A stretch of 64,000 nucleotides of DNA from Paulownia fortunei (taxonomy: Eukaryota > Streptophyta > Magnoliopsida > Lamiales > Paulowniaceae). Each line of letters starts with the position of its first letter. Position 1 is the stretch's first letter. The position numbers were made by a program, and so were the translations under genes. This document shows positions 1-64,000 of the stretch, in pieces. Under the pieces are notes generated by a model. The model had not been told where the DNA came from and made no database searches. It saw nothing but the letters and a program-made list of their open reading frames with translations. The stretch covers positions 2,877,865 through 2,941,864 of the forward strand of contig CM033119.1 in assembly GCA_019321725.1 (NCBI GenBank). Reading direction: 5' to 3'.

Positions 1-3000
1 TACTAGAGGATATGGAGCCAATAATCTCGAGTATTTTTACAAGACCTTGTATCTTCTCTCGCTCTTTTTCTTGTGAGATAATGTGTCCAAGTATCCAACT
101 AAGTAATGGGGACCAATTGCCACCATAAAGATGTGAAGACAACACAAGACTTTCAGCATAAAAGTCTTGAAGATCCCAAAATCTGCTTTTTTGTGATAAA
201 AGTTGGCCTTACAGTGAGATGTGAGATCAAAGTACACCATTCCTCATCAAATGAAGCCCATTTCTTTTTTTCCCCATGCATGAACCTTCCCAAGAGACCT
301 TTGGCACTTTCTTTTAGTTTTCTATGTGTGCAATAATTGGATGGGCTCAGATTTACAAAATCTTTGCAAAAGCTTCTCTCCAAATAATTTGTGTAATAAG
401 TCTTTGTTAGTTTGTTTGGTTTCTGCTTCATGTGTGCTTAATACTATCTTATTGAGATAATCAAAATATAACCATGTGCTAATTATAGATGAAAATGGTA
501 TGATTCTTGATGTGATATTGAAATGGTAGAAGGGGTGGGGCAAAGGGATCCCTCCACCATGTGTGGTGACAGCTACACTACATATGCAATTATCTCATTT
601 GGATTTTTTCCCTGACATCAACTCTTCATTCTTTACAGCAGTTTAAAAGCGACATTGAAGGCAACATTACTCTATGTGTGTATGTGTGCATGTGTGTAGG
701 GGTAGTTGCATAATCTGATATTAACTCCTCGTTCTCTACAGCAGTAGATACTTGACTCGAGTTTTTTTATTCTTAAATGTTCTTAAAGAGCTTTTCTTCT
801 ATAATAATAAAAAATTCTTTTGATGCATGTTAATTTTTGCTCTAGCTCGTTGAGTGGGTGACCGATGCTAACATAAATAAGCTTTCTATAAATAGCTCAA
901 AAATTTGTTGTATCATATTTTACGTGTAAAATTTTCTTTTAATTTATTATAAGTAATGTTGAGGTGAATCATACTCCGTAATTTGTTTATGTTGTTGAAT
1001 TTAAAAGAGATTGGACAAAAAATTAAATGGGAATTTTACAGGGCCCACTCATGTGCATATAGGGCTATTAATATTATTTTGTTTAATTGCATTGTTTTTC
1101 TCGAGTTCGAGTGTAAAGGTTTAAAAAAACATCTTCCTTATTTTTAAGGAAATGAATATGATTGTACACATATAAGTATAAGTTTATAGAATAGTTTATA
1201 TTAATCTAGAAACTTCTAGATGGTTGTAGATATCCTAACAGTGGGATCTTGGTGAAAATTTTAGAGTATTTTTAGATGTATATGAAATAAGGTAGAGAGT
1301 CTTTTACATAAGTATACATTAAGTGGATATCTCTAAAAATATAATAGTTTTTAGAATGTACATTCAAATGTAGATTAAATAGAAGTCTCTAAATATATAA
1401 AAAAAATTAGAAAGTACAACTACGTAGAAGTAGTAAATTTTAGAAACATTTTTAAAAAAATTTAGAGAGCATCTTTTAACTGTTTGATGATTTTGATTTC
1501 TAACGCTATATTTAAATATGTGAATTGTATAAATAGGAGTAGGGCTGCATGTTTCAAAATCTAAATTAAATTTTTTATGATTAATCCCAACCCTATTCCC
1601 TATAAATCTGAATATCAACATTTCTCTCAAATCAAAATTGTCAAAATTATTCCAAATTCAAGGGTAAACTATACTCTTCTCTTGATTTATTAACCTCTTT
1701 TTTATGCATTTGAATTATTGAATTCAAATTTGAAAATTAAGTTTGAGATCAAAGGTTAAACCATTAGATTTCATTATGTGTACTGGAGTTTCTTTCTCGA
1801 TTTTTCAATAAAGAGCATCATGAATAGTTTCCCTTCAAGAGGATACCGGAGTCATCTTTTTCTTCTTGAATGACAGGACTGTTCCAAACTGCATGTTGCA
1901 TGTGATGGTCTATCAGCGCAGCATATGAGGCAGTAGTATGAGCCATGAGACTCTAGGATATCAAGAATTTTTCTTTTCAACAATTTTTCTCTTCGACTCC
2001 CTCAGAAGATCTTGAATTCTTGAATTTGAGAAAACAAATTCTAACATTTCTTGCTTTTTATGATATTAAAATATCCATTTTGAGATTTGATTATTGGTTT
2101 TCAAATATCTTATTAAAATTTCCCTTTTAAACTATTAACCGCTATTTAATGAAAGGATTATCATTTAGAGTGAAACAGTTAAATTGTATTATCTTTCCTG
2201 AGTGATACATAATTTTACTATACATAACAAATTTATAGCCTTCTTGAAAAACATTATTGAAGAACAAGTCTGAGATGCTCAACTTGACTTATACACATTT
2301 TTTATTTTTGTTCTTAAAACTTGAACTTTGTCAAAAAAAAATAAATTTAAGTTCGAGTTTTGTTCGAGAATATATATGTTTTCAATTCGAGCACTAGCAA
2401 GCCCAAGTTTATTTTTTTGTTTTTATATGAACAATGACATAAATTATTAATAAAAAAATCAAAACAAGCTTGAATTTTTAATATGAAGTTTTGGAATTCT
2501 TAGGTTTTTAATTAAATTGTTTCTGAGTTATATATAATTACTATTAATTAATTCTTACATAATTATGTAAATAATAATAAGCACATACAACGAGCCCAAG
2601 CTAATTTAAGCTAAGACTGTTTTGCTCAATTTTGGCTTGAATACAAATGTGAATTCCAACTTGACTTAGTTTGATATTAAATTCAATTTACAAATTATCA
2701 AGTTGAGTTTAGGTGCTTTCAGCCAACTTATGCTCCTTTATAGTTCTATATATAGCTTCAAAGCCAATGAATGCAAGAAGCCAAATCAAATATTCTGCTT
2801 TTAAATCTCTTAGTAAGTCCCAGTGAAGGCAAAAAGGCGAAAACCCTTAACTGAAAACTTGGTAAAGATATAGCCAAGAGTTTGGCTAGCCTGCCCAGCC
2901 AAGCGTGGACTTGGGCTGTTTTTATCTATGAGATATAAAATTGTGCTACAAAATCCACTCAAAACTATGGGCTGGGCTTGGCCATTGATCAATTTGTACC

Positions 3001-4298
3001 ATTCTATTATGTAGGAATTGGCAACACATCCAATTTGTGCCTAGTCTCGAATTCAAAAGAAATTTCACTGTTAGCTGTTAATGAATCAATTTGCCCCTTT
3101 GGGGGTTAATTTTGATTTTTCAAGCGCAGTGATGAGTAAAGTTGACCATGCTTATCCTTATTAGTACCTAAAGGATCAAGCTACCATTTACTCATTATGA
3201 CGTGATAATCATCAATTTATTATGAGTTTGGTGTCCATTTAATTACAATCTCCACTAGCTTGTTGGAACTTGCAAGGAACCAATTATTCACCCCACCCTA
3301 TAATAGTACTAAGGAAACAACAATTGTGAGTAGTGGTCCTTGATTCTTCCCATAATACTACTATTGTCAAACATTCCATCTTCTTGGCATCAACACAATC
3401 AATGTGCATACTACATATATATATTATAGTGTCTCTAGTTTCCTTATATCTATGAGGTTAGGAGTTGCAACAAGTTTATATTATTTGATGACATCTATCA
3501 TGAAAAACTTTGTAGTTTCATTTATTTGTTTTAAATCTTCGATTTCAATTGAATAGGATTAGGTGCGTGCTAACTTTTACATTTCAAAATTTCTCACCTG
3601 CATTGCATTATACATTGTACGTGTGTCCTACGTGACAAAACAATGCAAATGTTGCATCAGGCCCCTACTGCTTTACACTATCTTAAATTGTGGCAAACAC
3701 TGACTTTATCAGATTCAAGACTAAGTGGTGATCCAAGAAAATTTCAGAAAAAGTGAACACAATTTTTTTATTTTTTTTGGTTTGTTGGGGGGGGAGTTAA
3801 TATGAGTTTTAGTTTCTTTTACTTAGATCTAAGAGGGCAAGGAAGTAGGGAACTAAACATTGCTAATGTCATATTGATTGTTTTGCCTAACATATATGTT
3901 GTCCTTTTCCCCACCTAAAACCCCAATGCATTAATAAGCATTTGCACCTTAAATCTCATCCCTTGATTAGCCTAAACGCTAAGAAAACTAAAAAACGAGC
4001 TTGAAATAAATTGCAATTAGTAGCCCCATGTGCCATAATTATTTCACATGTTACAAAGAGTGGCACCAAGTTACCCCCACACCATCCATCACTAGTAATC
4101 TACATGCAAAAATTGAATAAATAGGACAAAATTTCATTATTTTCTCATATAGTTATATATAGACATCATTATATTTTGCCACAAGTCCCTTTCAGAGAAT
4201 TGTGACAGTTAACTTCCAAGAATCACACCCCCACCCCCCACCAAAAAAAAAAAAAAATGTTTGAAAGAAAAAAGAAGGAACTTCCAGCTAATAAAATA
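1..4298. other. Intergenic, no gene recognised
   Basis: AT-rich sequence with stops in all frames and no exon series that resembles a known protein. The short open frames at the left edge (about 37-540) overlap one another on both strands and show no domain. A C-rich run (4225-4242) followed by an A-run lies just past the 3' end of the Dof gene. Regulatory sequence for a gene left of the window could lie here, but nothing identifies it. Confidence 0.6.
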
Positions 4299-5162
4299 TC
4301 AAGGTGTCGAAAAAAGTTCATAGGCAGACAGTTCAAATGAGCCCCAATTATCAGTTACTAGATTTGCAGAGATTCTGAACTGATCATCAGGTGAAAATAA
4401 TCCAAAATCTTGCACCTGCACCATTGGCTGTGATTGGGATCCAAAATTTGGCAAATCTGTACCCTCTGACCATATTATATCTGCTGCTAGTTCATCACCT
4501 AGTATACCCTGCTGCAGCTCAAACGCATTAGAATCCTGGTACACAAAATCTTGACCATCAATATCTTGATGCATGGAGAATTGAGGAAGCACTTGTTGTA
4601 TCTGATCATCTGCCCCACTGATCAAATCCATCGGTTTTTGATACTCAAACATTGTAATATCTTCCATTTGGCTATCCATGTCCAAAGAACTCGCCTGGAC
4701 ATTATCTGATGACCCACTGCTAGCTCCAGGGCTGAGAGACTCCTCATTTTCCACATTTTGGTTCACATACTTTGCAAACACGGCGGCCATATCGATACAC
4801 GCGCCGCTTTCAGATTCATTAGTGGACCCCACGCACACCGGGCTAAGGGTGGGGGCCGCGTAGTCGGCGCCTCCACCTTGCCTGGTGGCCCTGGCACGAC
4901 GGCTCTTTCGGCAGCCGCCACCGACGGGCACGTTCCTCAAGGAGCCGCCCTTGGTCCAATACCTCCGGCAGCCCTTGCAGAAGTACCGGGGCTGGGACAA
5001 GCTATAGTTGTTGTAGTAGCAAAATTTGGTGTTGGAGGAAGCACATCTTGGGCAATTTGGTGCTAACTCAATGTTGCTACACTTCCATTTTGTTGTAGTC
5101 CTGTCCATGACCAATGGCCTAATTGGTGGGCACTCCAAAATTGAGTACTCACTAGTGAACAT
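4299..5162 (-). CDS. Dof zinc-finger transcription factor
   Basis: Intronless frame of 287 residues. Residues 37-65 carry the Dof C-x2-C-x21-C-x2-C finger (C37, C40, C62, C65) with the family hallmarks YYNNY, QPRYFCK, CRRYWT, GGSLRN and PVGGG, followed by a basic stretch (RKSRRARA). Dof proteins are plant nuclear factors that bind AAAG cores. After the finger come a Ser/Asn-rich linker and an acidic, Gln-rich C-terminal half, typical of an activation region, with no second domain. The N-terminus is short (36 residues before the first Cys). By eye the finger most resembles the Arabidopsis DOF1.2/DOF3.5 type, which is recollection and not an alignment. The start is the first ATG of the frame, and a TATA-like box lies 64-72 bases upstream. 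The single-exon structure is common in this family. Confidence 0.97.
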
Positions 5163-5225
5163 GTTAGAAGATAGAATTTTTTCAAGAAAGAATTAGATAG
5201 TGTGGTATGGTGGATATATTGAAAT

Positions 5226-5234
5226 TTATATATA
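5226..5234 (-). promoter_or_regulatory. TATA-like box of the Dof gene
   Basis: On the minus strand TATATATAA lies 64-72 bases upstream of the Dof ATG, leaving room for a 5' UTR of about 30-40 bases. Position and sequence fit a plant TATA box. No transcript evidence is available. Confidence 0.5.
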
Positions 5235-5310
5235 GATATTGTACATACATGTGGAGTCATATATAGGGGGTTGGTAGTGGCTAGTGTGTGTGAGTGTAAA
5301 TGTTTTTGAT

Positions 5311-5334
5311 GGGTGGGGGTGGGGGTGGGGGTGG
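5311..5334 (+). promoter_or_regulatory. G-quadruplex-type G tract upstream of the Dof gene
   Basis: A run of four blocks of 3-5 G separated by single T bases, the classic short-loop G4 pattern. It sits about 150 bases upstream of the Dof start and about 80 upstream of its TATA box. The G-rich strand is the template strand for the gene. Folding is inferred from pattern only. Confidence 0.5.
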
Positions 5335-7179
5335 AAGTGGAAGGTGGAGTGAAATGGGTAGATTACACAGAGCGTGGGCGGTTAGCGAGCCGTTAGGACC
5401 AAGGAAGAGTTCACATGTGATGCAAAATCGCATGTTAAGACATATCATAATTTCATGATGGGGAATGGGGGATTATAGCAAAGACTTTACGTTTGGCTAA
5501 TGTGGCGTTTCTTGAATGGGTGTGTATGAGCGTGATTGATGGTCATTAGTCAATGCTCTCCTTCTTGTGATTCCCATTTTTTGCACCTTGGCACTCGTGA
5601 AAATTACCAATTTTGTTTTTTTATTGAAATTATGAATGTTGGGTGCTTCATTAATAGTTGTTTGAATAGACCAAAAAAAAAATTTTGATGTGTTTTTTTA
5701 AAAAAAATAGAATATTCAGTGGTTCCTAATTCTCGTTCAAATGATTCAAATTCATAATTAATTAGATTGTGGTACAAAATACTTATCAATAAACTACATT
5801 GTTTTACTTTGTTTCATTGAGTTTTTAACAATTAGTAAATAAGAGATATTTAAATATGTTTGCACCAATTAATTTTAGTTAAAACCCTTGGATGGTGTAT
5901 AAGAAGTATCATTAAAGAAAACACGTTTCTATCATATATAAATTATTTTATTTGTTTATTTCATTTGCTAAATAGTTAATTACATTTTATAATACTTTAA
6001 AATTAGTGCATATTTTTATTCAAAAGAAACATACAAGAAGTTTTATTATGCACTGTTTGTTTTCCACTTTCTTTCATGAAATCTCTAATTCAAACAAAAT
6101 GTGTATATATTCGTTATACTTAGGGTAAATTCCATTATATTGATGAAGTTACATTCTTTTTTTTTTTTTCAGAAGAATAATTTTACCATATGTTGTCGGC
6201 AAGCGTGGACCGAATACAGCGAATTTCACTCGTCTAGGGATCAACAAAGAATTAGTGTAATAAACAGTTCATAAATTATTGTGTTAACTTCACAAGAAAT
6301 GGTGCATTCCACGTGCCCATGTGCCTACGTGGCATGATTTCCTTAATTTAGATTTCTTAAACTTGAGTAAAATTATTTTTTAATCATTTTTAATTAAATT
6401 TTGAAATTAAATGAAGGCTCAAAATATCTGTCTCTTCTTTGATTTCAGTACTTCCTTTGATTTCCGTGTATGGTTAATCGCACTGCACGTCATTCCCCTA
6501 ATTAAATTGCTTAATCAATTGCTCGTTCATTTCAAAGTCAACCTATTCATCCGAAAATACAACATTCAAAAAGTCAAACTTTGTGTTGCTCAAATTTCCT
6601 TTGCTAATTGGCCTCCCTTCTTCTGGGTCAAATGATCGACCCATATTCAGTCGGCTCGAACTCCAACTCGTGTATCTTAACTAGGGTTGAGCTCGTTCAA
6701 ATTTCATTAGGCATAATATTTTTTAATTTTAATTTAAATTTAAAATAATTAATTTAAAAATTAAAACTTAAGATCGAGTCTGAATTTATAAAATTTTGAT
6801 TTTATGTGTTCATTTTTGCTTTCTTAATTTGAAAAGATTAGTACATGTGTAATGCCCACAGCACTAAAATCCAAATTTTAGATATCTGAATTTTGAAATA
6901 TGCAAATTATTAGAAATAAAATGTATGCTCGCTGAAAAGTTAGTAGTAATTCACAGAAGAATACAAAACCAAAGTGATTAAATCTCAAATAAGGATCCTT
7001 CAGGTAAGAAAACACTGCAAAATTTATTCATCCTGCTAGTTAAACCAAGAACTGGTAACTTGGGCATCATACATGCCAAGTATTACTATTTTTCTTCAGA
7101 ATTGATTAACATTATTAAAATTTGAAAAAGAAAAGAAGAAAAAAACTGTCCTATATATTATATTTTATCCACATACATG

Positions 7180-7183
<4 letters not shown>

Positions 7184-7214
<31 letters not shown>

Positions 7215-7232
7215 AATATATATATATATATT
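7184..7232 (+). repeat. (CT)n microsatellite followed by (AT)n
   Basis: Thirty bases of CT dinucleotide repeat (7184-7213) followed directly by an AT-dinucleotide run to about 7232. Confidence 0.95.
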
Positions 7233-9746
7233 TAAAAATAATATTGACTGATTAGATATTGATTGATTATCCAATTTTTTTTTTAGGAGACCTGAATCCA
7301 TCATTAATAAAATTATAGGTATAAAATATTTATCAATAAATTATCTTAACTCGTTTGTGTATAGATATACAAAATAGATATAGGTTATCAGGTAATTATA
7401 TGTCAAATCTAGTTAAAAGAGATTGAAAGTCAAAAATTAAAAACACAAATGTGATTAATGTGTTGTAGAATAGAGGCCTATGAGTTTACGGGATTTGAGA
7501 TGACTTCCAAGATATGTAGTATAGCCCACACCTTGGCAATTAAATTTTGGGTACCATTTCTTGCACGGAACTTGATAGTACTATCTAGCACAATTTTTTA
7601 TTTTTATTTTTCATCCTCTTTCATTTTCGATTTATTACCACTTGAAATAAGCATAGATTATCAACAAGGTAAGTTAGATAGTCTCTATTGATTTGAGAGA
7701 GGATTTTCGTAAACTTTTTTGTTCTTTTTTCTTTTTTTTTGTCAAATGTATTCTCCGTGTCATGAAAAACATTGAGTCATTGGTTTGTTTGGTGTTTTGA
7801 TAGATGCCCTTCCACATCTTCTTAACTCCGACGACTAAGGAAGAAATGGTTTCACTTCGGATTGTAAGATGCCCTAGCTAAGCTCACTTGTCGAGCTTCA
7901 ATTTGAAATTAAGATCGAGTAAATTAAGTTATATGTAGGTATAATATATATATATATATTCCTAAATGAATTATAATAAAGTATTTAGATTAACTTATAA
8001 GCTCTTTACAATAATTTAGAAAAATATTTCCCAATAGTTTAAAGATATTTAGAGTTCTAGGCAAATTTCTATGATAAGTTAGAAATACTGAAAATGAAAA
8101 TAAAATGTAAACACGTTTCTCAAAAAATAATAAGAAGATCTTAAATGTTTGAAAAATTCAATTTTTTTATACAAGTTAAAAGACATTACAGCCATAAATT
8201 GTATATAATATTAGTAGATATTTCTAATCAAAAACAAAATTTTGATAAGTTCTAATTAAATGAAGTCGTGATAGTTATGAAAGCGATCTCTATCCATTCT
8301 TAACACTATATTAAAATTAATCAGTACATCTCGTGATATAGGTTTTTGAGTTCGTTTGATAGCCATTCCTTGTTGCCATCCCTTCTACTCTCAACCAGGC
8401 AAATCATAAATGTCATTGTGTCGTATCCTTCACTCCCATTTATCCAATTGTACACATGAGTTAAATTCTTGCAAAGAAGCCACAAAAACATCAAGGTATG
8501 GTCAATTATTAGTTGTAGTAGTCTTTTGTAGGCATTGGAAACTCATGAGGACAACACAATTCATGTGGGTGTTTTGGGTCATTTTCAAGCATGATGTTAT
8601 GCAAGAAAGAAGGGAGAGGAGAGGTGGATCAATAATACCCAATACCCTTCCACGGCTCAAGTAGTTACTATTTTTTCCTACATTATGTGATAGCAAAATA
8701 CCCATTCATGATTCCTCATTTTTCTAATTCTAGAAGGTGAATGTACAAATCATAGCTGTGGTGTGCAATAGAACCCATGTTCAATGTGTTGAAATTCACT
8801 TTGCTACAATAAAGCTTAAGAAGTTTTTGCATGTGGGTGATGCTGGTCTAGATGGGGCTGTGTAAGGAGGCCCCTAACTCATGAGATGCCATGTGTAATG
8901 ATTTGGGCTAATATTGTACTTGGGCAAAGGCATCGAATAGACCAAATTCCAAACTCTCTTTTGTGACTCGATTTATAATCAAAGAACACGTTAGATTTAC
9001 TACACTTCAAAATTCCCCCAGATATTTAAATTAGATAAATGCTGAAAAGATTCACATAAATTACATTTGCCCGTGACAAGTGTTAATAAAAACACGTGTC
9101 AGATATTAATTTAAATTCAGGAGCCAAATTGAAACATAGGGATAAATCCCCATCAAGTACCGTCTTGGTGCTATATGTTTGCACTTTGGTCATGTGCTAA
9201 ATTCTTGATATTGCTGGATGATTAAATCCATCCTTGTAGCATTACTTTACAAGTTGGGTTCCTTCCAGAGTTCTCCAAGCTATCATACCATGATTTGATC
9301 TTTAACATGGATGGTGCAAGCTCAAGATTATGGTAAGTGGGTGAGTTTGGATATTTTGGCTAAATTTGAGATCAATTTAATTAAGAAAAAAATTAAAATC
9401 GAGATCCACTTCATCCTGTGTTGATTGGGAAACCACTCCGGATCCAAACTTGACAGGTCCAACTCACACGGACCCCCGACCCATTTAGAAAATTTAGATT
9501 ATCTTTTTTGGATTTGAATAGTTACTTTTTGTTCACATGGCTAATGAATTTTGATATTTTTCACTTGGTACAAATGATAAAATGTTAAATGATTTTGGTT
9601 ATATATATATTTTTTCTAATTATTAAAGGTGATAATAACATTGATTTATAAGAGATGAATATAATTAAATTATGTATACCACTATTTTGTAATATTTTAT
9701 ATAGTCTGTTTGCATATGATTGCTTCAATCTTATTCATAATACATG

Positions 9747-10054
9747 TTTGTATTGGGTCGTATATAAATCAATTATAATATTTTCGAATTGAAATTGAAG
9801 TTTGAAAATAATTTTGAAATAATTTTTAAGTTGATCCAATAATGTTACATTGCACAGTTAGTCAATTTAGAAATTAATAAAATTAAACTAACTAGTAATA
9901 TTTGTATTAGATCGTATATAAATCAATTATAATATTTTCGAATTGAAACTGAAGTTTGAAAATAATTTTGAAATAATTTTTAAGTTGATATAATAATGTT
10001 ATACTGCGCAGTCAATCAATTTAGAAATCAATAAGGTTAAACTAATTAGTAATT
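9747..10054 (+). repeat. 154-bp tandem duplication
   Basis: Two head-to-tail units of 154 bases, 9747-9900 and 9901-10054. Both hold the same long string beginning near TCGTATATAAATC and running through GAAGTTTGAAAATAA to AGTAAT, differing at scattered positions. The differences show the duplication is not brand new. No gene lies in it. Confidence 0.85.
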
Positions 10055-10770
10055 ATAAGATATATTTTATATTAAAAATAATAATAATATGAGATGAATT
10101 CGGGGTAAATCCGTTAAAATCCGTTACTTACCTCAAAAATACGTACCCACCCAAAACCTATTTAGTCGAATTTGGATTCGTCTCGAATGAGGCAGATTCA
10201 TTACGAATTCAAATTTAAATCCATCCTATTATCATCCAAAACTCGAGCTTTTTTTTTTCCTCAAAGAAAGTTCAAAAATTAGAATTAAAGATAGTCACAT
10301 CAAACTAAAATATGAATTTAGGTTAGACTAGAATGAGAGGCTTATATTAAAAATTAAAAAGAAAATCTTACGACACTGAAAATCTTGATGGTATCCGGGT
10401 TGGCCCATTTAAAAACTACAAGCCTACAACATTCTAAAATGAATATCTTGAATTATTGATGGTCTTCTGGTTTATAAAATGAATATGGGCTTCACGAATA
10501 CATTGGACTTTTCAAAAAGGTCTTGACCAATTCTGGTTTGCAAATTGGGTTCAATTAAATACACATGGTTAATTACCTCAGAGCAGATACTGATTTGGGG
10601 CTCTTGCTCAGTGACACCTAGCCCAACCCAATAGGCATTTACCTTCCTGTTCGGATTAATTTTGAAAACTATGGCCTAATCATCATAAAGGCCAAAAATT
10701 CACATTTCTCCAATTTTGCTTCTTTAATTAGTCCAAGATGAAGCTGTCATTCTCACTAAGTTAAGTTGAT

Positions 10771-10885
10771 TTTGTCATCCCCATATTTATTATGAAGTTA
10801 TAAAATTATTGATTATCACCATATTTCTTACGAAATTATAAAACTTTTGGTAATCCCCATATTTACTACGAAGTTATAAATTTTT
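10771..10885 (+). repeat. Short imperfect tandem repeat, three units
   Basis: Three imperfect units of about 40-45 bases sharing CCATATTT, followed by ACGAA or TGAAG and TTATAAA. Function unknown; probably local replication slippage. Confidence 0.55.
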
Positions 10886-11613
10886 TTGGAAGATTTCAAG
10901 ACATGATATAGATCTTTTATTTCAATTTAGTAATTCATTTTGTATTTTATATAGTAAATGCATGCTAAGTATATAAAATAATTTTTTAAATATATATTTG
11001 GCATCAATTATTATAAAATGAAATATGAGAATAAAACACCAAATTAAAATAAAAAATTTGAAGTGAGAAAATAAAAAAATAACTCCAAGCAATCTCAGGC
11101 AACACTTGAAATAAAATTAATTAATTTACCTGTCAAAAATGGCAACACAAACTGTGAAATTGTCTTTGAGAAGATTTTCTGAGGACAAATAAAAGTAAGA
11201 ATGATATAGTTATGGTGGTAGAGTTAAGTTATCAAAATATAGAATAGTCAGAAGGTTGTAGGACTAAATTAATAGGTTGCCTAATTTAATCAATTTGGAT
11301 TTTCAGTCTAAAATGTGGAAAACTGACAGATAAATAAGAGTAGTTCTACAGTGATTGTTGCCCAAATTACTGAATTTTCTTACATTTACCGAGCCATCCA
11401 GTCTTGTCTGAACAGAAAAATTTTATTTAAAAAGATTGTGCTGATTTTTTGATTTTTCAATAGAAGTTGGTTAAATGAGTTCTGCTGATATCAGATTCTA
11501 TGAAAGATTTGTTCAACATTTTCTTTTACTTCCAATTAGATGTTTGGATCATCTATTTCAGTTTTGTACTGCACAACTATAATCAGTGTGCATTATAGCT
11601 ATAGCAGTTCAGC

Positions 11614-11622
11614 TATAAAATA
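11614..11622 (+). promoter_or_regulatory. TATA box of the small peptide gene
   Basis: TATAAAATA lies 75-83 bases upstream of the ATG at 11697. This is the spacing expected for a short 5' UTR of about 50 bases, and it supports the small gene being transcribed. Confidence 0.5.
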
Positions 11623-11696
11623 AGGGATATGAATGCTAGTTCTTCATCCTTAAATCCCTTGTCAGCAGGAAGGTGATATTGTCTGATATATCAACA

Positions 11697-11956
11697 ATGG
11701 CATTTACAAGTGTGAGCAAGGTCTTTCTTGTGGCCATTTTCATGGCAATCTTGCTGATCATATCATCTGAGATCACTACTGCTGAACTTCATGTAGCAAT
11801 GACTGAGCTTCTACTTGGTTAGTAATCATGACAGTAGAGTTAACGTCTCAAGTTATTTTGAAATGAATATTTGCCTGAGAACTCATCTCTGTGATCATTG
11901 CAGGCAGAAGACTTCTCGGGGGAGTCAATACAACTGGACATGGAGCATACAATTAA
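11697..11956 (+). CDS. Putative small secreted peptide, two exons
   Basis: Proposed exons 11697-11817 and 11904-11956, joined through an 86-base intron (donor TTG|GTTAGT, acceptor TTGCAG|GC). They encode 57 residues. Residues about 8-23 are strongly hydrophobic (VFLVAIFMAILLI), and a small-residue site TTA at 27-29 could end a signal peptide. The remaining 28 residues hold a dibasic GRR (41-43) and a Gly/Asn-rich tail ending GGVNTTGHGAYN. This is the layout of a plant peptide-hormone precursor, but I do not recognise the family: no CLE, CEP, PSY, RALF or IDA motif is visible. A TATA box lies at a sensible distance. The gene is convergent with the ABCG gene, with about 490 bases between stop codons. 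Without splicing the frame stops after residue 41. It could instead be a short membrane protein or a non-coding transcript. Confidence 0.6.
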
Positions 11957-12448
11957 TTCAAACATCGGTTGTGATGACTAATTAAGTTTTAATATGCATG
12001 TTATGTGTGATGCTTGAATAATTTATGAAGTCTATCTGATTGTGTGTTTAAGGTTGATTGTTGCATTTAAAGTTGTTAACTGCTAAAAAGAACATCAGAT
12101 GTGTAGTTCTTTGAAGTACAATGTGAACGACAAGTACTCTGTTAGCTTCGATGAAAAGATATCAGTGATTTTGTGGGCAGCTCTGGTTCATTTAGCTGCT
12201 TCTCTGGCTGTATTTCATGAATGTTGTATCCAAGTGTTGTTAGATTATGTTAAATATTGTGCTTGAGTTATAAAAGTGACGTTTGATAGGCAGCTAGTAC
12301 TTCCACAGACATGCATACACAGATTAAGTTTAAAGAAAAAATGAGGAAGAAATAGAAAAAGTTCACAGCATTAATGATTATTGAGGAAGCATGGGGTGAA
12401 GACAAGAACATCACTCCAGCTGACAATTTGTATCTGTCTGAAAGATTA

Positions 12449-15400
12449 TTACACCTCAGTCCTTAATTTCATTCTTCTAAGAAATATATAGGTCAGTAAC
12501 CGGTAGCCTATAATCATCACCAACATCGCTCCAACTTCAGTTCCACCATAATCAAGCTTTTGTGCCTTGATGAAGTGAGAGTCACAAATTGCTGATCCAG
12601 ATGGCCCCCCAAGGCAGCTGTACTGAATCTTCAAAAGCAACCTATATGTGTGATAATTCAAGGATACGTACCGAATCCAAGACATAAACGGAGGAACTTT
12701 CTGCACAAGGAAAATGAACTCATTGAGTATACTGTTACATAGACTTGTATGTCATATCTTCTTATAAAAGCATTCATAACAATAACTTGGGGTTAATCAG
12801 TTGAAGAAATTCAAGGGCCAGCCTCATGTTTGGATGAGGTAGATTCGTGTAATGTGTATCTTATTCTTTGATCGAACTTCAAGTAGAGGTAGAGCACAAA
12901 AAACTGACATCTGGTACCAGATTATATCATCATACTTTGATGAAGAAACCACCGGATAACATAAATGTCATTACAGTAACTGAAGCCAAAGTTGTTGCTT
13001 TCTTCACATCCATGAATGCTGCACCTATGGTTAGTCCTAATCCCTGAAAATTTTCAAAAGAAATACCGAGTTTTGGTTTTAAACTTATCAGGTTTCAGAT
13101 AGAAAAAGTTGACAGGAAGATACAGTCTTTATGATAGATGGACACGTGCATTTCTCTTACCTGAGCAGCAATGATGCTGAGAAATATGGAAAGCAAAGTT
13201 AGTGAAAATGCTGAAAAGGTAAGCTTCAATCCCACCATGAAATAGATGATTATAAGGAATATAATGGGCAACAGGAGATCCAAAGGAAGATCACTGGTGT
13301 TTCTGGCTATCAGATATGCGCTAAGTTTGTACATGTCCACTGATCTCTCCTTGGCTAACATTGCCCTTTCTTGTGGAAATGTGAAAATAGCTGTAAAAAC
13401 TGGAAAGAAGGCCCAAAATACTGAAATAAAGAACAATAGCCCTGCCTGCATTTACCCCAATAATAAGTTTAGAATGATAAACTGCTCAATCTAAATTATA
13501 GTGTGTCAAATAATATGATACTCGCCTGATCTTGAACCCTCTTGGGAGATGAAGCATCTGAATTCCACCAAAGTAATCCCACGATAATTGCTGTTGATAC
13601 GACTTGAGTAATACGAAGGCTGCTTAAATACTCGTGGCGCCTCTCCTTCAGGCCTCTTTTAAAGAGAATGGAGAATTGTGCACTCCAAGTTGCTCCCCAT
13701 TCTTCTGCATTACACATATTCTGCCTCTCAAGCGTGTGATTGAGCACAATGGGTATAGTGATTTGTATTTTGTCCATTTTAGAAGCTCTTGATTCATAAG
13801 CCCCAAGAAGATACTGCAAAAACAAGTCATTCAAGATGATACTGTTCTCAGTAAAACTGTTCTCAGTAAAAGTGATTCTGATTTCTGCAAGATACTTTCA
13901 CTGTGCAGTGGTCTTGTTCTTGTTTTACCTCATGCACATCACCAGGGGAAGGCTCTCCATCTTTACTTTCAAAACCTTCCCCTCCAGGTAAATACTTATC
14001 CTCCAGTTCTGAAGGAATTGACTTGTCCTTTATATTACCATTGGCAAGATCAATCAGGAACTCTGCTGGATTCATGTCGATAAGGGGAGAGCAGCCGATG
14101 GATGAAAAGTACAACATTGCTTCTGAGGCTTTCCCAAAGTACAATGAGCGTCCATTACCCAAGAGAATCAACTTGTCAAATTTACTGAATAGTCTACTTG
14201 AAGGCTGATGTATTGTAGCCACCACTGTCTTCCCAGCCTATGTAATGGAGAGAATTACAAAGAAAAAAAGTAAGTCAATTATAAAAGTTCCAAATTTCTT
14301 TCTGATGGAAATTGTATGAGAAATAATACCTGAGCAATGTTATGAAGCATCTGAATGATACGAAGGGCTGTCGTAGAATCCAAGCCAGATGTTGGTTCAT
14401 CTAAGAAAAGAAGTGAAGGATTGAGCAGGATTTCATTGCCAATGCATACTCGTCTTCTTTCACCTCCTGACACTCCTCTCACAAATGTCCCACCAATCAT
14501 AGTGTTTTGGCACCTGTAATCACATTGCAAAAAAGATGGCCTTGCATGACTTGAATTAATAACAAAGGTATTATGGAACATACAGAATGATCAAGAAAGT
14601 ACCCTTCAAGGCCAAGCTCTGAGATGACATTCATTGCCCTTTCTTGTTTCTGTCCTATTGACAATGTGTTGGGAAGACGAAGCAAAGCAGAATAAGTTAA
14701 GGTCTCTTTTACAGTTAGGTGGGGGAATACAATATCGTCTTGGAGGACAACTCCAATCCTGTTCATCACAGAATAATATTCCATTAGCAAAGATCAGGTG
14801 CCTGAATCTTTGATAAATTATCATGCTAAAAACAGCCCATAATTTGCTTAATTACCTGCGCTTCAATGATTTCGTGTATAATTGATCATTGTAAGTGATG
14901 GTTCCTCCATTATTTTTCACTCTTCCGCTAAGAATATTCAGTAGAGTGGTTTTGCCACCCCCAGAAGGTCCCATGAGAGCAAGAACTTCTCCAGGACATA
15001 CTGAACCACTCACCCCTTGCAGTATGCATTTCTCCACATCTGAGTTCTTGTTCCCCTTCAATCTTACCTTGTAATTGACATCTTCAAACTGTAATGGAAG
15101 AAAGAAAGTTTTGATAAGCTATTTTCTTTGTGAATTGATGGATAATAATAATTTACCTTAAGAGAAATGCCAAATCCGGGCTCAATCTGTATTTTTCTCC
15201 AACTACATGAATCAGTATCCTCCTCATAGATTGGAGTAGATGGATCTGATGATCACAAATACAAGGCCTTGTGAGTCTTATATCAATGCTTCATATTCAT
15301 TCTACTGAAATATGCAGAATATGAAAAACTGTACTCCTGCCTGGCCTAAGCTATTTTGGAGTTAAAAAAACTGTACTCCTCCATACTGGTAATGCAGTTC

Positions 15401-16206
15401 GCAGAAGAATGCAAAAGAAATACTCATTGAGAACCTGAAAATATTTAGGCTTAGTTGCCTCTATGTTGTTCCAAGTAATTGATCAGGTAGCTTTTTTTTT
15501 TACATAAAAACACGTAATGATGAAAAAATTTACAGGCTATTGAGCACATTTGGGATGAAACAGAACCTACAAGTTGCAGTACTAATTGGTGATACATTCT
15601 TATTAGTTATAGCATGGTATTGGAGACTACATAAAAATGCTTTGTAAACAATATGGCTGCTGGCCTAATTCAATAGCATCATGACTGGTGCCACAGTGAA
15701 AATATTAGAAATGGTTGAGAAATATTATACAAATTTCATAATCGTAAAAATTCTTCGAAATTTTCAGAAAATAAGTAAATAAATGCCTTACCTGATTCAG
15801 GATTTCTTAGTCTTATGGGATCAGGTATGTTTTTAGAAGGCAATGGCGATTCATAAATTGAGAGCAACCCCATTTCATCATTCCTATGAGGATTATTTAC
15901 AAATGAGCATGTCTCGTCGAAGCTGCCTGTGACACAGTCAATTAATTCGTCAATATTTACTAAAAGGTGAGAGTTCAATGACTTAGTTTTGCACAAAGGT
16001 TTTCTCTTTGGGGATTCCTTATTTAGATCAAAGCTTCTCTTCCTGAGTATGGTTTTTCTAGTCTTTGTATCATCTTCTTGTTCTGTCAACCCCATTTTCT
16101 TTCCATTATACGCAGTTGATGATTCCTTTGCAGCCTTTTGTAAAACACCAGCTTCATCAATCTTGGCAAAGTTCTCAGACAAGTCAAGATCTGTTTTCTC
16201 CTCCAT
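12449..16206 (-). CDS. ABCG-family half-transporter, ABCG22-like
   Basis: Ten coding exons: 15792-16206, 15157-15245, 14856-15088, 14603-14758, 14330-14513, 13929-14237, 13526-13813, 13161-13445, 12936-13043 and 12449-12700. They join in frame to 772 residues, the usual length of long-N-terminus ABCG half-transporters. The ABC domain comes first: Walker A GPSGGGKT (208-215), Q-loop VLQDD, signature VSGGE (312-316), Walker B LLFLDEP (332-338) and H-loop His369. The ABC2-type membrane domain follows, with [17 protein letters not shown] and about six hydrophobic segments. From memory, the core best fits Arabidopsis ABCG22/ABCG27, a plasma-membrane clade in which ABCG22 affects stomatal behaviour; the substrate is unknown. 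The N-terminal 150 residues are Lys/Ser-rich, charged and unlike what I recall of ABCG22. Intron 7 begins with GC instead of GT. Such proteins act as dimers. Confidence 0.94.
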
Positions 16207-19200
16207 TGGTTCTGGTTATACCTTCAAGCTGATAACTGCATTATGGAAAAGAAAGTTGATAAGAAAACGGTAGATATGAAAAGTACATCTTCTATGTAGA
16301 TCATCTACTACATCTACACAAACAACTTCTCCATAGCAAACATAGAGCACAATTGACATACCATACTGTTCTTTTGTAAAGAATCAGGAGTTAAGGTAAT
16401 AATATAATCAAGAATTTCAAAATTATGACTAAAAAGGGCACTTTTTCTAGTATACATGCAAAGAATAAACAGAGAAGGGAATGAATTGTAAAAGTCGAGG
16501 AATTGAGAATTTTACATTGCAACAATGTGAAGCTCACAGTAAGTGCAATATTGTCTACAGCTTGACTGTAACTTCACCAGATCCAGGTTAATATAGAACC
16601 ATGTTGAAAGTGAGAGTTCAGTCTCTTGTGAGTTGTGACTATCTTTCTGTACATCCAGTATATAACTACAGGACTAACGTTTGATCTGACCGATATGCAT
16701 TTAGGTGGGAATGGCGAAAACTCAGTTTTTGTTTTTTCTGTGAACTATTAGAAATGTCTAGTATTAACAAAACAGAGATAATGAAGTGAAACTATAAAGG
16801 TCTAATACTAATGCATGTTTCTCCCTTCGATTATAAAGTCGATACAACTAGTATTTGATAAGCATGATATTTTCTTTGACAAAAGCTTGAGTGAATTCCT
16901 AATGTTGGTAGAATTTTCAGTCCGAAACACACGAATATGCAGCAGAATGGTTTATGTGACAATGTAATTTTCAAATGAAATCCCCTTTCATGCACATGCA
17001 GGTACAAATACAATTGATCCTCTGATAAGTTAAAACTTTCTGATTTTTATAGTGTAAAGTTAAAAACTATGGCATGATCATTATATGAACTCAAGAAGAA
17101 GAAATTTCTCTCTCTATCTCTCTCTCTCTCATATGGGATTGAGCTTGACATCACTCTTGCAAGTTTTCAGTGAGCTGCTTTGATGGTACTGCAAAGCTAC
17201 CAACAGATGAAAACTTTACCTGAAACACATGTACCTAACTTTTACGCATGATCTCAAAGGCTTTTATCAATTGCTGGAAATTTTGTTTGAATAGACAACT
17301 CATGGAGAGTGAGCTACTATTTGAAAAAATCACAATCTAACCTCTGATTGCATGAATTCGTCCTGATAGTATTCAATCAGCACCATCGTAAGTATATAAA
17401 TTGAATGAAATGTGACATTATTATTGACTACAACATTAGTATTACAAAGGTTAATGAGTAACTGCCAGGACCATGACGGTGCCTTTATATCAAGGGCAAG
17501 GCACATTTTCACAAGCAGCAGAGAAGCAGACACACAGTAAAATAGTCGGTTTTCTTTTCCTTTTCTCCATATAACATAGAACCACCACTATCCCATATGC
17601 ATGTAGGGAATGAAATTGTAATAGAAAATTTAAACTGGTATAGTACTCCTGTATATACAATTGATCACAAACTCGATATTGGGTCCAAGAATCATTCACG
17701 TAATTAACAGATGAGTATTCACATTTTTGGTGATGAGTATTTCTTTCCCATCATCAGCGATTTTACCTTCTGACAAGGGTTGTGACACCAAATCATATGT
17801 ACAGAAAGTCTTCAGTCCAATGTCTGAATTTACCTCATTCCACCTAAATCATGACTAATTAAGCAAGATACTGTTACAATTTCTCAGTAAATTCCTTCAC
17901 AAGTTCTCTATCAGGGTCAGGCAGTCTGGCTACCCATTAAACAGGACATAAAAGATTTCTTTAAGGATATTCAAACACCATGGCCGTATACAGTCTTGTT
18001 CAAGATGGTATCTAATCAAGTACTTTTGCACAAGCAAACCTTGGACAACTCATTCAGGTTTTGAAAGGTGTTATTTTGTGGTTTAAGGTAGTTTGATTTG
18101 TGCCCTAGAGGGGCAGGGACGAAGCCAGAGGGTTTAGATAGGTATAGAACGTATAAAATATGTAGGTACTTAAGGTCATGGGTTCGTGATTATGAACATA
18201 TTACACAAGAAACATCGAGTAATAATTCTAGGTATAGGTGCATAAGTCTTGGCTACGAACATATTGGACAAGAAAATTGAGGAGACAGCTCGAATCTTTC
18301 ACATAGTACAGTTTTTGACATTGCAGTTTCGCCACACCCATGTCCCTTGTGACCGACTTATCAAAACTTGCACATCTTATCTATGAGAGGGACTCATATG
18401 AGAATGTCATTTTCGTCCCAACTTTTTTCATCTTCCAAACCCTTTTTTTTAAATGTGACAGATCGATGGAGAAACAAGTGGCCACAAATAACTTTATATA
18501 TAGGACACAAGCATGCCTAAGTAAAAAAAAAAATGACAAGTCATTTTCATGACTGATACGAGAGTGAAGAGACCGATTTCTTAGGTAACTTGTCCAAACA
18601 ATGTAGACCTCTTATTACTTACCATATATGTAAGAGGCTTTTTTTAGCAGTGTCTTGTCCCATGCTGAGGACTAATATCTACAAGTATATTTAAGTATTT
18701 GGAGTAAATTATTTGTCACACTAGATTGAAGTTTCTACAGTCCAACACAGGCTTATAAGAAATAAAATAGGAAAAAATGCTCCATAGTTGAAAATTGGAA
18801 TTTGTATAGTTTAACCTTTTAAGTTTTTGAATAACATAAAAATTTATAAATAAATCAACAATTAATAAGAGTGGTGGTACTTAATTTCATATATTATAAA
18901 TCAAGTCAGGTTCAAATCACACCTCTTTATTCATTCTCATATTTTAGGATTTGACTTAAAAAAAATGACAAGAGAATTCTACGTCTTTTTTCGAATGTTT
19001 TAGAGTTTAAATTTAAAAAAAATTAGAGAATTTTAACTAATCTTTTTTCAATCAAGATATATGATGCGGCTTAATTATTACCGTCAACAACTTTAATGGC
19101 AAATTATTCATACTAAAATGAAACTTCTAGATTTCACAAAATCAATTTAAAACAATTTGTGGATTGTCATTTTAAGGTGGAGTTAGTCTTTAGTTTCTTT

Positions 19201-19681
19201 CTTTCTTTTTCCATTTTTACCCTTTTCCCTAGAGGACTGCTTCTTTGTAGTAGACCAAACATTTGGGCCATTAACTGGGCTCAATAGTATACAGATTCTA
19301 CTTGAATTGGGGTGGACTCAAAAGTTAAGACTCATTCTAAGGGGCCAATTCAACACAGACTCTAAAACAGGTCATGGGAAGTTCAGACCAAGTTTGAATT
19401 GACATGTGGTTTCTCTTATTTTGTTTATATAGAAACTATATTGTAATTATAACCCTTAGAATAATTTTTTTGTCATGTAAGGTCTCTATTGATTTTTACC
19501 TATAGAATAGGGATGGAGAAAGAGGAACAATTAAAGATTTCACATATTACTTTTGATCAAAAACGTATTTTTAAACTCTAATCAACCTAGATTGATATTC
19601 ATTTATTCTTCTTTCTTATTGCACATGAACTCAATCTTTGATATTCACGTATTTTTTAACACTTTACCTTTTTTTTTCCCT

Positions 19682-19728
19682 GTGGGCGTGGGGAGGGGTG
19701 GGGTTGGGGATGGGGATGGTTGGGGTGG
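19682..19728 (+). repeat. G-rich tract with G-quadruplex pattern
   Basis: At least five blocks of four G separated by one to six bases, directly after a T-rich stretch. It matches the G4 consensus. It is intergenic, about 3.5 kb upstream of the ABCG start and 4.6 kb from the VQ gene. Confidence 0.6.
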
Positions 19729-21970
19729 ATAGAGAATCAACTACTTCAAGTGGAAATTGCAATATGGGATAACTGAATAAAATTCCTTTTTTTTTTTTTT
19801 TTTTTGGAAAATTCTTAGTTAAATCCTAGAATGCTTATGGACCAACTACTATAATTACAAAGAAAAGTTGTACAAATATTAATGCCATCCGTATTATTGA
19901 TTTCCTGCCAAATCCATTGATCGCGTTACTTCTTGAATCACGTTATTTGGGAATTAATTGTAATTAGCTTGAGTTAAATATGGACCCAATTATATAGAAG
20001 TTGTTTGTTTACATTATGAAGAATAATCTTTTCCATTTTTACTGTTTAAAATTTAAAAAATAAATTTATTTTGTTAATTTTTATTAGAAATATCTATTGT
20101 TTTATTTTCAAAAATTGGCACCGATGAAAGGAAAGAAAAAAAGAAAAAAAATTGAGAGAGAAAAATTTGATGATTCATTTTATTCATGTGTTTAGGAGTG
20201 GAGACAGAGGACACTGTCGAGGTCAAAAGAAGTATTTTGGTTTTTGACCAAACAGAAAGCAAATTAGGTACCTCTATTTACGAGCCACATTAGAAAGTTA
20301 AAGGACAAACAATATCAATAATATTTTGTTGACTAGATAAAAAATCATGAATTTCAAATTCCTAGGTTCATTTTCAAAAGTTCTTTGGAGGGATGTGTTG
20401 TAATCAACGTGTATTTTAATTAATGAATAACATTATTTAATCAATTGAGTTGATATATTTAATTGTCCTTGATCTAGATTCAATAAACTAAGTTCAAAAA
20501 ATTCGTTTCAACGTTGAGTCGAGATAAACACAAGATTCGACAGAATAAGTTCATGAAATTACATGTTAATGCACAAAATTGTGTTATAATACTTAAGTTA
20601 AGCAAGTTATTAAAATTATAAAACTCATACCTACGAAAACACTCCTATCAACACTACAATATATAAATACTCTCAATTTTTATTATTAAAAAATATATAA
20701 TTAATAATAATTTAACTACTTTCAAATTTTTTGGTTTATATATACTCGCTCCTGCACAGAAAGTGACCCACTTGAATTCCAATGAGGAGTAAAAGAGTAT
20801 AGCACATCAGTATTGATTTGATATTTTATTTTTAAAAAAATATATTTATTTATTAATTTTTAAATAAAAAATAAAAAAATATTTTCTGAATATGAGATTT
20901 ATGCTTTTTGAAAATATTTTTGGAAAATAAGATGTAGGATTGAAATATTTTTCTCCTTGAAAATGTGGATTCATTTTGGAGAAATTACTCCAAACATTGC
21001 AATCCAATTTTCATTTTACCAAAAAATTATATTGTGTTTGAAACTATGAATATAAAATAATAATAAGATATTTCTGATTCATAATAAAGTCTTTCAATCC
21101 AAGCAGAGATTCTAGGCCTCCCAAAGGTATAACAAAGTATCTCTGGCAAGATACTGAATTGTGTGACCCATGACTTAGTCTAGATAATTCAAACTTTTCA
21201 AACCCGAACCGGACCTTGACCGATAAGTGTGACCTTTTTACTTTTCAGCATGAATTGGCCAAGCTTTTCGTTGATTAGACTCTACTTTACTCGGATAATA
21301 TTTAATGAAGCAGATGGGCCATGTCCGATTGGATCTGGTCAATTTGATTGGGTTGGGGGATTGGCCTAGATCCGGGTTGTGGGTCAACTCCTGTAACTTA
21401 GCATATTAAGTTTTTCCACTGTCCAAATCATTGTTGAAATAATGAAATGACCCACAAAAATATACACTGTTTTTTGGCAGTTGCCAAACATGAAATATTT
21501 TCTATAGCGCTTCTATATAGTCTCATTTCAATTGTTATTCATTTTATTTTTAATGAAGAAATATCAAATGATATGATATTTATAATACCAGGATCATCGT
21601 AATATTCAATTATAACTAATTAAGATATATTTCGACACAATATATATGTATATATAGATGTTCGGAACGATCCCAATTTAGGATTGAAGGAAATAATATA
21701 CGCACTTGGGAAGTCATCCCAAGTCAATTCTCAAATAAAGCACAAGATACAAAATTATTGTCTTAGAATAAAAAGTCAAATTGATAAAGAAAAAAGTAAA
21801 TGGTGACTAAAAAAAAAAAAAATTTGTGCAAGGCAACACAACTTTTGGAAATTTCGTCTCTTTTTATTTGGCCTTTCTAGTAGAGTTGTGATTTTGGGTC
21901 ATCATTTGAGAGACTTAGCTAATTTCTTCAAAAATTTATTGATGCAAGTTGACATCATGTACTTATAAAA

Positions 21971-22002
<32 letters not shown>
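21971..22002 (+). repeat. Compound (GT)n(GA)n microsatellite
   Basis: GT repeats run straight into GA repeats. No neighbouring gene. Confidence 0.95.
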
Positions 22003-23257
22003 AATAGGGACATTTTTCATTATGAAATATTGGCTTATTGCAGATGAAATGTTATTCCATTTATCATATATTGGGAAAAGAAACGGTTGGGTAAAAAAAA
22101 TAATTTAATTGAGTGCTAATCATAAATCTACATATGTAAGTATTTTTTTTTTTTCAATTCACTCACTCTTTAATTCATTATAATTATTATTTGTAGATGG
22201 ACCACTGTGGGCACGCATTCACTCTTGTTCTGATAAAGCTCAATAAGATTTTAGAAATAGTAAGATAAAAATAGAAGGAGTTCTCACTACCCTTTTATCT
22301 TTATATAAATATAGTTACATATTTACAATGGTAATTGGAATGTACCGGAATTACTGATTTTAATATTAAAGATTTGTGTTTATTTAGTATTTGTTGAGAC
22401 TATTAGAGTATGATATAACACTCGAAGTGAAAAAATAGTCTTTACAATATTCTTTGTTTAAGACATAATAGGCCACATAAATTTCTTCAAAAAGAAAAGT
22501 AATTCCACAAGCTCTAAGTTACATAAAATTAAGATGTCTCCCTTCACATAAATAGAGAGTTGTAGAATGTTATGTGAAACAATAATAATTGATACCTACA
22601 ACAAAAAACGCATCATCATATATACATTTAATGATTTTTAATCCACTTGTATAATACCGTAATAAATAATATGAAATTTTTCGTAATTAACCATCAAATA
22701 AGTCTAGAATCAAGACAGATCAAAGGGATAAAAACTTTAGATATAAAAGAATCTTGGAACTCGAGATAATTTTCCATGATGATGAAATAATTGAAGTATT
22801 TATGGGATAACCCCCAAATATTACCACTCTTTCAAAATATGAGACATGACCAATTAATTATGTACTATATTTGCTTCACCATTTTAAAAGTAACAAGTAT
22901 GTTCTTGTTATTGCATGTCATACATGCTCTCTAGTCCTTTTTTTTTAATTTTTTTTCCATTTGGTTTATGAGATTTTTTTTTCCCACAATTTCCGTGATA
23001 CAATTTATAGGCACATTTACTAGAAGTCTAGACTAGAACCCACATAAACATATAAGAGAAACAATAAGGATATGATTAGACCAACGACCATCATTTTCTA
23101 CTAATGTTACTATTTATTAATTTTCTTACACCTCGCTACACAAGTGTACATTACTTCTAGAAATGTGAGTAATTCAACACAAACGTGATTAAATTTACTA
23201 ATGTCACTTGGAGTTTCTAGATTAAAAGACTTCAAATTATTAAAGTTAGTAATTGTC

Positions 23258-23260
<3 letters not shown>

Positions 23261-23289
<29 letters not shown>
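23261..23289 (+). repeat. (AT)n microsatellite
   Basis: An uninterrupted AT dinucleotide run of about 29 bases, roughly 1.1 kb upstream of the VQ gene. Confidence 0.95.
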
Positions 23290-23291
<2 letters not shown>

Positions 23292-24170
23292 GAAAGATCT
23301 AAGTTCTTGTGACAGTGATCATGAGAATCACCCACCAAATCCTTTGTTTGTAGTTGGGTCGGGTCTTAATGGAAATACACTGAATTTGGAGTCATAAATC
23401 CTTTTCCACCATACTTAGATCATGTATTAGACGAAAAGCACATGTTTGACCACACAACTTAGGTTACAATAACCTACCCATTCGCCTTTATTTTTTGACA
23501 ATGAAAGAATAAGTTGATCTGTTCCTAATAATTGTGCTTTCCCAGCGTTCGATTGGCTAAATTTTCAAAATGCTGTCTGTCCACATAATTAATTTAGTTA
23601 ATCAAATAGTAAGGTGATAAGGTCTATAAAGACCTTATTAATGATCAAGCAATTAATGCCACATTAAAATTAGTGTTTCCTAATTCTTATATTGGTAGCA
23701 AACATTTTATACGTTACATAATCATCATATCTAATTGTCACTAATCGAACACTTTACAAATAAGATTTTATACGTAGCGAAAAATCAAAGATCATATGTA
23801 ATTTTATATCACAACAAAATGATTTTTTTAATATTACATTAAATTTTTCATGATTAAATTACGTCTAAGAATCACATATAATGCAGCTGAAATATATAAG
23901 AGAGAATCATTATGTAATACTGAAGTCCTGGCAGCCAATCAAGAATCTTTTCAGAATACATGCCAAGCTTCGTCATCTGATCCACCAATCTTACATGGCA
24001 ATGAAAACTCTTTCCCCCTCCTCAAATGTTTGACAATTTCAAACATTTATTACACCACGAAACCGGCCCAAACCCTCAAACCATAAATAATACAATACAC
24101 AACTAGCCAATATTTCTACATTTCCATATAATTTAATACTTTCTAGCATATATATAATCCCCATACTCCA

Positions 24171-24216
24171 TTGACTAGCAATCCTTAGATATTCACTCCA
24201 TCATCTCATATAAATA
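24171..24216 (+). promoter_or_regulatory. VQ gene core promoter: W-box and TATA box
   Basis: TATAAATA (24209-24216) lies 132 bases upstream of the VQ ATG. A W-box core TTGACT (24171-24176) sits 33 bases further upstream. Another TTGACC occurs at 23446-23451. WRKY factors bind such boxes, and MKS1-type VQ proteins bind WRKY factors, so feedback control is conceivable. A six-base match alone is weak evidence. Confidence 0.4.
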
Positions 24217-24347
24217 TTTTCCTTCTTAACATTACCAAAAATAAAAGGGTAATACCTACCAGCATTTATTGTCATCACCAAAACAACCACCATCTCTTCC
24301 ATTTCCCTCTCCACACCATTCAACACTCCACCACCATCGCGGCCGCC

Positions 24348-25049
24348 ATGGATATGTCCGACATCCCTTCTGGCCGGTCTCCAAGGAGGGAGATCCAAGG
24401 GCCCCGCCCCGCGCCTCTGAAAGTACGTAAAGACTCACACAAGATCAGAAAACCACCGGTGGCGCCACCGCCAGCAGCTCAGCCTCACTACCCTTTCCAC
24501 GCGCCTCCACGGCCGCCAGTCATAATATACACAGTCTCACCCAAGATAATCCATGCAAACCCTAATGAGTTCATGTCACTAGTCCAACGTTTGACCGGCC
24601 CAAACTCCTCATGCACCTCACCCTCAACTTCTTCATCTTCTGCTTTTGCTTTCCAAGAAAGCAGCGGCGCAATATCGCCGGCGGCCCGTTTCGCTTCCAT
24701 CGAGAAAACGAAGTCCCCCGATGGAAGAAAAACACAGGTTTTTGATCAAAGTATAGGAATGGTGGAAGGGATAGAGATTGGAGCAGATGTTCAGAGGACT
24801 GGACAATTCCCTGGAATCTTATCTCCAAATCCAAATGCTCTTCCACCAATCCCACCAAATTTTTTCTCCCCTCCATCGGATAACAATCCCTTAAGCTTTT
24901 TCTATGACTTGAGCCCCGTGTTACATAGTAACAGGAATTACTTAGAGAATAATTTCATCTTGCCTAGTCCCTCAACTTTTATTTCACCCCACATCAACAC
25001 GCCTTCTCCAAATACTTTAGATCTTTTCCATTCTTTATTTGACCTGTAA
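24348..25049 (+). CDS. VQ-motif protein, MKS1 (VQ21)-like
   Basis: Intronless frame of 233 residues starting in a strong context (GCCGCCATGG). The VQ core FMSLVQRLTG occupies residues 75-84. Upstream, GPRPAPLKVRKDSHKIRKPP (18-37) and VIIYTVSPKIIHA (58-70) match the layout I recall for Arabidopsis MKS1. So do the downstream SPAARFAS, GILSPNP, FFSPPS and Pro-Ser repeats. MKS1 is a nuclear substrate of MAP kinase MPK4 that holds WRKY25/33 in defence signalling. The many Ser-Pro pairs here are candidate MAPK sites. The length agrees with MKS1 (a little over 220 residues). An A-run (about 25078-25097) lies in the 3' region. The related VQ20/VQ8 proteins are the main alternative assignment. Confidence 0.93.
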   Translation: MDMSDIPSGRSPRREIQGPRPAPLKVRKDSHKIRKPPVAPPPAAQPHYPFHAPPRPPVIIYTVSPKIIHANPNEFMSLVQRLTGPNSSCTSPSTSSSSAFAFQESSGAISPAARFASIEKTKSPDGRKTQVFDQSIGMVEGIEIGADVQRTGQFPGILSPNPNALPPIPPNFFSPPSDNNPLSFFYDLSPVLHSNRNYLENNFILPSPSTFISPHINTPSPNTLDLFHSLFDL

Positions 25050-25097
25050 TCATACAGAGAAATGCAGGGATTAACAGAAAAAAAAAAAAAAAAAAAA

Positions 25098-27600
25098 CAG
25101 TAGGAAAAAAATGCATGGATTCTGCTTTGTGAGTCCTTCAATGGTGAGGATATGGAACAAGAAAAGGGACTGAATTGCAATTTCATGATGCATTCTCAAG
25201 CAAGTGGGAACTTCTCATTGGGGGTATTTAATTCTTTTTTAATTTTCTTTCTCTTTACAGTTGAAAATTTAATTTTGTGGGCCTAATGATATATACATCA
25301 GTTTTTGGCTCAACCCTATCTGTTTTTGGTCTTTGTTATAGCCATCCTAGTTTATGATACCAATTTTTTTTGTCAAATAGCTTCTGGCTTGTAATTTCCA
25401 ACCAACAGTACTAACTGATTTCCCTTTTCTTGTTTGTTTGTTTGCTCTTTTGTATATGTGTTTACTTAGTCAAACTTGCAATTATTGGAAACAAGGTTTG
25501 GATACCACTATCTTGGTGTTTTTTTTCTGCTTGATGGACATGTTTTCTTCATCTGACTATATATTTTAAGTAGTTAGAGGTAGATAAAATTCATATCTAG
25601 AACATTTTCGTTTTAATTTTTGGAACTTTTATCAGATAATAGCTCAAGGCAAAAGCCTTTTCTTTATTTTTTTATGATGAAAATGAAAATTAAAGATCTA
25701 AGATCTAATTGTGTTTGTTTGGTGATTAAATTACAATCCTAGAGAGATTGGATTCTATTTTCAATATAGTAAACAACTAATAATTTTTATTTTCATGATA
25801 CTAACGTCTCTAAAAACCCGTTTGTTTGGATTATCTTGTTGACGTTATTTTCATTATTTCATCAAAAATCATATAAAACTGAGAACCTAGCATGTATCTT
25901 AAATTTTACATGGATTGAAATTCAGAAGGGAAAATCAAATTTTGGTTTTTTTTCCTATAGCTCAAATCAAAATGTTGTCTTAATATTCTATTTCTAGATT
26001 TAGGAATCATGCCTCCAAGTTCCAACCTTGCTGCTATAAATTGGCAAACATCTTTTAAAAGTGTATAGTTAAGAAAATTATTTATACACTGCAGTAGAAA
26101 ATCCAAATTGATAATAAAGTCAATATTAAAAAATAAGTTCTGAATATTTATTAATGGACATGTTTCGGTTCCTTCTTTATGGCTAACGTGGGAGCGTTTA
26201 GATTGGCAATCATGAAAATGTTAAAAATTGGGAGGCAATTGTATTTTTAATATTTTTTTTTTAATATAGAAAAGATATATTAAAGAACAAAGATGAACAT
26301 TTAATTATTGAAAGCAAAAGGTGGATGATGCTAGGGCATGACTTGAAGAGGTTAGATTAAGTAAAGATTAGAATATGTATTAAGCTACTATCCATCCACC
26401 TAACACACGGCGACGTCTGATTAAAATATTGATTTTCAATAGGATTAAAAAATCTACCGCCGTATGGTTTCGTTTGTTTTTTGACATTTAGACATTAATC
26501 TTGTTCAAACATAATATTTCATATATACGTAGATTATTTGGCTTATGAAAGTCAAGAAAATAGCATAAAGGCAAAAACGTGCCTGGAAGAAAAACTAGTT
26601 AAACATATAATTCACTGTATAATAACAAAGAAAGAATGGGCAGGTGCTATGTATTGAGCACTGTGAAATCAGCAAGTGCTGACATCTATGCTAGCTTAAG
26701 CATGACATCATCTTTCTTATTTCAATCTTGTACATTTTTTATTTTCTTTGGAAGAAAACTAATTTGATCAAGTTTTGGCCATAAAACAGTTATTAGTTTT
26801 ATTTATGAATATTAAAACTAGCCGACTTCAATTAATCCTCAATTTCTATAGATACAGTATTTCCCCAAGCATTTTCTGGTCCTGATAAGGTAGTGTTTGG
26901 AATCTTTTTTAGGGTTGGTTTGTGAAAATATTTTGTGAAATCTTTGGGATATAGCGACAATGAGTCCAACCAGTGAAATGTATAATTTGATCAAGTTTAG
27001 CATTTTTTTTATTGAAGAAAATGTGTTAGATCAACTTACAAATACCTATGTATATGCACGCTTTGAAAACAAAATTGACAAAACATAAAAAAATTTCATA
27101 AACTTAACAAAAGAAATACGTTTTAGTAGAGTATACTCCGCAACAAGTTGCATGCAGTGTGTCAAAATCGCAGTTATTACACAGCACACCTTGCCGGTCC
27201 AAAGAAGTTGTTTGGGTATCCAACAACTAAAAAGTATGCGATGCTCCATCTACATCAAACCCTGTTTGGTATTTTCTTGGATTTAATTTTACCACCAAAA
27301 CCCTGCCAACCAAGAAAAGTAGAACTATTCAATGGCAAAAGACCCACCAGAGGTATAATATAAGGGTCATGTAAGAATTTTGTACTTAAGCAGAAGCTTC
27401 CGACTGTGCAAACAAGGCCCAAGACAGCCTGTAGTTTTTAACACTAACTAAAATCACCATGTACAGTTTCATCCGAAGCATTTTGCCAAAAGGGCTGGTT
27501 ATGATCAACTTGTCACAGATACTATTTTCTGTTTCTTCATGGTTGAATAGCCATTCTGGTTATCTGAACCACAGTCCGGGGATCACTTCCTGTTTTGAGA
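25098..27600. other. Intergenic and 3' flanking sequence
   Basis: About 2.5 kb between the VQ stop and the 3' end of gene A, which converge. No coding signal. The part nearest 27.6 kb probably includes the 3' UTR of gene A. No terminator or element identified. Confidence 0.55.
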
Positions 27601-27671
27601 TCTCAAAAGTCAAGCTGAAGGACAGGGATTACAGATATTCCAAGAACATGTTTATTCTCCTAATATACTGG

Positions 27672-30600
27672 TTAAAAATTGCCCGATCCATAACTAGAAC
27701 AGTTACTCAGTGGGCTACGAGGACTCCGATCACCACATCCCTTCATTGTCACAGAAATTTTACCCCCACTGGAGCCAGCATCATTCGGTAGATCTGCATG
27801 TATTATGGGGTTGTCCCCCAATTCCCCTCTACATGAATGAGAATGTGATGGGGAACTCTGCTTTCCCCTAAATACTCCCCATAGATAATACTTGCCCTGA
27901 AATCCTGCAGAACTATATAGTCTAAGAGGTTTGCTTGTACAAGAATTAAAGGGCAACTATGTGAAAAATTCAGCGGCAACGTTAATAGACATCGACAAAA
28001 AGACGACTCAAACTTACTCCAGTATAGCAGTGGCAATTCCGTCGAAGTAAAAATCAGAAGCTCAGCATTCTGCACAATGGCTTTCAAAGCAAGTTCTTTA
28101 CGCATCATTTCCTCAACCAAGTGGTCAAAAACTCGTTCACTTCCATAGAAAATTATTAAAGATAAAGTCAATGAGAAAGCACAAAAATCTAAAAGGGGAT
28201 CAAAGAGTAACAAACAGGTAACGGCAAAAAAAAAAAAAAAAAAAGCAAACTGACACCTTATCTCGGATGGAAAGAAATAGAGTGCAATATTATCGCCACT
28301 GGGTTCTGATGTCTCAAAACTTTTTGGCCATACAACGGATCTTGGAAGCATTTCCAGTTGAAGTACCGGTTGAAACTGACATGCCTCCTCATATACTTTT
28401 TGGCATGCTTTGCTAGACATGTGAGCTATAAGCCCATCAAGTATCTCATGTTTTTTGTTCCAAATATTGAAACTTCCCCTGTCATTATTAAGCAAATTGC
28501 TGATAAGCATGGCAGTAAATATGTAATTTCAGTAAATTTTTGTCCATAATATGATTTTTCTCACCTCCAAATTGGCATGACAACTGGTTCAGCAGATGAG
28601 ATATCTAAATCTTTTGGAAGATCGTTGCAGAAATTGTTCCTACGGCGACGTGCAGAGCTCCTCTCTTCTCCATCTTCTGATTCTCTATTATTGATATGGT
28701 CCTTGCTTGGGCCGAATTTACTTTGTTCATTACTCGTGTCAGCACACTGATTTTCTAAGTTGAACCCTTTACCTTCCTGGAGAGGTTGACCAGAGCCAGT
28801 TCCATGCATTTGCTCCTGCAGAATGGCTTCAGACGACATAACAGTTTTCTTCTTCTTTGAACTTTTCAAAGGTCCATTACATATAACAACAGGATGCTCT
28901 GCTGTGCAAGGATCAGTATCGGAATCCAAAGGTTTCCAGGAGATACATTCTTGACCTTTCTGCTCAGAGCCCTTATTTTCTTTCACCTTAGAAGGTAATG
29001 TAGAATCACTCGCCAATCTGGCGCACTCACTGATGTCTACTTTTACGCGTTCCTCATGAGATTGCTTGGATGATGTATTACCAAGTCTATCCTGGTCTTT
29101 CACCATAGTGGATTCCGTAATACTTCTCTTTTTCTTCTTATTTTCCTTCAGGGTGCCATCTGATAACCTCGCGTGCTGCATCAGATTGCCCTTGGCCTTT
29201 TCCTCCTCAAGCTGTTGGGAAGAGCTCTGCTGACATCTATTTCTTTCATCTGCTGGCAAAAGAATAGCATTTTCATCATTCTTCCCTCCTAATTGCATAA
29301 GATTACACTCCCTGGCTGATTCACCACATTCAACAAAATCAAGTTCTGTGCAAGCATCATATGATTGCTCAGGCCCATCCTTATAAACATGCTCCAATGT
29401 TTGAACTACCACTAAATTTTTTTTCTTTGTTCCAACCCCAGACAACCTTTTAATGTTTTTTGAAACTATACAATCTCTTGTCTGGGATGGGATGGCATCA
29501 TGGTCGGAAACAGCAGATTGGTTTTGCACTTCTGCTTCACAGTCATCACAAGCCCAATGAACAAATTCATCAAAAGTCTCCGGTATTACATCCAGACAGT
29601 AGCTGAAAAAACAAAAAAAATAGTCAATCAGAAACATTCCCATCCTAATCCTAGGTTACAGCATGAGAACAGTACATATCCAAATACCCCCAGCTAAAGC
29701 ATGAGTACAGTACATGTAGCAACACAATCAATGACGAGTTAATGGTTAAACAAATTGAACATAATAGGTCTCCACCCCAACAATATATATAGCAAAAATA
29801 AGTAAAAACCATAGTAGTCTGGGACTAAATCATCAAGAAATCCTCACACAAATTCAATGCCACACGCCAATGTCAATCTCATCACAGAGATTCACATACA
29901 TTACACTTTCTTTTTTCCTTTTGTATCTTTCTGAATTTACAAGAGTATCAGCTAAGCTAAATGAGAAAAAGAATAACTAAAGTTAGGAAACAAGGGAACT
30001 AAGGAAAGGTATTAGCTTCCATTTCTGATACTTCACAGGGCTTTAGAAGGAATAAAGTTCCAACGGCAACGTGTTTACATTTGGCTCCACAAATACAAAA
30101 GAAACCAGAACAGAAAGGCAAAAGGCTCCTCAGCTATGGACCCTAATGGCAAAGCCAATTATATGTGTTCAAACCTGAAAGAGTAGGTAACGAAGATGTG
30201 TCTACTTCTTACTTCGGTCTTTCTTTGCTAACCTCCATTCCCCAAACTACTTCAGTCAATGCAATTTGCAAAATTCACAATCCACAAAACAAGTTGTTCC
30301 TCTTTCTTGGGGTCAGAGCAGGAAAATGTTAATACTTTTTGGAGAATAATAGGACAGCGAGTATCAAATTGTAGTACACAGAGCATAGTTACATTGTTTA
30401 ACTTTAGACCAGACCAGTAAGACACTAAGTACATATTTGGACTTATTTGATACAGGCCAAACCACAAACAGCACAACGGTGGCTTCTTTATCAACCATCC
30501 ATACTATCTTAAATATGCGATCAAACTAAAAGAACAAAAGACAATTAATGGTTTTAAAATCTCTAATTTACTCCACCATTGGTCTGGCGTGCTAGAGCCT

Positions 30601-33322
30601 GCAGTTTAATAATAGAAGGTGAAATTTAAAATAAAAGTTAGAACTTTTTTCTGCATATACCATGCACGGAGAGAGAGAGAGAGAGAGAGAAATTAAGAAG
30701 GGGGCAATGCCACCACAGAAAGGGAAAGAGGGGGGAGAGTCTGAATGGGGAAGGGAAAGTTATAACATCAGCACTATGAGGCTTACCGATGCACAGCAAC
30801 ATCCAGACATTTGACACAGTATACAAAGGCATTAGTGAATCCTCTATTGCCACACTGCAGACATATTGTCCCCTGCATGATGAATTTATACACAAGTCAA
30901 CCATAACATAAGCTGGTTAATATAATCTAGGAATCAGTTGCTATTTCTTCAAGCACAGTTCAAACGAATGTTGAAAAGCATTAAAGCCGGTTGATAATAT
31001 GGAAACCAGAATTAATAATTTCCTAAAAATTCTTGTAGACATAAAAAATCATTGCCAAATTATGCATTTACTTATCAATTTTATATTTTCATTTATTTTT
31101 AATCCTTATTAAATTCCAAGATTAGATAAAGTATGTATCTGATAGCAAATCAAATATCATCAGGCATGAAATTCTGATATTTTGGCAATTCAAATCATAG
31201 ATGTGAATGTCAATGTTTTAGTAATCCAAATCAAATGTTGTGATTAAGTAAATATCCATCAAATCAGGAAGGGTCAATCAAATAGTGTCACTTCATACAT
31301 AATCACAACAAGAGCTCTTATCCTACAAGTATAAATAGAGTAATATCTAAGAAGCAAAATACACAAGTCTAAAGAGAGACATTGGAAGAGGTTCAAAATT
31401 CTCTCAACTCAAATTTATCAAATTCAAGAAGATTCACAACGTTCACGGCATTCAAAATCATAGTGTTTAATTTGAGATTATGGTGCTAAACCATCGAATT
31501 AGTATTATAAAGATATCAATATACTGATTGTATCCACAATGAAAATAATATAGGTTAAGCCATTTTTCAATTCTTTCCATGTAAGCAGTTAAGCCTAATG
31601 ACATCAATATCTATGGAAGGAAATGATCTTTTATGTTGATTAAAACAATCAGGCTTAAGATACCTGATATAAAATAAAGTTCTTTTTACATAATAAGGAG
31701 GTCCAGATGCTTAAAGAGTTTCGAAAATATTTTTTGTTCTTCATAATAGTACACCACAATGAAAATTATCCATAAACGAATACAATTAATTGGAAATTAT
31801 GTTCTTTTGATTCTGTTTGCATGAAGATCACTATTAATTATGCGGTGGCACTCTTTGGACCTTAAGGCACTTTCTATAGTGCAGGAATATATGTCAATGT
31901 CATCCTTAGAGACAAACAATACATATTCAATAAGCATTAATTAACACAGAAGCATCATTATTTTCATCTGATTATATGTCCAAAAGTTTGCAGTAAATCC
32001 AGAAGTAAAAGATGGACATGGATTTGGGTGAAACAATTGCTATGGGCTACCAAATCCGAAAAGGTAAATAAATATCGAAACAAAGATCGAGTGATAAAAG
32101 TTTTACTAAATCAAGCTAATAACAACCATATGTAAATTACGTCACATATCCGAGGAAATCACTAATTACACGAAAACCCAAGTCCATAAATTACAGTAAA
32201 TGAAAAAAATACGAGCAACACATCCATGTGTGTAGAAGAATGAACATTCAAGTTTCCATAAGCATGGAACCGGTTAAACTTTAAGCCCACCTTGGTTGTA
32301 TCTTTCAAAGTACTCCTATCAATGTCATTTGTTGTTTCGTCAAAGGAAAAGATAAATGAAATGAAACCTAAATTGTCAATGATAATAGTGAGGAAAAGAA
32401 AAATACACATATTATACACTGCATTAGCAACATGTGTGGCCTTTTTGAGTGTCTGTTTCAGCATATCACAGTCAGCCTCATTAATTTGTTCTTTAATGGG
32501 AAAGAAAGATTTATTGCTAATTTCCACTAATTCTACCAGACATTTTAAGATTTATCAAGATAACCTGTACCTAATGCAATAAAAGGTAAACCCTTTTGCA
32601 ATGATAATAAGCACTTGTGTCACAACAGCAATTGGCTGGACAAGAAAGCATGAATCACTTTTCTAATTGAGATAATAAGCAACAAATGCAAAGTTAACGG
32701 CCCCAACTGATTGTACACGGAGCTCCAAGTGTCGCAAATTTGATTCCATTAGTAACTGAACATTAATCTGCAACAACAAAGCCATGCTTCAACATTGATA
32801 CGTCATTTTCACCAAAGGGAACCGTCCCCACCCTCCCACGTACAAACACACACAAATTTGTTTCCAAGTAGCATCCAATGAACAAACCTCGCTTCACTAA
32901 ATCTTTAAATTTTGCCCAAAGTCCAACCATAACCTCAATAAATTTGGGGTCTAACGACATAAAGGGACAATTAGAAGTCCAAGATTTCCTAAAAAGACTG
33001 ATTTTGCAAGAGCACAAATCCACATGCGAAACATTGAACAACTTTGACTTCCCAGGGCAGGAAAAGAAAAAAGAAAAAAGAAAAAAATAAAACAAAATGC
33101 AAGCGCGAAACAGTAAACACGAACGGGAATTTACAGGAAGAAAAGTCACAAAAAATCTATGATTAGAAAAACAGCACTGTTATTTAACAAACAAAATAGT
33201 ATTCAAAAACCCATATACACATGCACCTATATATAGATTTTCACAATGCAGATAGGATATCAGAAAATCCCAATTAACAAAAAGGCGGAAACACAGAGAG
33301 GACGGAATAGGAAGTGTACCAT
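27672..33322 (-). CDS. Gene A: PHD-finger and SPOC-like protein, AIPP2/PAIPP2 family
   Basis: Six coding exons: 33320-33322, 30787-30872, 28565-29602, 28257-28478, 28018-28139 and 27672-27904. All phases agree, giving 567 residues. Residues 5-51 form a complete C4HC3 PHD finger (C5, C8, C20, C23, H29, C32, C48, C51). Residues about 52-365 are a charged, low-complexity linker with several KKK runs that suit a nuclear protein. Residues about 370-503 are the SPOC-like domain seen in Arabidopsis AIPP2/PAIPP2 and related PHD proteins, with IWRGSF, AHMSSKAC, LEMLPR, VVWPKSF, IALYFFP, LALKAI, AELLIFTS and FQGKYYLWGVFRG. In Arabidopsis these proteins read histone marks and join a BAH-PHD-CPL2 complex that represses transcription; the role here is inferred. 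The ATG is the last three bases of exon 1, ahead of a 2,447-base intron, and begins M-G-T-I-C as relatives do. Its start is less certain than the rest. Confidence 0.88.
30669..30691 (+). repeat. (GA)n microsatellite inside gene A intron 2
   Basis: A GA dinucleotide run of about 23 bases, roughly 95 bases past the donor of the PHD exon. No function seen. Confidence 0.9.
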
Positions 33323-34433
33323 GATGACAAGAACTGAATGTTACAGTAAAGCTTGAATCTTGAAATTGAAGAAGCTATAGCAAAGGGCAAGTAATTTTCT
33401 CTCTCTGTTTTTTTCTATTTTTTGAAGAGCCTATAGAACTCAAAGGGTTTAATGGAGAACAAGATATCGAAATTTTGATTAATTTCAATCTGTTCTTATT
33501 CCTAACCCTAGTAAGGAGCCATTACAGAAAACACAACCCACAGATGGAGACCGGTTGCCGGTCAAAATAAAGTTATAAAAATCCTGCTTACTTAAATATC
33601 GGACAAACAATATTCTGTATTTTATATGTATTAGTATATTATAAATTTTTATTAAAAATTATTCTTGAAATATAAAATAAATAATATACGGATTCGATAA
33701 TATATTAATATAAAAGAATAATTTAGAAGTAAAAATATAATTTATTTTAATATTTTTTTATATGGATAGTGCTAGTAAAGTATGCTACATATTTCTAAAA
33801 TTTCTAGAGAAATGTAAAAATATAAAAAAAAAATATTGAATGTGAAAAAAGGTTCTATATAAATAGGGAAAGAGAGACATTTTTATAAATATGTAGTCCG
33901 AATATTCCACTGCTACCTACTATTTTATTTATCAAGTTAATGTCCAACCTTTCATCATTTCTCATGTAAAAAACAAAACAATTTTCCATAACCATTTAAA
34001 CAATATATCCAACACATGCCTAAACTTATTTTTAATTCTAAAAATTTAATTTATATGTGCCACTATATTATATAATTTATAATTATGAGGTAACATTGAG
34101 ACAATTATTTAAGAATAATTAATACTTTTATAAATTATTGAATTTCTTATTTTTTAAGTGCATGATATACAATTAATACGTATAAATAAAATTAATATCT
34201 ATAAATATTTGGTAAGATGTATTACAATATATCAAGTATAATACAAGATCTATATAATACATGTATTAAATATTTCACACAAAAAATAAAAATATTATTT
34301 GCTAAGATCAAAATATATGAAAAATGAGAATAGTTTTTAATTATTTATAAATATGTGCATTATAGGAATTTTAATTAATAGAGCTAAAAAAAACCTAGAA
34401 CATTTATATCCAAGAGAACAGAAAAGAAACCCA

Positions 34434-34457
34434 ATATATATATATATATATATATAT
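34434..34457 (+). repeat. (AT)n microsatellite
   Basis: An AT dinucleotide run of about 24 bases in AT-rich intergenic DNA. Confidence 0.9.
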
Positions 34458-35208
34458 TTATTTTATTTTATTTTTATTTTTGGACTACATGTCCAAATGA
34501 TGGGAACTTAATATTTATAATTGCGATTTTCTTGAAATCAATATTTACAAAAAATTAAGAATTACACCTTTTTTCATTTAATCATATCAAACAATGGATT
34601 TTGGATTTGATATGAAATGAAATTGTATTTGAATTTTGAAATTGAATGGTTATATTCTTTTTGCTCTTAAATTTTATAAATAACGATAATATTGCAAAAA
34701 GACATTGCATCCTTAATTATAAAATCGCATTCTCTTTTTTTTTTTTTTTGTAATTTCACTTTTACTAAGAACTTTTCAGTTCAAAAATTTTAAATCAAAA
34801 TATCGTTTAGTCTTTCAATTTATTCATTCTAAATATTTAAAAAAAAACTGAATTTACAAATTTAAATTCCATCAAAACCAATAAAATTCCTTTCCATTTC
34901 AATCACAAATCCTTTACTTTTAAGTATGCTTGAAATGTATTAATCGTCTCAATATCATGTAAGAGAGAGGGGTAGAGAGAGTATGATGAATGGCAAAATT
35001 GCCCTTTTGAAAATTTCCTTTATTGTTTAAGATTTTATCCATTGTTATTAGTTATTCTTTTTTATACTGTCAACGTCAGAGTCTCAGAAAAAGGAGCACA
35101 AATCTAAAAATACTTGGACGTGGATAGAGATTCTCGTCAGTGTTTTCCCGTACTTGTACTAGGAATCGAATCGCTATCAAAGTACAATTCATAGTAACAA
35201 TTTTTTCT

Positions 35209-35288
35209 GAATTTTTTGAAAATAATTTAAATAAAATATAATTTATGTGAATTTTTTGAAAATAATTTGAATAAAATATAATTTATGG
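35209..35288 (+). repeat. 40-bp tandem duplication
   Basis: Two adjoining 40-base units (35209-35248 and 35249-35288), nearly identical, each starting GAATTTTTTGAAAATAATTT. Intergenic. Confidence 0.85.
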
Positions 35289-36560
35289 GAATGTTGAAAT
35301 TCGATATATATTCGATAAATGTTAATATGATGAAATCTTTTAAATTTTTCTTAAAGAAAGTTATTTATTCTCGAATTTTATTTTTATTTTGATAAGATTA
35401 TGTTATACTAACTTATTTTTTTATTTTTTCAGTACACATATATATTTTTACTAGATAATATAATTGTTTGTTATAATATGCTCACACACATGTATTATTT
35501 TTATGAAATAATTAGGTATTTTGTGTCTATATATTTCATATTAATCACAAATTATAAAGATGAATTATGTTATATAAATGAAATTTTATTAATTTTTTTA
35601 AATTAATCTAAATAATACCTAAATTATAAATTTTAAGAGCTAATAAATTATTTTCGAATCCAAAATTTATTACTATGCTCTTAGCTGCCTGCCCCAACCA
35701 TCACTCTTCTAGTGGCAGGCAGTTAATATGATCCATAATTTTCGAATAGGCAAATTTGAACTTATTCGTGAAAATAGTCCATAAAGTAGTTGGTTCCATA
35801 CCTTTTTAATCAACAAAATTGCTCAACATGAACAAAATCTCAATAATTTGCCTTTTGATGGAAGAATTTAAATTGGGTTTGAGAATAATTGAATCAGAAG
35901 GTAAATTATGGTGATCAAGACCTTCAAATCGGGCTAATTTAAGTCCAAATTTGAACCTACTCCAAATTTATTTTGAGATGAATTTTTAAATTTATAAATA
36001 AATTTAAGACATGTCTTTATTTTTTATTTTAAAACCAATTCCGCCCCATTTAATATTTTTATTTAATTTTCTTTTAATACGTGTTTTATTTTAAAAAATA
36101 TTTTTTTTATTAATTTTAAAATTATAAAACGAATCTAATAGGTTTAGTTGGTTTAACTCAAACTCGACAGATCCAGAACGGAAGCGGGACTTGGGTTCTT
36201 AAAAATTTTGGCAGAACGAAACTCGAATTTTGACAAACCAACCTCATTCTCATTCCCACTGCAAATTTCATACTAGTGGAGGTTTGCATGTAAACCAACC
36301 TAGCAGTTGTATAGGATACAGTCTGAGGTTCAGAGATAAATAACCACAAAGTCCAAAAATTATATTCATATCACAACACCTTCCAAAAGATTTGTTTAGA
36401 TTTTAACACGATATGTTACTGAGTCATATGCACAAGACAACTACAGCACTTGTAAGGCAAAAGTGGCAGAATCCACAGCAATACATCCATCTGCCTAAAC
36501 TTGTAGGAATATTAGCTAAGATGTAATGTTGGTCAAGGTGTTGCCTGATCATTAAACCAG

Positions 36561-39500
36561 CTAAGGCATTGAAGCTAAGTGAGTCTCAAGTGATTGAATT
36601 TCAAATTGCATCCTTTGCAAATTGGCACTCTTCTCCTCTATTAATTTTTGAAGACTCTCTTTTAGGCATGTATTTGTGATCTCATCGAGAGTTTCTTGGA
36701 GGATGTGATGTCGCTTTTCAAACCAGTGGGCTTCGCTGGCTGTCCTCTCAGTCTCTGTGAACAAAACATGCATAATGTGAATTTGTACTCAATTCTTTTA
36801 TGAGGGGCAGAAGGTTTAATTTTTTGAGGAATTATTATGATGTGCAGGCTTAAAGGTTTTGTTCCTTATGAAATGATGTTGAAAAAGATGCAGGTTCAAT
36901 CATATTATAGGGAGTGAGACAGGCAAAGTATACTGCTTACTGATTAATGGAGTATACCTTGTAATACTCCTCTGTCAGTCTCCTTTGGATTTTTCCTATA
37001 TTTCTTTGTTCCGTCAGCCATCAAACTTTTGACTTCCGGCGACACATTAGGGCAACCTTCCAACTGCATTGTAGGATCACCTCCACCCAAATGTGCCTTC
37101 AGTCGTGCAATTCCTCCACGTTTAGAAACAAAACCACAATACTTGCATTTTGTGGCCTGTCTCATTTCATCCAGCGGTATAGCATGCTCCCATGTATCAT
37201 CTAGTGGCCTTCCCCTCTTAGATGGTTTGGCAGAATCTGCTTGTTTCAGGGAACAACGAACTTGTTAAACAATACAAGGCTCTGGTACAAAAGTAAAGTG
37301 AATGAATTAAAACCAATCACTCCAGTTGAAGTGCTTATAATCTGAGTGTCTTTGACATGATAATAAAAAACCAGTGGCATAGCCAGGAACAAACTCCGTG
37401 ACTCTTCATCTGGAGAAGATTTTAATTCATGAGTCATTTGATTCAATGATTTGTGTTTCACGATACCTAAATGAGAATTCTCCTTAACGAGAGATTGACT
37501 AATAGTACTAGGTTACTTCTTTAGCGAGATAAAATCCAAGCAAAATAGAAATGTTTGCTTCATTTTGAACCTTATGAGCTGCTGCCCAAACTTCTGTATG
37601 GACAAGAAATCAGCACATACCAAACTAGATATAATATTGAGTCCATTGCAAATCATACGTCTTTGTCCCTATTGTATAACTCCAGTGGTGAACCTCGACA
37701 ACTGATAACTAGTATATAAAATAGCAAAGGAAAGAAACACAGAGTGTATGCCCTGTTCTAACACACTTTATTTGCAAAAGTATATAGAATTTTCATGTAA
37801 TATTTCTGTTTCATGCATCGCTGAAGACTTACCATGAGACTTCCTTGTCCAAGTGGCCGTTGAATTTTTTGCCCACTCATTGAACCACTGTTCCATCACT
37901 CTTTTAACTCCTAGTGACACCTGAGGGCAACCCCGCAACTGCATTTGAGGACACCCTCCACCCAAATGCGCCTTTAAACGTGAAATTCCCCCATATAGAG
38001 AAACAAAACCACAATAATTGCACTGTGTCTTTTGCCTAGCCTCATCCAATGGCACTGCATGTTCCCAAGCATCATCTAGTGGCCTTCCCCTCTTTTCGAC
38101 TTGCACACCAGCTGCTGCAAACATGCACTCCCCACCCCAAGAAAGGGAAGAATATGAGAGAAAAAAGAAAGTCATCTCGATCAGGAATCAATGATTTATC
38201 ACAAGTTCAAAATTGAGTCAAGTAAATAAATACTGTTTCAGTTTCACTGATATTATATAGGTATGTATACCATAGGAAGAATAATCAAAAAATTTCATCA
38301 ACAATGAATGCACTGCTATCAAATGACCAAGAAGTTAATGTTGACCATCAGTGAGATTTTCCACAGAGTCGCAATATAAAATCAATCAAAAAAAGAAAAG
38401 AATGCAAATGCAAAAAGTATGTATACCTTGAGACTCTTTCATCCTAGATGCTGTCAAACTTTTCGCCCATTCGGACATGACTCCTTTCATTTCGGGTGAC
38501 ATAGAGGCTGTCGAATGTTTTACTCTTTCAGACATGACTTCTTTTATTTCAGGCGATACCTTAGGCCAAGCTTCCATGTGCATATTTGGATCTCCTCCAC
38601 CCAACTGTACCTTATGATGTGAAATTCCCCCACGTAAAGAAACGAAGCCAAAATACTTGCAATCTGTCTTCTGACCTGCTACATCCAATGGCTTGGCATG
38701 TTCCCAAGCGACATCATGTGGCCTTCCCCTTTTATCAACATGTGCTGCCGATTCTGCCAATACCCATCACCACCCCAATAAAGTATAGCAGAAAAAGAAA
38801 ATTAAAATAGAGCACATTAGGAAGCAATGTCTATCAAGATTTTCTTGAACTTAACGAGATGCGTGAACGCAGCAGTTGATTTTGAGCACTAGTTAATTCT
38901 AAACGAGTTTACTATGCTAAGATAAAGTATAAAATGAAAGCAATATATAAATTGTGTACACCAGTCTCTCAGTCAAATGAAATCAACCATGTACTTATAC
39001 CTTAACACCAAGCAATGAGAGTGGCTCCACATCCTATTTTGAAGTGAAGTAAATTAAAAAAATGATCTTTGTGACCTGCTTTCTCTTGTTTCCACTGAGT
39101 TCTTTAGTCTTCAACGTTATTCTTCTTAAATTTGATTTCACTAGAATTTCAAATTTCCAATAGATTATATTTTTCCTCTGTTTCTTTCTTTCCTTTTCTT
39201 TCTTTGTTCTATTTTTTTTCTTTTTCTTTTTTCTGTTGGATTGTCTTTTACTCCATCTTTGTTCTATGTCAAGAAATTCGTATTAGTCATTGCACCTGAA
39301 AAAAGTAACTTCCGAAAGAGTGAAAAATTATCTTAAACTTGAAAAGAAAAACTCAGAAGTTAGATTCTGACAGAATACAACTACACTTCTACAGTATTTA
39401 GCTACAATTCTGAAATATATAAATTCTTGTTTTACAAAGATTTTTCTAGTAATAAATTTTGTAGTCTAAAGGTTATCGATTAATTCAATGAATTATTGAT

Positions 39501-42500
39501 ATTAGATAAGTATATACATACAATAAAGAACCAAAAGAACAATTTGATTCATTCAGAGATCTTTGGTAGTAATATCTTTTAAAATCTTGTATCTGTAAAC
39601 AACAAAACTTTTATGTATTTAGACAAAAAAACATGCAATTTTTGTTCTATATTGCGGGCCGTATTCACTTTCTTAGAAATCTCTCTCATACCGACCAGTG
39701 CAAATAAGGGACTAGGTCAATGTCATTAAAACACCATAAACATGTAATAGTGTCAAAACTCAAAAGGAAGACCTGAATACTATCATTCAAATAGCATCAA
39801 CCACAAGCAGGTAAGTGGCTCTCTGCTTGGCCACAAAATTTATGACTCTAGACTAAAGTATGCACATGATGTTACTGCATTGTATCTCACTTAAGGCATA
39901 CCTTTAATTTCCTTTGTCCAAAGAGCTTTCGTGTTTTTCACCCATTCACTGAACCAGTCAGCCATGACTTTTTTTACTTCAGGTGACACCTTATGGCAAC
40001 CAGGTAAGCGAATTCTAGGGTGACCTCCTCCCAAATGTGCCTTAAGGCGTGAAATCCCCCATGCGAAGAAACAAAACCACAATACCTGCACTCTGCCTTC
40101 TGTCTTAGTACATCCAATGGTTTGGCATGTTCCCAAGCACCATCTAATCGTCTCCCCCTTCTATCAGCTTTAGCAGCATGTCTTACTAATCTCCCAAAAG
40201 CAGAAGTAAGAAAAGAAGCAAAAAGAAAGGCATAAGGCTGCCAAGATACCCATCAAGTACATCAACATTATAATAGGTTACTAGTAAAATGAAGTAAATT
40301 AGAAACAGGTATACATTATTAATATAATTAGCAATAGGAAAGTCAAGCAAGACCATCACATGCTTCAGAGTATACATTTTTTCAATTTTATTATCTTAAA
40401 AAGTATAGAATAATAGCAATAACAAATGTATGAGAAAAGTAAATATTTGAGAATATCTCCATCCTACAGGAACCCAAAAAATAATGATAACAACAAAATG
40501 AGGCCAAATATGAAGAAAAAATTCCCAGAAACAAGAGTTGACTTGAAATATATGGCTAGTACACTCATACAGCAACAAGTAGTAAAGTCACATCTAACTG
40601 AATGATGGAATCTCAAGAGCTCTTGTGAGTATTTTTGTGTTTCATTGTCATTAAATAACATTGTATTGTATTAAAATGGCCAATATTCAAATGGACGTTG
40701 CATGATACTTTATTTTATAACTAAACCAGTACTAGGATTCATGTCACTTGAAAAGAAGATTCTTGTGTTTTACATGGAATTCTTGAAACGGTTACCAGTT
40801 TAAGAAAAATGACACTTGAGTCAAGTTTCCTTTCATGGTAGTTTAAGCAAGAGATATCAGCCAAAATTTCATGCCTTTCCCAGTAAAATGTGAGTAAAAA
40901 ATGCCTCAGGGACAAGAATATAGGTGTAACATGACAATGATGTTTAAACACCAAGGCAGACAACAGCTGCAGTTACTAGCATATAATGACTACATAATTT
41001 GAAGCTAGAAAAACAAAGTAAGAAAGCAAGTAAACAATGGTTGGCTTTGTTCCAAAAGATGGTAAAGACTATAAACACAAGCGTGAAAACAGAAACATGA
41101 AAACTGAAGCATCCATTCCCAAAGAAGCTCTAGCCATGTGAAACGAAGTGCATCCATTACCATGATGAGAAAGAGTGAGCAATTTCAACATTCTAATGGC
41201 AGTATTCAATTGGAATTCCAAACATTTATTATGCACCGAAACCAATACGAGGAAGACATATTATTAGATGCTTTTGGCACTAAGAGTAAACACGTGTATT
41301 CAGCATTCTATTCAAGGATAAATAGTGCAGTTCTCCGCAATGGTTCTGCAAATATGTTTGTGGATTTATAAATGACAAAACTATATGGTGATTCTATTGA
41401 GGTGAACAGTCTGAATATGGATGGCGAATTTTAAGATCTAAATTAGATAATGATATGAAGTACAAGCATGACTAACACCATTTTTCAAGGACTTACAAGG
41501 ACTGTGCTTGCTAGAACTGGTTATTGGACTCTCCTTCCCCTCAAAGCTCCTGTGATTGCCTGAATTTGGAGATAAACTCTGCCTCACTACAGGGGTTTGA
41601 ATGTGGACATGATAATCTGATTGATGAGAAGCAGCAGCTTGTTGTCCCTTGAAAACTCCCCACAAATAAAGTTTCCCCTGGAATCCTGCATATTCAAGAG
41701 AACCAAAAGAGGGATAAACTTGAGAAAAGACAATGTCAGTCCACAGCAAAAGGCATAACAATGCTTATATATACACAATTATTCTTGGACTCACTGTGAA
41801 GCCTCTGCGGAAGCTGGAGAGAAGTAAATATTAAGAGTTCAGCTTTGCCAATCATTGCTTTAAGGGCAATGTCAGTGCAGATTGCATAAGTCAGCAGGCT
41901 ATCAAGAACTTCTTCATCTCTGTGAAAGCACTTTGCATGATAAATAGGGGGAACGACAAGGAAAATAAGAAACCATATACTTAATTTGCTTCCCCACCTT
42001 CCCTCCGAAAAGAAAAAGAGTGCAACACTATGTTCGGTGGGTGGCGAACTCTGAAAGGATGCTGGCCATACATCAAGGCGCGGAATCATTTCCAAGCATA
42101 ATGACTCAGGCATCATACTTGCTATCTCCAACACTTTCAAGCATGCTTTGTTTGAGACATGAGCAGCTATATTGATATCTAAATTCTGACTGGGGAGATT
42201 AAACCTCCCTCTGCTCAGAAGATAATCAGCAGTTGTTAGCCATGCTATATCAAGCATAACCCCGTTCTCACCCTATCCCTAATGACTCAGGACAGAAGGA
42301 AAAGGAAGTTACTCAGTAACAAATAAACGGAGTGACACAGAAGGAGAGTTCACGATACCTCCATGCTGGAGCAACAACTGGTCGTGCAGACACACTTAAC
42401 TCATATGCCGCATCACTTTGTTGGTCAGCCATTGCTGCATCCTGGGATACCATGGGAATTTTTTTTTTTTGTGAGACACTTATGAATTTCTCAGCATAAA

Positions 42501-43840
42501 AGAAAATTCCCTGATCTACTGTGAAGTTAAAACTTAAATGTTTCCTAGATCAACTAAATATTATACGGCAAGTCTAACACTCAAGCAAATAAAACAACAG
42601 CCTATGACACAACAAACATAATAAGCATGGAGGAGGGTGTCTTACAACCACGCCCTTGAATTTGGGCACAAAATGATTGTACATCATAAGAGTAACAGAG
42701 TTAAAAAAAAACTCAAAAAATGAAAATAATCATACTTTAGAGTCGAATAGCCATAGAATGGCCAATTCCAATACCAGTCAGGGCAGGGCATAAGAGAAGT
42801 TAACAATGAATTCAGTGAAAAAAATATGAAATATGATGCTACTCTTCCTGAAAGGAATGATTTGTTTTCCATTATACGAGAACAGCAAAGATCTTTTCTT
42901 TCCCATTTGTCAGATGGGAACTAACATTGAACAATCATTCTCACGTAAAGTAACATTTAATTTCAATAGATTGAGTTGTTTCATGTCACCAAAACAATGT
43001 CAAAACCCAGAATACACCACCCATGATTTATGTATCTTTATTTTAAATCGAAATGACCACAATTCCTCAAATTTATAAAATTTTGTAACATGTTATGAAG
43101 TACAAAGTCTTTATTGTTTTCTTTCCTCATTTTTACTTTTCTCTCTTTTGGGCATCTATCCATGAAACTAACCCTGTATGCTTCAGTTTTTTGCAAACAG
43201 AAAACTTCAAATGAATCATGCAAGCATCAACCAAATGCTTAATAGCATTAAATTCAGTAACAGAGCGGATGATCCTGTAGAGTCTGACACCCTGTCTTCA
43301 CATACAGAATATAAAGTTCAAGAAAACATCATGAAATTCTTGCATGGAAAATAACTCACTTTTCTACTGTAGCTACATGAGAAACACCACAACCTAATCT
43401 TCTACAAAAATAAAAATTTTCTTACTCTTCAAAATATGCCTATTCTACAACTCTCCCGAAAAATAGGTAGAATCATAAATGTGAATTATAATATACTTTA
43501 ATTTTTTCTCATTCCAATTTAAATATTGCAGCTGTCCAATTGAGTCAGCTCAAGCAGAGAACTACCACAAATAGAGCAAAATATACAAACAACCAACCAT
43601 AGGAGCCAAAGACCCATTATTCACCTACAGTCCATAAGCCAAAAAAAAAAAAAAAAACACTAAAGAATTGAAGAGAAAATCAGAATTTTTTTGCCTTTAG
43701 GAAAAATAAAATCATACTTACAAGAACTTGGGTATTTAGCATTGACAATCAAAGACGAAGAAAAAAATATATATATACCAATGGAAGAAAACCACGAAAC
43801 ATGATTAAGCATTTACCTGAAAAAAGTTTTCGAATTTCAT
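36561..43840 (-). CDS. Gene B: SPOC-like domain joined to four BED zinc fingers (frame broken in finger 1)
   Basis: Ten exons proposed: 43817-43840, 42359-42441, 41998-42210, 41795-41919, 41497-41685, 39902-40185, 37833-38114 and 38427-38753 (fingers 3 and 2), 36958-37236 and 36561-36754. Exons 1-5 give 211 residues with an AIPP2-type SPOC-like domain (APAWRGRF, AHVSNKAC, LEMIPR, VWPASF, VALFFF, IALKAM, AELLIFTS, FQGKLYLWGVFKG), sharing boundaries and phases with gene A but no PHD finger. Exons 6-9 each encode one BED finger of the hAT-transposase type. Exon 10 is a charged, Glu/Gln/Leu-rich helix, likely coiled coil, ending at a TAG. All phases close to 666 residues if exon 6 had 285 bases, but it has 284, so as read the frame stops after about 281 residues. 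A second in-frame ATG at 42432 has a better context than 43840. A nuclear DNA-binding repressor role is inference. Confidence 0.75.
36958..40185 (-). repeat. Four tandem BED zinc-finger exons, each phase 1-1
   Basis: Finger exons of 284, 327, 282 and 279 bases in order of transcription (39902-40185, 38427-38753, 37833-38114, 36958-37236). Each begins two bases into a codon and ends one base into one, so each is a symmetric, duplicable unit. Shared layout: KRGRPLDD, AWEHA, a C-x2-C-G-F-V knuckle, GGISRLKAHLGGG, then a C before VSPEVK. Fingers 1, 3 and 4 keep the expected C, C, H and C. Finger 2 reads CKYF, KVQL and EAW instead, and carries an internal duplication of the SPE(I/M)K-VMSE segment. 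Finger 1 is frameshifted near 40055. Confidence 0.85.
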
Positions 43841-45480
43841 ATGCGTTCTCTATTCGAGAAAGTTTAAAGTTTTTATCTTTTTTCTACTGACTATTACTCC
43901 AGACAGTCGAGAGTAATAATTGAGTTCTAGCAAAAGAGAGTCTGATAAATTCTGTTAAGCTCCCTAAAGTTTGTAAAATCATCCTTTAAGCCTCCTTTTT
44001 CCCAAACTACTAAAAAAATCCCTTTTGTTAGAGAATATTGGATACATAACAAGTTAAATTTGAATTGAAGAATTTGTATTTGACAGAAGAAATTGAACTT
44101 GAATATATCAAATGGCTCCTAGTTTGAGTGAATTTCAAAATAATTTAAAAAATTTAAAAATAACTTTAAAATGATTACTAAAATATTTGAATCCATATAA
44201 ATGAAAATAATCCACATAAATATAAATTTTTGTTATTACAAATTTTAAATTTCTAACTCTGAAAACTTCCAAGTGATTAGCACATGTTAATTGCCATCAA
44301 AATCCTTAATGTTCTCAAGATTTAAGACAACAGTTATAAATGTTACACCTAATAATCAACATGTACTAAATGCAATATTTATCTTTTAAAATTTTATTTT
44401 ATACTTGACATTCATACATTTAATATACCACTATTGTAGCACAATATTACAAAAAATATAGCTAGACTTAAGTCATTAACCCTCCTAAAAGTAAAAAAAA
44501 AATCCAATTTACAAAAAAAAATATATATTATAATTTGTTTTGTTACTTTGAGCTCTATAGTTCTTTGACAGAGCTTTTACATGTATTTAGTGCTTCTTAA
44601 AATTTTGGGTAACCAAGAAATATAATTGAACTACTATTAAATATTGCGTGCACGAGGGAATCAAAACAACGAGCTCAATGGAGTCAGCTTTGGTGAAACC
44701 TATTGCCACCAGACAACCTAAAAAATTATAGTATTAAAGAAAACAGTGCACTTTACATCTATCTATAAAGTTGTTTAACCTCCAAGATTATACTATGATT
44801 ATGTGAATATATCTTTAGAAAGGAGTTTAAAATTATGTGCTCGCTATTGACCAAAAGTCTGAAAAATTGCTTATGAGTGCCCTGGTTCAGTGGAGCTCAT
44901 TATTGAGGAAAAATCTGATACACAATCATTTTTTCTCAAGCAGAAAGCAGATTTTCTAGCAACTTTAAGGGAATCTTTGAGAATTCCACACATGGTGAAA
45001 ATGTTATCTTCATTTCAAGCCATTATATTTATGATTTCACTGCAATTTGATACATAATAAACTAATATTTCCCCGTTATCTTATCTCCTCAAAAGAATAT
45101 TTTGCTTTTATCATAAACTTTTTAAACAAAGAGATTCCACTTTGTGCGCGTGTGTTCATAACAGAGTCGTCTTAATCTTGTTTCAACATAATTAAAGCAT
45201 GATTTGCAAGATTCATGAAATGGGGACTTGCTCAAGCGAAAGGCATCTGAAAGCCCACTGCTGATTTCGTCTCAGAAATCCATCTGGAAATTTCCAGCAA
45301 TACTATTCTTTTCCCCCCCCCAAAAGTTGCTCTAAGTGGCCACAATATGAATCCAACTGCAATCCATGCTTTTACAGATTACACGTATGTTGGGCTCCAT
45401 TAAATTCAATTTAGTGCTCCACCATATCATATGAAAAAGGGGAATAGGTCACTCTATATAGGAAAATGGGGGCAGTTAGC

Positions 45481-45593
45481 CTGATCGATAGATCGATAGA
45501 TCGCACTTTTTTTAATGAGTCTGTCGATAAAACTCGCTAAAAAAGTGTTATAGTCGCACTTTTCTTAATGAGTCTGCCGATAAACTTGCTATG
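45481..45593 (+). repeat. GATC/GATA repeat and 53-bp tandem pair with hairpin potential
   Basis: Starts with three copies of ATCGATAG-like sequence, then two units (45501-45553 and 45554-45593) sharing TCGCACTTTT, TAATGAGTCTG and CGATAAA. Inside unit 1, CACTTTTTTT pairs with AAAAAAGTG and TGAGT with ACTCG, so it could fold as a hairpin. It may be a remnant of a small transposon; no target-site duplication was identified. Confidence 0.6.
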
Positions 45594-46433
45594 TTCGAAG
45601 GTAATGATTGAAAATGCTTCACAAAGACATAAGGGCAGATGGAATCGACCACCTTATGAATATGTAGGCTAATGTGGCTGATTTATGGCTAGCTCATCAG
45701 ATCTATCTATAATCTCGAGGTGCAAACTGCTCAATTAATGATGAGTTATTTCTGATTTGATCGCTCCACAAGTTCTGGACCTAGTTCATTAACAGCACTA
45801 TGGCCCAGAAATTTATGCTTATTAATTTTCTGAGAGTAATTGTTGCTGTTGTTGCCACATACTGGCTATTCGATATTACTTATACTATAATTCAATGCAT
45901 AAATGCAATTAGCAGAAAATTGAGAGTGTTGCTGCACATATATTAAATGGGCAGCATGAGGTTACAGTTGGAGGGATTGATCAAATTCCAATAAAGCAAC
46001 AAAGCTAGACCATGACTGATATATAATTAAGAAACCATTGATTAGTACTTTGTTTAGATTCCACTAATTTAACAGTGCTTAATCCTGCTGTTTCCATAAC
46101 CACATATCTATAGTTTATTTAGTGAAATTTTGACCAATCAGCTCTACGACACGCAGGAAAGCTGTAATCTGAGGTCATGGTGTGGCACGGTGGCTGCCTG
46201 TGTTGTTATGTTATCACACTACATAAAAAACATGTTGTGGAAAGATATTGGTCCTCACTTCCCATCATTCTCAGTCTTTTTTGTCTTTTTTTTTAGCATG
46301 GAGCAGCCAAATGTATGCATAAGTACCTCTCTCTGTGGACACTCTGCTATAACAGAAATGCAGGTTTCATATTGAGTTAGTTGGAGAGTCCTAGCAGTGC
46401 TCACTTCTCAGTATCTGTCATTACCATGGAGCC

Positions 46434-46730
46434 CTCTATCCCAGGATTGAAACGAGGAGGGCCAAGCAGATGTGATCTACACCTTCCCGACTTCAAAAGC
46501 TTCAATTTTTATAGGTAATATAACAAAGAAATTCGAGTATTTGCTGTCCCAGATTGTTCATGGTACTGTGTTTTAAGTCAAACTCTGTGTTCCATTTCCT
46601 AAAACTTTTTCAGTTTCTGAATATTGGTGAGTTTCTAACAGAAAACCTCGCGTGGAATGTGGAAGAGATATCCTTTCTGGTTGAGTCTTCTGAGGTGTCC
46701 GAAGGTGTTGCTGAATGAACTTTTTTGACT
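46434..46730 (+). other. Possible short gene or transcript, exon-like pieces only
   Basis: An ATG in good context (ACCATGG, about 46423-46429) opens a 30-codon frame that ends at AG|GTAATA, which looks like a splice donor. About 100 bases on, a TTTTTCAG acceptor precedes a frame of about 34 codons ending in an acidic SSEVSEGVAE tail. The two do not join in frame with the sites I can see: the obvious join gives a stop at once. So either a further exon is missing, it is a decayed gene, or the resemblance is chance. No domain recognised. Confidence 0.2.
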
Positions 46731-47722
46731 AGGTAAGTTCTGATCAAATTCTGTGGCATAATTTGCTCTATTTGAAATTTTTGCCTTGTTTTTTCTTAAA
46801 TATAAACAGTAAAGATCCACACATTGAAGCTGACAATTCACAGGGATGAACTGGATGTCTCCAATAAAGCAGGATCCTGCCTTATCAATGTTTCAGTTCC
46901 TTAATTACAGTTGTTTCTTTTTTGATTTCCCTTTTGTTCTGTTTGTTATTTGATTTGACATCCAACCATCTTCATAGTGTTGGATTTGGAAGAATCAAGA
47001 ATCACAGTTTTGCCGCTGTCTTTCCAGGTGATCAGAGGTCGTAACATCTAATGATTGTCAATCAAGATTGAGGTTAACACTCAATAATGAAAAATCAAAC
47101 GTCGACTGTTTGTTCAGATTAGTTCCTCGTGCAAGGTTGTTTTTTTGTGTTAAACGTTGTTTTACTTTAATCACAAAGGTTTGAATATTTAATTACTGCA
47201 ACTGGCGTATCAACACAAGCACACAAAACAGTTTTAATCTGTGGTCCTAATGGCATAGTGACTACCTAAATTGATAACTAAAAATTTATTAATTTAATAG
47301 GTTTGATTTGCTTGACAGCACCATGGTTGGGATTAAATACATAAACCACATTGACAGTGGACATACAAATTTTGCCAAAAAAAAAAACATATAATCATAC
47401 CAGTCATAAAAATTAATTACACCAATGATAATAGTCGTAGCAGTAGTTATCATAGCAAGAATAAGAACAATAGACTAAAGATTCAGAAAAAGCCAAAGGT
47501 TGTTTCAGATAATGGTGCCCTGTCAAGAATAAGAAGAAAAATGATTGTATTACAAGAAGGTACAACAGAATCATCTTACTCAGGCTGATTGATAACAACT
47601 AACGACTAAAAAGCACAAGTAGAAGGAACAATGAGAAAAGACTGCTCCACTTGTTAAGGGCAGGACAGTGATTTACACACTAGACTCCACACCAGAAGCC
47701 TATTTTAAATCTTCTGCTGCTA

Positions 47723-50700
47723 CTATTCACAAGCCAGTTTTGTGTCGAAGCTGCTTAAACAGATGGCGAAGGCCTGAAAGGCAGATAACGGATATCGATA
47801 ATCCATTGTGAACATATCTTTACCAACCTTACCAAACTGCAAGATAATCTTGTCATGATCAGACTGGTTCGGTTGGGATGGTGCTGGGGCAACAGCAGCT
47901 GGCTGTGTCGCAGCAATAAGCTGGAAATTCTTGACAGAGGCAACCGTCACCCTCCCTCTGAAATTGAGGCACCAACACTGCAACTGTTCGTGCCATCTTG
48001 GTGGCTTATTTTTCAGAACCAAAGGTCTATCCTTTCCACCATCCTCTTCCTCACGTGGACCAACCATGTCTGAAAATCTAGCACTGCTGAATTCTGCCGA
48101 GTGATCAATTGATTTAGAAAAGGAAATACTCCTGAATGAATCTTCAAGAGAGTGGGGAATGATCTCAGGTTGACCAGGGACAGTACCACCGGGCTCAATT
48201 GAGGAAGCAGGGATCGAATGCATGATGCAATGCATCCTACGCGGACCCCTTGTGCCAAGCACATTAAGCTCATATGTGACCTGAGCAATGTTGTAACTTC
48301 CACTGGGGAGTTTTGGAGAAACTTTTTTGGAGTAGAACCTACGGCTGGTTAGACCAGGTGGGGAAATATTGGAGCTGTTGTATGGTGGCTGTGTGTCATA
48401 AATTATGAACTTAGTCCCAAGGAAATTCGACCTGGTTCAACAAAATAGCGGGACAGAGTCAGTTCAACAACTAAACAAGGCCCCATTAAAAATAAACGAA
48501 GAAAAAAAGCACTATTACACACAGAAAATTAAAGCAAAGTAAGATCCACTGCACCACAATTTTCTTAAACAACCTCGTATACATAATCAAATCCTAACAT
48601 CCTAACTGAATGTTAGCTTCTCCATGAAGCAGAGGGGGCCGATGATCATTGAATGACCAAGTGAACAATGCTTTTCTCAGGATGGGTGTTTCTTTTTCTT
48701 GATATCATAAACTGGATGTCAGTAAGTTTTGACTTAGATATCCTATGGCGCAAATAACAAACAAAATTTCATCTTTCTATCCATGACATAGGAGTAATAA
48801 ATATTATTACTTTTCCTAAAAGATCATTCAACATGATTTCTTGGGAAATTTAAATTCTGAAACAAAGATTATGTTCACCAATATATGCTACAGGCTTACT
48901 ACCCACTGTAAGAAATAAGCTTGGCCAACATATGACTAATTTGTCATCTAAGAACAAAACCAGAAGAACTAGAAGTGATCAAAAGCACATGGGAACATTG
49001 CAACTTGTTTGCCAAATTCTCAAAGTTCAAAGTTCCAATGTCCAAATATGAGAGTTCACTAATAAATAATTTGACCAATGTTCGTTGGAAAAAGCAAGAG
49101 GAGCAAACATATAATGGTACTGTCGTGAAAACTTTTTTGCTTCCAGATTTGTGATAAATAGCCTTGTTTACCAGCCAATATCCTACCTAGCAAAAGTGGT
49201 TCTTGTCCACTTGAATTAAACCTAAAGGAGATTTGTTTGACTTAGTGTCTCATGGTAATTTTCATTTCAAATTCAACACACAACATCAACATGAGATGAT
49301 CACATTTGCAAGTCTACAAATCAGGTGCAGTCTAGTCTTACCAGAACTTCTAACAAACAAAGTTCTATTTAAATAAAAAAAAAATCCCCTAAAAAGTCCT
49401 TGCTACCATAATTGCAGTTTTGGGGGCTTCATATATGACTTAATACTAACTAAATCTCTTTTACCACAGATTCTTACGAAGGCTCAGTAGTTGATTTGAG
49501 AAAGTAGAGCAAGATAATGTGGTTCATGGGAAATAGACTCACCTCACTTTTCCAACATAACTGCTGCTTGACCTTGATATGTTATCAGCATCCATTGAGA
49601 TCACATACTCCGTACAAGTGGTTCGGCGATTCCGTTTTGCAGAAAGAAGAAATTTACCATTCTCTACAAGTAGGGCTGCAATAACGTAGTATACAGGAAA
49701 ATTAAAAAAAATAGATAAAGTGATTCTAACAAGAAGAACCATCAAGTAAAATCAATACACCACTTCAGTTTAACCATTCAGCTCTAGGCATTGAGCATGC
49801 AATCATCCTACATGGCACTCCCTTATTTTATATTTAAAAACAACTGCGTCATTCACCAAGCCATATTATATCAATGTCTCTTAATTTTTAAAGAAGTACA
49901 ATGACATCATAGTAAAATCAACCAAACACTACAACTCAACATTTTTTTCTTAGCAAAATGACAAGGTAAACAAAAAAATTAGCGGCCAAAAATCCAATAT
50001 TAACAAGACAAAAGTCAAAAGCAACTGTCTATTGTGATAACCAGAGAAATATTTATGGAGTGCTAATCAATTCTATTATACTAAAACTTATACAACTTCA
50101 CTAAAATCACTAGAATACACTAAAACAGGCATCCCACAGCCATAACCCAATGGATGATAAAAATATTGCCCGGCCACGGCAACAAAAGAACAATGTTTAT
50201 CCACAAAATTATCACAGATTTTCAAATTTTCCTTCCCATATCAAAATTAACACACTACCGTTGTCAAAATTCTATATCCAGTTTTTGCCAAAACAGATAA
50301 ATTTCAATATATACAGCTTTGGTTGAAGCAAGCAAAAATGAGATATAACTGAATTATCCAACTTACTTCAAGATCATGATCACAAACACGAATGTGAATC
50401 TAAAAGGCAGCAATTGGTTCATTGCAAGCCATTTACACTGGATTTAGTTAAAAAAGAACAACTTTCAATAAATCCTCCATTGGATTTGGTAACGAGTAAA
50501 AACTCAGTAAGAAACACTTGCCAGGGCTAAGGCAAAGAAACAGATGGTAGGTCAAATTAGACTTGTCTCTCTTAATGAAACACTGAATGGTTCCATCTCG
50601 AAACCCAGGCTGCAGAAAGAGAAACAAACAGCATAGCATCAGCAAAATTGATCGTCAATCAACCATTTCCACAATCAAGTGAATTACCGACTTAACAAGT

Positions 50701-51091
50701 GGCGGCAATAACCACAAGCAAATGCAAGATAAAGAAACCAAACCTGCTTGAGAGATATTGGGAAGGTCAATTTTCCACAATGCTCAGGGCACTGGACAAT
50801 TTCTTTGCACATCTCCCTCCATGACCGGCAAACAGCTGCACATGCAACGATGTGCTTTCGAGCAGGCCATGTACTCTCATTCTCCTCCAACCTCTTAATC
50901 ACATCGCGGAGTAACTCTGGTGGAAGGCTAGCCCAACAACTGCTCTGGATAACTACAGGCTGGTCATGCAACTCATAAACAGCACCATGAGACTTGCCGC
51001 GGTGGTGACCATGCAGCCTCAACTCAAAGCTCCTCCTTGACAAGCTTCCAATACTATCCCTTATGTCACGAGCTAGGCTACGGAACGACAT
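47723..51091 (-). CDS. Tubby-like F-box protein (TLP)
   Basis: Four coding exons: 50744-51091, 50522-50609, 49543-49675 and 47723-48431. They join in frame to 425 residues, close to plant TLPs (about 400-450). An F-box lies at about residues 51-100 ([18 protein letters not shown], then AVCRSW). The Tubby domain fills residues 117-425: [17 protein letters not shown], the core [55 protein letters not shown] and the terminal [19 protein letters not shown] with [10 protein letters not shown]. From memory it most resembles Arabidopsis TLP10/TLP1. Plant TLPs join SCF ubiquitin ligases through the F-box and tether to the plasma membrane by phosphoinositide binding. Intron 2 has a GC donor. The ATG sits at the first base after a TAG acceptor, and an upstream exon ending at 52006 offers an in-frame ATG at 52023, adding six residues (MDANYK). 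Confidence 0.96.
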
Positions 51092-52005
51092 CTACCAATA
51101 GCAGCAATATGAACTAGTTCTTTATGGATTTCACATGTATGTTCAAGCTTTTCTGCAATTTGAGCAGATAAATTATGCCTCTTACAATTATAAAAAACGG
51201 TGATTTAAATTCAAATCATTTGCATCTGTGATTCACAAGCTTGAGCAGTTGAACAAGTGTCTTTAGTAGCAAAACCTTTTTTCGTAGCTTAAGAGCAAAG
51301 GAAAAAAAGTAGAATGAGGAAAAGCACAAAGCAAGAAAAGAAGATTCCCGCAAAAGAAGAACCTCACATGGAACACACAAAGCAGATCAAACGACATACT
51401 TTAATCGATGACCAGTTTCCCGCTTCTAATTTGATATTTATATTGTAATTCAATTCTGCATCTACTAATGAAAACATAGTGATTTAAAAAGAAAAAATAT
51501 AGATAAATCTCCAAAAGGGCAACACCTCCTAATTCTCAGATAAAAATAGAAAAAGAAATTCTTTTGGATTTCTGTCTGTAACATATTATAAAAACGTACA
51601 GACTATCACAAGATTGCTCCGGAAACAAATTAAAAAAAAAAAACCTCGAATCTCGTTATCTAAAATAAAGTGCAATTTAGTTTCAAAGACAAAACAAAGA
51701 AATACACGATATTAATCCTTCGATTTAATCTTTTAATTTACTCTATCACACTGGAAATCAGAAAAAAAATGCAATCTTTAAGCACAAAATCAGGCTTCAA
51801 GTAAGAAAGCCAAAGCACCCACCTCAAGAAATTTAAGTAAAAAAATAAATAAAAAATCACCACTTCACATTTTCAAATATGCACACAGGAGTATGTACGC
51901 GAGTCTTGTGCAAATTAATACAGCCATGAATAGACAGACAACTCCAAATTCAGAGCCCAGAAGCGAAATGGACAAACATACACGGGGTAGGGGTGGGGGA
52001 TAAAC

Positions 52006-52100
52006 CTTATAGTTTGCGTCCATGGAGGATGACGATGACCGTTGTTTGTCTCTATAATTGTATGTATATATCACTGGATCCTTCCTTCGGATTAAAACAC
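52006..52100 (-). other. Probable 5' leader exon of the Tubby-like gene
   Basis: On the minus strand the sequence ends at a donor AAG|GTTTAT (exon end 52006) that pairs with the TAG acceptor just before the ATG at 51091, giving a leader intron of 914 bases. Such 5' UTR introns are common in plant TLP genes. The exon contains an ATG at 52023 in frame with the main start. The upstream boundary is a guess; CT-rich sequence at about 52140-52200 may be the promoter or leader. Confidence 0.5.
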
Positions 52101-53726
52101 ACGGTTTTTGGTCTTGGTGTATGTGTTTCCGTGAGCGCGTTTCTCTCTCTTCCTACCGCTTTCTCTCTCTAGAAATCTTAGGAAAGCCTGTCTCTCACTT
52201 CTTTGTGTCGGACTCCACACCCTGTTAAATCCACTTCACGGGCTCCTCTTGGTTTTGCTTTTAAAAAAGAAAAAGCCAAAAAAAATAAAACAAATATAGT
52301 GGTTTTTCAATTTCTCTTTCTTTTTTACTTTTTTGTTTTCCATTGTAAGGGAATTTTCCTTCTTTTTCTTTTTGTTCCTTGTGTTTGGATTTTGAATTTG
52401 AATAAGTAAAATTATATAATATCTTTTTTTATTTAAAATAATTATAAAAGTAGATATATACATACAATTAGGTGAAATCGAACTCAATATTCTAATTGGA
52501 GTAGATTTCAAATCTATACTAATATTTGAAAAATAATTCAAATAATGTTTAGAAGATTTAAATTTTATTATAATTTTTAAAAATTATAAAAATAAATAAA
52601 AATATTCTAAAATTCTTAACTCAAAAATCTTCCAATGGCAAGACAACCTAATAGTCAACATATGTACAATAATAAAAACCTAAATCCTAAAGGAAAAAAA
52701 AAAACTAAATCCTAAGGCATGTTTGGATCATGAAATTTAGTAATGAACATATTTTTCTTTATTTTGCATTCGAAGAATATATTTTATGAATGCAATTGTG
52801 AATATTGGCTACCAATCTAAAAACTTCATCTATTAATGTTTAAAGAAATTATTATAATGTATATTAGTTATGTTCAAAAGAAAAAAAATACCGTGGCATA
52901 TAATTTTTTATACATTTTACTTTTGTTTTCTTTATTGAAAATAGCCGAGAGGAATATGGAGTACTAGATACAATTTTAAATAATCCAAAGAAATATTAGC
53001 TATTAGACCCAATTTTGGGGCTACTAATTGTTAATTAGATAAGCTTTTTTTTTTTTTTTTTGAGGAAAACTAAATATTCTTCTCTAAGTGCACGCAACTG
53101 CACACTCGTCAACTTATTTATTTATGCCCTTAGATCATTATTGTAGTTTGAAGCTCAAAAATTTATTTATTTAATTATATATTTATTATTTTTTTGGACA
53201 ATATTTCAACTGTGGAATAGAATTAATTGTGCAATAAGGATAAGATAAAGTAGATATGTAAGAAACAGTTGAGAGGCATGAATCAGTCTATTACCATAAA
53301 TTATACGAATTTTTAAGGTGAACAGAAACCGCAAGTCAACGGTCTTTTTTTGAGTTCTCAAAAGGCCATTTCCATTCGGGCTCTTGGTCTTGGATCGCAT
53401 CTCACGGGCCTTTCACATTGCCTAAAGTCTAAGTCAATGGATTAATTAACGGACATTAATTTATTTGCATAAATCCACAATAAGGAAAATGATAATTATT
53501 TTACAAATCACGCGTTTTTCCTCCATTTGTACCCAATAAAAATTGCTTATTAGTCACTACATAACTAAATTATTTGTTAACTATACTATGATTTGACATA
53601 AGCATATATAACGTACATATCATTGAAGAAAGCGAAATTTCATCCATATTAGTTCATTATATAAAAATACAAAATAAAAAAAATATAACTTCTATTTTCA
53701 AGAATTACGAGTTCTTTCTTTCTTTC

Positions 53727-53768
53727 TTTTTTTTTTTTTTTTTTTTTTGGGGCGGGGGGGGGGGGGGG
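53727..53768 (+). repeat. Poly-T run followed by poly-G run
   Basis: About 22 T bases followed by a G-rich run of about 20 bases broken by one C. Such runs are prone to assembly error, and the exact lengths should not be trusted. Confidence 0.9.
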
Positions 53769-54560
53769 TTGGGGGTGGTCCTATCATTTTAATTTGTCTT
53801 TTTTTTTATTAAAGAAAAGGACAAGAAAAGTAGTTTTCTCTAATTTATCTGGAAAGTTTTGTACCAAGAAATCAGGTTATTCCCCAAATAGAAACATCCT
53901 CAAGTTTGTTTGCAAACTCATTTTTCATATTTTATAGTATTAGGATAAAAAATATTTTCATTAGGGTTTTATATAAAATAAAAATATTTTTAGATTACTT
54001 ATGTTACTATATTGACTACATAAAATTTTAGGCTGTTGTACGCTATGGTGGATTGGATCCGAGGAAATTAATTTGGTACAATTTTTAATATAATAAAAAT
54101 GTGAAATGTGGATTAGGGGTAGATTGGAATCACGTGAAGAATGATCCATTCAGATATGCAGATTAGAAAAGGTCTAATCAAACCATATCTCTTACTTCGT
54201 TCACAATTTTGTAACGTGAAAATATTGGAAAAAGATTGCCTAATCGGGTTGATTATTTAAATATGTTCTTTTTTTCCTTTGGTGATTGGTAAGTGTGACC
54301 AAAAATCACATACAAAATTCCATTATACCTATAGTACTTATTACTTTTGTTTTTTTATGTAGAACAAAGTTATTATATATTATATACCAGAAAATCTATC
54401 TGACTCATAAAATAATTTTGAAATTATACACGTAAAAAATCATCAGCAAAGAAGTTGAAAATAGATCTCTATTTGAGTTTATTTAACTTATTGCAATTTG
54501 TTGTATTTGAAAGTTTGTTAATTATAGTTTGTAATATTAAATAAAATAAAGTCTTAATGA

Positions 54561-54590
54561 CACCCCCCTTCCCCACCCCCCACCCCCCCA
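54561..54590 (-). repeat. C-rich tract, G-quadruplex pattern on the minus strand
   Basis: Four blocks of four to seven C separated by one or two bases, followed by an A-rich run. The minus strand therefore fits the G4 consensus. Intergenic. Confidence 0.6.
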
Positions 54591-55351
54591 AAAAGAAAGA
54601 AATAAAAGAGAGAGTGAACCATGCTTTTTTTTATTTTATTTTTTGGCTTTAACCTATAAAAGTCCATTTTTTCGTAATTGTAAAAAGCCCATGCATCATA
54701 GACATAATTTTGCTTAAATAGACATAAAATTTTATGTTTCTTTCACCTATAAGTGGCAGGTAATAATACAAATCAAAATAATTGAATTTTATTTCTCCCT
54801 AATTCAAACACTTTAAATGCCATATTTTGTTGTTATATTCATGTGCGGGGCACACTCCTTACATTTAATTTTCACTCTTTTTAATATAAAAAATTATATA
54901 AAATTTTAAATTAAAAAATACACGTCAATTATACATATAAATTTACATTAAATTAAAGGAGAAGGGTCATGACTCATTAACCAACTTATTTTCCATCCCC
55001 ACCCAAATATTTTTTAAAAAGAAAAAAAAAAAAAAAGCGAGGAGAAAAAGCAAAAGATAAAGAGGCGCCTGCATGCGATGATGGTGTGCGTTAGGCAAAC
55101 TAGTTTAATCCATAAAAATTATTATTACCAATTCCTTTAAGTAAAAGGATGTATCTAACTCACCTAATGATAGGTACATTGATTAGTATATGGGTCAGCA
55201 CATTCCAGTGATCACACGTATATACTATACAGAGATGGAGTTGGGCGGTGAAATTAATATTAATTGTATAATTAAAATCATTAAATTTTAAAATTTTATT
55301 TAAAAATAAAAAAATAATCTCTTTATATATTATTTTTTAAAAATAATAAAT

Positions 55352-55398
55352 CTTGTCCTCTAATTTCTAATTTCTAATTTCTGATTTCTAATTTCTAA
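55352..55398 (+). repeat. TAATTTC short tandem repeat
   Basis: Six or so imperfect copies of a seven-base unit (TAATTTC, once TGATTTC). Confidence 0.8.
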
Positions 55399-57063
55399 CT
55401 CCTGGTTTAATTGGAGTTTAGGTATGAATAATATTATAAAGAGTAGTTTAATTATTGCATTTTCATATAGACCACTGGTGTGTGTGCACCATGGCTTTTT
55501 GTGCTTTTAAGCTAGTGTTTTGTCTGGTTAGGCTGTGGGATTTTAAACATTTTTAGTTACTTTTTTCCAATTAGAAGCGCAAATAATTGGAATTTTGATG
55601 GGGCCAGATTGGATGGGTTTAGGTAGAGTTGAGAGTCCAGATCATGTTTTACTTAGATTTTTTTTAAGTCTCAATAATTTTATTTGATTCAACGGTAGAA
55701 ATTGGATCAATTCGAGTTGATTCGATTTTGATCATGTCGACCCAAAACATGGCTTACAAATCAAGCATTAGACTCATTTAATTTCGAAGAATTATTCTAA
55801 ATTGTTAAAAGTATACTTAATTTATCCAAGAAAAAAAAACACCATATTTTTAGGTAAACATTCCTTTAATTCAAATGTTCAGCAAGATGGCTTAAGAAAA
55901 TTGAACACATTTGATATTTTAGAATGCCAAATTTAAAGTATTAAAATTTAAGACAAATTTCAAAATTTAACAATCAAGTCCACTTTCTATAACTATAGTT
56001 TATAAGTTCATTGTCCCTAACTTTTAACAAAATAAGACACAGACTGTAGTCATAGGGCAAAGTATTCAAAAAGATAATACCAAGAAATATATATAGGTAT
56101 GAGAATAACTATATATATAAAAAAAAAAATCTTCCTCAAATATCGTTGTGTGAGATGTATTTATGTTTGAATTTGGCCTTTTACTTTATATTATGCAATT
56201 AACTCTATCTTATTGTTTAGAATGATAAAATTATTAAATAATACCATTTATACATTCTAAAGGTTTTATGAATTAATTTTAATACAATAAAAAAAAGGTT
56301 TAAAATACTCCAAAAAATTCAAAATATCTTAATTTCATTAAAAATATTGTGAGTCATTCTTCTACATGGGACTTTTTACAATCCACGTTAATTTTTTCTT
56401 GTTAGGTAAGCTAAATGGATATATAAAATCCAATGAAAGAAAAACAAAGTGATATGCTAATCAGCTTATGAGATCATTATCAGCCCACATGTCTATTAAT
56501 TTATACACAAAAAAAATAAAATAATAATAAATTGTGATTTCCATTTTGAAGATCACAAGAAGGATATTGCTTGTGAACCTACCAAAATTAGGCATAAAAA
56601 GAAAACTAAATAGTTGGGGAAATAAATTGGTGGCCACTTACTGTTGAAAGGTTCCAAGTTGTCTAAGACAGTGACTCTTGATTTTAAAATTTGGGTTAGA
56701 CTTTGAGGACAATATGATATGAATTATGACCAACTGTTACAATAACTGTTGTACAATGTGCCCAGTGCCCCCAAACTAGACCATCTTTGACTTGTGAGTA
56801 GAAGCTAACACTGTTTGAGATGTTACATGTTGACAAGATATACTTGCTTTAAATTAAATTTGCTGCTTTATAATGAAAATATCTCTCTCCCCCTCTCTTT
56901 GTCTCAAATTTTGAAAAAAAAAAAAAAAAAACATTATGGGTTTGTCCTAAATATGAGATTCTATGCAAGAAATAAGAGTTTTTATTTTACACATTACTAT
57001 TGCCTGCTTTTATATTTTCTTTTCAAGAAATTTGCTAATTTAAAAGTTGATGGGGCAACCCAA

Positions 57064-57068
<5 letters not shown>

Positions 57069-57101
<33 letters not shown>
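57069..57101 (+). repeat. (AT)n microsatellite
   Basis: An AT dinucleotide run of about 33 bases, about 300 bases past the WAT1-related stop codon. Confidence 0.95.
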
Positions 57102-57105
<4 letters not shown>

Positions 57106-57406
57106 GAAGGATACTGACTGGTTCTACAATTTATCTGCAGGTGAGTCGAATCTATAATCAACTAAATCGAAGATAAAACAATCTAATTTGTTTTTAAGAA
57201 TTTTGTGATTTCGGGTTATTGTCTAATTATATAATATATTAAATTTATATTCCAAAACACAATCTATTAAGGGTGTAGTCTGCCAGAACTATAAGAAATA
57301 TTAACATTCCATGGGAAAAAGAAGTGGTCACTTTTGGTGAATCATAAAAAAAACCACTAAAAATTTACTACCCAAATGCCCATTGATTATCAATACTATT
57401 ACTTGT

Positions 57407-59855
57407 CTATTTCGCCTGCTCTTCAATGGGTGATGCAGATGTTGTGATGCATTCAATACGGGCTTCCTCATTCGAAAGATCCGATTTTTGATGGGCTCCA
57501 TTTTGGGGGTCTCGGTTCTTGCCCCACAAGAAACTATACAGCCCACCAACCAGCAATGCTCCCCCTAAAACACTGTACAGCAAAAACTGATTAATTTTCA
57601 CATTCTATGGGTCCCTATATGTGTGCGCAAAAGAATAATTAAAAGGAAAGTATTCATGAAAGAAAGCATATTTAATATCAAATAATTTCAGGTTTGGTTT
57701 TTAGGATTTGGGATTTAAGAATTTTAAATTCATAGTAAATAACATTACTATGGATTTTATGTTGTCTTGAATTTATCTGAAATCTTTAGTTCTAAAATCT
57801 TCTCCTGAATTCAAAATTTTCAATCCAAATACAACTTTTGGATAAACTGAACCAAATAATAGTACTTACCTTCCCCAGTGAAGAGTTTCTTTGAGAAAAA
57901 TAGCTGAGAAGATGGCTGCTGAGATAAGTGCTAATGGGCCAAAAATTGCACTAAAAACAGGACCTTTCTTTTCAATAACCCAAGCTTGCAACCAATACAT
58001 TATTCCTGTCACAATAATACCCTGCACTTCTCCATTAACTAGCTATTGCGTATTGAAATTCTAATTATTTTCAATGATTGAATTCTTGAATATGTCAAAA
58101 ATAAAAGTAAAGAAACTGCCCTCTCAGATCCATTCAATTATCACTAATTCCCACCGTTAACAGCACAATTAAGATTTCTATATACACATAAAACTATTTA
58201 AGTCATGTCCCACCTCTAATACATTGATCTACTCACATTACTAAATTGTGAAACAAGAATAAAATTAAAAAAAATTTCATATATTAATAAAAAATTCGAC
58301 AGTTTGTCACGTTATTATGAAAGATATATACGAAAATATTATATTTTACTTAAAATTATTTAAAAAAATCGAAGAATATTGTTACTATACAATAGATTAA
58401 AACAGAAGTGAGAGCAACAAGTGAAGAAACATACACAATAGGCCACAGATAAAAGACTAATATTCCAACCAAGCTTCCATGAGGATATATTCCTGTCCAT
58501 GGCTGCACCATAGATTGTTGCTGTCAGGAAACTGAAGCCACACTGCAGAGTCATGAGCCGCAGTCTCCCAGGATATTGTTTCAGAAGTGGAGCCTAAAAA
58601 AGCAATATCCAGTAAATCAGTTCATCTCCATGCAATAAGGAAAAAATAATGATTACTTGGGAGTTTACAAATTGCCAAAACCTGCATAGTTAGCCACATG
58701 GAGTAAAAGACTTGTGCAGCAATGGAGAGAAGAGAACCCTTGATCCATTCTTCTTTTGTGCGAGTCTTTTCAAAAGAATGATGGGTTTCATTTCTTGAAC
58801 CTGAATATAAAGGAGGGCCCTTGTAGAAAGTAAAGGCCATAGCTCCAGACAGACCAAGTATGCTGCCCAATACCTTGGCCATTCCAGCCCACTGAGTTAT
58901 GGCTAGGTTTTCAATCCTAGAAGAATACTTTTTCAGTCAATTCTTAATTTCTACAGTGAAGAAAAGTAGATTATTCATTACTTAAATCAAAATCTCTTGC
59001 ATGGATTTATATTTTATATTATTTCTTTTGTAGAATGTATTTTGTAAACAGAAATCCATTAATTATTTTTGCCAAAGTAATTGAGCAGAAGTTAATTATC
59101 AGGGATTGTGCTTAAGATCAATTATACGAAAGTTTGCTAAAATCATTAAAACTGGTTTTCATATGTTTTTTTTTTCCAGTTATTTTGGTGCTTTCCGAAC
59201 ATATTGTTGCACCCTTAATTTTCTTGTGTTTCTGATTGATCGACGAGTAAATCTTTTTCCATGGCATATCTAATGATATGGTTTTTACCTTAAACAGACG
59301 GCCATAATGAAGACTAATGCTGGAATAATGTTTTGTATGGCTGTACTAAATGTTGCAGAAGTGTAGTTCAACCCAGCCATGTTTAGATTAAAACTCAAGG
59401 CAAGCCTGCAATCATGCATGTTATCAAACAACATATTAGCTACAATACTATATATATATGTACTATAAGCTGTCACTTTAGCCAAAGATTAAATCATGCA
59501 TGGTTTACGTACCCATATGAAGAGACAATGAAAATCTTGCAGAGTGCATGCCATGTAAGAGGAGGAGACTTCCTGCTGCAGACATAACAAAAGTTTGTAC
59601 ATACAACATAAGCACACATGCACATAACAGCAGGCACTTGCTAAACCTGGAAATATGAGTGCTTGGAAACCTTTTGAAGAAGAAAGCAAATGGAGCCAGT
59701 GAGAGAGCTGCGAATGCCTGTCGATACGCAACAAATACTGAAGGTTTCATTCCAGAAGAAAGTGTAGCCTTTGATAACAAGAACATCCCTGCAAAGCTGC
59801 ACTGTATGATGGTCACAGCAATGTAAGCCTTCAGATTCGGCATCCTTTTGGCCAT
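57407..59855 (-). CDS. WAT1-related (nodulin-21 type, EamA) transporter, intact copy
   Basis: Seven exons: 59671-59855, 59513-59572, 59289-59405, 58682-58916, 58435-58593, 57870-58021 and 57407-57572. They join in frame to 357 residues, within the usual size of this family. The N-terminus reads [10 protein letters not shown] with [12 protein letters not shown], then [56 protein letters not shown], the linker [27 protein letters not shown] and [10 protein letters not shown], the ordered landmarks of the two EamA repeats (about ten membrane helices). WAT1/UMAMIT proteins are plant membrane exporters of amino acids or auxin; the substrate here cannot be told. Start chosen at MAKRMPN (59855), the usual family N-terminus; an in-frame ATG 30 bases upstream is less likely. 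A polar, Glu-rich tail follows the last helix. A TATA box sits 43-49 bases upstream of the ATG. Confidence 0.95.
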
Positions 59856-59897
59856 TTTTTCTATTCTCAGGTAATATAAGTTCAAAAATGATCACAA

Positions 59898-59904
59898 ATT
59901 TATA
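59898..59904 (-). promoter_or_regulatory. TATA box of the WAT1-related gene
   Basis: On the minus strand TATAAAT lies 43-49 bases upstream of the chosen ATG at 59855. That would place the transcription start 10-20 bases before the ATG, or favour use of a slightly different start. Preceded by a short CT-rich stretch. Confidence 0.45.
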
Positions 59905-62493
59905 GAGAGAGACACTTAATCATGAAGATTCTCTCCTATTCAAATTTCTCCTTTTCTCTCACTTTGTAATGCTATCATATATGTGCTTGTTATTTTGATA
60001 ATAGAAAGACATGGAAAAGAGCTACTACACTAATAACTCTCTTAGAAAATCACCACAAGAGTCCTGTATATACCGTACGATGTTTAAGTAGAGTCATAAT
60101 TAATTTATTGTCCGAATTGGCAAGTCCACCACCATATTCTCAGATCCAATTAGAATACAAATTTCCATCTCAAAGTGGCTGATCGTGTAATACTATCTAA
60201 GCGTGGGTTCAAAATTATAATTTTCTTGTAAGTAATTAATGGTCAAATCAAGTGAGCTACTATTTTTTTTATTTATTTTTTGATAATTCAAGTTTTGATA
60301 TTGGTTTGAGTAATTATAGAGATGTATGGTCTTTTCTCTATTTCAACCACTAGGTAAATATTAGTATGATATCAGTTTATAATTACTCATCTCATATTGA
60401 GTTCAAAAATATAATTCGAAAACTCATTCATCAATAAATACATGTACAAGGGATTAAAGTATTTTTAAGAAATTTAAATTATTAATTTTTCAAATTATAC
60501 CTCAAGCATTTTAAATGGCACAATAAGCGCAATAAGCTAATGATTTAATAGTTTTATTGTTGAAATTAAAAAAAAAAAGAACCTTTTGGCCATTAAACAT
60601 CAGCCACGTTTCAGTAGCCAGTACTCTCCTCTACATCAAATTTTACGCGATTGTGATTGTAATCATACCATCTTTTTGAGATGTATGAATATTACCATAA
60701 CAAGTCCAATCTATCAAAACCCAATTCAGACAAGAGCTTTAAACAGTATGGTCTCCAACGTGTTGAGTGTTGAAAACATTACGCGGGTGGCCATTTTTTA
60801 ATATTCTTTTTCTTTTTGGGCCATCTGTAATTTTGTGTTATCATTGATGCTTAAACAGCATTCGAGTGTCTTTTATTCTTGGTGATATCTTTTATTCTTA
60901 GTGATAATTGATGCATACCGCACTGACTCTTGCGTCAAAGTTGCATAGCAAATTAGCAAATTAAGTGCTTGGTAGTATTTTAAAATGAAAATTTTTAATA
61001 TGATTTTTTTTAAAAAATATTTATAAATATTGTTAAATATTTGATAAAAATATACTAAAATATTTATTTAGTAGAAATATAAAAAAAAATTCAAAAATCA
61101 TAATTTTTCACTCTTCCAAAATGAATTTTTGGAGAAGTGATTTATTTTAAAATTTTATTTAAAAATAATTATTAAATACATAATTTTTTTATAAATAAAT
61201 TTTTATATTTAAAAATTCATTTAGAATAAGTTTCAAAATACCCTCTAAATTAAATTTAACGAAGTAGAAATGAGCTAATGCGTTTCCTGTTCACAGAATT
61301 TCAGTACCAAGTTATTAAAGAGGTGCAAAGTCTTGTCCGTGGAATAGATGCTACACTACATTATCAGCAAGTATAATTATTTTGAAAGAAATAATATATT
61401 TGAAAAGTGAGTGTTACACTAAATATATGTGAAATATCTATAAAATTCCTAATTTTAGTTTAATAATTAATAACAAAAATTATTAACTAAATTACACGTC
61501 ATTGTCAAGCTGCCCTACACCAACAAAAACAAACAAAAGCAAAAAAATTTAAAAGTTTTACTCACGTTGTAAGAGAAATTCCAACCATCTCCCTGAGATC
61601 AATTATATCTAAATGACAGATAATAATGACAAAATATGAATGCTAAATCAAGTACATATCATTTATCTACATTCACTGATTCAAGTCATTCAATAATAAT
61701 AATTAAAAAAAATATACTAAAAAATTCTCAATATAACACTATGCCTTTGATAAAGTTCAATATATTTGTTGTTGATAAAAAAACACGTGATCCTCAAATT
61801 ATAAATCAGTAACACTTTGCCCTCTTTAATTAGTAATTTTATTATAAACCTCTTTAAACAATTTATAACTCCAAATCAGCTGAGAACAAAGAAATTCCTG
61901 GAATACCCATACAATGGATCGGTTCGTACAATAATTAAAACATAAGCTTGTGATATAGTTTATTGGAGCCTGGGTACGAGAGAGCCATTGAAAGAAAGTT
62001 CGATTTTTTATACAGTACATATAAGTGACATATAATTGCTCATATAATACTACTCAAATGGATTGTAAATTATTAGATTATACATAATAATATTATTATT
62101 TTATTTTTGACATCATAATATATACATTTAATATTTCATAAATTTATTCAAATAGTAATCAAGTGGGTAGCATGAAATTTTACAGAGAAAACAATCATAT
62201 CTCCAAATTTAAAAATGGACTTCCAAGATTGAATCAACATGAATATCACAGCCCAGGTTCCAGAAAAGAATCTAAAGCCCATATCTCATTAAATATTCAT
62301 GGCCACAACATTAAACCATTGGAGCAGTTTTGCTACAAGGAACAAATGATTAAGAAGAAGGCAACAATTAATTCATGGGATCTTTTGTGTCTTTCCCCTG
62401 CTCTTCATCGGGTGATATTGAGGCAGTGATGCCCTCAAAATGGGCTTCCTCTATTGAATTATCCAATTGTTATTGGGCTCCAAGGTGGGCTTC
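59905..62493. other. Intergenic between the two WAT1-related copies
   Basis: About 2.6 kb of AT-rich DNA with no gene recognised. It should contain the promoter of the intact copy at its left end and the 3' end of the damaged copy at its right. No duplicated border could be traced by eye. Confidence 0.55.
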
Positions 62494-63170
62494 TCAGTTT
62501 CTACCCCACAGGAAACTATACAGCCCACCAACCAGCAATCCACCACCCAAAACACTGCACCACAAGAAAACTAAACTGATAACAGCCTAGAAATTGAAAA
62601 TTAATGCATAATTAATTTGCATTTGACTTCTTTTGCTATAATTAATTTGCACTACCTAGAAATTGAAAATTAATGTACTAACCTTCCCCAGTGAAGAGTT
62701 TCCTTGAGGAAAAGAGCTGAGAGTATTGCTGCACCATAAATTGTTGCTGTCAGGCAACTAAAGCCACACTGCAGAATTGTGAGCCTCAATTTCCCTGGAT
62801 ATTGTTTCAGAAGTGGAGCCTGTGAAACATATTTATGGAACAAAAAAATAATTCCAAAAAGTTAATCAAATATTCTTGATTCCATCTGCATGCAGTAATT
62901 AATGATAATTAGACATTTATGGCAAAACAAACCTGCATAGTTAGCCACATGGAATAAATAACTTGTGCAGCTATGGAGAGAAGAGAACCCTTGACCCATT
63001 CTTCTTTTGTGTGGGTCTTTCCAAAAGAATGGTGGGTGGTTTCATTTTCTGAACCTGAATATAAAGGAGGGCCCTTGTAGAAAGTAAAGGCCATGGCTCC
63101 TGAGAGACCAAGTATGGTGCCTAATACCTTGGCCATTCCTGCCCACTGAGTTATGGCTAGGTTTTCAATC
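62494..63170 (-). pseudogene. Truncated WAT1-related copy
   Basis: Three exons are visible: 62933-63170, 62683-62819 and 62494-62554, homologous to exons 4, 5/6 fused and 7 of the neighbouring intact gene. They remain in frame with each other. Three lesions are seen. First, homologues of exons 1-3 are absent from the 830 bases remaining upstream in the window. Second, one continuous exon reads [20 protein letters not shown], where the intact gene has about 58 more residues and an intron between GAA and IFSA. Third, a TGA replaces the CGA codon after GKN, cutting the polar tail. Exon 4 has one extra Thr codon. Splice sites are still canonical, so it may be transcribed. Upstream exons could lie beyond 64000, in which case it would be a shortened gene and not a fragment. 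Confidence 0.82.
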
Positions 63171-63309
63171 CTAGATGGTTGTTCAGAAACAATCATCAAT
63201 AATTCATCTCTATATTGAAGAAGCATTTTTTTTCTTAAATTAAATCAAACTTGTTCATGGTTTATGGGTTGTTCATCTTTTACTTCAGCCCAGCAAATGT
63301 CTCCCTCAC

Positions 63310-63334
63310 CACACACACACACACACACACACAC
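63310..63334 (+). repeat. (CA)n microsatellite
   Basis: A CA dinucleotide run of about 25 bases just upstream of the truncated WAT1-related copy. Confidence 0.95.
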
Positions 63335-63540
63335 TGTTGTATTCATTTACCATCCTAGGTGACTGAGAAGTTTAAGAGGGAGGCTCACAAAGAATATACA
63401 AATTGAGAATCATACAAGGGCTTTAAAAATGGCTAATTTTAATCTTATACAACTGCATATATTACTCATTTGACCAGATTCTAATTGAAAATTCTTTGTA
63501 CTATTCCAATTTTCAAGTCAATTGAAACTTGTGTAAGCTC

Positions 63541-63650
63541 GATTCTTTAAAAATAATTTTTGAAACAAGTTGAGTCATTTATACTAAAGTTCCATTCTTT
63601 AAAAATAATTTTTGAAACAACTCGAGTTGAGTCATTTACAATAAAGTGGT
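63541..63650 (+). repeat. Direct repeat of about 50 bases
   Basis: Two near-identical segments, each holding ATTCTTTAAAAATAATTTTT, GAAACAA, GTTGAGTCATTTA and AAAGT, one after the other. The second carries an extra CTCGA-type insertion. Confidence 0.75.
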
Positions 63651-64000
63651 GTTTGGATCAATTTATGCTCACCTTGACTATCCTCCTCTCGTGTGGAATT
63701 AAATGCAGACCATCCAATTTGCCACTAGAAGATTCATAAGGAATTTCTTACAACCCAAAAAAAGTCCATAAAGTAGGGATTCATGATTGAAGTGGAATTT
63801 AAATGCACAAACTTGCTTATGCAAAATCAATTCTCTCGAAAGTAATTATGATGCAACTTAATTGCTTTACTAAATTAATCCTTAATGTAGTAATTCAACA
63901 ATTTTATTTTTTCACCCCTTTCATTTCTCTCTCTCTTTTTTTTTTAATAATTATAATTCTTTCTTCTTTCGTTTTCTTTAATGATAATTACCTTAAACAA

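What the first reader, a model, noticed from the sequence alone, without database searches (positions are those of the whole stretch)
36561..43840. AIPP2-type SPOC-like domain fused to a tandem array of transposase-type BED fingers
Seen: exons with an unmistakable AIPP2-type SPOC-like domain are followed on the same strand by four BED-finger exons and a helical tail, and the splice phases match across the whole series. Known: AIPP2/PAIPP2 proteins pair this domain with a PHD histone reader in a transcription-repressing complex, while BED fingers of this plant type come from hAT transposases and bind DNA. Inference: gene B replaced histone reading with sequence-specific DNA binding, using a domesticated finger array, and could direct the same repressor machinery to particular DNA sites. 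I do not know of a described plant protein with this architecture, but I cannot search.
Basis: partly seen in the sequence, partly recalled or inferred. Interest (0 to 1): 0.85.

Follow-up and report, generated by a model that had tools for sequence, protein, structure and literature searches.

The report
Silencing-complex domain joined to transposase-like fingers
A tree gene joins a domain from a plant gene-silencing complex to DNA-binding fingers of the kind used by jumping-gene enzymes; the combination is real and kept in many plants of the mint and potato orders, and it might bring a gene-repressing machine to chosen DNA sites, although in the copy assembled here one finger is broken by a one-base shift and another has lost its zinc grip.

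Summary
The window is Paulownia fortunei (exons match its deposited proteins). One minus-strand gene (43840-36561) encodes a SPOC_AIPP2 domain, four BED-type exons (phase 1-1) and a helical tail. But finger 1 carries a one-base frameshift, hidden in the deposited model by a 32-nt "intron", and finger 2 has lost its zinc ligands. The fusion is no artefact: SPOC+BED proteins recur in many Lamiales and in Solanaceae. In nine rows compared, fingers 1 and 3 are more conserved than the SPOC domain; finger 2 is zinc-dead in all 23 units counted and drifts like a linker. A whole-genome search found this finger type only here; next come BEDs of DUF659 proteins. A PHD-SPOC neighbour lies 3.8-5.7 kb downstream. 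PHD-SPOC genes of Gesneriaceae and Erythranthe have gained fingers related to this array, apparently separately. In AIPP2/PAIPP2 the C-terminus binds the Pol II phosphatase CPL2 and the PHD part binds AIPP3; this gene keeps SPOC and lacks the PHD. Best reading: a DNA-guided adaptor for CPL2-type repression; inferred, untested. No paper found in the searched library describes it. Tomato E4/E8BP-1 may be a relative (name transfer only).

The parts
43817..43840 (-). Exon E1, start codon and MKFENFFQ
   Evidence: In the deposited model P0001; the Erythranthe relative P0014 begins MKFENLFE
42359..42441 (-). Exon E2, N-terminal lead-in to the SPOC domain (ends in AWR)
   Evidence: GT-AG borders and phase; in P0001
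41998..42210 (-). Exon E3, SPOC_AIPP2 domain part 1
   Evidence: PF23121 E 1.4e-30
41795..41919 (-). Exon E4, SPOC_AIPP2 domain part 2
   Evidence: PF23121, two stretches in this ORF; P0001
41497..41685 (-). Exon E5, SPOC_AIPP2 end (FQGKLYLWGVF) and linker; donor GTAAGT
   Evidence: PF23121 at 35-160 of P0001
41438..41496 (-). Read-through of E5 into the intron, stop TAG at 41438-41440; tblastn lines this stretch up loosely with the last exon of gene A, so it may be the remnant of an ancestral terminal exon (inference)
39902..40185 (-). Exon B1, BED finger 1, one-base frameshift; its counterparts in relatives are in frame
   Evidence: groups with finger 1 of relatives
40041..40072 (-). 32-nt stretch that the deposited gene model removes as an intron, hiding the frameshift
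   Evidence: removing it reproduces P0001 exactly
38427..38753 (-). Exon B2, degenerate BED finger 2 (zinc ligands lost) with a short partial repeat of the stretch after the finger
37833..38114 (-). Exon B3, BED finger 3, intact
   Evidence: PF02892 E 7.4e-6; CCHC
36958..37236 (-). Exon B4, BED finger 4, intact
   Evidence: PF02892 E 3.1e-5; CCHC
36561..36754 (-). Last exon, two predicted C-terminal helices and stop
   Evidence: in relative P0003 helices 599-621 (pLDDT about 65-71) and 624-656 (about 71-96)
27675..30881 (-). Neighbouring gene A: PHD-SPOC (AIPP2-like), Pfo_021302, no BED; the deposited model has a further exon upstream at 32708-32767
   Evidence: tblastn of P0048, exons identical inside their edges; PF23121

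Best explanation
A conserved gene of Lamiales and Solanaceae whose protein is a DNA-guided adaptor. The AIPP2-type SPOC domain is the effector end; by analogy with AIPP2/PAIPP2, whose C-termini bind the Pol II CTD phosphatase CPL2, it would bring in CPL2 (or phosphorylated Pol II CTD). The BED finger array, related to fingers of DUF659/hAT-like proteins and multiplied by symmetric phase-1 exons, is the targeting end in place of the PHD/H3K27me3 arm; the two C-terminal helices could dimerise it. Shown: architecture, conservation, gene relations, finger ligands, SPOC fold of the model. Inferred: DNA binding, CPL2 recruitment, repression, dimerisation, and that the SPOC domain is the CPL2-binding part of AIPP2. 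In the Paulownia assembly the copy carries a frameshift in finger 1 that is recent or an assembly error.
Confidence: 0.5

Rival explanations
1. It is a promoter-binding activator of the E4/E8BP-1 and 3AF1 kind: the fingers bind promoters and the SPOC domain contacts phosphorylated Pol II CTD or other partners to help transcription rather than CPL2-dependent repression.
For: Two Striga asiatica relatives bear the name E4/E8 binding protein-1 (P0011, P0021). [quoted passage not shown] tobacco 3AF1 and tomato E4/E8-BP1 are cited as BED DNA-binding proteins (PMC7461821; PMC3365051; passages). Nicotiana P0033 and Solanum P0040 have two fingers, as I recall is written of both 1990s proteins. MED25 and PHF3 are among the structural matches.
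Against: The E4/E8BP-1 sequence was not obtained; a two-BED DUF659 protein (L009) exists in the same genome and could be the true relative. The name was, I assume, transferred automatically.
Confidence: 0.22
2. In Paulownia the gene is a decaying or truncated copy: the frameshift makes a SPOC protein with half a finger, or polyadenylation in intron 5 makes a SPOC-only protein, and the finger exons are no longer translated. (This can be true together with the best explanation, which concerns the family.)
For: Frameshift in B1, stop at codon 282; B1 skipping gives TAA at once; open read-through of E5 to TAG at 41438. No second copy of this finger type in the genome.
Against: Short branches of the Paulownia fingers 1, 3 and 4 (0.025, 0.043, 0.0098); the shift lies in a G/A run; in relatives finger 1 is in frame. 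Third-position excess beyond the shift does not decide, since dead finger 2 shows it as well.
Confidence: 0.4
3. The SPOC exons and the finger exons are two genes merged by annotation pipelines.
For: A 1.3-kb intron separates E5 and B1, and E5 has an open read-through to a stop.
Against: The joined protein is predicted in many species from separate projects, some with several named isoforms. In Gesneriaceae and Erythranthe fingers follow a gene-A-type SPOC domain, so fingers and SPOC exons keep company in two settings.
Confidence: 0.04
4. The fingers act as protein or RNA docking or dimerisation modules, not in sequence-specific DNA binding.
For: A paper passage says BED domains were shown to direct proteins to the plasma membrane and may act in dimerisation or recruitment (PMC7461821); no DNA-binding test here.
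Against: Zinc ligands kept in 112 of 115 units other than finger 2; Hermes and rice ZBED fingers bind DNA (PMC10368747, abstract and headings; PMC7461821, passages).
Confidence: 0.12

Closest known systems
AIPP2 / PAIPP2 (PHD-SPOC subunits of the BAH-PHD-CPL2 complex, Arabidopsis)
   Same: SPOC_AIPP2 domain; same SPOC intron positions as the AIPP2-like neighbour gene A
   Different: No PHD; BED array and helical tail instead; apart from PHD-SPOC genes in the SPOC tree, with weak support. The Arabidopsis proteins themselves were not compared
DUF659 BED proteins, hAT-like (Paulownia L009, L010)
   Same: Nearest BED fingers in the genome outside this gene (E 6e-7 to 2e-6); align along the whole finger
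   Different: This gene has no DUF659 or hAT dimerisation domain
Rice ZBED (three BED fingers, LOC_Os01g36670)
   Same: Several BED fingers in one nuclear protein (PMC7461821, passages)
   Different: SPOC domain not mentioned in the passages seen; sequence not compared here
Tomato E4/E8BP-1 and tobacco 3AF1
   Same: Solanaceae BED DNA-binding proteins; Striga SPOC-BED relatives carry the first name
   Different: Sequences not available here; identity with the Solanaceae SPOC-BED genes is a lead, not a test
PHF3 / SPEN (SHARP) / FPA / SPOCD1 SPOC proteins
   Same: SPOC fold
   Different: No significant sequence match to any solved SPOC chain; paired with other domains (general knowledge)

Membership tests
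SPOC_AIPP2 domain family (PF23121) | Profile match over the curated cut-off along the whole domain | tested here: met
   P0001 143 bits, 1-131 of 131, cut-off 28.1
SPOC_AIPP2 domain family (PF23121) | SPOC fold | tested here: met
AIPP2/PAIPP2 as BPC complex subunit | PHD finger | tested here: not met
   No PHD at E up to 0.01 in P0001, P0003, P0033, P0040; weak PHD matches do appear in P0034, P0035 and gene A P0048 in the same call
AIPP2/PAIPP2 as BPC complex subunit | Binds CPL2 through its C-terminus | not testable with these tools
   Only inferred from PMC7718874
BED zinc finger (PF02892) | Profile match and C-C-H-[H/C] ligands | tested here: met
   Fingers 3 and 4 met. Finger 1 complete only if read across a frameshift. 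Finger 2 not met
BED zinc finger (PF02892) | Solved BED fold matched by the model | tested here: inconclusive
hAT transposase | hAT dimerisation domain or DUF659 | tested here: not met
   Only SPOC, BED and a sub-threshold zinc family in P0001 at E up to 0.01
E4/E8BP-1 | Sequence orthology to the tomato protein | not testable with these tools
   Sequence not obtained; the two original papers are not held

The most novel reading that the evidence does not exclude
A plant counterpart of the KRAB zinc-finger idea: a transposase-type finger array, reshuffled by exon duplication and loss (two to five fingers between lineages in the fuller gene models), joined to a Pol II repressor effector, perhaps aimed at hAT-type elements or their remnants near genes, and repeatedly exchanged with a neighbouring histone-reader gene so that PHD, SPOC and fingers sit in one protein in Gesneriaceae and Erythranthe.
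Probability: 0.12. Interest if true: 0.85.

Novelty: new variant of a known kind. Interest (0 to 1): 0.56.

Why it matters
It would show how a plant histone-reading repressor subunit can be re-aimed to DNA by taking on transposase-type fingers, and that fingers then passed to a neighbouring gene, within a group of plants that includes potato, tobacco, sesame and sage. It makes a testable prediction: CPL2-dependent repression at finger-bound sites without need of H3K27me3. If tomato E4/E8BP-1 belongs here, a 1990s ripening-promoter factor would gain a molecular partner.

Tried and rejected
E4/E8BP-1 identity could not be settled: the original papers are not held, and the third protein search, with finger arrays, returned 56 rows, all of this family, its isoforms or short pieces with such fingers; only the 7996 candidates sharing most words were scored, so a more distant BED protein could be missed. 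PDB sequence searches with the SPOC part gave no relevant match; the rows (proteasome, Niban) are chance. Fold search of finger 3 alone was not significant. A second copy of the gene in the genome was sought: the five matches of this finger type all lie in the window's gene, the other six of eleven are distant. Of those six, I scanned the DUF659 proteins on C19 and C18; L011 (C10) and L012 (C17) were fetched but not looked at, and the C532 and C20 matches were not examined. A sigma-70 promoter scan upstream is not informative in a plant. Codon positions: third-position excess beyond the shift (23 of 48 and 25 of 54 differences) is matched by dead finger 2 (45 of 90, 47 of 104), so this does not show constraint. 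Papers: among those holding at least two of SPOC, BED and AIPP2 (47; 20 shown, those with most terms first) no row shown holds all three, and none holds BED-type with SPOC-like; the absence holds for that library and those words only. Rows dropped: the SPOC tree left out 5 of 43 chosen proteins because my pattern missed their domain (P0002, P0054, P0060, P0062, P0067). The finger tree used 19 proteins and units of 40 bits or more, so decayed finger-2 copies are absent, and Paulownia finger 1 of the deposited model was replaced by the window's own. In the ligand count 6 hits under 20 bits were dropped of 144; the rest include isoforms of one gene, both the window and P0001, one canonical hAT-type BED in P0042, and two Paulownia finger-1 rows counted as CCHC although one was written across the frameshift with X and the other lacks the loop. 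The identity means use 8 chosen relatives; one (P0018) has a cut tail, which lowers the tail value.
Full report
What is there. The window lies on contig C15 (2877865-2941864) of a 509-Mb assembly. Its two SPOC genes equal deposited Paulownia fortunei proteins: the exons of gene A (Pfo_021302, P0048) match without a difference inside their edges, and gene B (Pfo_021303, P0001) is reproduced letter for letter from ten exons once 32 nt are cut from finger 1. Gene B runs on the minus strand from 43840 to 36561: E1 and E2 lead in, E3-E5 hold the SPOC_AIPP2 domain, B1-B4 one BED-type unit each, and the last exon two predicted helices. The introns next to the finger exons are phase 1, so finger exons can be duplicated or skipped without changing frame. 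The unit is a DNA repeat as well.

Two of the four fingers are damaged here. Finger 1 is one base short in a G/A run; read straight, the protein ends at codon 282. The deposited model avoids this by removing a 32-nt GT..AG stretch, too short for a plant intron (general knowledge), which also removes part of the finger. Finger 2 has C-F-Q-W in place of the C-C-H-C ligands. Whether the shift in finger 1 is real cannot be told without reads. The finger-1 branch is short (0.025), which speaks for a recent shift or an error. Differences from fingers 3 and 4 beyond the shift fall most often at third codon positions (23 of 48, 25 of 54), but dead finger 2 shows the same (45 of 90, 47 of 104), so that is no proof of constraint.

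The fusion is conserved. The joined query met 39 clusters at E up to 0.001; 38 of 39 carry both PF02892 and PF23121; only the 7998 candidates sharing most words were scored. A Nicotiana relative as query met 68: SPOC-BED proteins of Lamiales and Solanaceae, and SPOC proteins without BED elsewhere (Vitis, Coffea, Cornus, Asteraceae and others). Among the named hits I saw no SPOC-BED protein outside Lamiales and Solanaceae; some hits are from unnamed contigs, and the searches rest on shared 5-residue words. Some entries are isoforms or odd models: P0023 and P0026 are fused to neighbours; P0025, P0027, P0030, P0031, P0036 and P0037 lack finger 1; P0043 (Solanum dulcamara) joins a finger to a hAT dimerisation domain (PF05699), and P0042 of the same locus carries a canonical hAT-like BED.

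Conservation. Over nine rows, mean pairwise identity is 84% for finger 3, 81% for finger 1, 73% for SPOC, 61% for finger 4, 50% for the tail, 49% for finger 2 and 47% for the linker. Ligands are CCHC in 112 of 115 units other than finger 2 and in 0 of 23 finger-2 units (caveats under Tried and rejected). In the model of the Handroanthus protein P0003 the SPOC domain has block pLDDT 82-97, finger 1 about 77-90, fingers 3 and 4 about 86-94, the last helix 71-96 and the helix before it 65-71, while 291-414, which holds finger 2, is under 50. So three fingers are kept and one has become linker-like.

Origin. In the SPOC tree (38 rows) gene B of Lamiales and Solanaceae form one group with weak support (85/44), apart from the SPOC genes without BED. 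Holding Lamiales B, Lamiales A, the chimeras and two more Lamiales rows together as one clade, as if B had arisen within Lamiales, is rejected (AU p 0.008), and so is joining all BED-bearing genes (p 0.0004). The PHD-SPOC-BED proteins of Henckelia and Primulina and of Erythranthe fall within the gene-A group. Their fingers fall within or beside gene-B fingers: finger 1 of the Erythranthe chimera with Erythranthe finger 1 (95/91), two Gesneriaceae fingers inside the finger-4 clade (97/87), the first Gesneriaceae finger by itself (only 77 columns). So fingers passed to PHD-SPOC genes, apparently twice; the four chimeras also sit together in the best SPOC tree with support of only 37/20, so one event is not excluded. 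Close locus tags (Pfo_021302/021303; OROMI_030580/030581; ABFS82_03G087900/088100) agree with a tandem pair; unequal crossing-over is my inference.

Finger source. In the whole genome this finger type was found only in gene B (5 of 11 matches); next come two DUF659 proteins on C19 and C18 (E 6e-7 to 2e-6), whose fingers align along their length; that DUF659 proteins are hAT-like is general knowledge. The genome has about 14 SPOC_AIPP2 places (my count of the 26 rows); none but gene B has fingers of this type.

Function. Foldseek and VIA-align place the N-terminal domain with SPOC domains of SPOCD1, FPA and PHF3; Ku and MED25 score alike. [quoted passage not shown] AIPP2 and PAIPP2 bind CPL2 by their C-termini and need the PHD-PBR part for AIPP3 (PMC7718874, section 6 read), and the complex represses through CTD dephosphorylation (abstract and passages). 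Gene B keeps SPOC and lacks the PHD; that SPOC is what CPL2 binds is inferred from the order PHD-then-SPOC in gene A. Rice ZBED needs each of its three fingers for its association with DNA (PMC7461821, passages); if that holds here, the Paulownia copy as assembled may not bind. Phosphoserine-binding residues of SPOC were not tested.

Link to older work. Two Striga relatives are named E4/E8 binding protein-1. Papers cite tomato E4/E8BP-1 and tobacco 3AF1 as BED DNA-binding proteins (passages; speaks of light-response and fruit-ripening proteins), and one calls E4/E8BP a positive regulator of ripening (passages). I recall that both are said to have two fingers, as the Nicotiana and Solanum SPOC-BED proteins do; a two-BED DUF659 protein (L009) fits that too. 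It remains a lead.

Verdict. Mechanism plausible and testable, not shown.

Noticed in passing
window 40041-40072: The deposited gene model removes a 32-nt 'intron' that hides a frameshift in finger 1.
   Followed up: yes
P0032, P0034, P0035 (other species); P0039 with one finger: PHD, SPOC and BED fingers together in one protein in Gesneriaceae and Erythranthe.
   Followed up: partly
P0042, P0043 (Solanum dulcamara LOC129904724): Isoforms join SPOC-BED gene exons to hAT transposase pieces, perhaps a recent hAT insertion between finger exons.
   Followed up: no
G000 C25, C26, C170, C185, C95: SPOC_AIPP2 matches with several stops on smaller contigs, four of them with near-equal scores, like multiplied pseudogenes.
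   Followed up: no
window 4299-5192 (-): Dof zinc-finger transcription factor (PF02701).
   Followed up: no
window 24189-25049 (+): VQ-motif protein (PF05678).
   Followed up: no
window 47723-48436 and 50684-51091 (-): Tub domain and F-box exons, likely one tubby-like F-box gene (PF01167; F-box).
   Followed up: no
P0002 Buddleja: Five finger units, two of them sister copies among the finger-3 units (100/92): the array still changes in length.
   Followed up: partly
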